From an uncultured Pyrinomonadaceae bacterium (GTDB lineage: Bacteria > Acidobacteriota > Blastocatellia > Pyrinomonadales > Pyrinomonadaceae): 51,049 bases of DNA. Location: NCBI GenBank assembly GCA_902805935.1, contig CADCUR010000254.1, positions 1 to 51,049 of the forward strand. Reading direction: 5' to 3'. Each line of letters starts with the position of its first letter. Positions within the stretch are counted from its first letter, which is position 1. This document shows, piece by piece, positions 1-51,049 of this stretch. The notes under the pieces were generated by a model. The model was not told the DNA's origin, did no database searches, and saw only the letters and a list, made by a program, of their open reading frames with translations. The translations under genes and the position numbers were made by a program.

Positions 1-237
1 TTTTTCGAAAACTTAAACGACGACTATCATCTGCCGAAGCTGCAAAAGGCTGATTCAATCGTCATCGTCACAGGTCAGGGCGCGTTTGAAGCGCCGGAGA
101 GAACCAGGCAATTCTGCGGCGTTCTGAAGCAAAAAGGGATTCCGCATCTGTGCGAGATTTGGGGACACGACGTAAAACACGATTGGGATTGGTGGCGCAA
201 GATGCTGCCGTATTATCTCGGTAAGTTTTTCAGCTAA
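1..237 (+). CDS. C-terminal end of an esterase-like alpha/beta hydrolase (5' truncated by window edge)
   Basis: Frame 1 is open from the first base to a TAA, giving the last 78 residues of a protein. The end reads GHDVKHDWDWWRKMLPYYL, which resembles the C-terminus of small cytosolic esterase-superfamily proteins (COG4947-like), where the histidine of a GxDxxHDWxWW motif is the expected catalytic base. The catalytic serine and oxyanion region lie outside the window, so activity cannot be judged. It converges on mrcA, and the two genes share a long palindrome. Family assignment rests on the tail only. Confidence 0.6.
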   Translation, partial: FFENLNDDYHLPKLQKADSIVIVTGQGAFEAPERTRQFCGVLKQKGIPHLCEIWGHDVKHDWDWWRKMLPYYLGKFFS

Positions 238-240
238 GAT

Positions 241-340
241 TTAAAAGGTAGAAAAGGGAAAGGTGAAAAAGGGAAAAAGTTTACGGCTATCTCTGCCGTA
301 AACTTTTTCCCTTTTTCACCTTTCCACTTTTGCCCTTTAA
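241..340. terminator. Long palindrome between convergent genes, built of heptamer words
   Basis: Positions 257-287 and 295-325 are exact reverse complements (31 bp) around a 7-nt loop at 288-294. With a one-base bulge and two mismatches the pairing extends out to about 241/340. It sits between two convergent stop codons, so a bidirectional transcription terminator is the natural role. The left arm also reads as degenerate 7-nt words (AAAGGTA, GAAAAGG, GAAAGGT, GAAAAAG, GGAAAAA), like other gaps in this window. Confidence 0.75.
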
Positions 341-2916
341 TTCTCTCCGTCGCCTTTTTTGCCTTTCCGTTTCACCCCTTCGACCTGTGGTTTTTCCGGC
401 GGCGGTTCGGCGCGGCGCGGCGTGCTGACCGTGACTGGTTGCGGCGGTTTATCTTCGACAACGGGTTTGACCAGTTCGACCGGCTTGCTCGTGTCGGGCG
501 AATCGGTCGGCGCGGTCAAAGTTGATGGGCTTTCGCCGCCAGTCAACAAACTTTCGCTTCGTCTGCTGCGCGTTCTCGTGCCGGTGCTGAAACTTACGCC
601 GAGCGTGCGACCGGCTTCGTCGGCTTTTTCGAGTTTCTCCTGCTCCTCGCGCTGGCGCTGCGCGACAAGAGACTTAATATCCGAAGGAATCGGCGGCGTC
701 TCGTAGAATTTCTCCTTTTCCTTATCCTTCATAAACGGAATCATAAACGTATTGAAATACGGCAACGCGCCTATTCCGCCGGTCATATTTTTGCCGAGCG
801 ATTCTTTTTTCGTCGGATTTCCCATCCACACGCCGGTCACGTAAGTCGGCGTGTAACCGATAAACCAAACGTCCGTCTGGTCGTTAACCGTGCCGGTTTT
901 GCCCGCCACCGGATGCCCGATAGCGTTTGCGCCCGGCGCAGTTCCGCCCGCGCTCGTGACGGCTTGCATCATCTCGACCATCGTTCCGGCGACGTATTCG
1001 CTGGTGACGCGCGAGGTCGTGCCTTTGAATTCTTCCAAAAGACTTCCGTCGCGGCTGTAAACTTTGCGAATCAGATGCGGCTCGACGCGCACGCCTTTAT
1101 TCGGAAAAGCCGAATAAGCCGAAACCATTTCCTGCAAGGATACTTCGCTCGCGCCGAGAGCCGATGGCAAACTCGGCGCCATCGGGTTGGTAATACCGAA
1201 TCGGCGAACCATCTGTGCGCCGGTTTGAACGCCGACCTGATCGAGCAGATGAACCGCTCCGAGATTAAGCGATTTAGCGAGCGCCGTTTTCATCGGCACG
1301 TTGCCGTGGCTCAAAGAACCGTCGTAGTTGTGCGGCATCCAGCCGCCGCGTTTGATCGGCGCGCCGGAAACCATCGTCTCGGGCGTCATTCCCCATTCGA
1401 CCGCCGCCGTATAAATAAAAGGTTTATAAGCCGAGCCGGTCTGTCGCAACCCTTGCGTCGCGTTATTAAATTTGCTCATCGAATAATCGTAACCGCCGAC
1501 CATCGCTATAATTTCGCCGTTTTTGGCGTTCAGCGAAACAATTGAAGCTTGCACCTCCGGCACCTGCGAAAGCGTCGCTTGCAAAGTTTGATTTTCTTCG
1601 TCAACTTCCTTAATTTCAAATTCGGGCAGAAAACCGACTTTCAACTCGTCTTTCGGCTTTTTGCCGCTTCTGCCCATTTCTTTAGCGGTAATAATCGCTG
1701 TATATCTGCCGAAACGAACCGTCGCTTCATCTCTCGCCGGATTGACGTTCGTTACCAAACCCTTGATAAACTCGCCTTTTTCGTATTCGTCGCCATACCA
1801 ATCGGCGTGTTTGAAAGTGTTCAGCTTGCTTTGAACGGTTTTCTCGTCGGTAACCGGCTGATTGTTTTCGTCGAGCAGGATATTTTGATACTCGGAACGC
1901 CAGCCGCGACCTCGGTCGTATTTTCTAAGACCTTCGCGGATGGCTTTCGTCGCCAGCTTTTGCGCTTCGACGTTAATGGTCGTGTAAACTTTCAGCCCAC
2001 CCTGCGCGACGCGCGTCGTGTATGTTTCTTCCAGGTATTTGCGGACTTCCTCGACCGGATAATCCCACGCCGTAGATTTCGGCAGCGATTGGTAATAAGC
2101 CGTGTCAGCCAGTTTTATTTCCTTGGCTTTGGCGGCTGCGGCTGCGGCTGCGGTGATGTAACCGTATTTCGCCATCTGGTCAAGCACGATGTCACGGCGG
2201 TCTTTGGCTTTTTTCGGATTGCGCGTCGGCGAGTATTCGGGCGATTTGGGAATCGCGGCGAGTAAGGCGGCTTCTTCGAGATTCAAATCCTTCAGCGATT
2301 TTCCGAAGTAAGTTCTCGAACCGGCTTCAAAACCATATGAACCCGCGCCTAAGAAAACGTAGTTCATATACATTTCGAGAATCTGCCGTTTGGTGTAAAG
2401 CCGCTCGATTTGCAGAGCGACCATCCACTCGTTGACCTTGCGCGAGTAAGTTTGGTCTTTGTAGAGAAAAAGATTTTTGGCGAGCTGCTGCGTAATCGTC
2501 GAGCCGCCTTCGACCGAGCCGGTCGTGATGTTTTTGTAAACGACGCCCGCGATGCGATACGGGTCAATGCCGATGTGATTGTAAAAACGATAATCCTCGA
2601 CGGCGATCAGAGCGTTTTCGACGTTTTTCGGAATGTCCTGTTCCTTTATCGGGATGCGTTTCTCGATGGCGAATTCAGCTAAAATCGTTTCGCCGTCGTC
2701 GGCGTAAATCGTCGTCACCTGCGGCGGGCGATATGTAGCGAGCGCAGAAACTTCCGTCGTGTAACTCGAATTATTTAAATAATAAGAAGCTAATATGCCG
2801 GTCAACCCGCCCGCCGAAAGCGCCAAAAGGAGCGCAACCGGAAACCAAATGATGCTCCAAAACCCTCGTTTTTTCGAGGCAATTGACTCGACTTCGGTTG
2901 TTTTAATTCTTTTCAT
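337..2916 (-). CDS. mrcA: Penicillin-binding protein 1A (bifunctional transglycosylase/transpeptidase)
   Basis: Class A PBP, 859 residues, polymerising and cross-linking peptidoglycan on the outer face of the inner membrane. A cytoplasmic lead is followed by one membrane segment (about residues 20-46). The glycosyltransferase (GT51) domain shows EDYRF with the expected catalytic Glu107 and GGSTITQQ at 137-144. The transpeptidase domain shows SAYK (Ser495, Lys498), SLN (549-551) and KTGT (673-676), so all three penicillin-binding motifs are intact. A run of seven alanines (about residue 257) is encoded by a GCN repeat, and the last ~90 residues are a proline/basic low-complexity tail. It is the last gene of the mreB-rodA cluster, 82 nt after rodA. 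Confidence 0.96.
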   Translation of the reverse strand: MKRIKTTEVESIASKKRGFWSIIWFPVALLLALSAGGLTGILASYYLNNSSYTTEVSALATYRPPQVTTIYADDGETILAEFAIEKRIPIKEQDIPKNVENALIAVEDYRFYNHIGIDPYRIAGVVYKNITTGSVEGGSTITQQLAKNLFLYKDQTYSRKVNEWMVALQIERLYTKRQILEMYMNYVFLGAGSYGFEAGSRTYFGKSLKDLNLEEAALLAAIPKSPEYSPTRNPKKAKDRRDIVLDQMAKYGYITAAAAAAAKAKEIKLADTAYYQSLPKSTAWDYPVEEVRKYLEETYTTRVAQGGLKVYTTINVEAQKLATKAIREGLRKYDRGRGWRSEYQNILLDENNQPVTDEKTVQSKLNTFKHADWYGDEYEKGEFIKGLVTNVNPARDEATVRFGRYTAIITAKEMGRSGKKPKDELKVGFLPEFEIKEVDEENQTLQATLSQVPEVQASIVSLNAKNGEIIAMVGGYDYSMSKFNNATQGLRQTGSAYKPFIYTAAVEWGMTPETMVSGAPIKRGGWMPHNYDGSLSHGNVPMKTALAKSLNLGAVHLLDQVGVQTGAQMVRRFGITNPMAPSLPSALGASEVSLQEMVSAYSAFPNKGVRVEPHLIRKVYSRDGSLLEEFKGTTSRVTSEYVAGTMVEMMQAVTSAGGTAPGANAIGHPVAGKTGTVNDQTDVWFIGYTPTYVTGVWMGNPTKKESLGKNMTGGIGALPYFNTFMIPFMKDKEKEKFYETPPIPSDIKSLVAQRQREEQEKLEKADEAGRTLGVSFSTGTRTRSRRSESLLTGGESPSTLTAPTDSPDTSKPVELVKPVVEDKPPQPVTVSTPRRAEPPPEKPQVEGVKRKGKKGDGEN

Positions 2917-2998
2917 AATCTTTAATCGTCAATGGTTAATTGAAATCTTCAACGATGACGCGATACGATCAACGATTTACCATTAACCGTTAACAAAA
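2917..2998. repeat. Degenerate heptamer words between rodA and mrcA
   Basis: On the minus strand the gap reads GTTAACG GTTAATG GTAAATC GTTGATC GTATCGC GTCATCG, six successive 7-nt words starting with G. The two ends also share an inverted AATGGT/ACCATT core. No clear factor-independent terminator is seen, so rodA and mrcA may be co-transcribed. The repeat nature is suggestive rather than certain. Confidence 0.4.
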
Positions 2999-4120
2999 TC
3001 AATTAACAAACCTTCTCATCTTCACGCTGATGACAAATCCGATGGCGATAAAAGTTGATAAAACCGCCGAAAGTCCCGCGCTCATCAGCGGCAAAGGAAC
3101 GCCGATGACCGGCAAAAACCCTAAAGCCATCCCGACGTTGATAAAAATCTGAAACGTCAAAGACCCGACAATCGCCATAATGACGAGCATTCCGGCGCGG
3201 TCGGGCGCTTGTCTCGCTCCGGCAATCAAGCGTGATAAAAGCATCGCATAAGCCAACAGCAGTGAGATGCAGCCAATGAAGCCGGTGTTTTCCGCCGTCA
3301 CCGCGAAAATAAAATCGGTTTGCGGTTCGGGCAGAAATTTGAGTTTCGCCTGTGACGTTTCTAAGTCGCCTTTGATGCCCGACAAGCCGCCTTTGCCGAC
3401 GGTGATCATTGACTGCACGGTGTGATAACCGTAACCGCGCGGGTCGGCGTTTTCCGGGTCGAGAATAACGTTGATGCGTTCCTGCTGATAGTTTTTAATT
3501 TTTCCCGTCTGCACGCCGGCGTAGTAGGCGAGCGGCATTAAAATCAAACCCGCCGCGAGCATTAGAACGACGTAGCGAATTTTAATCGCCGAAAGAAAAA
3601 GAATCGTGGCGAGAATTGGGAAATACGTCATCGCTTGTCCCGCGTCCGGCTCCAACATAATCAAGCCGACGGGCGCGGCTAAAATCAACACGCCGACGAG
3701 AATTTCCTTAAACTGCAAGCTGCCTAATTTCCTCGCGCCGAAATACTTCGCCAACATCAAAATCGTCGGAACCTTGACAAACTCCGACGGCTGAAATTGT
3801 CCGATGACGGGAAGTTTCAGCCATGCTTGCTGTCCGTTGACCTTGACGCCGAGTCCGGGAACTAAAACGAGCGCGAGCAGAACCAAACCCAAACCGTAAA
3901 AAATCGGCGCGTAATCAATTACCCGGCGATAATCCGTCGCGGCAATCACGACTAAAGCGACGAGGGCGATAAATAAGCCGGTGATTTGTTTCGACCAATA
4001 ACTTTCCGTCGGCTGCGCGTTGTAGATTTGCCACACGCCGAAGCAAACAATGGCGACGGCGAGCGTCGCCGTCAGCCAATCGAAATCTCTTAAATTACGT
4101 TTTTCGAGAACTGCCACCAT
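2999..4120 (-). CDS. rodA: RodA, SEDS-family peptidoglycan glycosyltransferase
   Basis: 373-residue polytopic membrane protein of the RodA/FtsW/SpoVE family. RodA polymerises lipid II in the elongasome as partner of the class B PBP encoded just upstream. The sequence has about ten hydrophobic segments, the family motif FLPEPQTDFIFAV with the aspartate expected to be catalytic, and the C-terminal PLPLMSAG(L)S signature near residue 340. The start ATG lies 10 nt after the PBP2 stop codon, so the two are almost certainly translationally coupled. RodA rather than FtsW is chosen from the mre/PBP2 context. Confidence 0.96.
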   Translation of the reverse strand: MVAVLEKRNLRDFDWLTATLAVAIVCFGVWQIYNAQPTESYWSKQITGLFIALVALVVIAATDYRRVIDYAPIFYGLGLVLLALVLVPGLGVKVNGQQAWLKLPVIGQFQPSEFVKVPTILMLAKYFGARKLGSLQFKEILVGVLILAAPVGLIMLEPDAGQAMTYFPILATILFLSAIKIRYVVLMLAAGLILMPLAYYAGVQTGKIKNYQQERINVILDPENADPRGYGYHTVQSMITVGKGGLSGIKGDLETSQAKLKFLPEPQTDFIFAVTAENTGFIGCISLLLAYAMLLSRLIAGARQAPDRAGMLVIMAIVGSLTFQIFINVGMALGFLPVIGVPLPLMSAGLSAVLSTFIAIGFVISVKMRRFVN

Positions 4121-4130
4121 AATTTAGTTA

Positions 4131-6062
4131 TCAATCTACAGCCCCGCTCGATTGGCGGTCAGCGTTCTTTTGTGAACCTTCTTTTGCCGCGTCCGCGATT
4201 TCCGGACGGTGTTTCGCTAGATACGCTTGATACACGGCTCTAACTGCCGGAGCCGAATTTCTACCGCCGAAACCGGAGTTTTCAATCAAAGCAATGGCGG
4301 CGATTTCCGGTTTAGGCGCGGGCGCGAACGAGACGAACCAGGCGTGGTCTTTGTTCGCGCCCACATCTTTGCCGAGTTCGGCGACCTGTGCCGTGCCGGT
4401 TTTTCCGGCGACATCAAAGCCCTCGATTCTGGCGCCGCCCGCCGTGCCGCCCGGCGTGTTAACGGCTCCGAGCATCCCGTCAACCATAATTTTGTTTTGG
4501 TCGGCGGTCATCTCGATAATTTTCGGTTCCGGCTGGCTATATCCGAAACTCGGTTTCGCCGGAATGTAATTCGGGCTGCCTTCGTCGCCGACCGCGGCGA
4601 TTGCCTTAAACTCTTTTAGAAAATGCGGCACATACATTCTGCCCGCGACGCCGACCGGCGCGATGGCGCGCAGCATCGCAATCGGCGTGGCGACGACCGT
4701 GTCCTGTCCGATTGACGCATAAACCGTGCGGATGTCGCTCCATTTGCCTTCGCGTTTGACAACGCTCGGCATCCACGATTTCGGCGTTTGGCTGACTTTC
4801 TCGTTCGGCAAATCAACGCCCGTCCGCTTGTCGAATTCAAATTCTTCGATCATTTCGATCAAGCCTTCGATCTTCATCTTTAAAGCCAAACGGTAATAAT
4901 AACCGTCGCACGAACGCGTGATCGCGTAGCTCAGAGGCGGCGAGCCGTGGCTGCCCATACAGCGCGTGAATTTGTTGCCGATGGTGATGCCGCCGCCGCA
5001 GGCGACGTTTGATTGGGCGACCGTAATCACGCCCTGCTGCAGCGCGCCGATTGATTCGGGAATTTTCCAGGTCGAACCGGGCGGATAGCGCCCCTGAATC
5101 GCCCGATTCAAAAGCGGGCGCTGCTCGTTCGTGTAATAACCGGCGATTTCGCGGCGTCCTTCCGGCGTGGCGATGCGCGTGACGAACGCGTTCGGGTCGA
5201 ACGACGGCGCCGAAGCCATCACTAAAACTTCGCCGTTGTTCGGATCCATCGCCACAATCGTTCCGCGTTTGGTCGCCGAATTAGCGAGCTGCTCTTCTGC
5301 CGCCATCTGCAGATCAAGGTCAATCGTCGTCACCAAATCCTGACCGGCTTGCGCGGGAACGGTTTCGAGTTCGCTTTGAACGCGCCCGCGACTGTCAACG
5401 ATGACTTTTCGGTAACCGGGCTTGCCGCGCAGAAATTCGTCGTAAGACTGTTCGAGTCCGCCTTTGCCGATAATATCGCCGGGACGAAAACCTTTTTCGA
5501 TGACTTCCGGTTTTTCAAGCTGTTTCGGGCTGATTTCGCCGACGTAGCCGAGAACGTGCGCCAAAACCGTGCCGAGCGGATAAAAACGCTGCGGCTGAAG
5601 TTCGATGCGCAGTTCGGGATATTCTTCTTCGTGCGCTTTGACCCAGGCGATGTCTTGAATCGTGGCGTTTTCCTTCAAAACCATCGTTTCAAAACCCGGC
5701 TGTTTTCTAATCAGATTGATGCGCTCGACCAGATATTGGCGGTCAACGTTCAAACCGCCCGCGTAATCTTCGAAGCGTTCGGTGATGTCAATTTTTTTAA
5801 TCGGCTCGTTCGATAAAGTGACGTTATACGTCGGGCGTGAGTCAACGAGCAGCTTTCCGTTGCGGTCGAAAATCGCGCCGCGCGGCGCGGGGATCGGAAT
5901 CAGACGGATGCGCTGATTCTCTGCTTTGTCGCTGTAATACTCGCCTTTGACGAGCTGCAAATAATACAGCCGCACGCCGAGAATCGCCAGAAAAACAAAC
6001 GCGATAACCTGAATCGCGCCGACTCTGACACCCAAATTTTGCGCCTGGTCGTTTAGTTTCAT
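4131..6062 (-). CDS. mrdA: Penicillin-binding protein 2 (class B, elongation)
   Basis: 643-residue monofunctional transpeptidase that cross-links the side-wall glycan made by RodA. It has one N-terminal membrane segment (about residues 15-35), a PBP dimer/pedestal domain, then the transpeptidase domain with STWK (Ser330, Lys333), an SCD version of the second motif (an SxD form is also known from PBP2 of other bacteria), and KTGT (Lys554). Start chosen at the ATG before KLNDQAQNLG; the sequence upstream of it is the 21-bp repeat array. The family and cluster position fit mrdA. Confidence 0.96.
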   Translation of the reverse strand: MKLNDQAQNLGVRVGAIQVIAFVFLAILGVRLYYLQLVKGEYYSDKAENQRIRLIPIPAPRGAIFDRNGKLLVDSRPTYNVTLSNEPIKKIDITERFEDYAGGLNVDRQYLVERINLIRKQPGFETMVLKENATIQDIAWVKAHEEEYPELRIELQPQRFYPLGTVLAHVLGYVGEISPKQLEKPEVIEKGFRPGDIIGKGGLEQSYDEFLRGKPGYRKVIVDSRGRVQSELETVPAQAGQDLVTTIDLDLQMAAEEQLANSATKRGTIVAMDPNNGEVLVMASAPSFDPNAFVTRIATPEGRREIAGYYTNEQRPLLNRAIQGRYPPGSTWKIPESIGALQQGVITVAQSNVACGGGITIGNKFTRCMGSHGSPPLSYAITRSCDGYYYRLALKMKIEGLIEMIEEFEFDKRTGVDLPNEKVSQTPKSWMPSVVKREGKWSDIRTVYASIGQDTVVATPIAMLRAIAPVGVAGRMYVPHFLKEFKAIAAVGDEGSPNYIPAKPSFGYSQPEPKIIEMTADQNKIMVDGMLGAVNTPGGTAGGARIEGFDVAGKTGTAQVAELGKDVGANKDHAWFVSFAPAPKPEIAAIALIENSGFGGRNSAPAVRAVYQAYLAKHRPEIADAAKEGSQKNADRQSSGAVD

Positions 6063-6093
6063 CTTTTTATCTTAAATCTTTCCTTTTCTGCTT

Positions 6094-6303
6094 TGTTCCA
6101 ACTGCTCCCAAAAACTTTTTACCGCCCCGCAAAGAGTTCCCGCCGCCTTCCAAAGACTTTTTGGGAGATGGGAAAAACATTTTCCCGCCTTCCAAAATGT
6201 TTTTCCCGTCTTCCAAAGACTTTTTACCGCCCCGCAAAATGTTTTTCCAGCCCTGCAAAATGTTTTTGGAAGGCGGGAAAATGTTTTTGGGAGTTTGGGA
6301 GCA
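6094..6303. repeat. Array of ten 21-bp quasi-palindromic repeats between mreD and mrdA
   Basis: Nine successive 21-bp units run from 6115 to 6303 without a single-base slip; unit 7 starts exactly at 6241. A weaker unit precedes them (6094-6114). Each unit has the plan K-TTTTT-N10-AAAAT/AAAGA. The frame is its own reverse complement, and the ten-base core comes in a C-rich form (CCCGCCTTCC at 6183-6192) and a G-rich form (GGAAGGCGGG at 6268-6277), which are exact reverse complements. Units 3, 8 and 9 are flipped relative to the rest. Opposite units can pair into hairpins. 21 bp equals three heptamers, seven codons, or about two helical turns. Confidence 0.85.
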
Positions 6304-6367
6304 GGCAAAATCCGTTTGCGACTCGCCAAAATAGATTCAAAAAACCGTTTTTAGGATGAATTTCGGG

Positions 6368-6925
6368 CTATCGGCGATTGCCCAGTCGAATCGGATTGCG
6401 CCGACGGGTTTGACGACGCGCCGTAAAAACTTCGCGTCTTCGGTTCTTTACATTTTCCGCGAAAAAGCTGTCTAAAAGCAAGTAAATAATCGTTCCGGCG
6501 ATAGTCGTTCCGATGACCGTGTAAGCGAGAGTCGTGACGAATTCTCCGGTCGGCTCTTGACCGAGCAGACGGTGCATACCGTAATAAACCAAATCATCCA
6601 ATAAACACGCGCCCGCTATGACGGGAATTCTGAGAAGAAGGTTGTCCACATAGACGCGCCGAACGATCTCGGCAACGACGAAAGCGACGAGGGTTTTCGA
6701 GAAGCCGTTCGCGCCGAGCAGTCCGTAACTCAGAGCGTCCGTTGCGATGCCCGCCGCGGTTCCGTAAAACAAGGCTCTGATCGAGCTTCCCTGCAGCGCC
6801 GCATAGACGACGATAATTAGAGGAAAATCAATGAACGCCAGCGGTTCGGCGACGTTGCGAAGCGTCCACTGAAGCAGCACGGCGACGATTAAGGCGGTTG
6901 TGATTTTTACATGTTCCATTCTCAA
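6368..6925 (-). CDS. mreD: Rod-shape determining protein MreD
   Basis: 185-residue integral membrane protein with about five hydrophobic segments and a short cytoplasmic tail rich in Arg (RRQTRRR). MreD sequences are poorly conserved; identification rests on the hydropathy pattern, size and exact position between mreC and mrdA. MreD works with MreC and RodZ to link the cytoplasmic MreB filament to RodA/PBP2. The gene is followed by the repeat array, so the distance to mrdA is unusually large (305 nt) for an operon that is otherwise tight. Confidence 0.9.
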   Translation of the reverse strand: MRMEHVKITTALIVAVLLQWTLRNVAEPLAFIDFPLIIVVYAALQGSSIRALFYGTAAGIATDALSYGLLGANGFSKTLVAFVVAEIVRRVYVDNLLLRIPVIAGACLLDDLVYYGMHRLLGQEPTGEFVTTLAYTVIGTTIAGTIIYLLLDSFFAENVKNRRREVFTARRQTRRRNPIRLGNRR

Positions 6926-6928
6926 AAG

Positions 6929-6986
6929 TTTCGGGTTTTAGGTTTCAGGTCAATCGGTGGAGAAACCTGAAGCTCAAAACCCGAAA
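6929..6986. repeat. Inverted repeat of heptamer words between mreC and mreD
   Basis: Left arm 6929-6950 and right arm 6965-6986 pair over 19 of 22 positions with a 14-nt loop. Each arm reads as three 7-nt words (TTTCGGG, TTTTAGG, TTTCAGG and complements). It lies in the short gap inside the mre operon, so it more likely shapes mRNA stability or partial attenuation than full termination. Confidence 0.6.
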
Positions 6987-6987
6987 T

Positions 6988-7881
6988 TCATTTTTTCTTA
7001 TTAGCGTTCGGCAAAGACTTATCAAACTCCGGGCGCGCCGGCGGCTCGTAAATCAGCACGGCGACTTCCTGCATCGAAGATAATTTCGCGCTTGGCTGAA
7101 TAAAGATTTTCAACGCTTCGGACGCCGAACCCGCGCGGACTTCCGCGACTTCGCCGAGCTTCAAACCCGCCGGGTAAATCCCGTCTTGCCCGGTCGTGTA
7201 AACGCTTTCGCCGACGTTCACCTCGACGCTGCCCGGCACGTAACCCATCTCTAAAATTTCCCGTTTGCCGGTGCCGCTGACCACGCCGAGCGCGTTCGAC
7301 GTTCCGAGCGCGCCGATGACCGCGCCCAAACCGGATTTGTCTTTCGTGATTAGGGAAACCTGCGCCGTCAGCGGACTGACCGCCGTGACTCTGCCGACCA
7401 GACCGCCGTTGGTGACAATCGGCATATTCAATTTCACGCCGTCAAGACTGCCGCGATTAATAATCGAGGTGTCGAACCAGGCGGAAGTGTCGCGCCCGAT
7501 GATTTGCGCGGGCAGAAACCGGTAAGCAGTCTCGGATTTTAATTCGAGCAGCGATTTCAGGCGTTCGTTTTCAAACGCCAAACTTTTACTGTTTTGAACT
7601 TCGACTTCGAGTTCCTGAACGCGCTGTTTGAGCGCATCGTTTTCGCTCTGTGCGGTTCGCATCGAAGAGATTGAGGAAAAATAATTGGTCACGGCGGAAC
7701 TGATAAAAGTGACGGGCGACTGAACAAAATCGGCGGATGTTTGCGCCCAAACGCGAATGACGCGCTGCCGCGAATTCGCTTCACGCGCGTCGAACGCCAT
7801 CAACGCAAAATTGCCCAAAAGCAAAAGCAGCATTACCCACGGCGTTATTTTCCAAACTTCCTTCTGACTTCGCTCAACCAT
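6988..7881 (-). CDS. mreC: Rod-shape determining protein MreC
   Basis: 297-residue periplasmic scaffold protein of the elongasome. One N-terminal membrane segment (about residues 12-30), a coiled coil (about 75-115, with heptad-spaced Leu/Val), then the beta-rich MreC domain with the conserved stretch around GRDTSAWFDT and the IINRGSLDGV turn. MreC binds PBP2 and stimulates RodA/PBP2. It lies between mreB and mreD, as in most rod-shaped bacteria. Length is normal for the family. Confidence 0.95.
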   Translation of the reverse strand: MVERSQKEVWKITPWVMLLLLLGNFALMAFDAREANSRQRVIRVWAQTSADFVQSPVTFISSAVTNYFSSISSMRTAQSENDALKQRVQELEVEVQNSKSLAFENERLKSLLELKSETAYRFLPAQIIGRDTSAWFDTSIINRGSLDGVKLNMPIVTNGGLVGRVTAVSPLTAQVSLITKDKSGLGAVIGALGTSNALGVVSGTGKREILEMGYVPGSVEVNVGESVYTTGQDGIYPAGLKLGEVAEVRAGSASEALKIFIQPSAKLSSMQEVAVLIYEPPARPEFDKSLPNANKKK

Positions 7882-7891
7882 CGTTGCGGAA

Positions 7892-7975
7892 GGATGAAGG
7901 ATGAAGGATGAAGAATGAGTTAAGAAACGCTTCGCGCTTTGTTTTTATTCATCCCTCATCCTTCATCCTTCATCC
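7892..7975. repeat. Heptamer GGATGAA tandem repeat in inverted pair, between mreB and mreC
   Basis: Plus strand 7892-7919 holds three GGATGAA copies and a GAATGAG variant; 7948-7975 holds TTCATCC, CTCATCC, TTCATCC, TTCATCC, four heptamers in the opposite orientation. The two arms can fold into a stem of about 20 bp with a loop of about 28 nt. It ends 4 nt from the mreB stop codon, so on the mRNA the hairpin lies between mreB and mreC and could tune their relative expression. Confidence 0.85.
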
Positions 7976-7978
7976 CTT

Positions 7979-9025
7979 TCATCCTCCCGTCATCATCGTG
8001 TTGTCCCATTTCACGCGCTTCAAGAGTTCAAAATCCGAAAGCATCTTGCCCGTTCCCAAAACCACGCTTGAGAGCGGGTCGTCGGAGATAACGACCGGCA
8101 AGCCCGTCTCGATCATCAGACGCTTATCGAGATTTTTCAGCAGCGCGCCGCCGCCCGTTAAAACGATTCCGCGTTCGACAATATCGGCGGAAAGCTCCGG
8201 CGGCGTGCGCTCTAACGCGACGCGTACGGCGTTAATAATCGTCGCCACCGAATCCGACAGCGCTTCGCGGATTTCTTCGTCGGAGATGGTGATGGTTTTC
8301 GGAATTCCTTCGATAAGGTTGCGCCCGCGCACTTCCATCGAAAGCGGTTCTTCGAGCGGAAACGCCGAACCGAGCGCGATTTTAATGGCTTCGGCGGTGC
8401 GCTCGCCGATTAACAGATTGTATTTGCGTTTGATAAACTGCGTAATCGCTTCATCCATCTCGTTGCCGGCGACGCGCACGGCGCGCGAGTAAACGATGCC
8501 CGACAGCGAGATGACGGCGATGTCGGTCGTGCCGCCGCCGATGTCCACGACCATATTCCCGTGCGGCTCGGTAATCGGCAGACCCGCGCCGATTGCCGCC
8601 GCCATCGCTTCTTCAACTAAATAAACTTCGCTCGCTTTGGCGCGATACGCCGAATCTTCGACGGCGCGGCGCTCGACCTGTGTAATCTCCGAAGGAATAC
8701 CGATAACGACGCGCGGGCGTACCCAGCTTTTTCCGTTGTGCGCTTTCCGTATAAAATGCTGGAGCATTTTTTCCGTCACTTCAAAATTCGCAATCACGCC
8801 GTCTTTCATCGGGCGAATCGCCACGATATTGCCGGGCGTTCTGCCAAGCATTTCTTTGGCGTCCCGCCCGACGGCTTCGACCTGATTGGTCACTTTGTTG
8901 ATGGCGACAATCGAAGGTTCGGACACGACGATGCCGCGCCCTTTCGCGTAAACGAGCGTGTTCGCCGTGCCGAGGTCAATCGCCAAATCGCTCGAAAACA
9001 AACTGAATAAAGATTTAAATGCCAT
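7979..9025 (-). CDS. mreB: Rod-shape determining protein MreB (bacterial actin)
   Basis: 348 residues, the usual MreB length. The actin fold is plain: phosphate-1 loop IDLGTANT near residue 16, GIPSEIT connector, phosphate-2 loop [13 protein letters not shown], and the adenosine-binding [13 protein letters not shown] near residue 290. It forms ATP-dependent membrane-associated filaments that orient the elongasome. It is the first gene of the mre operon and has a 352-nt non-coding region upstream. The N-terminal SLFSLFSSD may act as membrane-binding stretch. Confidence 0.98.
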
Positions 9026-9166
9026 TTGTTAAAAGGTTCGTATCTTAAAATTGATTTTACAAAATTCGGCGGGTCGGGAAAACTGCTCCCAAAAGTTTCT
9101 CTATTCGGGGAAATCAGAGTAGCGGCTTAAGGAAAGGCAACTCACGACGCGCACTAAACTATTTAG

Positions 9167-9195
9167 AATATACTGCATTTCGTGAAATTTGCTAA
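9167..9195 (-). promoter_or_regulatory. Candidate sigma-70-type promoter for the mre operon
   Basis: On the minus strand TTAGCA is followed after 17 nt by TATATT, a fair -10 with a weak -35, in an A/T-rich region about 140 nt upstream of the mreB start. Judged by eye only; no other better-spaced pair was found in the gap. Confidence 0.35.
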
Positions 9196-9308
9196 TTAAA
9201 AATTGCGCTTTTCAATTTTTTTTTCAACAAGTCGGGTAAAAAGTAAAGGATAACGAAAAACACCCGCATTAAAAGCGCATTTTTCGTTGCACCATTGCTT
9301 GTCTAGCG

Positions 9309-9349
9309 CGCTCAAAAATAAAAAGGGCGGTGATTAAACTCGCCCTTTT
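9309..9349 (-). terminator. Factor-independent terminator of lon
   Basis: Read on the minus strand, the 9-bp G/C-rich stem AAAAGGGCG/CGCCCTTTT (arms 9341-9349 and 9321-9329) with an 11-nt loop is followed by TTTATTTTTGAG. It begins 28 nt after the lon stop codon and has the classical stem plus U-tract form. Confidence 0.8.
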
Positions 9350-9377
9350 CGTAAAAGATTCGGATGCGTAACTGTCT

Positions 9378-11843
9378 TTAGTTCTCCTTAGCAATCAGCA
9401 GCTCGCCCGCGTCGTGTTCGGCGCGGCTCAGATTAGGATTGACGCCGTCATAATTTTCAATCGGCAACGGCTGCGTTACTTCTGATTCCAAAGCCGCGCC
9501 GAGAACGTCGCTGACGCGCTTTGCCGGGATAATTTCCAACTCCTGGCGAACGTCTTCCGGAATATCATCCGTATCGGCTTCGTTTCTTTCCGGCAAAATT
9601 ATCCGGCGAATTCCGGCACGGTGCGCCGCCAAAACTTTTTCTTTTATTCCGCCGACGGGAAATACAAGACCCGACAATGTAATCTCGCCGGTCATCGCCG
9701 TATCTGAGCGAACTTTTCTGCCTGTGTAAAGCGACGCCAGCGCCGAAGCCATGGTAACGCCGGCGCTCGGACCGTCTTTCGGAATCGCGCCCGCCGGAAC
9801 GTGCAGATGAACGCCGTTGCCTTTTATCGCGCCTGCGTCAATTCCGAATTCCGAGGCGTGCGACCAGAGATACGAGCGCGCCGCCTGTGCCGATTCTTTC
9901 ATTACGTCGCCGAGCTGTCCGGTTAAAGTCAAACCGCCGCCGCCGGGCAGCGCGGTCGCTTCGATAAACAAAACCTCGCCGCCCATCTCGGTCCAAGCCA
10001 TTCCGGTCGCAACTCCGGCGGGCAATTCCGCGCGGGCTTCTTCCGGGTAAAAACGCGCCGCGCCGAGATAGCCTTTTACGTCGTTCGCCGTGATTGTGAC
10101 TTTATCGGTGTTGCCCTGCGCGACCTTGAGCGCGACTTTTCGCGCCAGATTTCCGACGGTTCTCTCCAGTTGCCGGACGCCCGCTTCGCGCGTGTAGCGC
10201 GCCGTAAGGAGATTTACCGCGTCGTCGGTAATTTCAAGCTGTTCCGCCGTCAAGCCGTTTTCCTTTATCTGCCGCGGAATCAGATATTCTTTGGCAATGT
10301 TTAATTTCTCGGCGTCCGAATATCCGGCGAGCTGAATGATTTCCATTCTATCGCGCAACGGAACCGGAATCGGCGCGAGTTGATTCGCCGTCGCAATAAA
10401 GAAAACCTTCGACAAATCGAACGGCAAATCGAGGTAATGGTCGCGGAAAGTATTGTTCTGCTGCGGGTCGAGAATTTCTAAAAGCGCCGAAGCCGGATCG
10501 CCCCGGTAATCGTTGCCGAGCTTGTCAATTTCGTCTAACATCAGCACCGGATTATTCACGCCGACGCGCCTTAAAGATTGAATAACTCTGCCCGGCATCG
10601 CGCCGACATATGTTCGGCGATGTCCGCGCAATTCGGCTTCGTCGCGCATACCGCCCAAACTCATTCGTTCAAATTCGCGTCCCAGAGCGCGGGCAATCGA
10701 ACGCCCCAAAGAAGTTTTGCCGACGCCCGGCGGTCCGACAAAAAGAATAATCGGACTTTTTGAATCGGGTCGCAGTTTAACGACCGCCAATGATTCTAAA
10801 ATTCTCTCTTTAATATCTTCCAAACCGTAATGGTCTTCGTCGAGAATTTTCGCCGCTTCAACCAAATCGAGTTTTTCCTCGCTCGATTTTTTCCAGGGCA
10901 AATCCAGAACGTATTCCAAATAAGTTCGGATCACGTGATAATCCGGCGCGGCTTGCGGCAGTTGTTCCATTCGGCGCAGTTCGCGCTCGGCTTCCTTGCG
11001 AACTTCTTCGGGCAAATCCGCCTGGTCTAATCTTTCCCGAAGCTGCGCGGCTTCCGCTTTTTCTCCGCTTTCGTCTTCACCGAGTTCTTTTTGAATCGCC
11101 TTCATCTGCTGACGCAGAATGTAATCGCGCTGCGCCTTGTCCATTTCGCCCTGCGCTTCGGTCGCAATTTTCGAGCGAATCTGCATAATCTCGACTTCTT
11201 TGGCGAGAGCGGCGTGCGTCAGCGTCAGCAATTCGTCAATCGTCGCGGCTTCGAGCATTTTCTGTTCGGTTTCCACGCCCAAATCGAGAACCGACGCGAG
11301 AAAATAAGACAATTGAACCGGATTAGTCTGCGAGATGACTGCCATCCGAATTTCCGGCGGAACCTGCGGCAGCATCGCCAGCGCTTCCTGCACGAGACCT
11401 TGAATGTTGCGCTTCAACGCTTCGACATTTTCGTTATCGGTAATCGTCAAATCGGGCAGTTTCTCGACTTTCGCTTTGATGAACGGCTGTTCCTGCGCCC
11501 AATATAAAACACGCACGCGGTCAACGCCCTGCACGATAAGCTGCATCGAGCCGTCGGCGCGCATCATTCGTTTGATATTGACGATTGTCCCGACTTCGTA
11601 AAGGTCAACGGGTTTCGCCTCTTGTCCGGTCACGTCCTGGTTTTTCAGGGTGATGCAGCAGATAAGTTTTTCTTCGGTCGAGAGAGCGAATTCGACCGCT
11701 TTGACCGAACGCTCGCGCCCGACCGAAAGCGGCACGACGGTTTCGGGAAACAAGGTTGTGTTTTGCAGAGGCAAAACCGCCATTTCAAATTGGGGCGCGG
11801 CGTTTGTCGGTTCGTTTAGATTTTTTGTTGTTTCTTCTGCCAT
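9378..11843 (-). CDS. lon: Lon ATP-dependent serine protease
   Basis: 821-residue AAA+ protease that degrades misfolded and short-lived regulatory proteins in the cytoplasm. The LON substrate-binding domain covers about residues 18-215, followed by the AAA+ module with Walker A GPPGVGKT (Lys376) and Walker B MLDEIDKL. The protease domain carries the catalytic dyad in KDGPSAG (Ser693) and GGIKEK (Lys736), 43 residues apart as in the E. coli enzyme. Length is normal. A small heat-shock gene lies immediately upstream on the same strand, giving a proteostasis pair. Confidence 0.98.
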
Positions 11844-11876
11844 AAAATTTAAGTTTTACTAAGATGTCATTGAGGC

Positions 11877-12254
11877 TCAAGGCTTTGTCCGTTCGCCTTT
11901 CCACAGACGGATTATCAGCAGACCGTTTTCAAAATTATGCTCGATGCTCGCGCCTTCGATGGACGCGGGAAACTGCAAAGTTTTTTCAAAACTGCTGTAA
12001 GTGATCTCCATCTGCTGATACGTCATTCCGACGGCGGCGCACATTTTGTCGCGTCTGGTTCCGGCGATGTAAAGCTGATTTCCCTGAATATCAATTTCCA
12101 AATCTTCCGCCGACACGCCCGCCAGTTCGACTTTGACGAGCCAGCCGTCGGGCGTTTGATAAACGTCCGCCGACGGATACCAAAGCCTGCCCGAAGGTCG
12201 CACTTCTTTTGACGAAGCAAGAAATTGAAAGTAACGATTGATTGATTTAGCCAT
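11877..12254 (-). CDS. Hsp20/alpha-crystallin small heat-shock protein
   Basis: 125 residues from the ATG before AKSINRYF. A longer frame exists upstream, but its extra N-terminus is just the translation of the GATTTGG repeat, so the internal start is preferred. The alpha-crystallin domain is clear: PSADVYQTPDGWLVKVELAG, then the DIQGNQLYIAGTR strand pair, ending in a GLLIIRL strand near residue 117 (the family usually has GVLxIxxPK). ATP-independent holdase that binds unfolding proteins. Located 33 nt upstream of lon and probably co-transcribed with it. The C-terminal I-x-I anchor is not obvious. Confidence 0.9.
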   Translation of the reverse strand: MAKSINRYFQFLASSKEVRPSGRLWYPSADVYQTPDGWLVKVELAGVSAEDLEIDIQGNQLYIAGTRRDKMCAAVGMTYQQMEITYSSFEKTLQFPASIEGASIEHNFENGLLIIRLWKGERTKP

Positions 12255-12259
12255 ATTTC

Positions 12260-12299
12260 GATTTGGGATTTGGGATTTGGGATTTGGGATTTGGGATTG
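12260..12299. repeat. GATTTGG heptamer tandem repeat (five copies)
   Basis: Five perfect head-to-tail copies of GATTTGG at 12260-12294 plus a partial sixth. They sit directly upstream of the hsp20 start codon, taking the place of its leader. Part of the window-wide set of 7-nt repeats; number of copies is likely to vary between strains. Confidence 0.9.
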
Positions 12300-12347
12300 C
12301 GGATTTCTAATCAATCGTAAGTCGCAAATCTGAAATCGCAAATTTAA

Positions 12348-12833
12348 TTATCCTTTTTTCCAAAAACTCGCGCCGCTTGAAATCTCCTCCAGAGTTTCGG
12401 CAATCTCGCGCTCGTCTTCCATTTCGAGCGCGATGTCCGCCATTGAAACGATGCCCTGCAAAACGCCCGCCTCGTCAACAATCGGAATGCGGCGGACTTG
12501 TCGCTCGCCCATCGTGCGGATGGCTTCAAAGGCGAAATCGTCGGGCTTTGCCGTAAAGAGTTCGGTCGTCATCGCTTCCGCCACGATCGCGTCCGCGCCT
12601 TTGCCGACGGCGACGGCGCGGACGACAATATCGCGGTCGGTCACGATGCCGACGAGCTTATTTGTCTTTTGTTCGACAACCGGCAAAACGCCGATGTCGC
12701 CGTCTTTCATCATTTGCGCCGCATCGCGCAGAGACATTACGCCGGTCGTCGTCAGCACGTTGTCCGTCATAATCTCCCGGCACCTGAGGCGCGATTTTGC
12801 CGAAGCCGATTTTTCATTCATTTTAGAGAACAT
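12348..12833 (-). CDS. CBS-domain pair protein
   Basis: 161 residues with two CBS motifs: CREIMTDNVLTT...IGVLPVV...GIVTDRDIVVRAV (about 19-80) and a second ending RRIPIVDEAGVLQGIVSMADIALEM (about 85-140). CBS pairs bind adenine nucleotides or similar ligands and usually regulate a partner protein; as a stand-alone protein its partner is unknown. A GGGAG ribosome site lies before an internal ATG at 12770, but CREIMT is part of the first CBS fold, so the longer start is preferred. It is upstream of hsp20/lon, same strand. Confidence 0.88.
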   Translation of the reverse strand: MFSKMNEKSASAKSRLRCREIMTDNVLTTTGVMSLRDAAQMMKDGDIGVLPVVEQKTNKLVGIVTDRDIVVRAVAVGKGADAIVAEAMTTELFTAKPDDFAFEAIRTMGERQVRRIPIVDEAGVLQGIVSMADIALEMEDEREIAETLEEISSGASFWKKG

Positions 12834-12964
12834 AAGCTAACACACGGTTTTCTATTATTTTGTTTGACGGCGGGCAATAAAGCAAGCGAGGAAATTTGCG
12901 ATTTGCCATTTGTTTCAGCCAAACTAATTCTGGAAATTTGAAATCCGAGATTTGAAATTAAGCG

Positions 12965-13312
12965 ATGGGAAAACTCTACGACAATAAACGCAAGCCGGTG
13001 CGGACGGGAAAGAAAATCGCGGTCGGGCGAACAGCCGATGTTCCGGCAGGGCGCGGCGCGACCGTAAAATTGAAGGACGGCGCGGAAGTCGCGCTGTTTA
13101 ACGTCGGCGGCAAATTTTACGCGATAGAAAATTTCTGCCCGCACAAAGGCTATCCGCTCGCCGATTCGCGGCTCTCCGGCGGCATCGTCGAATGCGATTT
13201 GCACGGCTGGCGTTTCGATGTCAGAAACGGCGAATGTTACACGAAGAAAAATTGCTCGCTCGAAAATTACGAAGTTTTGATTGAAGACGAGATGATAAAA
13301 ATTTTAATTTAG
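12965..13312 (+). CDS. Rieske-type [2Fe-2S] ferredoxin (NirD-like)
   Basis: 115 residues. The cluster-binding motifs are CPHKG and CDLHGW, matching the CxH...CxxH plan of Rieske proteins; the remainder is the usual small beta-sandwich. Small stand-alone Rieske proteins of this type act as electron carriers or as the small subunit of nitrite reductase/dioxygenase systems, but no such catalytic gene is adjacent, so the partner is unknown. The N-terminal 15 residues are basic. It converges on the HAD phosphatase with only 7 nt between stops. Confidence 0.88.
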   Translation: MGKLYDNKRKPVRTGKKIAVGRTADVPAGRGATVKLKDGAEVALFNVGGKFYAIENFCPHKGYPLADSRLSGGIVECDLHGWRFDVRNGECYTKKNCSLENYEVLIEDEMIKILI

Positions 13313-13319
13313 TTTTTTT

Positions 13320-13982
13320 TTACAAAGCGACGATTTTTTCATAATTCGCCAGCAAATCCGCCGGGTCCCGGTAAATCTCGACGCAGCCTTTTTCGCGCAA
13401 ATCCTTTTCGGCAAAATTGCCGCACAAAACGCCGACAATTTTGAGTTTCGCTTTCGCCGCCGCTTCCGCATCGTAAGGCGTATCGCCGATAACGAGAACC
13501 GTTTCGGGCGCGGGATTTCCAAGCAGTTTGAGCGCGGCTCGAAAAATGTCCGGTTCGGGTTTCGATTTTTCCGCGTCGTCCGCCGAAGTTGATTTCTCGA
13601 CCAAATCCTTGATGTCGGCAATTTTTTTATACGCTTCAACTTCGTCTGCGTTCGACGACGAGGCGAGCGCGATTCGAGCGCCGCCGGTTTTGATTTTTTC
13701 AAAAAGCTCGCGCACTTTCGGAAACGGTTTGACGTGCGACAAGTATTCGTCTTTAAAGATTTCGCTGCGCAGTTCGGCTATCTCGTCGCCGAATTCTTCG
13801 ATTTCTTTTTCGGTTAAAAACACGGGCAAAAGCGTGTCGGCGCCTTTGCCGATTTGCGGGCGAATTCGGTCGAACGGAATTTTTTTGTCGTATTTTTCAA
13901 ACGCCTTCTGCCACGCTTCGGCGTGAAAATCGTTTGAATCAATCAACGTTCCGTCAACGTCAAAAATAAATGCTTCAATCAT
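13320..13982 (-). CDS. HAD-superfamily phosphatase (phosphoglycolate phosphatase / beta-phosphoglucomutase-like)
   Basis: 220 residues from the ATG before IEAFIFDVDGT. Motif I is DVDGTL (nucleophile and acid Asp), motif II is ALASSS, motif III the lysine before PEPDIF, motif IV VIGDTPYDAEAA. A helical C1 cap follows motif I. Substrate cannot be fixed from sequence: phosphoglycolate, sugar phosphates and similar small phosphoesters are all possible. The open frame extends further upstream, but that stretch overlaps the PilZ gene and has no family similarity, so the internal start is chosen. Confidence 0.88.
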   Translation of the reverse strand: MIEAFIFDVDGTLIDSNDFHAEAWQKAFEKYDKKIPFDRIRPQIGKGADTLLPVFLTEKEIEEFGDEIAELRSEIFKDEYLSHVKPFPKVRELFEKIKTGGARIALASSSNADEVEAYKKIADIKDLVEKSTSADDAEKSKPEPDIFRAALKLLGNPAPETVLVIGDTPYDAEAAAKAKLKIVGVLCGNFAEKDLREKGCVEIYRDPADLLANYEKIVAL

Positions 13983-14020
13983 GTTTCTCTTTTCTTCCGT
14001 CACGCTGAATCGGCGCGGCT

Positions 14021-14341
14021 TTACGGGCGACCGCCGCTCTCTACGATAAGCTGTTTGATAAGATTTTGTTCTTCGTCGGTCAAGTCGGTAAATCTTATGC
14101 CGAATCCCGAGTTCGGAAAAACGTAGACTACTTCTCCGTTTAGCTTTAACCATTCTCCGGTTGTCGGCATTCGAACCGTAAAAATTACCGACTCGCCTTC
14201 GACGACCGGAGCGATGCTGTCAATAAAGCCGCCGCTCATACTCAGGTCGCTGATACGAACTTCGCGTTTTCCAGACGAGAATTCCACCGTTACTTCAAGC
14301 GAGATGTTGATTCGTTCATTTTGTCGCAAATCTTTTTCCAT
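14021..14341 (-). CDS. PilZ-domain protein (probable c-di-GMP receptor)
   Basis: 106 residues forming a single PilZ domain. Both ligand motifs are visible: RQNER (the RxxxR arm, Arg6 and Arg10) and DLSMSGG (the D/NxSxxG turn, about residues 33-39). Keeping both motifs suggests it can bind cyclic di-GMP. No output domain is attached, so it probably acts by protein contact. It lies 38 nt upstream of the HAD gene on the same strand. Confidence 0.88.
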   Translation of the reverse strand: MEKDLRQNERINISLEVTVEFSSGKREVRISDLSMSGGFIDSIAPVVEGESVIFTVRMPTTGEWLKLNGEVVYVFPNSGFGIRFTDLTDEEQNLIKQLIVESGGRP

Positions 14342-14464
14342 AGCTTTCTGGTGTTAATTTTACTGATGTATAAAGTTCGTGACGAGCGCGCCGCTTGGTG
14401 TGAGTTTTGATGTTCGCGCCTTTTGAAAGGATTTTTTTACCCACCTCAGCAATATACCAAAGAT

Positions 14465-14496
14465 AAAAAAAGGCTGCAAAAATTCGTAACGCAGCC
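14465..14496 (-). terminator. Factor-independent terminator of the ferredoxin gene
   Basis: On the minus strand GGCTGC (14496-14491) pairs with GCAGCC (14477-14472) around a 13-nt loop and is followed by seven T. It begins 9 nt after the ferredoxin stop codon. Confidence 0.75.
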
Positions 14497-14505
14497 GCCC
14501 TGTTT

Positions 14506-14739
14506 TTAACTTCCGTCATCGCCAATCGCTTCGACCGGACAGGCTAATAACGCCTCTTCGCACAATTCGTATTCTTCGGGCGTTTCCGGCTGTTTATAAA
14601 CGTAGGAATATCCGTTTTCGTCATAGCGCGTGAAATTTTTCGGCGCGGTGTCGCGGCAAACGTCGCAGTCAATACACTGCCGGTCAACGTAGAATTTACC
14701 GCGCGTGTTTTCGGGAAGTTTGTCCTGAATATCAGCCAT
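14506..14739 (-). CDS. Small [4Fe-4S] ferredoxin
   Basis: 77 residues from the ATG before ADIQDK (an in-frame ATG four codons earlier is possible). Cluster ligands are in CIDCDVCRDTAP and ALLACPVEAI, i.e. CxxCxxC plus a distant CP, as in single-cluster 4Fe-4S ferredoxins. Cytoplasmic electron carrier; electron partners are unknown. It is directly downstream of nadA, whose product is itself a 4Fe-4S enzyme, but a palindrome separates the two. Confidence 0.85.
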   Translation of the reverse strand: MADIQDKLPENTRGKFYVDRQCIDCDVCRDTAPKNFTRYDENGYSYVYKQPETPEEYELCEEALLACPVEAIGDDGS

Positions 14740-14745
14740 AAAATT

Positions 14746-14819
14746 AACCACAGACAGGGACGAATAAACACGGATTTATTTTTGATTTTACCCGTGTTTA
14801 TCCGTCCTTGTCTGTGGTT
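14746..14819. repeat. Inverted repeat of the ACCACAGA...AAACACGG type between nadA and ferredoxin
   Basis: Arms 14746-14773 and 14792-14819 (28 nt each) pair at 26 positions, with an 18-nt A/T-rich loop. The words (ACCACAG, ATAAACACGGAT) resemble short intergenic repeats seen in several environmental phyla. Being between two same-strand genes it could terminate nadA or protect its mRNA 3' end. Confidence 0.8.
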
Positions 14820-15977
14820 TCAATTCTTCTTTTCTTGATTTTGCTCGGTCAGATTTATCATTCGCTGCAAAGCGACGAGCGCGTAATGCTTTGTTTCGTC
14901 GTCAACCTTAATTTGATTGACGACGCGTCCGGCGACGAGATTGTCCATCGCCCACGCCAGATTTTGCGGCGCGATGCGGTACATTGTCGCGCACATACAA
15001 AGGTCGGGCGCGAGCAGGCGAATGTCTTTGTCGGGAAATTGTTTTTGCAGCCGCAGAACTAAATTTAGTTCCGTGCCGATTGCCCATTTGGAACCGGACG
15101 GAGAATTTGCGACCGTATTAATAATAAAAGAAGTCGAGCCGTTTAAATCCGAAATGTCAACGACTTCGCGCATACATTCGGGGTGAACTAAAACTTTTAT
15201 GTCGGGCGCCGCCTTCCGAATCTGCTCGACGTGCCAAGGTTTAAATCTGCCGTGAACCGAACAATGCCCGCGCCATAAAATAAGTTTCGCGTCGTGGAGT
15301 TCTTCTTCGGTGTTGCCGCCGAGTTCTTCAAACGGATTCCACAACACCATCTGTTCGGGCGCGATGCCGAATTTCGCGCCGGTATTTCGTCCGAGATGCT
15401 GGTCGGGAAAGAAAAACATCTTGTCGTATTCTTTCAAATAAACGTCAAACAGCGGCACGGCGTTCGACGAAGTGCAGACCACGCCGCCGTTGCGCCCGCA
15501 AAACGCCTTAATTGCCGCCGACGAATTCATATAAGTGATCGGCGCGACTTTCTGCTTTAAAACTCCGATTTCCCTCAATTGTTCCCAGGCGTCTTCAACC
15601 TGTTCGACCGTCGCCATATCCGCCATCGAACAGCCCGCGCCCAAATCCGGCAAAATGACTTTTTGGTGCGGCTGCCCGAGAATATCCGCCGATTCAGCCA
15701 TAAAATGCACGCCGCAGAAAACGATAAACTCGGCGTCTTTGCGCTGCGCCGCCATCACCGAAAGCTGATACGAATCGCCGGTCAAATCAGCGTGTTCGAT
15801 AACGTCGTCTCTCTGGTAATGATGACCGAGAATGACAACACGCGAGCCTAACTTCTTTCTCGCGCGCTCAATGCGTTCACTGATTTCCGCGTCGGACATT
15901 CGCAAGTAATTTTCGAGCTGCTGCTCGTTATTTACGTCTTCTTCACCAACTAATTCTTTGTCCAAAACATCAATCAT
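14820..15977 (-). CDS. nadA: Quinolinate synthase NadA
   Basis: 385 residues. Condenses iminoaspartate and dihydroxyacetone phosphate to quinolinate in de novo NAD synthesis. The three cluster cysteines expected for the family are seen in IVFCGVHFMAES, GGVVCTSSNA and LCMCATMYRI, and the substrate-binding GHHYQRDDVIEHAD is intact. The N-terminal ~35 residues are an acidic extension. nadB and nadC are not in the window. The start ATG is followed by IDVLDKELV. Confidence 0.96.
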   Translation of the reverse strand: MIDVLDKELVGEEDVNNEQQLENYLRMSDAEISERIERARKKLGSRVVILGHHYQRDDVIEHADLTGDSYQLSVMAAQRKDAEFIVFCGVHFMAESADILGQPHQKVILPDLGAGCSMADMATVEQVEDAWEQLREIGVLKQKVAPITYMNSSAAIKAFCGRNGGVVCTSSNAVPLFDVYLKEYDKMFFFPDQHLGRNTGAKFGIAPEQMVLWNPFEELGGNTEEELHDAKLILWRGHCSVHGRFKPWHVEQIRKAAPDIKVLVHPECMREVVDISDLNGSTSFIINTVANSPSGSKWAIGTELNLVLRLQKQFPDKDIRLLAPDLCMCATMYRIAPQNLAWAMDNLVAGRVVNQIKVDDETKHYALVALQRMINLTEQNQEKKN

Positions 15978-16164
15978 TTCATCTGATCTCCTTATTGCAA
16001 TTTAGATGCAAAATGCCCGCCCCGCCTGCAAAGAAAAATCATTACACTTCGAGAAATTTTTCGCAAGAGAAGATTTATTTGCCGTTTGCCGGACGCGCCC
16101 GACTTGAAAACTTTTCCTCCAAGCGGCATTATCTAATAAAAATAAATCAGGGAGGGAAAACCGA

Positions 16165-16359
16165 ATGAGTGACAGTTCAGAAGCCAGAAAAAATTTGGAG
16201 CGACTGAAAAACGAAGTTTTTGAATCGAGCAACCGGCACGTCGCGGTCGCGCTCGGCAGACCGGTCGAAGAAGTGGATTCGTGGTTCGAAGGCGGCGAGA
16301 TAGACGAAGACGCGCGGGAAAAAATTAACGGCATCGCGCAGGAAAGATTGGGCGAATAA
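16165..16359 (+). CDS. Small HTH-like protein of unknown function
   Basis: 64 residues, not a family I can name. A strong ribosome site GGGAGGG (16150-16156) supports translation. The segment VAVALGRPVEEVDSWFEGG followed by a charged helix has the spacing of a lambda-repressor-like helix-turn-helix (helix, turn with Gly/Pro, helix with Trp, Gly turn), preceded by a charged helix. It could be a small regulator or an antitoxin-like protein, but no partner toxin gene is adjacent. A perfect hairpin follows its stop codon. Confidence 0.65.
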   Translation: MSDSSEARKNLERLKNEVFESSNRHVAVALGRPVEEVDSWFEGGEIDEDAREKINGIAQERLGE

Positions 16360-16373
16360 CATCTTTGTTTATT

Positions 16374-16421
16374 AAAAATCCGTCAGGAACATTTCAAGCG
16401 AAATGTTCCTGACGGATTTTT
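16374..16421. terminator. Perfect 21-bp hairpin, bidirectional terminator
   Basis: 16374-16394 and 16401-16421 are exact reverse complements with a 6-nt loop; each strand ends in TTTTT after the stem. It lies between the stop codons of two convergent genes. Confidence 0.9.
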
Positions 16422-16442
16422 CTTTATACAACAAATAAGCCT

Positions 16443-18773
16443 CTAACGCACGAAAGCATTGGGAACGGGTTTATCGTCCGCCGCGCCGAATGCCTCGCTT
16501 CTCAAACCCGTCAGACTTCCCTGCCAATACCACACGCCGCCTCGATAAACGGCGACATCAATTTTGCCGTCGCCGTCGTAATCGGCGGGAACTGGTTTAT
16601 CGCCGACTGTGCCGAATTGAAACCCCGTAAATCCGTCGCGGCTTCTAAGCAGATACCAGATTCCTTCTCGAAAAACCGCGAAATCGGTTTTGTTGTCACC
16701 GTCGTAATCGGCTGGCACGAGCTGGTCGCTGCTTGTTCCGAAATTAACTGCCGACAAATTGTTGTCAGCGCTTTTCAGCACATACCAGACGCCCTGTGTG
16801 TGCCGAAAAACGGCGAAATCCGCTTTGCCGTCGCCGTCGTAATCTGCTGGAACCGGCGTGTCCGAACTGTTTCCCCATTGCCCGACTCCGGCGGCATTGT
16901 TCGAGCTTTGCAGAATCAAAAATCTCGCCGGTTCGGATAAATTATCGGTCAGACGCCAGACGGCGAAATCGGTTTTACCGTCGCCGTCATAATCTGCCGG
17001 AACGGGTCTGTCAAAAAGAAGCAACTGCTGTTCGATATTAGTCGCGCCCCACTGCGCGGTGCGGACGGTGTTCGTTTGGCTTTGCAAAATATACCAGGCA
17101 CTGTTCGCGCCGCGCCGGAAAACCGCCAAATCCGTTTTGCCGTCGCCATCGTAATCGCCGGGAACGAGCGCGTCGCTTGATAAGCCCCATTGCGCCGCAT
17201 AAAATCCTGTTTGCGAATTATTCAAATACCAAAAGCCGTTTGATGGACGGAAAACCGAAACATCCGCTTTGCCGTCACCGTCAAAATCGAAAACGGGGCG
17301 GAGCGGCAAATTTGAAGCGATATCGTTTTGAAAACGGGCGACGGCAAGCCGGTTATTAAAACTTCCTAATGGAACTTCTGTCGTGTCACCGGCGAAATAG
17401 CTGTCGCCGGCGACGACGATTTTTCCGTCAGACTGCAAAGCGATGGCTGAACCCTTGTCGCCGCTTCGAGGAGAGGTAAAAGGTCCGGCGAAAAGACCGA
17501 AATCAGTGTAAACGATGCCGCCGCTGCCGAAGCTGTTATCCAAACCGCCGCCGGCATTGATGCGCATCAGCAGCATGTCCACATCTGAGGTGCCCTGTTG
17601 TACCTGTCGCAGATAGCTTTGTCCGGCGACTAGAATTTTTCCGTCCGGTTGCACGATTGTGTCCTCGCCGGAATCGTTTCGGTCGTTGGTATTCGAGTCG
17701 TAAATAAATTTGCCGTCGCCGTCAAAACTCTGGTCAAGGCTTCCGTTCGGATTGTAGCGAACGATGACAATATCGCTATGCCCACTGCTGCCGCCCGGAA
17801 TCGAGGGGTTATACATATCGCCTGTAACGACGATTTTTCCGCCGGGTGCGAGTGCCATTCCGCGCACCAGTTCGGATAGATTATTGCCGATTGATGTAAC
17901 GACTTTGCCGTCGCCGTCGAACGTCGCATCGAGCGTGCCGTCCGAATTGTATCGCGCCAATCCGAAATCATATTGACTGCTAGGAACCGAAACCCAGCCC
18001 GCCACCACAAGTTTTCCGTCCGGCTGCAAAACAGATGCTTGCGCGAGGTCGCCGCGCCCGCCGAAATCGGTGAAAACAACGCCGCCGCTGCCGAAGGTCG
18101 GGTCGAGGTTTCCGTTCGTATCGTAGCGGAGAACCGTGAAGTCGTAAGTTGTGCCGTTATTGACTCCGCCCTGTGTTACCCAGCCGCTAACGAGAATTTT
18201 GCCGTCCGATTGAATCGCCACTTCGGTCGCTTCGTCAATGCTTGAGAAAAAATCTTTGACGACGATGCCGCCTGTGCCGAAGGTTGAATCAAACGCGCCG
18301 TTCGGGTTCAGGCGAATCACGGCGAAAGCCGGGTTTCCGTTTCCGACAGTCACTCTGCCGGCGGCGACAATTTTCCCGTCCGACTGCAAAGCGATGCCGT
18401 ATAATTTGTCGGTCGAATAGACGTTGCCATGTTCGTAACGAAAAATGCCGCCATTAGCAAAACCCGAATCGAGCGTGCCGTTGACGTTATAACGCGCGAT
18501 GACCATGCTGTCTCCCAAATTCGAATCAAAAGCGTAACCGGCAATCAGAATTTTCCCGTCCGGCTGAATAACGATGTCCGCGGAAAAAAAATCATGCCCA
18601 TTCTGCGGCTGCGAGTTCGGGACGGTTTTTATCCTTCTCCCCTGCACGCCAAAAGAAAAATCTAAATCGCCCGGCGCGGCTGAAACTTTTGTCAGAGCCG
18701 AAAATCCGCCAATCAACGCCAAAGCGATTAAAAGCAATTTATTTAAGTCGAATCTTTTCACTCTATTTTTCAT
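16443..18773 (-). CDS. Secreted delta-60 repeat / FG-GAP (VCBS) repeat protein
   Basis: 776 residues with an N-terminal signal peptide (hydrophobic run about 13-32, then APGDLD). Residues ~35-480 hold seven delta-60-type repeats, each with a core like QPDGKILVAG and a GxLDxxFGxxG segment. Residues ~485-776 hold six FG-GAP/VCBS-like repeats with the calcium-loop core YDGDGKTDFAVFR. Both are beta-propeller-forming repeats of exported proteins. No enzymatic domain and no sorting tail are seen. Its role is unknown; adhesion or surface binding is a guess. The second repeat set is also similar at DNA level, so copy-number changes are likely. Confidence 0.88.
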   Translation of the reverse strand: MKNRVKRFDLNKLLLIALALIGGFSALTKVSAAPGDLDFSFGVQGRRIKTVPNSQPQNGHDFFSADIVIQPDGKILIAGYAFDSNLGDSMVIARYNVNGTLDSGFANGGIFRYEHGNVYSTDKLYGIALQSDGKIVAAGRVTVGNGNPAFAVIRLNPNGAFDSTFGTGGIVVKDFFSSIDEATEVAIQSDGKILVSGWVTQGGVNNGTTYDFTVLRYDTNGNLDPTFGSGGVVFTDFGGRGDLAQASVLQPDGKLVVAGWVSVPSSQYDFGLARYNSDGTLDATFDGDGKVVTSIGNNLSELVRGMALAPGGKIVVTGDMYNPSIPGGSSGHSDIVIVRYNPNGSLDQSFDGDGKFIYDSNTNDRNDSGEDTIVQPDGKILVAGQSYLRQVQQGTSDVDMLLMRINAGGGLDNSFGSGGIVYTDFGLFAGPFTSPRSGDKGSAIALQSDGKIVVAGDSYFAGDTTEVPLGSFNNRLAVARFQNDIASNLPLRPVFDFDGDGKADVSVFRPSNGFWYLNNSQTGFYAAQWGLSSDALVPGDYDGDGKTDLAVFRRGANSAWYILQSQTNTVRTAQWGATNIEQQLLLFDRPVPADYDGDGKTDFAVWRLTDNLSEPARFLILQSSNNAAGVGQWGNSSDTPVPADYDGDGKADFAVFRHTQGVWYVLKSADNNLSAVNFGTSSDQLVPADYDGDNKTDFAVFREGIWYLLRSRDGFTGFQFGTVGDKPVPADYDGDGKIDVAVYRGGVWYWQGSLTGLRSEAFGAADDKPVPNAFVR

Positions 18774-19211
18774 AGTTTTACTCGCTTATAATCGAATTCG
18801 GTTAATTCAAATATTGCTGCCGATATATTTCCTGACCTGCTTTTGGGACTTCGCGCAAATGAGTTTCCCGAATCTTAATGAATTTATCTTTACACATCAA
18901 ATTTCCAATCTTCTCAAACTTCCGATCTCAACGGCAGAATCGCAGCGGCGTGCGCGCCGCCAAAATTATTTTCCTCTTTCTTTACAGTCTGAAAAACCGT
19001 TTGAAAAAGACACCGCCGTAGTTTTCATTTTGAATCGCAGGCAATGTAAAAAAAATAAACGCATCTGATCTCCGGAAATTTTCATCAACAAACTTACGCC
19101 TTGAAACTTTTGTTCATTTCGTAGAGTATAAAAAGCACGAGACAGCTAAGGACTCAACCGACAATCTAAACTGTCAGTCATTTTAGGAAATTTATATGAG
19201 GAGTTAAATTA
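18774..19211. other. Non-coding gap between divergent genes
   Basis: 438 nt between the repeat-protein gene (minus) and the M28 peptidase gene (plus), expected to hold both promoters. A TATAAA at 19127-19132 is the best -10-like element for the peptidase, but no well-spaced -35 is present. A GAGGAG ribosome site (19198-19203) precedes the peptidase start by 8 nt. Nothing else recognised. Confidence 0.5.
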
Positions 19212-21044
19212 ATGCTACGACGAAAATTTGCGGCGGCATTTCTGCTTTCCGCCTTTATCACACCGACCGTTTCTTTTGCTCAACAACCGGCGGTGCAGCC
19301 GGCACAAACGGGGAATGACACGGTGGCAAAACTTAAAGACGAAGGAATGAACCGCTCGCAGGCGATGGCGACGATGCGTTATCTGACCGATGTGATCGGC
19401 GCGCGTTTGACTAATTCGCCCGCGCAAAAGCGCGCTAATGTCTGGACGCGCGACCAGTTGACGAAATGGGGAATGAAAAACGCGGCGGTTGACCCATGGG
19501 GCGAATTCGGACGCGGATGGGAATTAAAGCGCTTTTCCATTTCGGTCATCGCGCCCGAATACATCGCTGTCCGAGCCTACCCGAAAGCGTGGTCGCCTTC
19601 GACGAACGGCGCAGTGACCGGCGATGTCGTTTACGTTGACGCGGCGGATGAAGCCGCGCTCGAAAAATACAAAGGCAAGCTCAAAGGCGCGATTGTTTTA
19701 ACGAGCCAGCCGCGCCCGGTCGAACCGGGTTTTAAGCCGACCGCATTTCGCCGCGACGAAAAAGAGCTGCAACAACTCAGCGAGGCAACCGCGTCGCCGA
19801 ACAATCAACAGCAACAATTTCAAGCGACTCCCGAACAAATTGCCGCTGCCCGTTTTAACGCCCGCAAGTTTAGATTTTTCCACGAAGAAGGCGCAGCGGT
19901 TCTGCTCGAACCGAGTTTCGGCGTTGACGCGGGAACTATTCGCGTAATGGGCGCGAGCGTTCCGCAGCCGGCAACCGCTGACGCTGCCAATCCATTCGGC
20001 GGAGTTCGCGTTTACGCCAAAAACGCGCCCGCCATTATTCCGCAATTCGTCGTCGAAACCGAACAGTATAATCGTCTGTTTCGCCTGCTCATCAAAGACA
20101 ACACGCCGATGAAAATGACGGTTGATTTAGCGACGCAGTTTTACGCGGACGACCTTCAAGGCTACAACACGATTGCCGAAATTCCCGGCACCGATTTGAA
20201 AGATGAAGTCGTGATGATCGGCGCGCATCTCGATTCGTGGCATTCGGCGTCGGGCGCGACCGACAACGCCGCGGGCGTCACCGTCGTGATGGAAGCGATG
20301 CGCATTTTGCAAGCGTCGGGTTTCAAACCGCGCCGCACGATTCGCGTCGGGCTCTGGACGGGCGAAGAGCAGGGACTTTTAGGCTCGCGCGGCTACGTCG
20401 CCAAAAATCTCGCCGAGCTCGGCGAAAACCCCACGCGCACGCCGGGGCAACCCGCCGCGCCGCGCGCCGTCGTCAAAAAAGCCGGTTACGACAAATTCGC
20501 GGCGTATTACAATCTCGACAACGGCACGGGCAGAATTCGCGGCATTTATATGCAGGGCAACGAGAGCCTCAGACCGATTTTCCGCGAATACCTCGCGCCG
20601 TTCAAAGATATGGGCGCGTCAACCTTGACTGTCAACGGCACGGGCGGAACCGACCATCAGGCGTTCGATGCGGTCGGGCTTCCCGGTTTTCAATTCATCC
20701 AAGACCCGATTGAATATTTCGCCCGCACATGGCACACGACGCAGGACGTTTACGACCGCATCATCGAAGACGATTTGAAACAATCGTCAATCATTATGGC
20801 GACCTTTGCTTATAACTCGGCGATGTCTGAGGAAAAACTGCCGCGCAAAACCAACCCGAATCTGAACATCGCATCGGTTCTCGACGGCGTTAATTTGCAG
20901 GCGCTCGTGGACGAAAGGAAATTCGCCGAATCGGGCTTGAATTTCTCGGTCTGCGGACACGCGCTTGACGCTGACGAAATGCACGAAACGCATTTTCCGA
21001 GCGTGTTGACCGTCGGCACGAATTATTCGCATCTCGGCGAGTAA
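19212..21044 (+). CDS. Secreted M28-family metallopeptidase (aminopeptidase)
   Basis: 610 residues with a signal peptide ending near FAQQPA (about residue 24). The region about 120-310 looks like a PA-type insert, followed by the M28 catalytic domain. Zinc-site residues are visible: GAHLDSWH (His339), ATDNAAG (Asp351), GEEQG (Glu385 base, Glu386 ligand), and GTGGTDHQAF with a late histidine; HTTQDVYD near residue 515 carries the last one. Predicted to act in the periplasm or outside the cell on peptides or small proteins. A good ribosome site and downstream terminator mark it as a single-gene unit. Confidence 0.93.
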   Translation: MLRRKFAAAFLLSAFITPTVSFAQQPAVQPAQTGNDTVAKLKDEGMNRSQAMATMRYLTDVIGARLTNSPAQKRANVWTRDQLTKWGMKNAAVDPWGEFGRGWELKRFSISVIAPEYIAVRAYPKAWSPSTNGAVTGDVVYVDAADEAALEKYKGKLKGAIVLTSQPRPVEPGFKPTAFRRDEKELQQLSEATASPNNQQQQFQATPEQIAAARFNARKFRFFHEEGAAVLLEPSFGVDAGTIRVMGASVPQPATADAANPFGGVRVYAKNAPAIIPQFVVETEQYNRLFRLLIKDNTPMKMTVDLATQFYADDLQGYNTIAEIPGTDLKDEVVMIGAHLDSWHSASGATDNAAGVTVVMEAMRILQASGFKPRRTIRVGLWTGEEQGLLGSRGYVAKNLAELGENPTRTPGQPAAPRAVVKKAGYDKFAAYYNLDNGTGRIRGIYMQGNESLRPIFREYLAPFKDMGASTLTVNGTGGTDHQAFDAVGLPGFQFIQDPIEYFARTWHTTQDVYDRIIEDDLKQSSIIMATFAYNSAMSEEKLPRKTNPNLNIASVLDGVNLQALVDERKFAESGLNFSVCGHALDADEMHETHFPSVLTVGTNYSHLGE

Positions 21045-21062
21045 TCAAAAAAGACAAACTGA

Positions 21063-21094
21063 AAAAAGCCGGCTGGCTCGTCAGCCGGCTTTTT
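21063..21094 (+). terminator. Factor-independent terminator of the M28 peptidase gene
   Basis: AAAAAGCCGGCTG and CAGCCGGCTTTTT form a perfect 13-bp stem with a 6-nt loop, followed by ATTT. It starts 18 nt after the stop codon. Confidence 0.92.
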
Positions 21095-21183
21095 ATTTGA
21101 TTTAATTTTTTTACAACGCGAACGCATCGCCCAACTTCCAAACTGCGGCAAATAAATTTGCTTTCAGATTCGGAGAAACCACG

Positions 21184-21585
21184 ATGAAATTATTATTTAC
21201 AAGTTTGATTTTAACGCTCGCGTTCGGCAGTCTGATTCAGACAAACGCGCAAAACGCGCAAACGTTCAAAGTTCTCGTCGGCAACCAAAAGAAAGCCTCG
21301 CGTAGTCAAATCACCGTCAAATTCGTTTCCTTAATCGAAGATTCGCGCTGTCCCGACGAGGCGAACTGCATCCACGCCGGCAACGCCCGAATAAAAGTTC
21401 AAGTCAGCAAACCGGGCAGCGCGCCCGTAACATTTGAAGCAAATACGAACTTGGGCGCGAAAGGCGACACTTATGAAGGCTATGCAATTTACTTAACAAA
21501 TCTAACACCGATTCCGAGAGCCAACGTCCGCCTTAACCGCAACGCATACACGGCGACTTTTTCGATCAGCCGCTTGTCGAGGTAA
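21184..21585 (+). CDS. Small secreted protein with SRCPxxANCxxAG motif, unknown function
   Basis: 133 residues with a signal peptide (about 1-22, ending in TNAQ). The mature part is predicted beta-rich and contains EDSRCPDEANCIHAGNARI, with two cysteines that could form a disulphide. I have a general impression that this cysteine motif recurs in small exported proteins of Bacteroidota and Acidobacteriota, but I cannot name the family or a function. It stands alone after a terminator and converges on the DoxX-like gene with 13 nt between stops. Confidence 0.75.
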   Translation: MKLLFTSLILTLAFGSLIQTNAQNAQTFKVLVGNQKKASRSQITVKFVSLIEDSRCPDEANCIHAGNARIKVQVSKPGSAPVTFEANTNLGAKGDTYEGYAIYLTNLTPIPRANVRLNRNAYTATFSISRLSR

Positions 21586-21598
21586 AAGTTTATCGAAA

Positions 21599-22015
21599 TT
21601 AAACTTTCTGAAACGGATTGGTCAGATACATCAAAACAATCAGCAGAATAAAATACGGAATCAAAACCGCCGCGCCCGCGTAATCTTTGGCGACGCGCTG
21701 CCCGAAAAAAAGCGCGACGATTGACGCCGCGCCGAGGATTGAAGCGTAAAATATCAAAACGGTTGAGTTCGCAATAATAAAATAGACGAATCCAACGGCA
21801 CTCAAAAATCCGGTCATGAGTTCCATCAGCGTAATCGTTCCGAGCATCGGCGGAACCGTTCCGCGCAAAAATGTTTTGGAAAAATGCCCGGTCAGCCATT
21901 CGAGATTGCCTTTCCAATCGAAAACTTTGTCGAGTCCCGATTGGATGAAAAGAATAGCGACGAGCAGTGCGCCGAATAACGCGGGGAGATTTCTGCCTAA
22001 GATTTCGATTTCCAT
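21599..22015 (-). CDS. DoxX-family membrane protein
   Basis: 138 residues with four hydrophobic segments. The first ends in IQSGLDKVFDW, which matches the SGxxKL-type loop of DoxX/DoxD-like proteins. The family is loosely tied to quinone-linked or thiol redox functions, but no specific reaction can be assigned here. It lies 19 nt downstream of pepP on the same strand and is probably co-transcribed. Confidence 0.75.
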   Translation of the reverse strand: MEIEILGRNLPALFGALLVAILFIQSGLDKVFDWKGNLEWLTGHFSKTFLRGTVPPMLGTITLMELMTGFLSAVGFVYFIIANSTVLIFYASILGAASIVALFFGQRVAKDYAGAAVLIPYFILLIVLMYLTNPFQKV

Positions 22016-22034
22016 TCGTTTCGTGTCAAAGAAA

Positions 22035-23345
22035 TTATTTCTTCGCGGCGTTCATCAACTCTTCGATTTCTTCCGCCTGTTTAGGAACTTTCGCCGTCAG
22101 ATTAACATTGCCGTCTTCAGTCACCAAAACGTCGTCTTCGATGCGAACGCCGATGCCGCGATATTTGGCGGGCGCATCTTTCGCATCAACGGGAACGTAG
22201 ATTCCCGGCTCGACCGTCAAGACCATTCCCGGCGCGAACGGACGCGATTCTTTCGCTTGATGATCGGCGAAATATCTGCCCGCGTCGTGAACGTCGAGTC
22301 CCAGATAATGCCCGACGCCGTGCATATAATATTTTTCGTAAGCCTTTTTCTTGATTAAATCTTTCGTCTTGCCTTTCAGAAGTCCCAGTTCTTTCATTCC
22401 TTCAGTCAGCAGTTCGATGGAAAGTTTCTGGCGTTCTTTAATCGTCGTTCCCTTGCGTGTCGCTTCCAGACATTTGATTTCAACGTCGAGAACGATGTCG
22501 TAGATGTCGCGCTGCGCCTTTGTGAAACGCCCGTTGACGGGAAACGTGCGCGTGATGTCCGAAGCGTAGCCTCGGTATTGCGCGCCCGCGTCTATCAATA
22601 ACAAATCTCCGTCTCGAAGCGGCGCGTTGTTTTCGACGTAATGCAGAATCGTCGCATTCGCGCCGCCGCCGATGATTGAATTGTAAGAGACGCCCGCCGC
22701 GCCGTTCATCCGAAAATAATGTTCGATAATCGCTTCGATTTGCGATTCGTTCATTCCGGGTTTGACGGACTGCATCGCCAAAATATGCGCTTCCGCCGCA
22801 ATGTCCGCCGATTTCTGCATCAACTCAACTTCGTCGGGCGTTTTGTAAAGGCGCATATCGTGAATCAAAACGGTCGGGTCAACAATCGTGTGCGGCGGAT
22901 ACGCGGTTTTCAGCCGCCGAAATCTCTGCGCCGAAAGATAAGTTAAAATTTGCTGATCAAGTTTTGTGTCAACGCCGAAACGGTAGAAAAGTTTTTCGTG
23001 TCCGTTGACCATTTTCGCCAGCTCCTGCGGAAATTTTTCAATCGGCAGAGTTTTGTCCGCACCGTAATTTTTCTTTGCGCCCTCTACGCCTTCGCGTCTG
23101 CCATACCAGGTTTCCATCTTCGGGTCGCGCGGTCGGACGAACAGCGTGTATGGATTTTTCTTGTTCGACGGGTCAATGACGGCAATCGCGTCGGGTTCGG
23201 GAAAGCCGGTCAGATAATAAAAATCCGGGTCCTGATGAAACTTAAACTCGGTGTCGTAGCTGCGCGTCACTTCGTGCGCCGCCGGAATAACGGCAATCGC
23301 GTCTTTGCCGATTTGTTCGATAAATTTTTTCAACTGTGGTCGCAT
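22035..23345 (-). CDS. pepP: Xaa-Pro aminopeptidase (M24B)
   Basis: 436 residues: an N-terminal AMP_N domain (about 1-135) and the pita-bread M24 catalytic domain. The dimetal ligands are visible as LLIDAGA and ASDITRTF (two Asp), GVGHYLGLDVHD (His), VEPGIYV (Glu) and GVRIEDD (Glu). Releases N-terminal residues before proline in the cytoplasm. The gene reads away from queE, with a shared 143-nt gap. Confidence 0.95.
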   Translation of the reverse strand: MRPQLKKFIEQIGKDAIAVIPAAHEVTRSYDTEFKFHQDPDFYYLTGFPEPDAIAVIDPSNKKNPYTLFVRPRDPKMETWYGRREGVEGAKKNYGADKTLPIEKFPQELAKMVNGHEKLFYRFGVDTKLDQQILTYLSAQRFRRLKTAYPPHTIVDPTVLIHDMRLYKTPDEVELMQKSADIAAEAHILAMQSVKPGMNESQIEAIIEHYFRMNGAAGVSYNSIIGGGANATILHYVENNAPLRDGDLLLIDAGAQYRGYASDITRTFPVNGRFTKAQRDIYDIVLDVEIKCLEATRKGTTIKERQKLSIELLTEGMKELGLLKGKTKDLIKKKAYEKYYMHGVGHYLGLDVHDAGRYFADHQAKESRPFAPGMVLTVEPGIYVPVDAKDAPAKYRGIGVRIEDDVLVTEDGNVNLTAKVPKQAEEIEELMNAAKK

Positions 23346-23397
23346 AAATTTTTCCTCGCGGGAAAATTTTAACGCAAAGCTTCATAGAACGCGAAGA

Positions 23398-23475
23398 GAA
23401 ATTAACAGAGATTTAGCAGATGAAAGGGATAATTTTCCTTTATCCTTGTTTATCCCTTTCATCCCTGTTAATTTC
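23398..23475. repeat. Split palindrome in the pepP/queE divergent gap
   Basis: GAAATTAACAG (23398-23408) pairs with 23465-23475, and GATGAAAGGGATAA (23419-23432) pairs exactly with 23450-23463, leaving a 10-nt bulge on one side and a 17-nt loop. It ends 14 nt before the queE ATG, so it lies in the queE leader. No purine-rich ribosome site is seen between the hairpin and the ATG. It does not match the preQ1 riboswitch pattern as I know it; it looks like a member of the short-word repeat family. Confidence 0.75.
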
Positions 23476-23488
23476 TTCTTTTGAATTT

Positions 23489-24136
23489 ATGGATTTACGC
23501 ATCACGGAAATTTTTCTCTCGATTCAAGGCGAATCTTCGCACGCGGGGCGACCGTGCGCGTTCGTTCGTTTGACCGGCTGCCCGATGCGCTGCGTCTGGT
23601 GCGATTCGGTTTACACTTTCACGGGCGGCGAGCGCATTTCGTTCGACGAAATTTTCGCCCGGTTAAAAAATTTTGGCTGCAACTTGGTCGAAGTAACGGG
23701 CGGCGACCCGCTCGCACAGAAAAATGTTTTCCCGTTTATCGCCAGGCTTTTAGACGACGGTTATGAAGTTCTGATTGAAACCGGCGGATTTTTTTCGACC
23801 GAAACGGTTGACGAACGCGCTAAAATAATTTTGGATGTAAAATGTCCCGCTTCGGGCGAGTCTGAGAGAAATCATTGGGCGAATTTGGCGCGATTGAACG
23901 CGGAAAAAGACGAAGTAAAATTCGTTATCGCCGATTTGAATGATTGGGAATTTGCGAGAAGCGTAATTAATAAATATGATTTGGAAACTCGCGCCAAAGA
24001 GATTTTAATCTCGCCGATTTTCGGCATTCAAAATCTCGCGGCGATTGCCGAAGCCGTCGCGCAAAGCCGATTAAAAGTTCGGCTCAATCTGCAACTGCAC
24101 AAATACATTTGGGGCGCGGACGTTCACGGCGTTTAA
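23489..24136 (+). CDS. queE: 7-carboxy-7-deazaguanine synthase QueE (radical SAM)
   Basis: 215 residues from the ATG before DLRITEIFLS; the longer frame upstream only translates the palindrome. Radical-SAM cluster motif CPMRCVWC (CxxxCxxC) follows the family lead GESSHAGRPCAFVRLTG; GGDPLAQ matches the SAM-binding GGEP-like site. Converts carboxytetrahydropterin to CDG in the 7-deazaguanine (queuosine) pathway. First of three closely spaced genes ending in queC; queD and queF are not in the window. Confidence 0.93.
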   Translation: MDLRITEIFLSIQGESSHAGRPCAFVRLTGCPMRCVWCDSVYTFTGGERISFDEIFARLKNFGCNLVEVTGGDPLAQKNVFPFIARLLDDGYEVLIETGGFFSTETVDERAKIILDVKCPASGESERNHWANLARLNAEKDEVKFVIADLNDWEFARSVINKYDLETRAKEILISPIFGIQNLAAIAEAVAQSRLKVRLNLQLHKYIWGADVHGV

Positions 24137-24143
24137 TAAAACT

Positions 24144-25058
24144 ATGATCAGAAAATTTTTTGCGGCGGCGTTTATTTTCGTAATTTCGCAAGCGGTTTTA
24201 GCGCAGAAAGTGAAACCGACCCAAACGCCTTTGCCCGTCGTCAGAGCGCAAACTCTAAATGAAAAAATTCAAAACGAAACGGAAAAATTCAGCGGCAAAG
24301 TCTGGATTTACGCGAAGAATCTCGACACGGGACGAGATTACGCGCTCCGCAGCGAGGAACAGGTTCGCACGGCAAGCACTATAAAACTACCGATTATGAC
24401 GGAAGTTTTCCGTCAAGTCGCCGAAAAGAAAATCAATTGGACGGACGAATTTACGTTAAAAGGTAAACAGGGCGGTTCGGGTATTTTGGGCGAGTTTTCC
24501 GAGGGCGCGAAAATTGATTTGCGGACGGCGACGAATTTGATGATTGTCGTCTCGGACAACACGGCGACGAATTTGATTTTAGATAAAATTTCGACCGACA
24601 GCGTGAATGATTTTATGGACACGCTCGGCTTAAAACAAACCAAATCTCTCAGAAAAATCGGCGGCGGCGGCGACGCAAAAGCGGCAAGCGATCCGCTCAA
24701 CAAACTTTTCGGCATCGGCGTATCTTCTCCAAGAGATATGGTCAAGCTGCTCGAAATGCTCGAACGCGGCGAAGTCGTCTCAAAAGAAGCATCAAAAGAA
24801 ATGCTCGACATTCTGCGGCGTCAGCAATACAAAGACGGCATCGGGCGCAATCTGCTCGACACCATTCCGAGCGCGTCAAAATCCGGCGCGCTCGACCGTC
24901 TGCGAAGCGACGTCGGAATTATTTACACGAGGCGCGGACGCATCGCAATGGCGATTACCGTTGACGATATGGAAACGGTGCGCTACGTGCCGGACAATCG
25001 AGGACTGCTTTTGATTTGGCGGTTGTCGCAGATTTTGCAAGACGGTTTGGCGAAATAA
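24144..25058 (+). CDS. Exported class A beta-lactamase-like serine hydrolase
   Basis: 304 residues with a signal peptide (about 1-20, cleaving at LAQK). Active-site motifs are STIK (Ser78, Lys81), SDN (137-139) and KSG (246-248), the three motifs of class A serine beta-lactamases. The omega-loop glutamate of the E-x-x-L-N box is not evident: the corresponding part reads GGGGDAKAASDPLNKLFG, so efficient beta-lactam deacylation is doubtful and the true substrate may differ. The gene lies 7 nt after queE and 4 nt before queC, an odd place for a resistance gene. Confidence 0.87.
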   Translation: MIRKFFAAAFIFVISQAVLAQKVKPTQTPLPVVRAQTLNEKIQNETEKFSGKVWIYAKNLDTGRDYALRSEEQVRTASTIKLPIMTEVFRQVAEKKINWTDEFTLKGKQGGSGILGEFSEGAKIDLRTATNLMIVVSDNTATNLILDKISTDSVNDFMDTLGLKQTKSLRKIGGGGDAKAASDPLNKLFGIGVSSPRDMVKLLEMLERGEVVSKEASKEMLDILRRQQYKDGIGRNLLDTIPSASKSGALDRLRSDVGIIYTRRGRIAMAITVDDMETVRYVPDNRGLLLIWRLSQILQDGLAK

Positions 25059-25062
25059 ATTG

Positions 25063-25734
25063 ATGAACGAGTTAGCAATTGTTTTAGTTTCAGGCGGAAT
25101 GGATTCGTGCGTCACCGCCGCGATTGCTAAAACGGAAAATCAGGAAATTGCTTTTCTTCACGTTTCCTACGGACAGCGAACCGAACGGCGCGAGCGACAG
25201 GCATTTAACGACATCGCGGATTTTTACACGGTCGAAAAACGGCTCGCCGTTTCGATTGAATACCTGGCGAAAATCGGCGGTTCGAGTTTGACCGACGCTT
25301 CGATTGAAGTTGCGGAGGCGAATCTTGAATCAGCCGAAATTCCGACGAGCTATGTGCCGTTTCGCAACGCGAATATGCTCTCGATTGCGACGAGCTGGGC
25401 GGAAGTTTTAAAGGCAAATTCGATTTATATCGGCGCGGTCGCGGAAGATTCGAGCGGTTATCCAGATTGCCGACCGGAATTTTTCGCGGCGTTTGAAAAG
25501 ACAATTGAAGTCGGGACAAAACCCGAAACGCAAATCAAAATCGTCACGCCGATTATTCATTTGTCGAAAGCGGAAATCGTAAAAAAGGGAATCGAACTAA
25601 ATGCGCCGTTTCACTTAAGTTGGTCGTGTTACCGCAACGAGGTTGCGGCTTGCGGAACGTGCGATTCGTGCACGCTGCGACTGCGCGGATTTGAGCGAGC
25701 AGGCGCGGTTGACCCAATTAAATATAAATCTTAA
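25063..25734 (+). CDS. queC: 7-cyano-7-deazaguanine synthase QueC
   Basis: 223 residues from the ATG before NELAIVL (an upstream TTG is less likely). The PP-loop SGGMDS near residue 11 binds ATP; the zinc site is made by SWSCYRNEVAACGTCDSC near the C-terminus. Converts CDG to preQ0 with ammonia and ATP, the step following QueE. It starts 4 nt after the beta-lactamase-like gene. It converges on a GNAT gene with only 1 nt between stop codons and no terminator visible. Confidence 0.95.
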   Translation: MNELAIVLVSGGMDSCVTAAIAKTENQEIAFLHVSYGQRTERRERQAFNDIADFYTVEKRLAVSIEYLAKIGGSSLTDASIEVAEANLESAEIPTSYVPFRNANMLSIATSWAEVLKANSIYIGAVAEDSSGYPDCRPEFFAAFEKTIEVGTKPETQIKIVTPIIHLSKAEIVKKGIELNAPFHLSWSCYRNEVAACGTCDSCTLRLRGFERAGAVDPIKYKS

Positions 25735-25735
25735 T

Positions 25736-26293
25736 TTACAGCCCGAAATCTTCGCGGATGAACGAAAATATCACGGCATCGTGAACTCTACAGTCGCCGA
25801 TGACCAGACGTTTCCGCAAAATGCCTTCGCGTGTCGCGCCGGATTTTTCGGCGGCTTTCTGGCTCGGAATATTTTCGACGGCGGTCAGAATTTCAATTCT
25901 ATTAATCGGCAAATCTTCAAAACCGCTTTTGGCTAAAAGCCGCGCCGCTTCGCTGACAATGCCGCGATTTTGTCGCGAGACGCGAACCCAATAACCGAGA
26001 TTGTAAAATTTATGAATTACGCTCGGCTGATTCAAACCCGTTCCGCCTAGAAATTCGTTTGTTCCAGCGTCGAAAATCGCAAACCCGAAATCCTTTCCGT
26101 TCTGCCATTTTTCTTCGAGACCTTCAATAAAAGTTCGGCTGTCTACAATCGTATAGTTTTCGTGACACCACGGCATCCAGCGCGAAAATTCGCCGCCTTT
26201 CGATTCGTTCGCCGCTTCAAACAAAAGCGGCGCGAAACCGATTTCGTATTTTCTCAAAATTATTTTGTCGCCGATAATTTCGCTTCGCATCAA
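25736..26293 (-). CDS. GNAT N-acetyltransferase (RimJ/RimL-like)
   Basis: 185 residues. The fold is typical of the RimJ/RimL/Acetyltransf_3 group: LGYWVRVSRQNRGIVSEAARLLA carries the acetyl-CoA pyrophosphate-binding helix, followed by INRIEILTAVENIPSQKAAEKSG, a family hallmark. Substrate is probably a protein alpha-amino group or a small amine; not determinable from sequence. Its start overlaps the stop of the M16 peptidase gene by 4 nt, so the two are translationally coupled. Confidence 0.88.
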   Translation of the reverse strand: MMRSEIIGDKIILRKYEIGFAPLLFEAANESKGGEFSRWMPWCHENYTIVDSRTFIEGLEEKWQNGKDFGFAIFDAGTNEFLGGTGLNQPSVIHKFYNLGYWVRVSRQNRGIVSEAARLLAKSGFEDLPINRIEILTAVENIPSQKAAEKSGATREGILRKRLVIGDCRVHDAVIFSFIREDFGL

Positions 26294-27561
26294 ATTTCCA
26301 ATCTTTCGCGCCTTATTTTCAAATTGTTCAAGTTTCCCAACGCGCCGAACGCGATTTTTTCAGTTTGAAAAAATTCTCGCGCCAAATCTTGGATTTCTTC
26401 GAGCGTCACGGCTTCGATTTTTTCAATCGTTTCTTCCAGCGAAATTTGTCTGCCGTGAACCATTTCCAGACGAGCGAGCGTTCCGGCGCGAACGCTCGAA
26501 TCTTCTAAACCAAGCAAAATCGAAGCGATTGTTTGTTCTTTTATCAACTCCAATTCTTCTGATTTGATTCCGTTTTTAACGACGCGGCGCAGTTCCGCGA
26601 TGGAAATATCAAGAACTTCTTCGGTTTGTTTCGGCGAAGTTCCCGCGTAAATCTGGAACACGCCGCAGTCCTGATACATCGCCGCGCTCGCGCCGACCGA
26701 ATACGCTAAGCCTTTTTGCTCGCGCACCTTTTGCCATAAACGGCTCGACGTTCCGCCGCCGAGCGCGTTTGCCAAAATGTCGGCGGCGTAACGCCGTTCG
26801 CTTTTTGCGCTGGCGAACGGCGCGGCGATTATCAAATGCGCTTGTTCGAGATTTCTGTTTTTCTTGATGACGATTGGCGCGGCGATTTTCGGTTTTTGGT
26901 CTTTGGTTTTTGGTTTTTGGTTTTTGGTCTTGAAGTTGAAACTTTTTTCGGTTAACTCGACAATTTGCGCGTGTTCCAAATTTCCCGCCGCTGCGACGAT
27001 GAGATTGTTCGGGCTGAAATATCGCGCGTGAAATTTCTGTGTGGTTTCGTGATTGAATGTTCTAACTGTTTTCGGCGTTCCGGCAATCGAAAGTCCGAGC
27101 GGATGATTCGGGAAAAGTTTCTCATTAAAAATCTCGCCTAGAAAATCTTCGGGCGAGTCTTCGGTCATCTTTATTTCTTCAATGATAACTCGCTGTTCGC
27201 GCTTTAATTCCTGTTCGTCAAAGCGCGGATTTGAAAGCATATCGGCAAGCAATTCAAAAGCATTAGCGATTTGCCGGTCAACAACTTTTATTGCAAAACC
27301 CGTTTCCTCGTGCATCGTGAAAGCGTCGAGATTTCCGCCCAAGCGGTCGGTTTCAATCGCAATCTGCAAAGCCGAACGCTTTTTCGTTCCTTTGAAAACG
27401 GCATGTTCGATGAAATGCGAAATTCCATTCAGTTCGTTTGGCTCGTGCCGCGAGCCTTTGCGGAAAAAAAATCCAAGCGTCACGGAACGCACATCCGGCA
27501 TTCGGTCGGTGAGAATCGTCAAGCCGTTTTCGAGGCGCGTGATTTGTATGTTTTCTCTCAT
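26290..27561 (-). CDS. M16-family zinc metallopeptidase
   Basis: 423 residues from the ATG before RENIQITRLENGL; the longer frame adds a stretch without family similarity. The inverted zinc motif HFIEH (His49, Glu52, His53) with the distal Glu in the following helix identifies an active pitrilysin/processing-peptidase-type half. The two M16 lobes are both present. A linker around residues 210-223 is made of a heptamer DNA repeat (KTKNQKPKTKDQKPK), an in-frame expansion in the protein. Related bacterial enzymes degrade peptides; exact role unknown. Confidence 0.93.
   Translation of the reverse strand: MRENIQITRLENGLTILTDRMPDVRSVTLGFFFRKGSRHEPNELNGISHFIEHAVFKGTKKRSALQIAIETDRLGGNLDAFTMHEETGFAIKVVDRQIANAFELLADMLSNPRFDEQELKREQRVIIEEIKMTEDSPEDFLGEIFNEKLFPNHPLGLSIAGTPKTVRTFNHETTQKFHARYFSPNNLIVAAAGNLEHAQIVELTEKSFNFKTKNQKPKTKDQKPKIAAPIVIKKNRNLEQAHLIIAAPFASAKSERRYAADILANALGGGTSSRLWQKVREQKGLAYSVGASAAMYQDCGVFQIYAGTSPKQTEEVLDISIAELRRVVKNGIKSEELELIKEQTIASILLGLEDSSVRAGTLARLEMVHGRQISLEETIEKIEAVTLEEIQDLAREFFQTEKIAFGALGNLNNLKIRRERLEI
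26891..26932. repeat. Heptamer repeat inside the M16 peptidase coding sequence
   Basis: Six head-to-tail 7-nt words on the plus strand: GGTTTTT, GGTCTTT, GGTTTTT x3, GGTCTTG. Three words make 21 nt, so in the protein (minus strand) they read as a seven-residue lysine-rich repeat. The same repeat type as the intergenic heptamers. Confidence 0.9.
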
Positions 27562-27937
27562 CGTGTAAAAGCAAAAGAAAATCGTAACAAATCGGCAAAC
27601 CGACGGCAAAACAAGCAGAAATTGAACAGTATCCTAATCTTGTGGTGCTATATTAATCTCGTGTCATAAATGACCCGATACTGTTGCCGAATTCAAAAAC
27701 CAAAAATTTAACTCAAATAAATGCAAATTCTTAATATTCTACTGAGGTGAATTACGCCCAAAATCACCGGAATAATTTTATTCAACTTGATAAATATCCC
27801 TTAAAATGAATTCGGCAACAGTATCACTAGAACTTTGGTTTTACACTCACTAATTTAACAATTCATTCGTCAATGCTACACTCTAATCCGATACTCAAAC
27901 CTTTTCTTCAACTATTTAGTTGAATTTCTTAGAACCG
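27562..27937. other. Non-coding A/T-rich gap with MITE-like element
   Basis: 376 nt between the M16 gene (minus) and the broken kinase (plus). It holds the inverted-repeat element at 27677-27825, a further AACAGTATC copy at 27625-27633, and an inverted GTCAT-AA-ATGAC just left of the element. No gene recognised. Confidence 0.6.
27677..27825. mobile_element. MITE-like element with perfect 19-bp terminal inverted repeats
   Basis: GATACTGTTGCCGAATTCA at 27677-27695 recurs as its exact reverse complement at 27807-27825. The 149-bp unit is A/T-rich and has no coding capacity. If the outer GATA/TATC includes a duplicated TA, the ends would be CTGTTGCCGAATTCA with TA target duplications, as for IS630/Tc1-type transposases; this is inference. 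No full-length parent element is in the window. Confidence 0.75.
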
Positions 27938-30900
27938 ATGCAGCAACAATTACCGGACAACTATGACGGGGCTTCGCCTCAAAGCGCGGATTTATTCCGT
28001 TTGATGATTGAAAACATCAAAGCTTACGCCATTTTTGTGATGGACACAGAACGCCGCGTTATCAGTTGGAATCCAGGCGTTGAAAAGCTGCTCGGTTACG
28101 CCGAAAACGAAATTGTTGGTCAACTAGGCGATATTATTTTTACGCCGGAAGATAGGGCAGCAGGAATTCCCATCAAAGAGCAGGAGACAGCCGTGCGCGA
28201 AGGCTCTGCCGAGAACACACGCTGGCATCAGCGTAAAGACGGCTCACGCTTTTGGGCAAACGGGATGTTGATGTCACTCAAAAATGAGGACGGCAAGCTG
28301 CGTGGATTTGCCAAAGTAATGCGCGACGACACCGGGCAGAAAAGGGTTGAGGGAAATCTCGAACAAACAACACGCCGCTTCGAAAATGTTTTGGAAAGCA
28401 TTACCGACTGTTTCTTCATACTTGACATGGAACGGCGCTTTACTTTTGTCAACTCGCAAACAGAAGCTTACTTCGGTATTCCGAAAGAGCACATACTTGG
28501 TCGCTTCTTTACGGAAGTGCTTCCGAAGCTAAAAGGACACGAAATTCTGCGGCGTCATGATGAAGCGATTAGCGAGCACAAGCCGGTGCATTTCGAGGCT
28601 CTCTCGCCCGTGACGGGCAAATGGGTCGAGCTACACCTCTATCCAACAAAAGAAGGTTTGGCTGTGTATTTCCGCGATGTTAGCAAAAGGAAGCAGGCGG
28701 AAGAGCAACTGCGCGAAAGCCGCGAGAAATTAAAGTTCGTGCTTGGATCGGCGAATATTGGCGATTGGGAATTGGATTTGACCACTGGACAGGCGACACG
28801 CTCCTTTCTTCACGACCAATGTTTTGGCGCTACCGAGCCGTTTGCCGATTGGAGTTATGAAAAGTTCTTGACTTTCGTTCATCCTGAAGACCGCGCAGAA
28901 GTTGAGCGCAAATTCGGTAAAGCATTATCAGAGCAGAAAGAATGGCATTTCGAATGTCGCATCGTCTGGGCGGATGGGAGCGTTCATTGGATTGAAGCGC
29001 AAGGCAACATTTACCACACGGTTGATGAGAAGCCAGTACGCATGGTAGGCATTGTCATCGAAATCACCGAGCGTAAACAGGCGGAAGAGAAAATCCTCGA
29101 ATCGGAAAAACGCTATCGAACACTTTTTAATTCGATTGATGAAGGCTTTTGCATCATTGAACTGATTTTCGATGAAAACAATCAACCGATTGATTACCGC
29201 TTTGTTGAAATCAATCCAACTTTTGAGAAACAGACGGGACTTGTAGAAGCGCATGGCAGGACAATGCGAGAACTTCTCCCCAACCTTGAATCACGCTGGT
29301 TTGAGATTTATGGGCGCGTTGCCTTGACTGGCGAATCGATACGATTTGTCGAAGATTCGGAAGTAATGGGACGTTGGTTTGATGTTTTCGCTTTTCGGGT
29401 CGGAGATGAAAACAGTCGCCAAGTCGCCGTATTGTTCAACGACATCACAACACGTCGCCGTTTGGAAACAGAACGCAACCGTGCCGAACAGGAGTTGCAA
29501 CAATCGCTCAAACAACTCGAAGCCGAGCGGTCAAGACTCGCTTATCTTTTTACTCATGCACCTGCTTTGGTTGTCACTCTTGAAGGCGAGAATCACATCT
29601 TCGAAATGGCTAACCCGGCATATTTGCAACTAATCGGACGCCGCGAGGTTGTCGGAAAACCAGTGCGCGAAGCAATGCCGGAACTTGAAGGACAAGGTTT
29701 TCTTAAATTGCTCGATAATGTTTATCGAACGGGTGAGCCTTTTATTGGTCGTGAACTGCCGGTCGAGATTCAACGCCAGCCGGGAGGCGCGTTAGAAAAA
29801 AGGTATTTTGATTTTGTTTATCAACCGATATTTGACCGTGATAAAAAGGTTACCGGAATTTTTGGTCACGGAGTTGATATTACCGAACAAGTTGAGGCTC
29901 GCAAGCAGGCTGAATCCGCCAATCGTTTGAAGGATGAGTTTCTGGCTACGCTTTCTCATGAGCTGAGAACGCCGCTCAATGCCATTTTGGGGTGGTCGCA
30001 AATGCTTCAGAACGACAATCTCGACCAGAACCAGAGGCAAAAAGCGCTCGCTATCATCGAGCGCAGTGCAAGGTCACAAAATCAACTGATTGAAGACCTG
30101 TTGGACGTGTCCCGTATTATTACGGGAAAACTCCGGCTAGATGTACGCGCGGTTGATTTGTCGAGCGTAATTTCTGCGGCGGTTGACGCAGCGCGACCGG
30201 CTGCCGAAGCCAAAAACATTCGCATTCAAGTTTTGCTCGACCCAGAAGCGGCATTGATTTCAGGAGACCCCGACCGGCTTCAACAGGTAGTTTGGAATCT
30301 ACTTTCGAATGCTATTAAATTTACGCCTAAAGACGGGCGCGTTCAGGTGCGACTTGAACGAGTCAATTCACATGTCGAGATTGTCGTCAGCGATACGGGC
30401 AAAGGCATTGAGCCGAAATTTTTGCTATATGTGTTTGATAGGTTCCGCCAGTCTGATGGGTCAATGACGCGGCGTCACGGTGGTCTTGGATTAGGACTTG
30501 CTATTGTCCGACAGCTTGTCGAACTACACGGTGGAACTGTTTCGGTTGAAAGCAAGGGAGAAGGACTAGGCTCAACGTTCATTGTCAGTCTTCCGCTTCT
30601 ACCAATCCGGTTGGAACCAGAAGAAGATTTGCCCCGCGTGCATCCAACGACACAGAACGGTTCAATTGTGAATTGCCCGCCTGAACTATCTGGTCTGCAC
30701 GTCCTGCTTGTAGATGACTAAGCTGATTCGCGAGATTTATTAAATTTTGTACTCGAATCATGCGAAGCTCAAGTTTCGACAGCGAGCTCCGCAGTCGCAG
30801 CACTTGAACTAATTAAGCGTGAGATATTCGATGTTATAATCAGCGACATTGGTATGCCGGAAGAAGACGGGTATTCCTTAATTCGCAAGATTAGAGCCCT

Positions 30901-31099
30901 CTCAAATGAGCAAGGCGGCAATATTCCGGCAGTAGCTTTAACAGCTTATGCCAGAGCCGAAGACCGCGTGCAGGCGCTGCGTTCGGGGTTTCAAATGCAT
31001 ATTGCCAAGCCGGTTGAATCCGCTGAACTCATCGCAGCGGTAGCAAATCTCGCCGGACGAATGAGAAATCCGTATCAAAATGAAAATGAAAATGGATAA
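27938..31099 (+). pseudogene. Five-PAS hybrid histidine kinase interrupted by an in-frame TAA
   Basis: Reading from the ATG at 27938 gives 927 residues, a TAA at 30719-30721, then 125 more residues in the same frame to 31099. Domains: five PAS-type sensor repeats (about 15-645), HisKA with SHELRTPLNAIL (His674), HATPase_c with the N, G1 and G2 boxes (about 775-890), then a receiver domain beginning HVLLVDD. The stop replaces the residue after the first acidic pair, where receivers usually have Glu (DDE). The phospho-acceptor Asp (codon 30845-30847, ISDIGMPEEDG) lies after the stop. The kinase half could still be made without its receiver. Codon choice looks less GCG/GGC-rich than in flanking genes. 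Confidence 0.85.
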
Positions 31100-31106
31100 A
31101 CTCTGA

Positions 31107-31562
31107 TTGACGGAAGTTTTACGCGAAAAAGATTCAGGCGTATATGTTCAGTCATCTACAATGACTTTGAATGAATTTCTAGACAAACGGCTTGCTGAAT
31201 GCGCCATTTTGAAAATTCAACTTGAAAATAGATTAAAACTTGGCGCAGCGTGTCAGAATTTTGATACGGTTTTCGCGTCAAATGTCGGAACACCGATTCA
31301 ACACAAAAACTTATTTCGCAGGCATTTTAAGCCTTTGCTTGTAAAGGCAATGTTACCCGACATTCGGCTTTATGATTTACGGCATATCACAGTGACGCTA
31401 CTGCTTTCGGCGGGTATAAATCCAAAGATTGTTTCTGAACGTCTCGGACATGCATTTATAGTGCTGACACTTGATACTTATAGCCACGTTTTACCGACTA
31501 TGCAGAGAGAAGCTACAAACGAGTTAGAGGCAATATGTTTGAAGAAAAACGGTACAAAATAA
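31107..31562 (+). pseudogene. Tyrosine recombinase (phage-type integrase) remnant
   Basis: The frame has the N-terminal end of a phage-type integrase (MTLNEFLDKRL, from 31161) joined directly to the C-terminal half (from about ILKIQLENRLKLG). The middle, about 150 residues including the first catalytic Arg, is missing. In the C-terminal part LYDLRHITVTLLL has the second Arg but Tyr in place of the HxxR histidine; LGHAFIVLTLDTYSHV keeps the GH histidine and the tyrosine nucleophile. It cannot be an active recombinase. Position beside the 3' end of tRNA-Lys fits a former integrated element. Confidence 0.8.
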
Positions 31563-31590
31563 TGTTTCGCACAAATCTCGCACAAAAAAC

Positions 31591-31617
31591 AAGAAAAGGA
31601 CATCTAAAAGGATGCCC
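31591..31617 (-). terminator. Terminator downstream of tRNA-Lys
   Basis: On the minus strand GGGCATC and GATGTCC (one G-U pair) enclose a 6-nt loop and are followed by TTTTCTTGTTTTTT. It begins 17 nt after the tRNA 3' end. Confidence 0.7.
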
Positions 31618-31634
31618 TAAACTATCGATATTAA

Positions 31635-31710
31635 TGGTGATCCGAGAAGGACTCGAACCTTCGACCCAATGGTTAAAAGCCATTTGCTCTACCGACTGAG
31701 CTATCGGACC
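31635..31710 (-). tRNA. tRNA-Lys (anticodon UUU)
   Basis: 76 nt on the minus strand. Acceptor stem GGTCCGA/TCGGATC with one G-T pair, D arm GCTC-AGTCGGTA-GAGC, anticodon stem AATGG/CCATT around the loop CTTTTAA (anticodon TTT), T arm with GGTTCGAGTCC, discriminator A and encoded CCA. All arms pair, so the gene is intact. Confidence 0.96.
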
Positions 31711-31818
31711 ACATTTCCAAAGGAAGTTTAGCGCGTTGTCTAACTTCCGATCGAATTTACGATTTTACAGATTGGGATTAGAGTTGGCAAGTTTCGCCTC
31801 GAATATTTCTCGCGCCGG

Positions 31819-33132
31819 TTAAGCCTTAAACCAGTTTTCCATCACCGAATCCGGCAAAATAATCGTCTGGTCGCGTTCGGGTCCGGTTGAGATTAAACCG
31901 ATTTCCACGCCGATTGACGCGGATAAAAACTCGACATACTCGCGCGCCTTTATGGGTAAATCTTCGATTTTCGTCGCGCCCAAAGTTTCCGATTTCCAGC
32001 CCGGAAGCGTTTCGTAAATCGGTTTGATTTTCAGTAAATCCTGCGAAACCGCCGGGAAAGTTTCTACTCGTTCGCCGTCAATTTCATAACCGACGCAGAC
32101 TTTTATTTCGTCGAGCGCGTCGAGAACGTCGAGTTTGGTCAGAGCCACCGAATCGAAACCGTTGAGTTCGGCGGCGTAGCGCGTTGCCACCGCGTCGAAC
32201 CAGCCGCAGCGTCTGGGGCGTTTCGTGACCGAGCCGTATTCGTTGCCGCGCTGACGGATTAAATTTGCCGTCGCTTCTTCTGCGTCCAGCATTTCGGTCG
32301 GAAACGGACCTTCGCCGACGCGCGTGGCGTAAGTGCGGACGATTCCCAGAACGCCGGAAATGTGATGCGGCGGAATGCCCGCGCCGACCGCCGCGCCGCC
32401 CGACGTCGGATTCGACGACGTGACATACGGATAAGTTCCGTGGTCAACGTCAAGCAAAGTCGCCTGCGCGCCTTCTAATAAAATCTTTTTACTGCGCTTT
32501 TTCGCTTCGGCGAGAAAATGCGAAGTTTCGCAGACGAACGGGCGCAGACGTTCGACGAGCGGCGAAATTTCATTGAGAATTTCGTCGGCGCGAAGCGGCG
32601 GCTGTCCGTAGAGAACGATGATGCGGTTGGCTTCTTCGAGATTTCTTTCGACCCGAAGTTTTAAAACTTCCGGCACGAGCGCGTCCGCTACGCGAACGCC
32701 GCGCCTGCCCGCTTTGTCTTCGTATGCCGGACCGATTCCGCGAAGAGTCGTGCCGATTTTTTCGTTTCCGAGACGCTCTTCCGAAGTATGGTCAAGCGCG
32801 CGATGATACGGCATTATCAAATGCGCCCGGCTCGACACTTTCAACCGTTCGGGCGTGATGGAAACCCCTTGCGCAGTCATCTGATCAACTTCCTCGAAAA
32901 ACGCTTTCGGGTCAATCACCATTCCGTTGCCGAGAACGCACACCGAATCCGCGTGAATAATTCCCGACGGCAGCAGGCGCAAAACAAACGCCCGTTCGCC
33001 GACGTAAACCGAATGCCCGGCGTTGTGTCCGCCTTGGTAACGCGCCACGATGTCGAAGCGGTCGGCTAACAAATCAACGACTTTTCCTTTTCCTTCGTCG
33101 CCCCATTGCGCGCCGATAATCACAATAATCAT
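31819..33132 (-). CDS. purA: Adenylosuccinate synthetase
   Basis: 437 residues from the ATG before IIVIIGAQWGDEGKGK. GTP-dependent ligation of IMP and aspartate in AMP synthesis. The P-loop-like GDEGKGK (Asp12 catalytic), GGHNAGHSV (His40), GTTLRGIGPAYEDK IMP loop and the C-terminal STGPERDQTI guanine-binding motif are present. An alternative start 3 codons earlier exists. No terminator with a T-tract was seen before the tRNA gene downstream. Confidence 0.97.
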   Translation of the reverse strand: MIIVIIGAQWGDEGKGKVVDLLADRFDIVARYQGGHNAGHSVYVGERAFVLRLLPSGIIHADSVCVLGNGMVIDPKAFFEEVDQMTAQGVSITPERLKVSSRAHLIMPYHRALDHTSEERLGNEKIGTTLRGIGPAYEDKAGRRGVRVADALVPEVLKLRVERNLEEANRIIVLYGQPPLRADEILNEISPLVERLRPFVCETSHFLAEAKKRSKKILLEGAQATLLDVDHGTYPYVTSSNPTSGGAAVGAGIPPHHISGVLGIVRTYATRVGEGPFPTEMLDAEEATANLIRQRGNEYGSVTKRPRRCGWFDAVATRYAAELNGFDSVALTKLDVLDALDEIKVCVGYEIDGERVETFPAVSQDLLKIKPIYETLPGWKSETLGATKIEDLPIKAREYVEFLSASIGVEIGLISTGPERDQTIILPDSVMENWFKA

Positions 33133-33142
33133 AAATTTCAAT

Positions 33143-33208
33143 CAAATTACGAATTATGAATTTCAAATTACGAAAGTAACGCAAAGCATAAATTAGCAAT
33201 TCATAATT
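33143..33208. repeat. Heptamer words and inverted repeat between methyltransferase and purA
   Basis: CAAATTA, CGAATTA, TGAATTT, CAAATTA, CGAAAGT run head to tail at 33143-33177. AATTATGAATT (33152-33162) is inverted at 33198-33208, overlapping the stop codon of the methyltransferase gene. Confidence 0.65.
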
Positions 33209-33929
33209 ACTCGCTAGTTACGACAAACGTCTTGATTCGCGTTCCTTCTTCCGCTTCGACATCGAGCAGTAATTTTACGTTCGGCAAATTAAACGGCGGC
33301 GCATCCATCACGACCGCCGAATCGAACTGCACGCGCACGCTCGGACCGTGCGGAATATCGAGATTCGGCGCGTATTGCTTTTTCGGATTCGGATAATGTT
33401 CCGTGATTATTATAAATTTATATTTACGGGCGTTCTCTAAAACGCGCTCGATTTCCGCGTTCGAGAGATGCTGCAAAACTTGCCGAATCAAACACAAATC
33501 GCCGTCGGGAAGCGCGTCCTCGACGATGTTCACGCAGCGAAATTCCGTCGTTTCGTTTTTATATTTCTCGTTCAGATGTCTGACCAAAGAAAAGACGACA
33601 TCGCAGCCCGTGTAATGAAAATTTTTGGAAACAAATTTTGCAGCGACGCGAAAATCCCCGCAGCCCAAATCCACGACGCGCTCGATTTTATTTTCTCGAA
33701 TGAATCGGCGAACCGTCTCGGCGTAAGCGTCGGCGTATTCCGCGGTTGAGCCGTCGCCCGAATAAAATTCTCCTTTGGCGCCGCCCCAGGCGTTTTTCTC
33801 GTAGATTTCGCCGAAAGTTTCGGCAACCGATTTGTCCGCGAATCGGCGCTGATTTTCAGCCGAAACTTTTCGCCTGCGCCATTCGAGAAGCGATGCGGGA
33901 ATAAGTTTTTTGACGGTATTTTTTATCAT
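33207..33929 (-). CDS. Class I SAM-dependent methyltransferase
   Basis: 240 residues. Motif I VVDLGCGDFRVAAKF (about residues 85-100) binds S-adenosylmethionine, followed by the acidic residue after YTGCDVV and the DLCLIRQVLQHLSN post-motif. An N-terminal basic segment (KLIPASLLEWRRRK) could touch membrane or nucleic acid. Target is unknown; small-molecule or sugar methylation is as likely as any other. It lies 28 nt downstream of a GNAT gene on the same strand. Confidence 0.85.
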   Translation of the reverse strand: MIKNTVKKLIPASLLEWRRRKVSAENQRRFADKSVAETFGEIYEKNAWGGAKGEFYSGDGSTAEYADAYAETVRRFIRENKIERVVDLGCGDFRVAAKFVSKNFHYTGCDVVFSLVRHLNEKYKNETTEFRCVNIVEDALPDGDLCLIRQVLQHLSNAEIERVLENARKYKFIIITEHYPNPKKQYAPNLDIPHGPSVRVQFDSAVVMDAPPFNLPNVKLLLDVEAEEGTRIKTFVVTSE

Positions 33930-33957
33930 TCAATTATTCGTTTTTCGATGCCGATTT

Positions 33958-34494
33958 TTATTTCCATTCTTCCGCCAGCAGCGAATAAATCGCCATATCG
34001 AAAAAGCGCGTGTGTCGCCATTCGGATTGGCGCAAAACGCCGTCGAGTTTGAAATTTAATCGTTCGGGAATCTGGCGGCTTCTCGTATTCTCCGTCGCGC
34101 AGTGAATCTCGATGCGGTTCATTTTGAGTTCGGCGAAAGCATAATTTATCAGAACTCGGCACGCATCGGTTACAATTCCTTTGCCTTCGTAATTTTTATC
34201 AATCCAGTAGCCGATTTCCGTCCGGCGGCTTTGCCAATTGAAAACTACAAAACCGATTACACCGACGATTCTTTCGTGATAAAAAATGCCGAACGTCAGG
34301 CTCGTGTTTTCGGCGGCTTTTTGCGCTTGCCCGATAAATTCCCGCGCGCTTTCGAGCGAGTAGTCTTCAGTTACCCAGTGCAGAAACGGACGCAGATGCT
34401 CATAGTTTCTCTTGACGATTTCAAGAATCGCTTCGGCATCTCGTTCGGCGACCGGACGCAATTCGATGTCGCCGCGAACTTTTAAGCTGAACAT
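33958..34494 (-). CDS. GNAT N-acetyltransferase (RimJ/RimL family)
   Basis: 178 residues. Starts FSLKVRGDIELRPVAERDAEAI, the usual RimJ/RimL lead, and shows RRTEIGYWIDKNYEGKGIVTDACRVLINYA for acetyl-CoA binding and MNRIEIHCATENTRSRQIPERL. Members acetylate ribosomal-protein N-termini or other amines. The stop of glgA lies 1 nt upstream of its start, so it is likely co-translated with glgA; any link with glycogen metabolism is only positional. Confidence 0.88.
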   Translation of the reverse strand: MFSLKVRGDIELRPVAERDAEAILEIVKRNYEHLRPFLHWVTEDYSLESAREFIGQAQKAAENTSLTFGIFYHERIVGVIGFVVFNWQSRRTEIGYWIDKNYEGKGIVTDACRVLINYAFAELKMNRIEIHCATENTRSRQIPERLNFKLDGVLRQSEWRHTRFFDMAIYSLLAEEWK

Positions 34495-34495
34495 T

Positions 34496-35920
34496 TTACG
34501 CCCTCGTCATTTGATAAAGCCGGACGTATTTCCGCGCCGCGTTTTCCCAGGAATTATCAATCGTCATTCCGTTGCCCTGAATCCGCCGCCAGACTTCTGG
34601 CTCGTGATAATTAAACAATGCTTCGTAGATTTTCTCGACGAATTTATCGGCGCGAAACTCATCGAATTTAAAGCCGTTGCCCGCGCCGCTCACCCGGTCG
34701 AAGTTTCCCACCGTGTCGTCCAAACCGCCGACGGCGCGCACAATCGGAACTGTTCCGTAACGCAAGCTGTACATTTGATTTAAACCGCACGGCTCAAAGC
34801 GCGACGGCATCAGAAACATATCCGCGCCCGCTTCGATTTGATGAGCTAAAGTTTCGTTATAGCCGATGTAAATCCCGACTTGATTCGGCGCGTGGTTTCT
34901 CAATCGCTGAAGAAAATCTTCCGACTCTTTTGCTCCCGAACCGAGCGCGATAAAATACGCGCCCGTCGCCAGAATCTCGCCGATGGCTTGCTGGATTAAT
35001 TCAAAACCTTTTTGCGCCGTCAGCCGCGTGACGCTCGCAAAAATCGGTTGGTCGAGATTTTCCGGCAAAAAGAATTTATTAAGTAGAGCGCGTTTGCATT
35101 CGCGTTTGCCGCTTAAATCGTGCGCGCTGAAATGCGCAGGCAATTCCGGGTCGGTTTCTGGATTCCAAACGTCGTAATCTACGCCGTTGACGATGCCGTG
35201 TAAGCGGTCGCTGCGCTGCCGCAAAAGCCAATCGAGTCCGTAGCCGTTTTCCGCTTGCTGAATCTCAAAGCCGTAACGCCGAGAAACGGTCGAGAGCATG
35301 TCCGAATCCGCCAAGCCCGCCTTCATCGCCGAAGCCGCGCCGTCGAACGCGAAAGCGTTTCTGCTAAAATCGTCGCCGAAGCCGAGTTTCCAAAGCTCTT
35401 CCATTCCGAACGCGCCTTGATACGCGAGATTGTGAATCGAAAAAACCGTCCGCGTATTTCGCCAAAATCCGTCTCCGTAGCGCCTTAATTTCGCAATCTC
35501 GACCGCCGCAAAGCCGCAATGCCAATCGTTCAGATGAACGATGTCCAAAGGCTTACCGACGCGCCGCAAAAGAACAATCGCCGCGTGATTGAAAAACGCG
35601 AAACGCTCGTAATCTTCCCGATAGCCGTAAATCGAATCGCGGAAAAACATTTCCGGCGCGTGAATCAGAAACGTCGGCGCACCCGAAGCCTCAGAATAGT
35701 AAACTTGCGCGCTAACTTCGCGCCCGCGCCAGTCAATTCGCAGATCGTCAATCGCCAAATGGTCGAGCAGATTTTCTTTGGTTTGCCGGTAAAGCGGCGT
35801 AATCAGTAGCGAATCAACGCCGACTCGCCGCAGCGCTTTCGGCAAAGCGCCCGCGACATCGCCCAGACCGCCGGTTTTTGAATATGGAACTGCTTCCGCA
35901 GCTAGAACCGCAACTCGCAT
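34496..35920 (-). CDS. glgA: Glycogen synthase (ADP-glucose)
   Basis: 474 residues, GT5 family with two Rossmann-like lobes. The N-terminal KTGGLGDV (Lys15) binds ADP-glucose; the C-terminal lobe has SVTRLTAQKGFELI and the catalytic-site stretch PSRFEPCGLNQMYSLRYGTVPIVRAVGGLDDTV, where Glu of EPCG is the expected key residue. Elongates alpha-1,4-glucan. No other glycogen genes are in the window. A terminator for the upstream rho gene lies in the 89-nt gap before it. Confidence 0.95.
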   Translation of the reverse strand: MRVAVLAAEAVPYSKTGGLGDVAGALPKALRRVGVDSLLITPLYRQTKENLLDHLAIDDLRIDWRGREVSAQVYYSEASGAPTFLIHAPEMFFRDSIYGYREDYERFAFFNHAAIVLLRRVGKPLDIVHLNDWHCGFAAVEIAKLRRYGDGFWRNTRTVFSIHNLAYQGAFGMEELWKLGFGDDFSRNAFAFDGAASAMKAGLADSDMLSTVSRRYGFEIQQAENGYGLDWLLRQRSDRLHGIVNGVDYDVWNPETDPELPAHFSAHDLSGKRECKRALLNKFFLPENLDQPIFASVTRLTAQKGFELIQQAIGEILATGAYFIALGSGAKESEDFLQRLRNHAPNQVGIYIGYNETLAHQIEAGADMFLMPSRFEPCGLNQMYSLRYGTVPIVRAVGGLDDTVGNFDRVSGAGNGFKFDEFRADKFVEKIYEALFNYHEPEVWRRIQGNGMTIDNSWENAARKYVRLYQMTRA

Positions 35921-35924
35921 TTTT

Positions 35925-35985
35925 CGAGAAAAAAGAAATCGTGAATAGAAAAATCGTTTTTATTATAACGACTCTATTCACGATT
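35925..35985 (-). terminator. Factor-independent terminator of rho with double stem
   Basis: On the minus strand AATCGTGAATAGA (35985-35973) pairs with TCTATTCACGATT (35949-35937), 13 bp, with an inner TCGTT/AACGA stem, followed by TCTTTTTTCTCG. The flanking sequence up to 36000 repeats AATCG and AATAG words at 7/14-nt spacing. Confidence 0.8.
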
Positions 35986-36009
35986 GACTATTTTCGATTG
36001 GCGAAAAAA

Positions 36010-37443
36010 TTAACTTTGCATCGAAGCCAAAAATTCCGAGTTGGCTTTTGTCTTGCTCAAGCGTTCAAGCACGACTTCCATCTGCTCGACGGGCGAGAGC
36101 GGATTGAGAACGCGGCGCATCACCCAGATGCGGTTTAAGTCTTCTTTGTTAATTAAGAGTTCCTCTTTGCGCGTTCCGCTGCGCTGCAGATCAATCGCCG
36201 GGAAAAGACGTTTGTCAGATAAACGACGGTCGAGATGAATTTCCGAGTTGCCCGTTCCCTTGAATTCTTCAAAGATTACGTCGTCCATTCTTGAACCCGT
36301 ATCAATCAGCGCGGTAGCGATAATCGTCAACGAGCCGCCTTCTTCGATGTTGCGCGCCGCGCCGAAAAATCGTTTCGGGCGCTGCAGCGCGTTTGAATCA
36401 ATACCGCCCGAGAGAATTTTTCCCGAAGGCGGCACGACCGCGTTGTGCGCTCTTGCCAGACGAGTAATCGAATCGAGCAGAATCACGACATCGCGTTTGT
36501 GTTCGACCAATCTTTTCGCTTTTTCAATCACCATATCAGCGACCTGCACGTGGCGCGTCGGCGGCTCGTCAAAAGTTGACGAAATAACTTCGCCTTTCAC
36601 GCTGCGCTGCATATCGGTCACTTCTTCGGGTCGCTCGTCAATCAGAAGAACGATTAACGTCACTTCCGGATGATTTTCCGTGATGGAATTCGCCATCGTT
36701 TGCAGGAGAACGGTTTTGCCGGTACGCGGCGGCGCGACGATTAATGCGCGCTGCCCTTTCCCGATTGGCGTCACTAAATCTATGACCCGCGCCGCGATTT
36801 GTTCGGGACCGGTTTCCATATTTAGCTGCTCGTCCGGGTAAAGCGGCGTAAGATTGTCGAAAAAGACCTTCTCGCGCGAATGTTCGGGCGCTTCAAAATT
36901 GATCGCCTCGACTTTTATCAAAGCGAAATAACGCTCGCCTTCTTTCGGCGGGCGAATCTGTCCCGAAACGGTGTCGCCGGTGCGCAAATCGAATTTGCGA
37001 ATCTGCGACGGGGAAACGTAAATGTCGTCGGGTCCCGGCAAGTAGTTATATTCGGGAGCGCGCAAAAAGCCGAAGCCATCGGGCAGCGTCTCTAAAACGC
37101 CTTCCGAGAAAATTAAACCGCTTTTTTCGGTTTGCGCGGCGAGCAGTTTGAAAATCAATTCCTGCTTGCGCATTCCCGAAGCGCCTTCGACTTCGAATTC
37201 TTTCGCTACGCGCGCCAGTTCGGAGATGGACATTTCTTTGAGTTTCGCCAAATCCAAAATAGTGCCGTTCGCCGAGGCGCTATCGGTTTTCTTTTCGTTT
37301 CCGTCATTAGACCCGTCATTGGAAGTTTCAACCGGGGTCGGCGCAGATTGCCCATCTGCCGCTTGCTCGGTTGTCGTCTCGTGACCGTTTTCTTCGTGTT
37401 GCGTTACCTTGCTTGTTCTGGTTCGTGTTGTTCTGGTTGCCAT
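36010..37443 (-). CDS. rho: Transcription termination factor Rho
   Basis: 477 residues. A ~60-residue Thr/Glu/Asn-rich N-terminal extension precedes the Rho_N helix bundle ([16 protein letters not shown]), the cold-shock RNA-binding domain ([27 protein letters not shown] region), and the RecA-like ATPase with Walker A PPRTGKT (Lys243) and Walker [11 protein letters not shown]. Hexameric RNA translocase that ends transcription. Many Acidobacteriota and Bacteroidota Rho proteins carry such low-complexity inserts, known in some to drive phase separation; here this is inference. Confidence 0.97.
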
Positions 37444-37594
37444 TTTCGTTTTTCGTTTGTGTATTTTGAGAGTAACTCTTTACGGTTTTCCAAGATTACA
37501 AAAATAAAATTGCCCATTAAGTTTTGTAGATTACAATTGCCTTCAAATGCTTGGAGAAAATTTGTATGGAATTCCGTCGTGATGCGAATAAAAT

Positions 37595-37610
37595 CAAGTC
37601 TTTTGACTTG
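37595..37610 (-). terminator. Weak terminator candidate downstream of engB
   Basis: CAAGTC-AAAA-GACTTG on the minus strand, 6-bp stem followed by ATTTTATT, about 58 nt after the engB stop. Short stem, so low certainty. Confidence 0.3.
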
Positions 37611-37667
37611 TTAAACCCTCGGAGTTAATTGGGAATGTTTAATTATTACTATATCCGCTAAAATAAA

Positions 37668-38261
37668 TCAACTAAAATTGCGCCTTTTTTCCAAAGCATC
37701 GGCGATTTCCCGCCAAATCTCGTCTCTACCTTTTCCCGTCAGCGCGGAATACGCGATTATTTTACTTCCGGGCAAGGATCGTTCAATTTCCTGCAAACTT
37801 TTCTTCAGTTTGATGCTTGAAAGTTTGTCGGCTTTGGTCGCCACAATCAAATGAATTTTCCGGTGGTAAACGAGCCATTCGTACAGCTGCCGGTCAAGCG
37901 TCGTCGGCTGGTGGCGTGAATCTACGAGTTGAATTGATAACGCCAGTTCGTCTCGCTCGGCGAGATATTCCTCAGCCATTTCCCCCCAATCGTGCCGCAT
38001 CGTTTTGGAAACTTTCGCGTAACCGTAACCGGGCAAATCGGCGAAGTAAAACGATTCGTTTATCAAAAAGAAATTTATTGATTGTGTTCTGCCCGGTGTA
38101 TTTGATGTTCGCGCCAAACCCTTGCGTTGCAAAAGAGAATTCAGCAAAGATGATTTGCCGACGTTCGAGCGTCCGAGAAAAGCGATTTCCGGCAAGCCGT
38201 CGGTCGTCCAATGCGACTTGTTAAACGCGCTTTTGGTAAATTCGGCAGATGTAATTTTCAT
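37668..38261 (-). CDS. engB: Ribosome-biogenesis GTPase EngB/YsxC
   Basis: 197 residues. GTPase motifs: G1 GRSNVGKSS (30-38), G2 TPGRTQ, G3 DLPGYG (75-80), G4 TKADK (142-146) and G5 YSALTGKG. Essential GTPase for large-subunit assembly in most bacteria. It is divergent from cphB with a 74-nt gap carrying a perfect TATAAT on its strand. Confidence 0.96.
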   Translation of the reverse strand: MKITSAEFTKSAFNKSHWTTDGLPEIAFLGRSNVGKSSLLNSLLQRKGLARTSNTPGRTQSINFFLINESFYFADLPGYGYAKVSKTMRHDWGEMAEEYLAERDELALSIQLVDSRHQPTTLDRQLYEWLVYHRKIHLIVATKADKLSSIKLKKSLQEIERSLPGSKIIAYSALTGKGRDEIWREIADALEKRRNFS

Positions 38262-38281
38262 TTGTAGTCTTGGTTACTGAA

Positions 38282-38310
38282 ATTATATTCTTTAAATTCT
38301 ACAATATCTT
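38282..38310 (-). promoter_or_regulatory. Candidate promoter of engB
   Basis: A consensus TATAAT on the minus strand (38287-38282) ends 20 nt before the engB ATG. The -35 position 17 nt upstream is poor (AAGATA). Judged by eye. Confidence 0.35.
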
Positions 38311-38335
38311 AAGTTTTTCTACAGGGTTATAAATT

Positions 38336-39193
38336 ATGAAATCGAGTAAAGCGAAATGCGCCTTAATCGCCATCGGCGGCGGCGAATCGAGCGACATCAC
38401 CAAAGATTCAATCGAAATCGTCGAAAAATTTTTGGAACTCGCCAAAGGCGCGAGCGGCAAGGCGAACATACTTGTGATGACCGTCGCAACCAACGACCCG
38501 AAAGAAGCGGGCGAGAGATACGCGAAACTTTTTGAGCGCGTCAAATTTAACAACTTTGAAGTCCTGGATATTTCCCTGCGCGAACAATCGTTCGCACCGG
38601 AGATTTTGCAGAAAGTCGAACAAGCGACAGGGCTATATTTTACCGGAGGCGACCAGCTTCACGTCACGACTTTGATGGGCGGAACGCCGCTGCACGAAAT
38701 TATTGCCCGGCGGTGTAACGAAGATTTGGTGATTGCCGGAACGAGCGCGGGCGCGATGATGATGTCGTCGGCGACGCTCGTTTCCGGCGAATCCGATACC
38801 GCGCCGCGGCACGACGCGGTGGATGTCGCGCCCGGAATGAATTTGTTGCACGACACTATGATTGACACGCATTTTTCGCAACGCGGTCGGCACGGGCGGC
38901 TGCTTTCGGCAATCGCGCATAACCCGCAGATTTTGGGCATCGGCATTGATGAGCGCACGGCGATGATTGTGCGCGACGGGAAATTTGAAGTCATCGGCGA
39001 AGGTTCGGTAACGGTCGTCTGCGCTAAAGATTCTGCGCACACTAATCTGCCGTATATCAAAAAGGACGAAGCTATCGGAATTTTCAACGTTAATTTTCAT
39101 GTTTTACCCAAAGGTTACAAATACGATTTGAAAAAGCGCGAACCTATCGCTCAATCACAGAAAAAAATGATGGCGGCGACCAACGAGGAATAA
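38336..39193 (+). CDS. cphB: Cyanophycinase (S51-type peptidase)
   Basis: 285 residues. The nucleophile elbow GTSAGA (Ser137) and the downstream DTHFSQRGRHGRL stretch with the catalytic His are those of cyanophycinase/peptidase E relatives; YFTGGDQ matches the conserved lead. Hydrolyses multi-L-arginyl-poly-L-aspartate to beta-Asp-Arg dipeptides. No signal peptide, so cytoplasmic. Cyanophycin synthetase is not in the window. Downstream lies a damaged isoaspartyl-dipeptidase-like gene, the expected next step. Confidence 0.92.
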   Translation: MKSSKAKCALIAIGGGESSDITKDSIEIVEKFLELAKGASGKANILVMTVATNDPKEAGERYAKLFERVKFNNFEVLDISLREQSFAPEILQKVEQATGLYFTGGDQLHVTTLMGGTPLHEIIARRCNEDLVIAGTSAGAMMMSSATLVSGESDTAPRHDAVDVAPGMNLLHDTMIDTHFSQRGRHGRLLSAIAHNPQILGIGIDERTAMIVRDGKFEVIGEGSVTVVCAKDSAHTNLPYIKKDEAIGIFNVNFHVLPKGYKYDLKKREPIAQSQKKMMAATNEE

Positions 39194-39197
39194 AGTG

Positions 39198-39310
39198 TGC
39201 GTTTAATTATGACCGCCGCACCGGAAGGCAAAGACGACGACGTTGCCAAAACCGCTTTTTCGGTCGGCATCGAAAAAGTTTCGCGGCGACAAATTGAAAG
39301 ATACGGTTGA
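39198..39310 (+). pseudogene. Possible N-terminal remnant of a second gene (DUF389-like)
   Basis: A GTG-started frame reads VRLIMTAAPEGKDDDVAKT...VSRRQIERYG and then stops. It resembles, from memory, the start of DUF389/TIGR00341-type membrane proteins, but no membrane part follows. It overlaps in another frame the start of the next remnant. Could also be chance; low certainty. Confidence 0.3.
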
Positions 39311-39704
39311 CGAAGACTTGCCGAAGTGGTTCAAATTCTATCTCGACAACGGCGACTTGCCGGAGAAATTAACCCTCTCGACCGACGCCTCAATCACCAG
39401 CCCGCAAAATCTTTTAGAGCAGATTCGAGTCTGCGTCCTCGAACACAAATTTCCGATTGAACAAGTTCTGGCGTGCGTGACGGCGAACACGGCGCAAGTT
39501 TTGAAACTTGAAGAAAAAGGGATTTTGAAAGAAGGCAAAGCCGCCGACATTTTAATTTTGGAAAGAAAATCCTTTGAGCTGCGCGAAGTAATCAGCGGCG
39601 GGCGCAGATTACTTAAAGACGGCTCAATCGCTTTCAAGGAAGCATTTTTAGAGGAAAGCAACCGTGACATTAAGCTCAAAGGCGCGAAAAAATCAAAGAG
39701 ATAA
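39243..39704 (+). pseudogene. 3' remnant of a beta-aspartyl (isoaspartyl) dipeptidase-like amidohydrolase
   Basis: The frame gives about 140 residues from DTVDEDLPKWFKFYL through LTLSTDASITSPQNL, FPIEQVLACVTANTAQVLKL and KEGKAADILILE to a C-terminal strand. This is the end of an amidohydrolase, with a late DAS motif and the usual GKAADILVL ending, closest to isoaspartyl dipeptidases. The N-terminal two thirds with the HxH metal site are absent, and no good start exists (TTG). It would have cleaved the beta-Asp-Arg made by cyanophycinase. The ORF-start part before DTVDE shows no family similarity. Confidence 0.7.
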
Positions 39705-39867
39705 CATTACTAGAATCTCTTTGATTTGTCTTTCGCTTGTCGGTCGGTTGTCGAGGGGTGAATTAATGGTGGAGGGGTGATTTCGGAAAGACTTCTGATG
39801 TGGAATACAATTTGGCAGTTGCCAATTTATTTCCACCTTTTGTAATTTTCCCGAAACCCAGACGCCC

Positions 39868-40308
39868 TCAAGCATTTTTCGCCATTTCCCGCCGCGCTTC
39901 GACCATTCGTTTCATCATCTCGCGCCGCCCGGCAAGCATCTCTTTCGCGTCGGGCATTTTCATAATCAGCGATTCGAGATTCGAGAACATTTTCGGACTG
40001 CCCATAGTTTCGCGCAGTTCCGGTAAAAAAGGTTCGATTTTTGAAAACACGATGACGTGTTCGCCGTGCGCGTCGGCAAACATCTCTTCGTCAATAGCGC
40101 CGTGATTAACAAGCGAAGCCGCCATATCCCAGTAACTCGTTACCATTCGATAAAAGGCTGACGTTTCCGGATTGATCATCGCCTGCATAATATCCGCTGT
40201 GCTTTCGGGGAAAAAGCCGATCATCCAGTTTCTCGCCTCGCGCATCTTTGCCTCGCGCCGCAATTCATAAAGCTTCAGTATCAAATCCGCCGATTCCGCT
40301 TTACTCAT
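39868..40308 (-). CDS. Conserved hypothetical protein, helical
   Basis: 146 residues, not recognised. Predicted all-helical, Met-rich, no signal peptide or membrane segment. The centre reads MVTSYWDMAASLVNHGAIDEEMFADAHGEHVIVFSKIEPFLPELRE region-wise (about residues 55-100) and the C-terminus is basic (MMKRMVEARREM). Stand-alone gene, convergent with the dipeptidase remnant and divergent from glnE. It may be a lineage-specific soluble protein. Confidence 0.65.
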   Translation of the reverse strand: MSKAESADLILKLYELRREAKMREARNWMIGFFPESTADIMQAMINPETSAFYRMVTSYWDMAASLVNHGAIDEEMFADAHGEHVIVFSKIEPFLPELRETMGSPKMFSNLESLIMKMPDAKEMLAGRREMMKRMVEARREMAKNA

Positions 40309-40421
40309 AAATTAGTCTCCTCTTAATTTTTTTTGGAAAGTCTTTTAAGCTGCAAAAATAAAATGAATCGAGAACAAAGTCAACGCGGATTTCGAGTTTC
40401 TATCAAAGCGTATTTTTTGAC

Positions 40422-40449
40422 TTGAAACTTGAAACTTGAAACCTGAAAC
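40422..40449. repeat. TTGAAAC heptamer tandem repeat directly upstream of glnE
   Basis: Three TTGAAAC copies (40422-40442) and a CTGAAAC copy (40443-40449) end 7 nt before the glnE ATG, exactly where a ribosome site would be; no purine-rich ribosome site is present. Copy-number change would alter the glnE leader. Confidence 0.85.
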
Positions 40450-40456
40450 TTAATTG

Positions 40457-43222
40457 ATGATGGCTCTGCCGGAAAAAATCGAATCGCTCGCCAAAAATCT
40501 GCCCGACGCGGAAAGCGCCAGGCGTTTTTACGCGCGGCTTGCCGAAAAATTTCCCGCCGAAGCGAAGAAACTCAGCAAGAACGAAGGCTTGCTTTCCGAC
40601 GTGCTGACGCTCGCCGCTTTCAGCCCTTTGCTGGCGACGACAATTCTGCAAAATCCCGAATATATATCGTGGCTCAATCGTCAAAGAATCTCATCGAAAG
40701 TGCGCGGCAAGGACGAACTCGTCGAATCGCTGGCGCGGTTCGCGCTCGTCAATTCGAGCGTCGAAACAAATGTTTTGCTGGCGCGTTTTCGCCGCCGCGA
40801 ACTGCTTAGAATTTACCTGCGCGACATCCGCAAGCTCGGCACAATTGTCGAAATCACTGAAGAAATCTCGAATCTCGCCGACGCGATTCTCGAATACGCT
40901 CTGCGCCAAGCCGCTCAGGAACTCGACAACCGCTACGGCGCGCCGCTCGAAACCGACGAAAAAACCAGAACGTGGCAGGCGCAAATTTGCATTGTCGCGC
41001 TCGGAAAACTCGGCTCCAAGGAACTAAATTATGCGTCGGATATTGACCTGCTTTTTCTGTATTCAAACGACGGCGCGACGAGCGGGCAAGGCTCGCGCGG
41101 CGTGGCGGTAACGAACCGCGAGTATTTCGTCAAGCTCGCCGAACTCGTCACAAAACTCGTCGGCGGACAAGTGGGCGAAGGCGCGGCTTATCGCGTGGAT
41201 TTGCGGCTGCGTCCGAACGGGCGCGTCGGCGCGCTGGCAATCTCGTGCGCCGAAGCAATCGGTTATTACCAAAAAACCGCCAGAAGCTGGGAACGTCAGG
41301 TTCTGATTCGCTCGCGCGTCTCGGCGGGCGACGCGCGAGTTTTTCAGAAGTTTTACGAGCAAGTGCAGTCGAGCGTTTTTTCGGCGGACGAAACCGTCGA
41401 AAACGCCCTTTCCAGCGTGCGTCTCTCGAAAGAAAAAATCAACCTTGAAAAAACTTCCGACGTAAATTTCGATGTCAAGTTAGGAAAAGGCGGCATCCGC
41501 GAAATCGAATTTATCGCCCAAGCTCTGCAGCTCGCCTACGCCGGACGCGATGAATGGCTTCGCGCCGCTCACACTCTAATCAGCATTTCGCGTCTTGCCG
41601 ACCGCAAACTCATTTCCGAAACCGAATTGACCGAACTGTTTGAGGCTTATGAATTTCTGCGCCGCCTCGAACATCGTCTGCAAATGGAAAACGGTTTGCA
41701 AACACATCTCGTCCCGAACGAGACAGAGCGGCGTGCGCTGGTCGCGCGGCGTATGAACTGCGCCGATTTGCGGGATTTTGAAAACGCTCTGCAAACTCAC
41801 TCCGAAGATGTCAATCGAATCTTCGCGCGGGTGTTCGGCGCGACGGAATTTTCAAACGCGCCAAGCGAAGATGAGAAAACCAACCGGGAAAACTCCATCG
41901 AAAATCAATTTGCCACCGAGCGTTTGAAACCGATTATTTCATCTTTGAGAAAATCCGATGTCAAAATTGATTTGAACAAAGAAAACCGCGCCACGCTTGA
42001 GCATTTATCGAAAATCACGCCGCATTACGCCGAGATGATCGCCGCCAATCCGAATCTGGTAAAAGATTTGCCGAACATCGAAAACGATTTGGCGGAAAAA
42101 AACTATCGTGAAATTTTTCTGTCCGCCGTTGCCGCCGAACACGATTTCAAATCGGAATTAGCCGTTTTAAGAAAAGGCTGGTCACATTTTTTATTGGAAA
42201 TCGTCGTCTTTGATGTGTTTGAGAAAATCACGCGGCGCGATGCCAAACGTCTGCAAACCGAATTAGCCGAAGCGAGTCTCGACGCCGCAATTTTTATCAC
42301 CCGCCGCGAACTCGAAAAACGCTACGACGTTCAAATTGACAATTTCCCTTTTGCCGTTTTGGGTTTGGGCAAACTCGGCGGCGGCGCGATTGATTATGGC
42401 TCGGATTTGGATTTGGTCTTAATTTACGACGACGAAAAATCTTTGCCCGCCGGAAAGCTAACACACGCCGAATTTTACAGCCGCGCGGTCGAAATTTTTG
42501 TCACGACGCTTTCCAGTTTGACGCGCGACGGACATCTCTACCGCGTGGATTTACGCCTGCGTCCCGACGGCAAAAACGGCGCCAACTCAATCGGCAAAAC
42601 GACTTTTCTAAATTATCTGGAAACGCGCGCGGCAATTTGGGAATGGCTCGCCTATGTGAAACTTCGCGGCGCGGCGGGCAATTTAATTTTGGCGAAAGAG
42701 ACCGAATTTGCCGCCAGAAAAATCATTCACGAAAACGCGTGCAAACTCAAGGCTCAAGACTCAGGTCTCAATACTTTAACGGAAGAAACAAAGCGTATCC
42801 GCGAGCGGCTCGAAGCGGAAAAAGCGGGCGGAAGGAAAGGTAAAGAAATTGACATCAAATTCGGCGCGGGCGGAATGCTCGATGTTTATTTCGCCGTCAG
42901 GTTTTTGCAGTTGCGCGACGACGTTCCCGACGACGCGGAAAATCGTTCGACCGTCTTTACGCTGCGCAAACTCTACGAAGACGAATCTCTGAGCCGCGAA
43001 AATTACGAAAACTTTTCTGCCGGTTACTAGTTTTTGAACACTCTCGACCACCATCTGCGTTTGACCGTTGGGCGTTCTAGTCAGCTTCCACTGGCTAATC
43101 AAGCGGCTTTGCAAACGGTTATTAAACGAATGAAGTTCGAATCAGTTAGAGATTTGCTCGAACAATTGACTCTCCACCGCCTGAACATTCGCGCGTCTTT
43201 TGAAACGGTTCTCAAAAGCTAA
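40457..43222 (+). pseudogene. glnE: Glutamine synthetase adenylyltransferase GlnE with in-frame TAG near the end
   Basis: From ATG 40457 there are 857 residues, a TAG at 43028-43030, then 63 residues in the same frame (FLNTLDHHLRLTVG... to ...FETVLKS) that match the usual GlnE ending. The stop sits in SAGY-stop-FLNTLDHHLR, where GlnE proteins typically have GY-E-FLRxLDHRLR. Both nucleotidyltransferase sites are intact: GSKELNYASDIDL (Asp195) for the deadenylylating half and GGGAIDYGSDLDL (Asp650) for the adenylylating half. Truncation removes the end of the C-terminal helical domain; some activity may remain. Could also be readthrough or a sequence error. Confidence 0.85.
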
Positions 43223-43499
43223 TTGCGACGGTTTTGAAAGGGGCGACAATGCCGAACTTAAGGAAAACTTTTTCCGATTAAAATCATTACCTTTTTTGTA
43301 TGTTCATTTACAAAGAAAAAGTCAATGAAATCACTTTCGCTATATCTCGACTAAATTAAGCAGCGCTTTATGAAACGCAGTTTTACTTGCCATGAACAAC
43401 AAGAAAGTATATTATCAGTTCGCCTTTAAAGTCACTCCTTGACTAATTTACCTTAATTAGAAATCGAAAACTTAAAAATTAAATACCGGAGAACTAGAA
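43223..43499. other. Non-coding gap after glnE
   Basis: 277 nt. A/T-rich, with no clear terminator after glnE. A GGAG ribosome site (43488-43491) stands before the next gene. No gene or repeat array seen. Confidence 0.5.
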
Positions 43500-44261
43500 A
43501 TGAAAAAACTTCTATCATTGTTCCTGACCATTCTGTTTTTACAAAGCGCTTTTTGTTTTGTTTTGTTACCGACGAAAGTTTCGGCGCGTAATACAGCCGC
43601 CCGATCTTTTCAGCAGGAAATCCTCACCAATCAATCGGTTATTGATATGGTCGGGTCAAAATTTTCTGAGGAACTTATTATCGCCAAAATCAAATCGTCG
43701 AGAAATTCTTTCGACACTTCGGCGGCGGCTTTGCAGCAACTAAAAAAAGTCGGCGTGTCCGATGCAGTGATTCTGGCGATGGTGCAGAAAGCATCGGGAA
43801 TGGAGATGACGACGAGCGGCGCGACGGCGACGCTGACGATTCCCGACGGAACCGAACTTAAGATTATGACGACCGAAGACATCAGCGGTCAAAAAGTCGT
43901 CGAAGGCGATCCGCTGACGTTCAAGGTTGCAGAAGACGTGAAAGTCAGCACCACTGTCGTCATCGCCAAAGACGTCATCGTTAAAGGAACGGTTTCGAGC
44001 GCCAAGAAAAAAGGTTTTATGGGCAAAGGCGGCGAACTGAGCGTCCGTATCGAATCCACGCAAACCGTTGACGGTCAAAAGGTAAAACTGCGCGCCTCAA
44101 AGAGCGGCGCGGGCGGCGACAATATGGGTTCGACAGTCGCCTTAACGGTTTTGTTCGGACCGCTCGGCTTGCTACGCAAAGGCAAAGAAGCCAAAATCAA
44201 AGCCGGAACGATTCTGACCGCTTACACAGACGAAGCTAAAAACGTCACGGCTGCCAACTAA
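43500..44261 (+). CDS. Secreted protein of unknown function
   Basis: 253 residues with a signal peptide (about 1-30, ending VSARN). Residues ~40-95 (LTNQSVIDMVGSKFSEELIIAKIKSS...AILAMV) form a short helical segment like those often found in Acidobacteriota exported proteins. Residues ~105-245 are beta-rich with AKDVIVKGTVSSAKKKGFMG and GELSVRIESTQTVDGQKV, then a hydrophobic VALTVLFGPLGLL. Function unknown. Confidence 0.75.
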   Translation: MKKLLSLFLTILFLQSAFCFVLLPTKVSARNTAARSFQQEILTNQSVIDMVGSKFSEELIIAKIKSSRNSFDTSAAALQQLKKVGVSDAVILAMVQKASGMEMTTSGATATLTIPDGTELKIMTTEDISGQKVVEGDPLTFKVAEDVKVSTTVVIAKDVIVKGTVSSAKKKGFMGKGGELSVRIESTQTVDGQKVKLRASKSGAGGDNMGSTVALTVLFGPLGLLRKGKEAKIKAGTILTAYTDEAKNVTAAN

Positions 44262-44419
44262 ACATTCTGTCGCGCAAGTTTTTAACGGGCGAGAACCGCG
44301 CTTCAGCGTCGCACTCATTGATTGGGGCGACGCTTTCTCTTTGCGCGAACAATGTTGCGAAAAAATAAAGCGACAAGTTATGCTGAAAATGAATCGAATA
44401 AATTAATTTGAAAATCGGC

Positions 44420-45496
44420 ATGATGAAATCCTTCAAAATCAGAAACATCGAAATCAATCCGCCGCTCGTTCTTTCGCCGATGGCGGGCGTGACCGATTAT
44501 TCGTTTCGGCGCCTGGCGAAAAGTTGCGGCGGAATCGGGCTGACGGTTTCAGAATTTATCTCGGTCGAAGGTTTAACGCGCAACAATCCGAAGGCGCGGC
44601 GGCAGATGCGTTTTTGGGAAATGGAACGCCCGTTTGCCGTGCAGATTTTCGGCGGGCAAATCGAGCGGATGCGAATGGCAGCGGAAATCGCCGAAGAAGT
44701 CGGCGCGGATATTTTGGACATCAACTGCGGCTGTCCCGCGCCGAAAGTCGTCAAAAATGGCGGCGGTTCAGGGTTGTTAAAAGACTTGCCGCGACTGGAG
44801 ACGATTCTCAAGGAAATCAAACGAACAATTACAATTCCGCTGACGTTAAAATTTCGCGCCGGTTACACCGATACGACTTTGAATTTTTTGGATGTGGCGC
44901 GCCTTGCCGAAGACTGCGGCGTAGAACACTTACAGCTTCACGGGCGCACAAAGGAACAAGGTTATAAAGGTCTTGCGAATTGGGATTATGTGCGGCAGGT
45001 TAAAGAGGCGGTAAAAATTCCCGTCTCCGGCAGCGGCGATGTCGTGTCAATCGAGGGCGCGCTGAAAAAATGGCGCGATACCCGTTGCGACGGCATCTTA
45101 ATCGGACGCGGCGCGATGCAAAACCCTTGGATTTTTCGGCAAATCGAAGACGTTCTGGCTGGACGCGAACCTTTTCAGCCGACGCTCGAAGATAAACAGC
45201 GAGTTTTGCTCGAATACTTTGAAATGCTGCGCGAAGATATGCCGGAACTTCCCGCCATCGGAAAAATGAAACAACTCGCCGGGCAATTCACGAAAGGGCT
45301 GGTCGGCGGAGCGCAGTTTCGCCAGACGCTTTATCACTCGCATTCGGTCGCCGAGGTTTTGGATAACATCGGAGTTTATTTTGAAACGCTGAATGCGGGC
45401 GACGTTTACGGCGACGGCTCAATCGAAACAGATAAAGATTTAGAATTTGAATCGTGCGCGGCGGAAGAATCCTGTGAAGCGGCAGCCGCGCATTAA
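44420..45496 (+). CDS. dusB: tRNA-dihydrouridine synthase (DusB type)
   Basis: 358 residues from the ATG before MKSFKIRN (a TTG four codons upstream is unlikely). TIM-barrel flavoenzyme that reduces specific uridines of tRNA D-loops. LSPMAGVTDYSFR, NCGCPAPKVVKNGGGSGLL with the catalytic Cys, VSGSGDV and GILIGRGAMQNPWIF are family motifs. The C-terminal ~40 residues are an acidic extension (ETDKDLEFESCAAEES). Confidence 0.95.
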   Translation: MMKSFKIRNIEINPPLVLSPMAGVTDYSFRRLAKSCGGIGLTVSEFISVEGLTRNNPKARRQMRFWEMERPFAVQIFGGQIERMRMAAEIAEEVGADILDINCGCPAPKVVKNGGGSGLLKDLPRLETILKEIKRTITIPLTLKFRAGYTDTTLNFLDVARLAEDCGVEHLQLHGRTKEQGYKGLANWDYVRQVKEAVKIPVSGSGDVVSIEGALKKWRDTRCDGILIGRGAMQNPWIFRQIEDVLAGREPFQPTLEDKQRVLLEYFEMLREDMPELPAIGKMKQLAGQFTKGLVGGAQFRQTLYHSHSVAEVLDNIGVYFETLNAGDVYGDGSIETDKDLEFESCAAEESCEAAAAH

Positions 45497-45520
45497 CAAG
45501 ATTCGTTGACGGGAAATTTT

Positions 45521-45973
45521 ATGAAAATCTGCTTTGTTTTAACGATTGTTTTATTTTCATCTTTACTATCACAAGCACAGACAATCAAAAAATCTTCCGC
45601 ACTGGCAAGCGCGCCAGCAGGAGCAGCAGTCAAATCCACTGCCGCTTACGCCGAAGTTCTCTTGCGAAAAACCGAACGCGAATCGGAACTCGAAGAATTT
45701 CTGCTCGATTATACTGAAGAATTCCCGAAGGTTAAGGAAATCAAATTCGAGCTTGGTCTATTGCAAAAAGAGTTAGACAAAATTACGGTGGTCAACGCTT
45801 CTGACTCGGGCAAACTAACATTGGCTTTGGGAAAATTGATCGTGCGAAAAACCGAAATCGAAACGGATTTGTGGAATCTGCGGCGGCAGTATGCGGACGA
45901 CCATCCGGAAGTGAAACGCGCCCGGCGCAAAGCGGAAGTTTACGAACGGGCGATCAAAGAAATTCTTTTTTAA
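45521..45973 (+). CDS. Small secreted coiled-coil protein with internal duplication
   Basis: 150 residues from the ATG before KICFVLTIV; signal peptide about 1-19. The mature part contains two related ~45-residue segments: LLRKTERESELEEFLLDYTEEFPKVKEI and LIVRKTEIETDLWNLRRQYADDHPEVKRA (each RKTExExxL...Y..(E/D)(E/H)P(K/E)VK). This pattern is like the helical hairpin of polysaccharide chain-length/GumC-type proteins, but without their membrane parts. Function unknown. Lies between dusB and the next secreted protein, same strand. Confidence 0.7.
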   Translation: MKICFVLTIVLFSSLLSQAQTIKKSSALASAPAGAAVKSTAAYAEVLLRKTERESELEEFLLDYTEEFPKVKEIKFELGLLQKELDKITVVNASDSGKLTLALGKLIVRKTEIETDLWNLRRQYADDHPEVKRARRKAEVYERAIKEILF

Positions 45974-45977
45974 GTTT

Positions 45978-47504
45978 ATGAGACGAAATTTTTCTTCAAT
46001 CACTCTGCTCGTCTTGCTGATGACAGCGGCGACAATGAACGCGGCGCAATCGCCGGACAAAATCTTAAAACAGGCGACGCGAGCTTTAGGCGGCGAAAAG
46101 GTTTTGCAGTCGGTTAAATCCTGGCGGAAAACGGGAACAATAACCAGGCTCAAAGACGGCGCGAGCGGCAACTTCAAGGAACAAGCCGCGCAGCCGAATC
46201 TCTATAACGCCGCTTTTGATTTGAACGGTTTTGAAACGGAAACCGGCTTTAACGGCAAATCCGGCTGGACACGCAATTCGCGCGACGGTCTGCGAACTTT
46301 GACGGGCGAAGCGAGCCGCGATTTCGGGGCGGAAGCCGTTTATCGAAACGCGCGTTGGTTCAATTACAAAAAGAATAAATCGAAAGTCGTCGCGGGCGGA
46401 AAATCGGTCGTGAACGGAAAATCCGCCACACTGTTTGTTCTGACAACCCCTAAAGGCGTTTCCGTAAAAATATATTTCGACGCGGCGAGCGGGCTGCCGA
46501 TTCGTGAAGAAATTCCGGCGGGCGATTCGACGAGCGTTTCCGATTTCAGCAATTTCCGCCAGGTAAACGGCGTGCAGGAACCGTTTCTGATTACAAAAAG
46601 AATCGGTGAAGAGGTTTATGAAATAAAGCTCGATCAAATCGCGTACAACGTTTCAATTTCCAAAGAAGATTTTGATTTTCCGAAAGTCTCCGGCGAACCG
46701 CTGCCCGATATTCCGTCGCTTCTTAAAGAATTACAGGCGAACGAAGACCGCATTGAAGCGATTTTAGAAGATTACTCATTCACGCAAAAAAGCACGAGCC
46801 GCGAACTCGGCAAAGACGGCGTTTTGCACGAAAAAGAATCCGAAACGTTTCAGCTTTCGTTTTACAAAGGCAACCGAATTCGTCGTCTGATTGAAAAAAA
46901 CGGCAAGTCGCTGTCAGAGAAAGAACAGGCTGATGAAGATAAAAACGTGCAAAAGCGCGTTGCGGAAATCGAAAAGGAAATCGCTAAAAAAGAAGCCCGC
47001 GCCGCCGTCGCGCAGACGAAAACCGGCACGCCCGACGAAGACAACCGGCGCATTTCAATCGCCGAAGTTTTGCGGGCTTCGCGGCTAGTCAATCCGCGCC
47101 GCGAACGCTTTCGCGGACGCGATGTCGTCGTCTTCGATTTCGAGCCGAACCCCGATTTTGACTTTAAAAACGCGAAAAGTTTTCTGAAATTTTTCGGCAA
47201 AACGGCGGGCGTAATGTGGATTGATGAAAAAGATAAACAAGTAGCGCGTCTCGAAGCCGTCTTGTTTGACAACTTCAAAATCGGCGGCGGATTTCTCGCC
47301 AATCTGAAAAAAGGCGCGTCGTTCGCTCTCGAACAAGAGCGCGTGGGCGACGAAATCTGGCTGCCGTCGGTCGCCGACGTTAATCTCTCCGTTAAAGTCC
47401 TACTCGTCAAAGGCATCAACGTCAATCAAATCGTCAAATCCTACGACTACCGGAAATTTAAGACTGAAATCAAAGACTCGAAAGTTGACGAGATAAAAAA
47501 TTAG
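45978..47504 (+). CDS. Secreted two-module protein, LolA/outer-membrane-lipoprotein-sorting-like
   Basis: 508 residues with a signal peptide (about 1-23, TMNAAQ). Residues ~25-235 read like the LolA/LppX-type half-barrel seen in many exported acidobacterial proteins (ALGGEKVLQSVKSWRKTGTITR start, then strands ending KEDFDFP). A charged segment (~240-360) with coiled-coil character leads to a second beta module (~365-508) with GRDVVVFDFEPN and IWLPSV. A hydrophobic-ligand or envelope role is possible but not shown. Follows the preceding gene by 4 nt. Confidence 0.7.
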   Translation: MRRNFSSITLLVLLMTAATMNAAQSPDKILKQATRALGGEKVLQSVKSWRKTGTITRLKDGASGNFKEQAAQPNLYNAAFDLNGFETETGFNGKSGWTRNSRDGLRTLTGEASRDFGAEAVYRNARWFNYKKNKSKVVAGGKSVVNGKSATLFVLTTPKGVSVKIYFDAASGLPIREEIPAGDSTSVSDFSNFRQVNGVQEPFLITKRIGEEVYEIKLDQIAYNVSISKEDFDFPKVSGEPLPDIPSLLKELQANEDRIEAILEDYSFTQKSTSRELGKDGVLHEKESETFQLSFYKGNRIRRLIEKNGKSLSEKEQADEDKNVQKRVAEIEKEIAKKEARAAVAQTKTGTPDEDNRRISIAEVLRASRLVNPRRERFRGRDVVVFDFEPNPDFDFKNAKSFLKFFGKTAGVMWIDEKDKQVARLEAVLFDNFKIGGGFLANLKKGASFALEQERVGDEIWLPSVADVNLSVKVLLVKGINVNQIVKSYDYRKFKTEIKDSKVDEIKN

Positions 47505-47531
47505 TTTTGCGGTTTCAATTTGGCTTTCGCG

Positions 47532-47570
47532 TTTCAGCAGCGGTTTTGACAATCAAAACCGCTGCTGAAA
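47532..47570. terminator. Perfect 18-bp hairpin between convergent genes
   Basis: 47532-47549 and 47553-47570 are exact reverse complements with a 3-nt loop (CAA). Followed by TTATTATA on the plus strand. Located 27 nt after the stop of the upstream secreted-protein gene and 4 nt before the stop of the SET gene. Confidence 0.85.
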
Positions 47571-47573
47571 TTA

Positions 47574-48008
47574 TTATACCGGGTGAGCCGTTACGGATTG
47601 AGATGCTTCCGAAACCGGAATTCGGTATATGCCGAGCGTCCAGTCCAAATCAAAAAGCGCGTAATCGCAAGTCAGTTCCTCGCCTGCATTTATATTTCGG
47701 CGAGTAATGGTTAAATCTTCTTCTTCACCCGAATAAATATCAAAACAATTCGGGTTTTCGGAATGATTGAAAAAACGCGCGTCGTCGCCGCATAAAACAT
47801 ACAAACCCGAATGTTTTTCCCGGTAACTGTATTTACGAATTTGCTCGCGCGCGCTTTCCGTTAATAGCTCGATTCGTTCTTCGGCAAAGCGCAAATCAAT
47901 TAATTCGTGAAATTTCCAGATTACCGTGCCTTCGCGAATAAATTCGTCGGCGAACAAGCCGATGCCGTGGATCGGGCTGACATCGAGTTTGGTTTTGACC
48001 AGTAACAT
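47574..48008 (-). CDS. Stand-alone SET-domain protein (putative lysine methyltransferase)
   Basis: 144 residues that make up little more than a SET domain. GIGLFADEFIREGTVIW (about 15-31) is the first SET strand pair, RFFNHSENPNC (78-88) the SAM-binding NHS motif, and AGEELTCDY (108-116) the pseudoknot GEELTxDY with catalytic Tyr. No pre- or post-SET cysteines except Cys88. Bacterial SET proteins can methylate lysine in proteins; target unknown. Third gene of the ATP-grasp/decarboxylase unit, 18 nt after the transglutaminase-like gene. Confidence 0.85.
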   Translation of the reverse strand: MLLVKTKLDVSPIHGIGLFADEFIREGTVIWKFHELIDLRFAEERIELLTESAREQIRKYSYREKHSGLYVLCGDDARFFNHSENPNCFDIYSGEEEDLTITRRNINAGEELTCDYALFDLDWTLGIYRIPVSEASQSVTAHPV

Positions 48009-48026
48009 TTGAAATTCACCCGTTTA

Positions 48027-48701
48027 TTAATTTACATTCGTCCATCGCCACGCATCAAAACGATGTTTTCCCCAAGTAAAACTCGCGTCTGGAGACAGGT
48101 TAAAAGCCGAAAGGCGAATTGCCAATAACGCGCCGTAACCGTCTTTCGAGTTCGGGTCAACCCACCAGCCCGCGCTCGCGTCCCAGATTTTAATTTCGCC
48201 GTCGCCCGCCTCAATCGCGCAGCCTTCGTGGTAAATCAAATCGTTGTTCATCCAACGAAGCTGTTCGCTCGTCTCATTCCAGCTATTTGACCATTGACTG
48301 GTCGAGGCTTCGGAATATCTCTGAACCATTTGCAGGCGATAGTTTTTTACGCCGCGGGCAGTGAAAACCGTCGAAGCCAGCGCTGCCAGCGCGCCGCAGT
48401 CGAGCGTTTTCTTTCGCACGGCTTCGCACCAGTAAATCGGAAACGACGACGCGCCCCAATTAAATTTCAGGCGCAGCCAGCGCGGTCCGGTCAAAATGCT
48501 CGCGCCGCCGAGTTCGGAAAAATCCGTCGAGGTAATCCATTCGCGCGCGATTTCACAGCACATTTTCCCGTGATGCGAAATCTCCGAAGCATGCCAATCC
48601 TGCCATTTTTCATAAACCTCTGCCGATTTATGAAAGCCATTGCCGTTTGTTTCGATATTTTTTGTTTCGACTGTTGCCGTTTTAACCGCGTCCGAATACA
48701 T
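48027..48701 (-). CDS. Transglutaminase-like cysteine protein in ATP-grasp cluster
   Basis: 224 residues, no signal peptide. A papain/transglutaminase-like triad can be picked out: Cys102 in KKTLDCGALAALAS at a helix start, His158 in LIYHEGCAI on a strand, and Asp174 in IKIWDASAGWWVDP on the next strand. Order and spacing (Cys, ~56, His, 16, Asp) fit the transglutaminase-like superfamily. It may hydrolyse or transfer amide/isopeptide bonds. Its start overlaps the end of the upstream fusion gene by 20 nt, so the two are coupled. Family is inferred from motifs only. Confidence 0.75.
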   Translation of the reverse strand: MYSDAVKTATVETKNIETNGNGFHKSAEVYEKWQDWHASEISHHGKMCCEIAREWITSTDFSELGGASILTGPRWLRLKFNWGASSFPIYWCEAVRKKTLDCGALAALASTVFTARGVKNYRLQMVQRYSEASTSQWSNSWNETSEQLRWMNNDLIYHEGCAIEAGDGEIKIWDASAGWWVDPNSKDGYGALLAIRLSAFNLSPDASFTWGKHRFDAWRWTNVN

Positions 48702-50952
48702 AACTCATACTCCTATCGTAAGCTCCGGCGTCGCAGAAGACGAGAATATCGCCGACCTCCGCCGTTTCGGGCAATTCCACATTCGAGGCGACAATATCGT
48801 GTTCCATACACAGCCTGCCCAAAAGCTGTGTTTTGCCTCGGTCCAAAGATTTCCATCCGCCGTTTTTGCCGTCCTGACACAAAATCCGGTGCGGGTAGAA
48901 AAAATACATCGGAAGCTCGGCAATCGAGCCGTCCACGACGACTTCCTGCCAGCCATCGTTTTGACCGCGAATCTCCAGAATCTGCATCGCCACCGCCATC
49001 GAAGGCTGCGCGAGGGCTTTTCCCGGTTCGGAAAAAATCCGTTTGACGTTCGGGAGAAATTCAGGGATAAGCTCGATTGCCTTGCGGAATTTCTCGCCGG
49101 AATTTTTGCCCAAATCTTCGGGAAACCAGCCGCCGCCAACATCGAGAATTTCGATCAGCCTGCCGGATAACGCTTCGATTGAACCGCACCAGCGAAGAAT
49201 TGATTCAAACAAATGCCACCAATTCCCGACACCGACGTTCGCGCTCGCCATATGGAAATGCACGCCGAATTTGCACTGTTTGGGAATGCGTTTGACGGCT
49301 TCGAGAAGCGTTTCAAAAGTTTCCGGCGTGTCAATCGCAATGCCGAAACGCGAGCGGATATTCGGCGTTCTGATGCGAATGCCGAGAAATTCGGTTTTCA
49401 GTTCGCCGCTTTCGACTTCCGCGATGACTCGATTAAGTTCCTCAATCGAATCGCAGAAAATCGTGTAAAACGAAGCGTCCGACAGCGTTTCGCGGCGCCA
49501 CCATTTCGCCGGACCGTTCAAGATAATCTGTTCGGGTTTGAAACCGGCAGCGAGCGCTTTTTTCACTTCCAAAAGACTAATCGCTTCAGCGAAAAAGCCG
49601 GAATCGTGCGCGAGTTTTACCAGGCGGTCGTCCGGGTTGGTTTTAAAACTGTAAGCATTGATTACCTCGATTTCGTCGGTCGAAAGCTCTTTTGACAACG
49701 TGGCGGCGCGAGCGAAATAATCGGCGGCGGTCGTTTTCAGAAACAAGCTCGCGGGCGTTTGCATCTCCGAAAAATCCATCGCCGCCAGATCGTCAACAAA
49801 TGTTTCTGGAATAATCGTCGGTTGATTTTTCGATTTATTGCCGTTGCCATTACTGACTTGTCCGTTGTCGAAATCGAGTTTATGCAGTCGGTTGGCGAAT
49901 TGAAGAAGTCCAGACGGATGTTTCAGCGAATGACCGATTGCGCCGCCGAACGGTTCGGGCAGCGGCGACAAAGGATATTCGCCGCGCACGGGAATTTCCA
50001 AAACGACTCGCGTAAATTCTTCGCCGGTTGCTATCGATTTCTGCGCTCGAACGCCGGTCGCGCCTTCGATTAAAGCCGCCGGAATGTTGCGCCCGGTTAT
50101 CGTCGAGCCGTGAATCCACGCGGGAAAACGCGGATTTACTTCGAGCAGCCACAATTGATTGTCGGCGTCGCGCACCATTTCCAATTCCGCGCCGCCCGTC
50201 CAATTTATTTGGCGAATCATCTCGCGTAAGGGAACGAGCATTTCCTCTTCGACTTCGGAAACGTCGCCCGCCCAGGTTTTGCTGAGTTCGGTCAAATCGC
50301 GTTTTCGCATTCGGATGCAGTCGAGCAATTCGCCTTGATATGCCGAAAGCGAAATTGATTCTTCGTAACCGGAAACGTGCGATTGCAAAAAGAGTTTGTC
50401 GGTCGCCCACGCGCTCGAAAGTATGCCGCGCATATCTTGAAATCCGCCCCAACCGTGAACCTTGACCGCTTCGTAATACGGACCTTTGAGCCAGACTTTC
50501 CAATCGTGTTCGCGGCAGAAAGCGTGCAAATCCCAATCAGAAAGCTCGGTCGTAACGAACGTCGGGATTTTGACTGGCAAGTATTCGTGCGCTGGAATCG
50601 CCGGTTTTCCGACTTGATTCAAGGCAGAAAGCGGCGGCGTCAGCAAATTCGGATGACCTTCGGGAAAAAGGCTGGCGAACCACATAATTTCCAAATCAAT
50701 ACTGGAAACCCAAAGCGCGCCCGAATCCAAAACCCGTTTTATTTCCCGAGCGTGCGCGTCTAAATTCAATTCGTCCCACGGACGATGCAAAGTAATTTCG
50801 TCAAAGTCCTGCCAGTGAATGCCCGAGCAGCGATTCGAGTATTCGACGCCGATGAGCTCCGCCTGCGGATACGCCTGGCGAAGCGAACGCGCAATGCCGA
50901 TGCCCGGCTGCGGATTAGTTCCGCTGTAAAGTCCGCTGATATAAATTTTCAT
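48682..50952 (-). CDS. ATP-grasp ligase fused to fold-type III PLP-dependent decarboxylase
   Basis: 756 residues, two enzymes in one chain. N-terminal part (1-~360): ATP-grasp fold with KVWLKGPYYEA (nucleotide lysine), FLQSHVSGYEESISL and LEVNPRFPAWIHG, where Glu271 and Asn273 are the expected magnesium ligands. A Gly/Asn linker (~364-378) follows. C-terminal part (~385-756): alanine-racemase-fold barrel plus beta domain, as in DAP/ornithine decarboxylases, with NAYSFKTNP (Lys437 for PLP), ILDVGGGW, SEPGKAL, the catalytic Cys715 (LCMEHD) and DAGAY (Tyr745). Likely joins an amino acid to a carboxylate and decarboxylates it or its product. Ribosome site GGGG lies 6 nt before ATG. Confidence 0.85.
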   Translation of the reverse strand: MKIYISGLYSGTNPQPGIGIARSLRQAYPQAELIGVEYSNRCSGIHWQDFDEITLHRPWDELNLDAHAREIKRVLDSGALWVSSIDLEIMWFASLFPEGHPNLLTPPLSALNQVGKPAIPAHEYLPVKIPTFVTTELSDWDLHAFCREHDWKVWLKGPYYEAVKVHGWGGFQDMRGILSSAWATDKLFLQSHVSGYEESISLSAYQGELLDCIRMRKRDLTELSKTWAGDVSEVEEEMLVPLREMIRQINWTGGAELEMVRDADNQLWLLEVNPRFPAWIHGSTITGRNIPAALIEGATGVRAQKSIATGEEFTRVVLEIPVRGEYPLSPLPEPFGGAIGHSLKHPSGLLQFANRLHKLDFDNGQVSNGNGNKSKNQPTIIPETFVDDLAAMDFSEMQTPASLFLKTTAADYFARAATLSKELSTDEIEVINAYSFKTNPDDRLVKLAHDSGFFAEAISLLEVKKALAAGFKPEQIILNGPAKWWRRETLSDASFYTIFCDSIEELNRVIAEVESGELKTEFLGIRIRTPNIRSRFGIAIDTPETFETLLEAVKRIPKQCKFGVHFHMASANVGVGNWWHLFESILRWCGSIEALSGRLIEILDVGGGWFPEDLGKNSGEKFRKAIELIPEFLPNVKRIFSEPGKALAQPSMAVAMQILEIRGQNDGWQEVVVDGSIAELPMYFFYPHRILCQDGKNGGWKSLDRGKTQLLGRLCMEHDIVASNVELPETAEVGDILVFCDAGAYDRSMSYVFGRG

Positions 50953-51049
50953 AATCCCCTTTGTTCAATTCAATTTACGAATATCGGAATTTGTTTTAAT
51001 TCGTTTTCTTAATTAGTCTCTGTTTCAAGGCTTGCCCAATACGAAGGCG

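Follow-up and report, generated by a model that had tools for sequence, protein, structure and literature searches.

A conserved gene pair encoding an ATP-grasp/PLP-decarboxylase fusion and an overlapping cysteine protein, with a possible role in small-molecule biosynthesis

The gene of a protein joining an ATP-grasp domain to a fold type III PLP decarboxylase (the fusion) and the overlapping gene of a cysteine protein form a conserved two-gene core. The core is limited to these two genes because, of 32 relatives of the fusion in species genomes, 25 are followed by the cysteine protein and none has the SET-domain gene that adjoins the pair in the DNA analysed (27 of the 32 are readable at its place). 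On balance, we favour the view that this core belongs to a small-molecule biosynthetic operon built around the ligase-decarboxylase fusion, in which ligation would be followed by decarboxylation of the conjugate.

The window, i.e. the whole stretch of DNA analysed (51,049 nt), is an entire contig (C254) of an uncultured Pyrinomonadaceae bacterium. The host of the fusion is a soil-type bacterium. All three minus-strand ORFs of the original prediction are present as claimed: the fusion gene (48682..50952, 756 aa), the cysteine protein gene (48027..48701, 224 aa), which overlaps it by 20 nt, and the gene of a single SET domain (47574..48008, 144 aa; PF00856, E 4.7e-17 in Pfam), which starts after a gap of 18 nt. 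The contig ends 97 nt upstream of the ATG of the fusion (50953..51049). None of the three proteins matched PADLOC at E <= 0.01, and a defence system was rejected.

Among the 32 relatives of the fusion, 28 match over nearly its whole length. A plasmid search gave 54 records with a match, including one full-length relative, in Streptomyces zaomyceticus. In three further genome loci the contig ends before the place of the cysteine protein, and L030, L038, L039 and L040 have none. The overlap measures exactly 20 nt in 14 of the 25 pairs, as it does in the window, and the two genes are linked in Acidobacteriota, Chthoniobacterales, Alphaproteobacteria, Oligoflexales-type and Streptomyces loci.

The ATP-grasp region of the fusion (49993..50952, minus strand, about residues 1-320) contains ATPgrasp_Ter (PF15632) at residues 186-309 (E 4.5e-9; 36.6 bits versus a curated Pfam cut-off of 29.1). 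The PLP decarboxylase region (48682..49755, minus strand, about residues 400-756), of the alanine-racemase fold, carries Orn_Arg_deC_N at residues 429-648 (E 7.7e-18) and Orn_DAP_Arg_deC at residues 651-743 (E 1.6e-7), both above the curated Pfam cut-offs; the domain calls of the original prediction are supported. Residue conservation was counted in 30 full-length fusions: that of the window, 28 from genome loci and one from a plasmid (L007). L027 and L029, truncated where their contigs end, were omitted, as were L039 and L040, which match the decarboxylase half only. The residues proposed for checking are conserved in the alignment, Lys437 and Cys715 in 30/30 and Glu271 and Asn273 in 29/30. 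Two other putative ATP-site residues, K156 (29/30) and E258 (30/30), are also kept, and together with the score over the cut-off they place the protein in the ATP-grasp family. Membership of the fold type III decarboxylases is indicated by both Pfam domains, the PLP lysine, the catalytic cysteine and the Gly-rich loop (30/30), the residues of this half being K437 (PLP lysine), H565/H567, G606-608, E642, C715, D719 and Y745. The ligase and decarboxylase activities seem able to part, because the ATP-grasp half of L038 has lost Glu271 and Asn273 while its decarboxylase half is kept, and L039 and L040 match the latter half only.

The best NCBIfam model for the fusion was lysA (TIGR01048), at 95.2 bits far under the equivalog cut-off of 297.9, and the decarboxylase half lacks the R-P-x-x-Y segment that binds the distal carboxylate in diaminopimelate decarboxylases; by these two criteria the fusion does not belong to the diaminopimelate decarboxylases, nor does it to FslC by its NCBIfam model (81.4 versus a cut-off of 500). 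The ATP-grasp region alone gave no useful match in the PDB. The closest PDB match of the decarboxylase region is N-citrylornithine decarboxylase (7kh2, E 4.9e-18), which shares the C-M-x-H-D motif with it; the PDB relatives also include ornithine, arginine and diaminopimelate decarboxylases and BtrK. The substrate of N-citrylornithine decarboxylase FslC/FigC is an amino acid held in amide linkage (PMC7857480), and conjugated amino acids are the substrates of several enzymes with this fold (PMC7857480, PMC8503589).

In the pathway that we propose, the ATP-grasp domain would use ATP to form an amide between an amino acid and another small molecule, and the fused PLP domain would then strip the conjugated amino acid of its alpha-carboxylate. 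The Cys/His/Asp protein might transfer or hydrolyse an acyl or amide group on the decarboxylated product, which lineage-specific partners (2-oxoglutarate oxygenases, a desaturase-like enzyme or a urea-transporter-family protein) could finish or move. In the genome of the window, two 2-oxoglutarate oxygenases and one of the TauD type would be the finishing partners. We infer this reaction order, the substrates and the role of the cysteine protein. The same gene set, with the same domains and linkage, also fits the reverse order, in which the PLP domain decarboxylates a free amino acid and the ATP-grasp domain couples the resulting amine to a carboxylate. Tyramine-glutamate ligation in methylofuran synthesis is a precedent for such a sequence, and the ornithine, arginine and diaminopimelate decarboxylases among the PDB relatives act on free amino acids. 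However, the closest solved relative works on a conjugate and R-P-x-x-Y is absent, and we regard the reverse order as rather unlikely.

The cysteine protein has the invariant residues C48, C49, C92, D101-C102-G103, H158 and D174, and Cys102, His158 and Asp174 are kept in all 24 aligned members (L007, L013 and L016 are excluded from the alignment). It gave no Pfam match, no usable NCBIfam or PDB sequence match, and only chance-level matches to PDB sequence profiles. Its model resembles chains of the transglutaminase superfamily, many members of which are among the top 50 fold matches; these matches are weak, with 0 of 205 PDB matches at E <= 0.001 and two axonemal-complex chains in first place. 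The viral fold library yielded one unnamed match at E <= 0.001; those further down (a phage pseudomurein endoisopeptidase and viral N-acetyltransferases) agree with the fold and add little. Judging by its model, the 224-aa protein probably has a transglutaminase fold, and the Cys/His/Asp transglutaminase-like protein of the original prediction holds for the triad and, with this degree of confidence, for the fold.

The unit was also suspected to extend upstream of position 51049, which the relatives support. A family without a Pfam model (C3) occurs close to the fusion in 14 of the 32, in one or two copies, and overlaps it by 4 nt in L012. The genome of the window has a matching arrangement outside the window: at its left end, contig C270 carries two C3 family genes followed by a divergent TauD-type oxygenase gene, all oriented as expected for a continuation of the C254 unit. 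The genes upstream of the fusion are probably those of C270, a join that we infer; the ends of C254 and C270 do not overlap exactly over 9 nt or more. At E <= 0.001 the C3 family model (pLDDT 75) had 136 matches in the PDB; most of the 50 listed are prolyl hydroxylases, and TM-scores by query are only 0.35-0.42. PDB sequence profiles returned chance-level matches only. H173, D175, H223 and R236 are invariant in 18/18 members, and a double-stranded beta-helix with the HxD...H and Arg pattern is predicted, consistent with an Fe(II)/2-oxoglutarate-oxygenase fold. In other lineages, the partner would be a urea-transporter-family protein or a desaturase-like enzyme. Neighbour families C5, C12 and C25, as well as the split-locus families K4, K7, K8, K10 and K13, were dropped, as they look like opposite-strand shadow ORFs.

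The ATP-grasp/decarboxylase pair is fused in Acidobacteriota, Chthoniobacterales, Alphaproteobacteria, Oligoflexales-type bacteria and Actinobacteria, and split in many Pseudomonadota, where the split operon is common, and in one genome of the phylum of the window (G190). This operon encodes a PqqD-like protein, ATP-grasp, decarboxylase and a urea transporter-M23 protein, often with a ~300-aa protein without a Pfam match and a TPR protein. A standalone ATP-grasp related to that of the fusion was found in 36 of 397 other Pseudomonadota genomes; in the loci examined from 20 of these 36, the ATP-grasp and decarboxylase genes are adjacent without exception, which agrees with the earlier proposal that ligase and decarboxylase serve one pathway. 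The cysteine protein and the 2-oxoglutarate-oxygenase family are absent from these 20 loci and from L042. Split-operon decarboxylases form their own clade (98/100); the tree does not firmly place fused and split decarboxylases as sisters, and long outgroup branches make its deep part unsafe. A urea-transporter-family gene follows the fusion/cysteine pair in 5/9 Streptomyces and 3/3 Oligoflexales-type loci. None was found in the genome of the window, in a search whose controls were silent; among the genomes of relatives, the urea-transporter search was positive in 4/8 and negative for L014, L018, L030 and L031.

The PqqD-like protein, encoded directly upstream of ATP-grasp in 20/20 split loci and in L042 (with Pfam confirmation for three of them), recalls a RiPP pathway. 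There, a leader-bound precursor would be modified, the PqqD-like protein being the recognition element in the split form and the cysteine protein the leader peptidase, a role such a protein has in lasso peptides. However, the genome of the window gave 0 PqqD matches in a search positive in 4/6 genomes, and L010, L012, L013, L018, L021, L022 and L025 have little or no space between the oxygenase and fusion genes. We therefore consider a RiPP pathway improbable.

The original prediction envisaged a butirosin-like pathway, with carrier-bound ligation and decarboxylation, release by the cysteine protein and methylation of a lysine by the SET protein. The presence of BtrK among the PDB relatives speaks for it. 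However, the expected carrier protein was not found near the genes: no PP-binding domain is encoded on C254 or C270 (the stretch between the contigs is unread), the three matches in the genome lying on C277, C6 and C286. The SET gene, moreover, is missing from every relative readable at its place (in L013, L016, L019, L027 and L029 the contig ends before it), and we hold this scheme to be very unlikely. As the four top-ranking relatives of the SET protein are, in other genomes, also encoded apart from both other genes, the three-gene unit was rejected; of the predicted co-occurrence only the pair stood, and the SET gene is probably a bystander outside the conserved system. It thus behaves as a chance neighbour, whereas adjacency of all three genes without a functional tie is refuted for the fusion and the cysteine protein by their linkage across several lineages, and is hardly credible.

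Returning to ligation followed by decarboxylation, we tentatively suggest a widespread pathway type, in which an ATP-grasp/PLP-decarboxylase pair, split or fused, would make an amide-conjugated amine, which would be acted on by two new families, one of transglutaminase-fold enzymes and one of 2-oxoglutarate oxygenases, and moved by urea-transporter-family proteins used for non-urea cargo. Given the linkage across several phyla and the frequency of the standalone ATP-grasp in Pseudomonadota, many environmental bacteria may make the product. If the suggestion is true, one protein performs ligation and decarboxylation one after the other. Two families without a Pfam model, that of the cysteine protein and the C3 oxygenases, would then acquire a role open to testing, and a cargo other than urea would become likely for the urea-transporter family. 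In the open-licence papers searched, none listed was recognised as describing this gene set, and an earlier description is possible.

Several known systems share parts of this arrangement. ATPgrasp_Ter proteins of Ter operon neighbourhoods belong to the same ATP-grasp family; however, the fusion carries a decarboxylase, and a Ter (tellurite resistance) system was rejected, with 0 TerD matches in the genome of the window (the search was positive in 1/6 genomes and 2/14 controls). In the butirosin pathway, the ATP-grasp ligase is BtrJ. As in the fusion, it is paired with a decarboxylase of the same fold, BtrK (PMC7857480), but the two butirosin enzymes have a gene each and work with a dedicated carrier protein, whereas the fusion is one gene, with no carrier domain found on either contig. 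FslC/FigC of rhizoferrin synthesis is likewise an alanine-racemase-fold PLP decarboxylase with C-M-x-H-D, for which the available text of PMC7857480 reports no ATP-grasp fusion. The citryl-ornithine, citryl-diaminopropionate, BtrK and MccE decarboxylases act on conjugates, as proposed for the PLP domain of the fusion. The cysteine protein has its probable fold and Cys/His/Asp set in common with the transglutaminase-like cysteine enzymes arylamine N-acetyltransferase, PNGase, LapG and PeiP, but sequence searches of Pfam, NCBIfam and the PDB gave nothing usable for it. The split operon, finally, places a related ATP-grasp next to a decarboxylase of the same fold, and has the urea-transporter link in common with the fused Oligoflexales-type and Streptomyces loci.

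The fusion of ATP-grasp and fold type III PLP decarboxylase domains and the adjoining cysteine protein form a real, conserved unit with lineage-specific oxygenases or a transporter; SET membership and the carrier idea, both part of the original prediction, fall away. All three predicted open reading frames were found on the minus strand: the fusion (48682-50952, 756 aa), the cysteine protein (48027-48701, 224 aa), which overlaps it by 20 nt, and, after an 18-nt gap, the SET protein (47574-48008, 144 aa). Pfam analysis confirmed that both enzymes lie in one chain (ATPgrasp_Ter, Orn_Arg_deC_N and Orn_DAP_Arg_deC), identified the SET domain in the 144-residue protein and gave no match for the 224-residue protein. 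The window comprises all of contig C254 (51,049 bp) of a draft genome (317 contigs, 89.86% complete), and two of its plus-strand genes, 43500-44261 (253 aa) and 45978-47504 (508 aa), encode proteins without a Pfam match at E ≤ 1e-5. No description of the fusion and cysteine protein unit was found in the open-licence literature searched, and an earlier account may exist elsewhere.

The nearest named relatives of the fusion are records from Pyrinomonadaceae and other Acidobacteria. Among 297 phylum-wide genomes, matches at E ≤ 1e-20 occurred in two, the window's own genome and G190, the latter with the ATP-grasp part only; 54 records of a plasmid collection matched, one of which, from Streptomyces zaomyceticus (33% identity), covered the full length. 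A search based on an alignment of the window and S. zaomyceticus fusions revealed 32 loci among 84,980 species genomes, a scan by two peptide patterns that will miss distant members. A group of 18 is made up of 12 Acidobacteria/Pyrinomonadaceae, 4 Chthoniobacterales and 2 Alphaproteobacteria records. Streptomyces contributes 8 loci, Actinokineospora 1 and Cellulomonas 2; the last three belong to MAGs with the labels Pseudobacteriovorax, Oligoflexales and Proteobacteria, here named Oligoflexales-type because they group together. Residues K437, H565, E642, C715, D719 and Y745 are kept in 30/30 full-length fusions, and the ATP-grasp residues K156, E271 and N273 in 29/30 (L027 and L029, which are cut, and L039 and L040, with the decarboxylase part only, were omitted). 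The exception is Streptomyces radicis (L038:9971-12199), in which the decarboxylase residues are intact and the ATP-grasp residues gone; nearby lie a gene of glycosyltransferase family 8 and one encoding a 607-aa protein that matches PLP enzymes weakly. The Cellulomonas members of the fused decarboxylase clade (L039 and L040, about 10001-11100) match fusion residues 399-756 only.

An iterative profile search detected the cysteine protein gene in 25 of the 32 loci and on the S. zaomyceticus plasmid, adjoining the fusion every time; the predicted linkage in other genomes is upheld for these two genes. Fourteen of these 25 loci share the window's overlap of exactly 20 nt; in the others the two genes overlap by up to 38 nt or stand up to 49 nt apart, with the start codons chosen here. 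Of the seven loci in which it was not found, four (L030, L038, L039, L040) lack the gene, and the contigs of L019, L027 and L029 end too soon to judge. In the Actinokineospora locus, one of the four, a B12-binding radical SAM gene (L030:8672-9979) lies directly upstream of the fusion. Residues C48, C49, C92, D101, C102, G103, H158, E159 and D174 are invariant among 24 aligned members (L007, L013 and L016 left out). The structure model (mean pLDDT 85) matched no PDB fold at E ≤ 0.001: the top two were axonemal complex chains, and the rest of the top 50 include a Cytophaga putative cysteine protease, pseudomurein endoisopeptidases, LapG, arylamine N-acetyltransferases, PNGase, vasohibins and transglutaminase 2, all at E > 0.001. 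With moderate confidence, we read the protein as a putative member of the transglutaminase superfamily.

A search at E ≤ 10 through every ORF of 50 aa or longer in L006-L042 found no SET relative except the window's own; 27 of the 32 genome loci are informative, and five (L013, L016, L019, L027, L029) stop before its place. Some kind of SET match was present in 24/78 relatives' genomes. Near the four best outside relatives (42-65% identity; genomes G318, G301, G291 and G275), neither the fusion nor the cysteine protein was among the called genes, which in the G301 stretch included a weaker SET gene instead of the one searched. The SET gene is therefore most likely a bystander, which may be co-transcribed with the pair in the window genome. 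One SET relative in G275 lies about 2 kb from an apparent fold type III decarboxylase and an apparent methyltransferase, both recognized by eye (L064:3469-7231), perhaps by chance.

A family of 220-290 aa proteins, C3, is encoded near the fusion in 13/32 loci, with a fragment in a 14th (L011). These are 14 of the 18 Acidobacteria, Chthoniobacterales and Alphaproteobacteria loci and none of the 14 others; the remaining four are L019, L024, L027 and L029, the contigs of the last two ending inside the fusion. Two copies occur in 6 of the 13. The gene is mostly located 5' of the fusion, with a 4-nt overlap of the two in L012 and a TauD gene between them on the opposite strand in L014 and L017. In L015 and L020 it lies downstream of the cysteine protein, and L031 has it on the opposite strand. 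The best Pfam match of C3 was no better than E 0.12. The model of the L018 member (mean pLDDT 75) resembles Fe(II)/2-oxoglutarate oxygenases: its 136 matches at E ≤ 0.001, whose TM-scores are modest, include a hydroxylase of nucleoside-antibiotic synthesis (E 1.3e-6) and prolyl hydroxylases. Residues H173, D175, H223 and R236 are invariant in 18/18 members. In the window's own genome two copies occupy the left edge of contig C270, pointing off it, with a divergent TauD-family gene behind; TauD relatives are also present in L014, L017 and L025, and in L038 about 9 kb from the fusion. Gene order and strand on C270 are as expected for a continuation of C254. No identical stretch of 9 nt or longer is common to the two contig ends, and the first C3 copy, open at the contig edge, has no stop on C270; we can therefore only infer that C270 joins on after C254.

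A urea-transporter-family gene (PF03253) comes next after the cysteine protein in five of the nine Streptomyces loci, plasmid included (L033-L036 and L041; confirmed by Pfam for L033, L036 and L041), and in all three Oligoflexales-type loci (L028 by Pfam, the other two by profile). It is the sole gene of this family found in each of the two Oligoflexales-type genomes searched. A fatty-acid-desaturase-like gene takes this position in three of the nine Streptomyces loci (L007, L032, L037).

In G190 the enzymes are encoded separately (L042), in the order PqqD-like, ATP-grasp, decarboxylase, urea transporter-M23 peptidase fusion, 298-aa protein without a Pfam match and K5 TPR-family ORF. A standalone ATP-grasp was found in 2/93 genomes of the class of G190. 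A nine-domain ATP-grasp profile (E ≤ 1e-35) matched at least 37 of 398 Pseudomonadota genomes, a lower bound with a maximum of five candidates scored per genome; one is the fusion-carrying L031 genome, and in the other 36 the open frame spans 197-458 aa, not enough to hold the fusion. Neighbours were examined in 20 of these 36 loci, with domain names Pfam-checked for the L042, L081 and L090 proteins only. The ATP-grasp gene is flanked by PqqD-like and decarboxylase genes in 20/20 (L093 has the decarboxylase truncated by the contig edge, and L094 has it split in two), and the urea transporter-M23 gene is next in 19 (partial in L087; the L093 contig ends too early). The 300-aa family occurs in 15/20, the TPR family in 16/20, and the cysteine protein and C3 in none. 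L079-L098 and L042 represent a conserved operon of Pseudomonadota and G190, a member of the window's phylum (e.g. L081:6474-13425, in which the PqqD-like protein is fused to a TetR-type domain). Adjoining genes annotated as ATP-grasp, diaminopimelate decarboxylase and GNAT N-acetyltransferase are also carried by the Nitratidesulfovibrio vulgaris plasmid NC_017311.1 (L102, 71741-75653). In the decarboxylase tree, the 32 rows of the fused form and the 20 of the split form each constitute one clade (100/100 and 98/100, respectively), and the tree decides neither for nor against a sister relation of the two. The occurrence of ATP-grasp and decarboxylase as neighbours in one form and as a single protein in the other supports two steps of one pathway.

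The predicted carrier-bound pathway was not borne out, as C254 and C270 are without a carrier domain; a search of the own genome found neither a PqqD-like domain nor TerD. Diaminopimelate decarboxylases bind the distal carboxylate by an R-P-x-x-Y segment, which is missing from the window protein. The nearest PDB entry to the PLP half is N-citrylornithine decarboxylase, whose C-M-x-H-D is also present in the window protein, the fused clade overall having C-M-E-x-D. We suggest that the ATP-grasp half would ligate first and the PLP half would decarboxylate second; this order is preferred because enzymes of the same fold, FigC, SbnH, AcsE, MccE and BtrK, are described in PMC7857480 and PMC8503589 as acting on conjugated amino acids.
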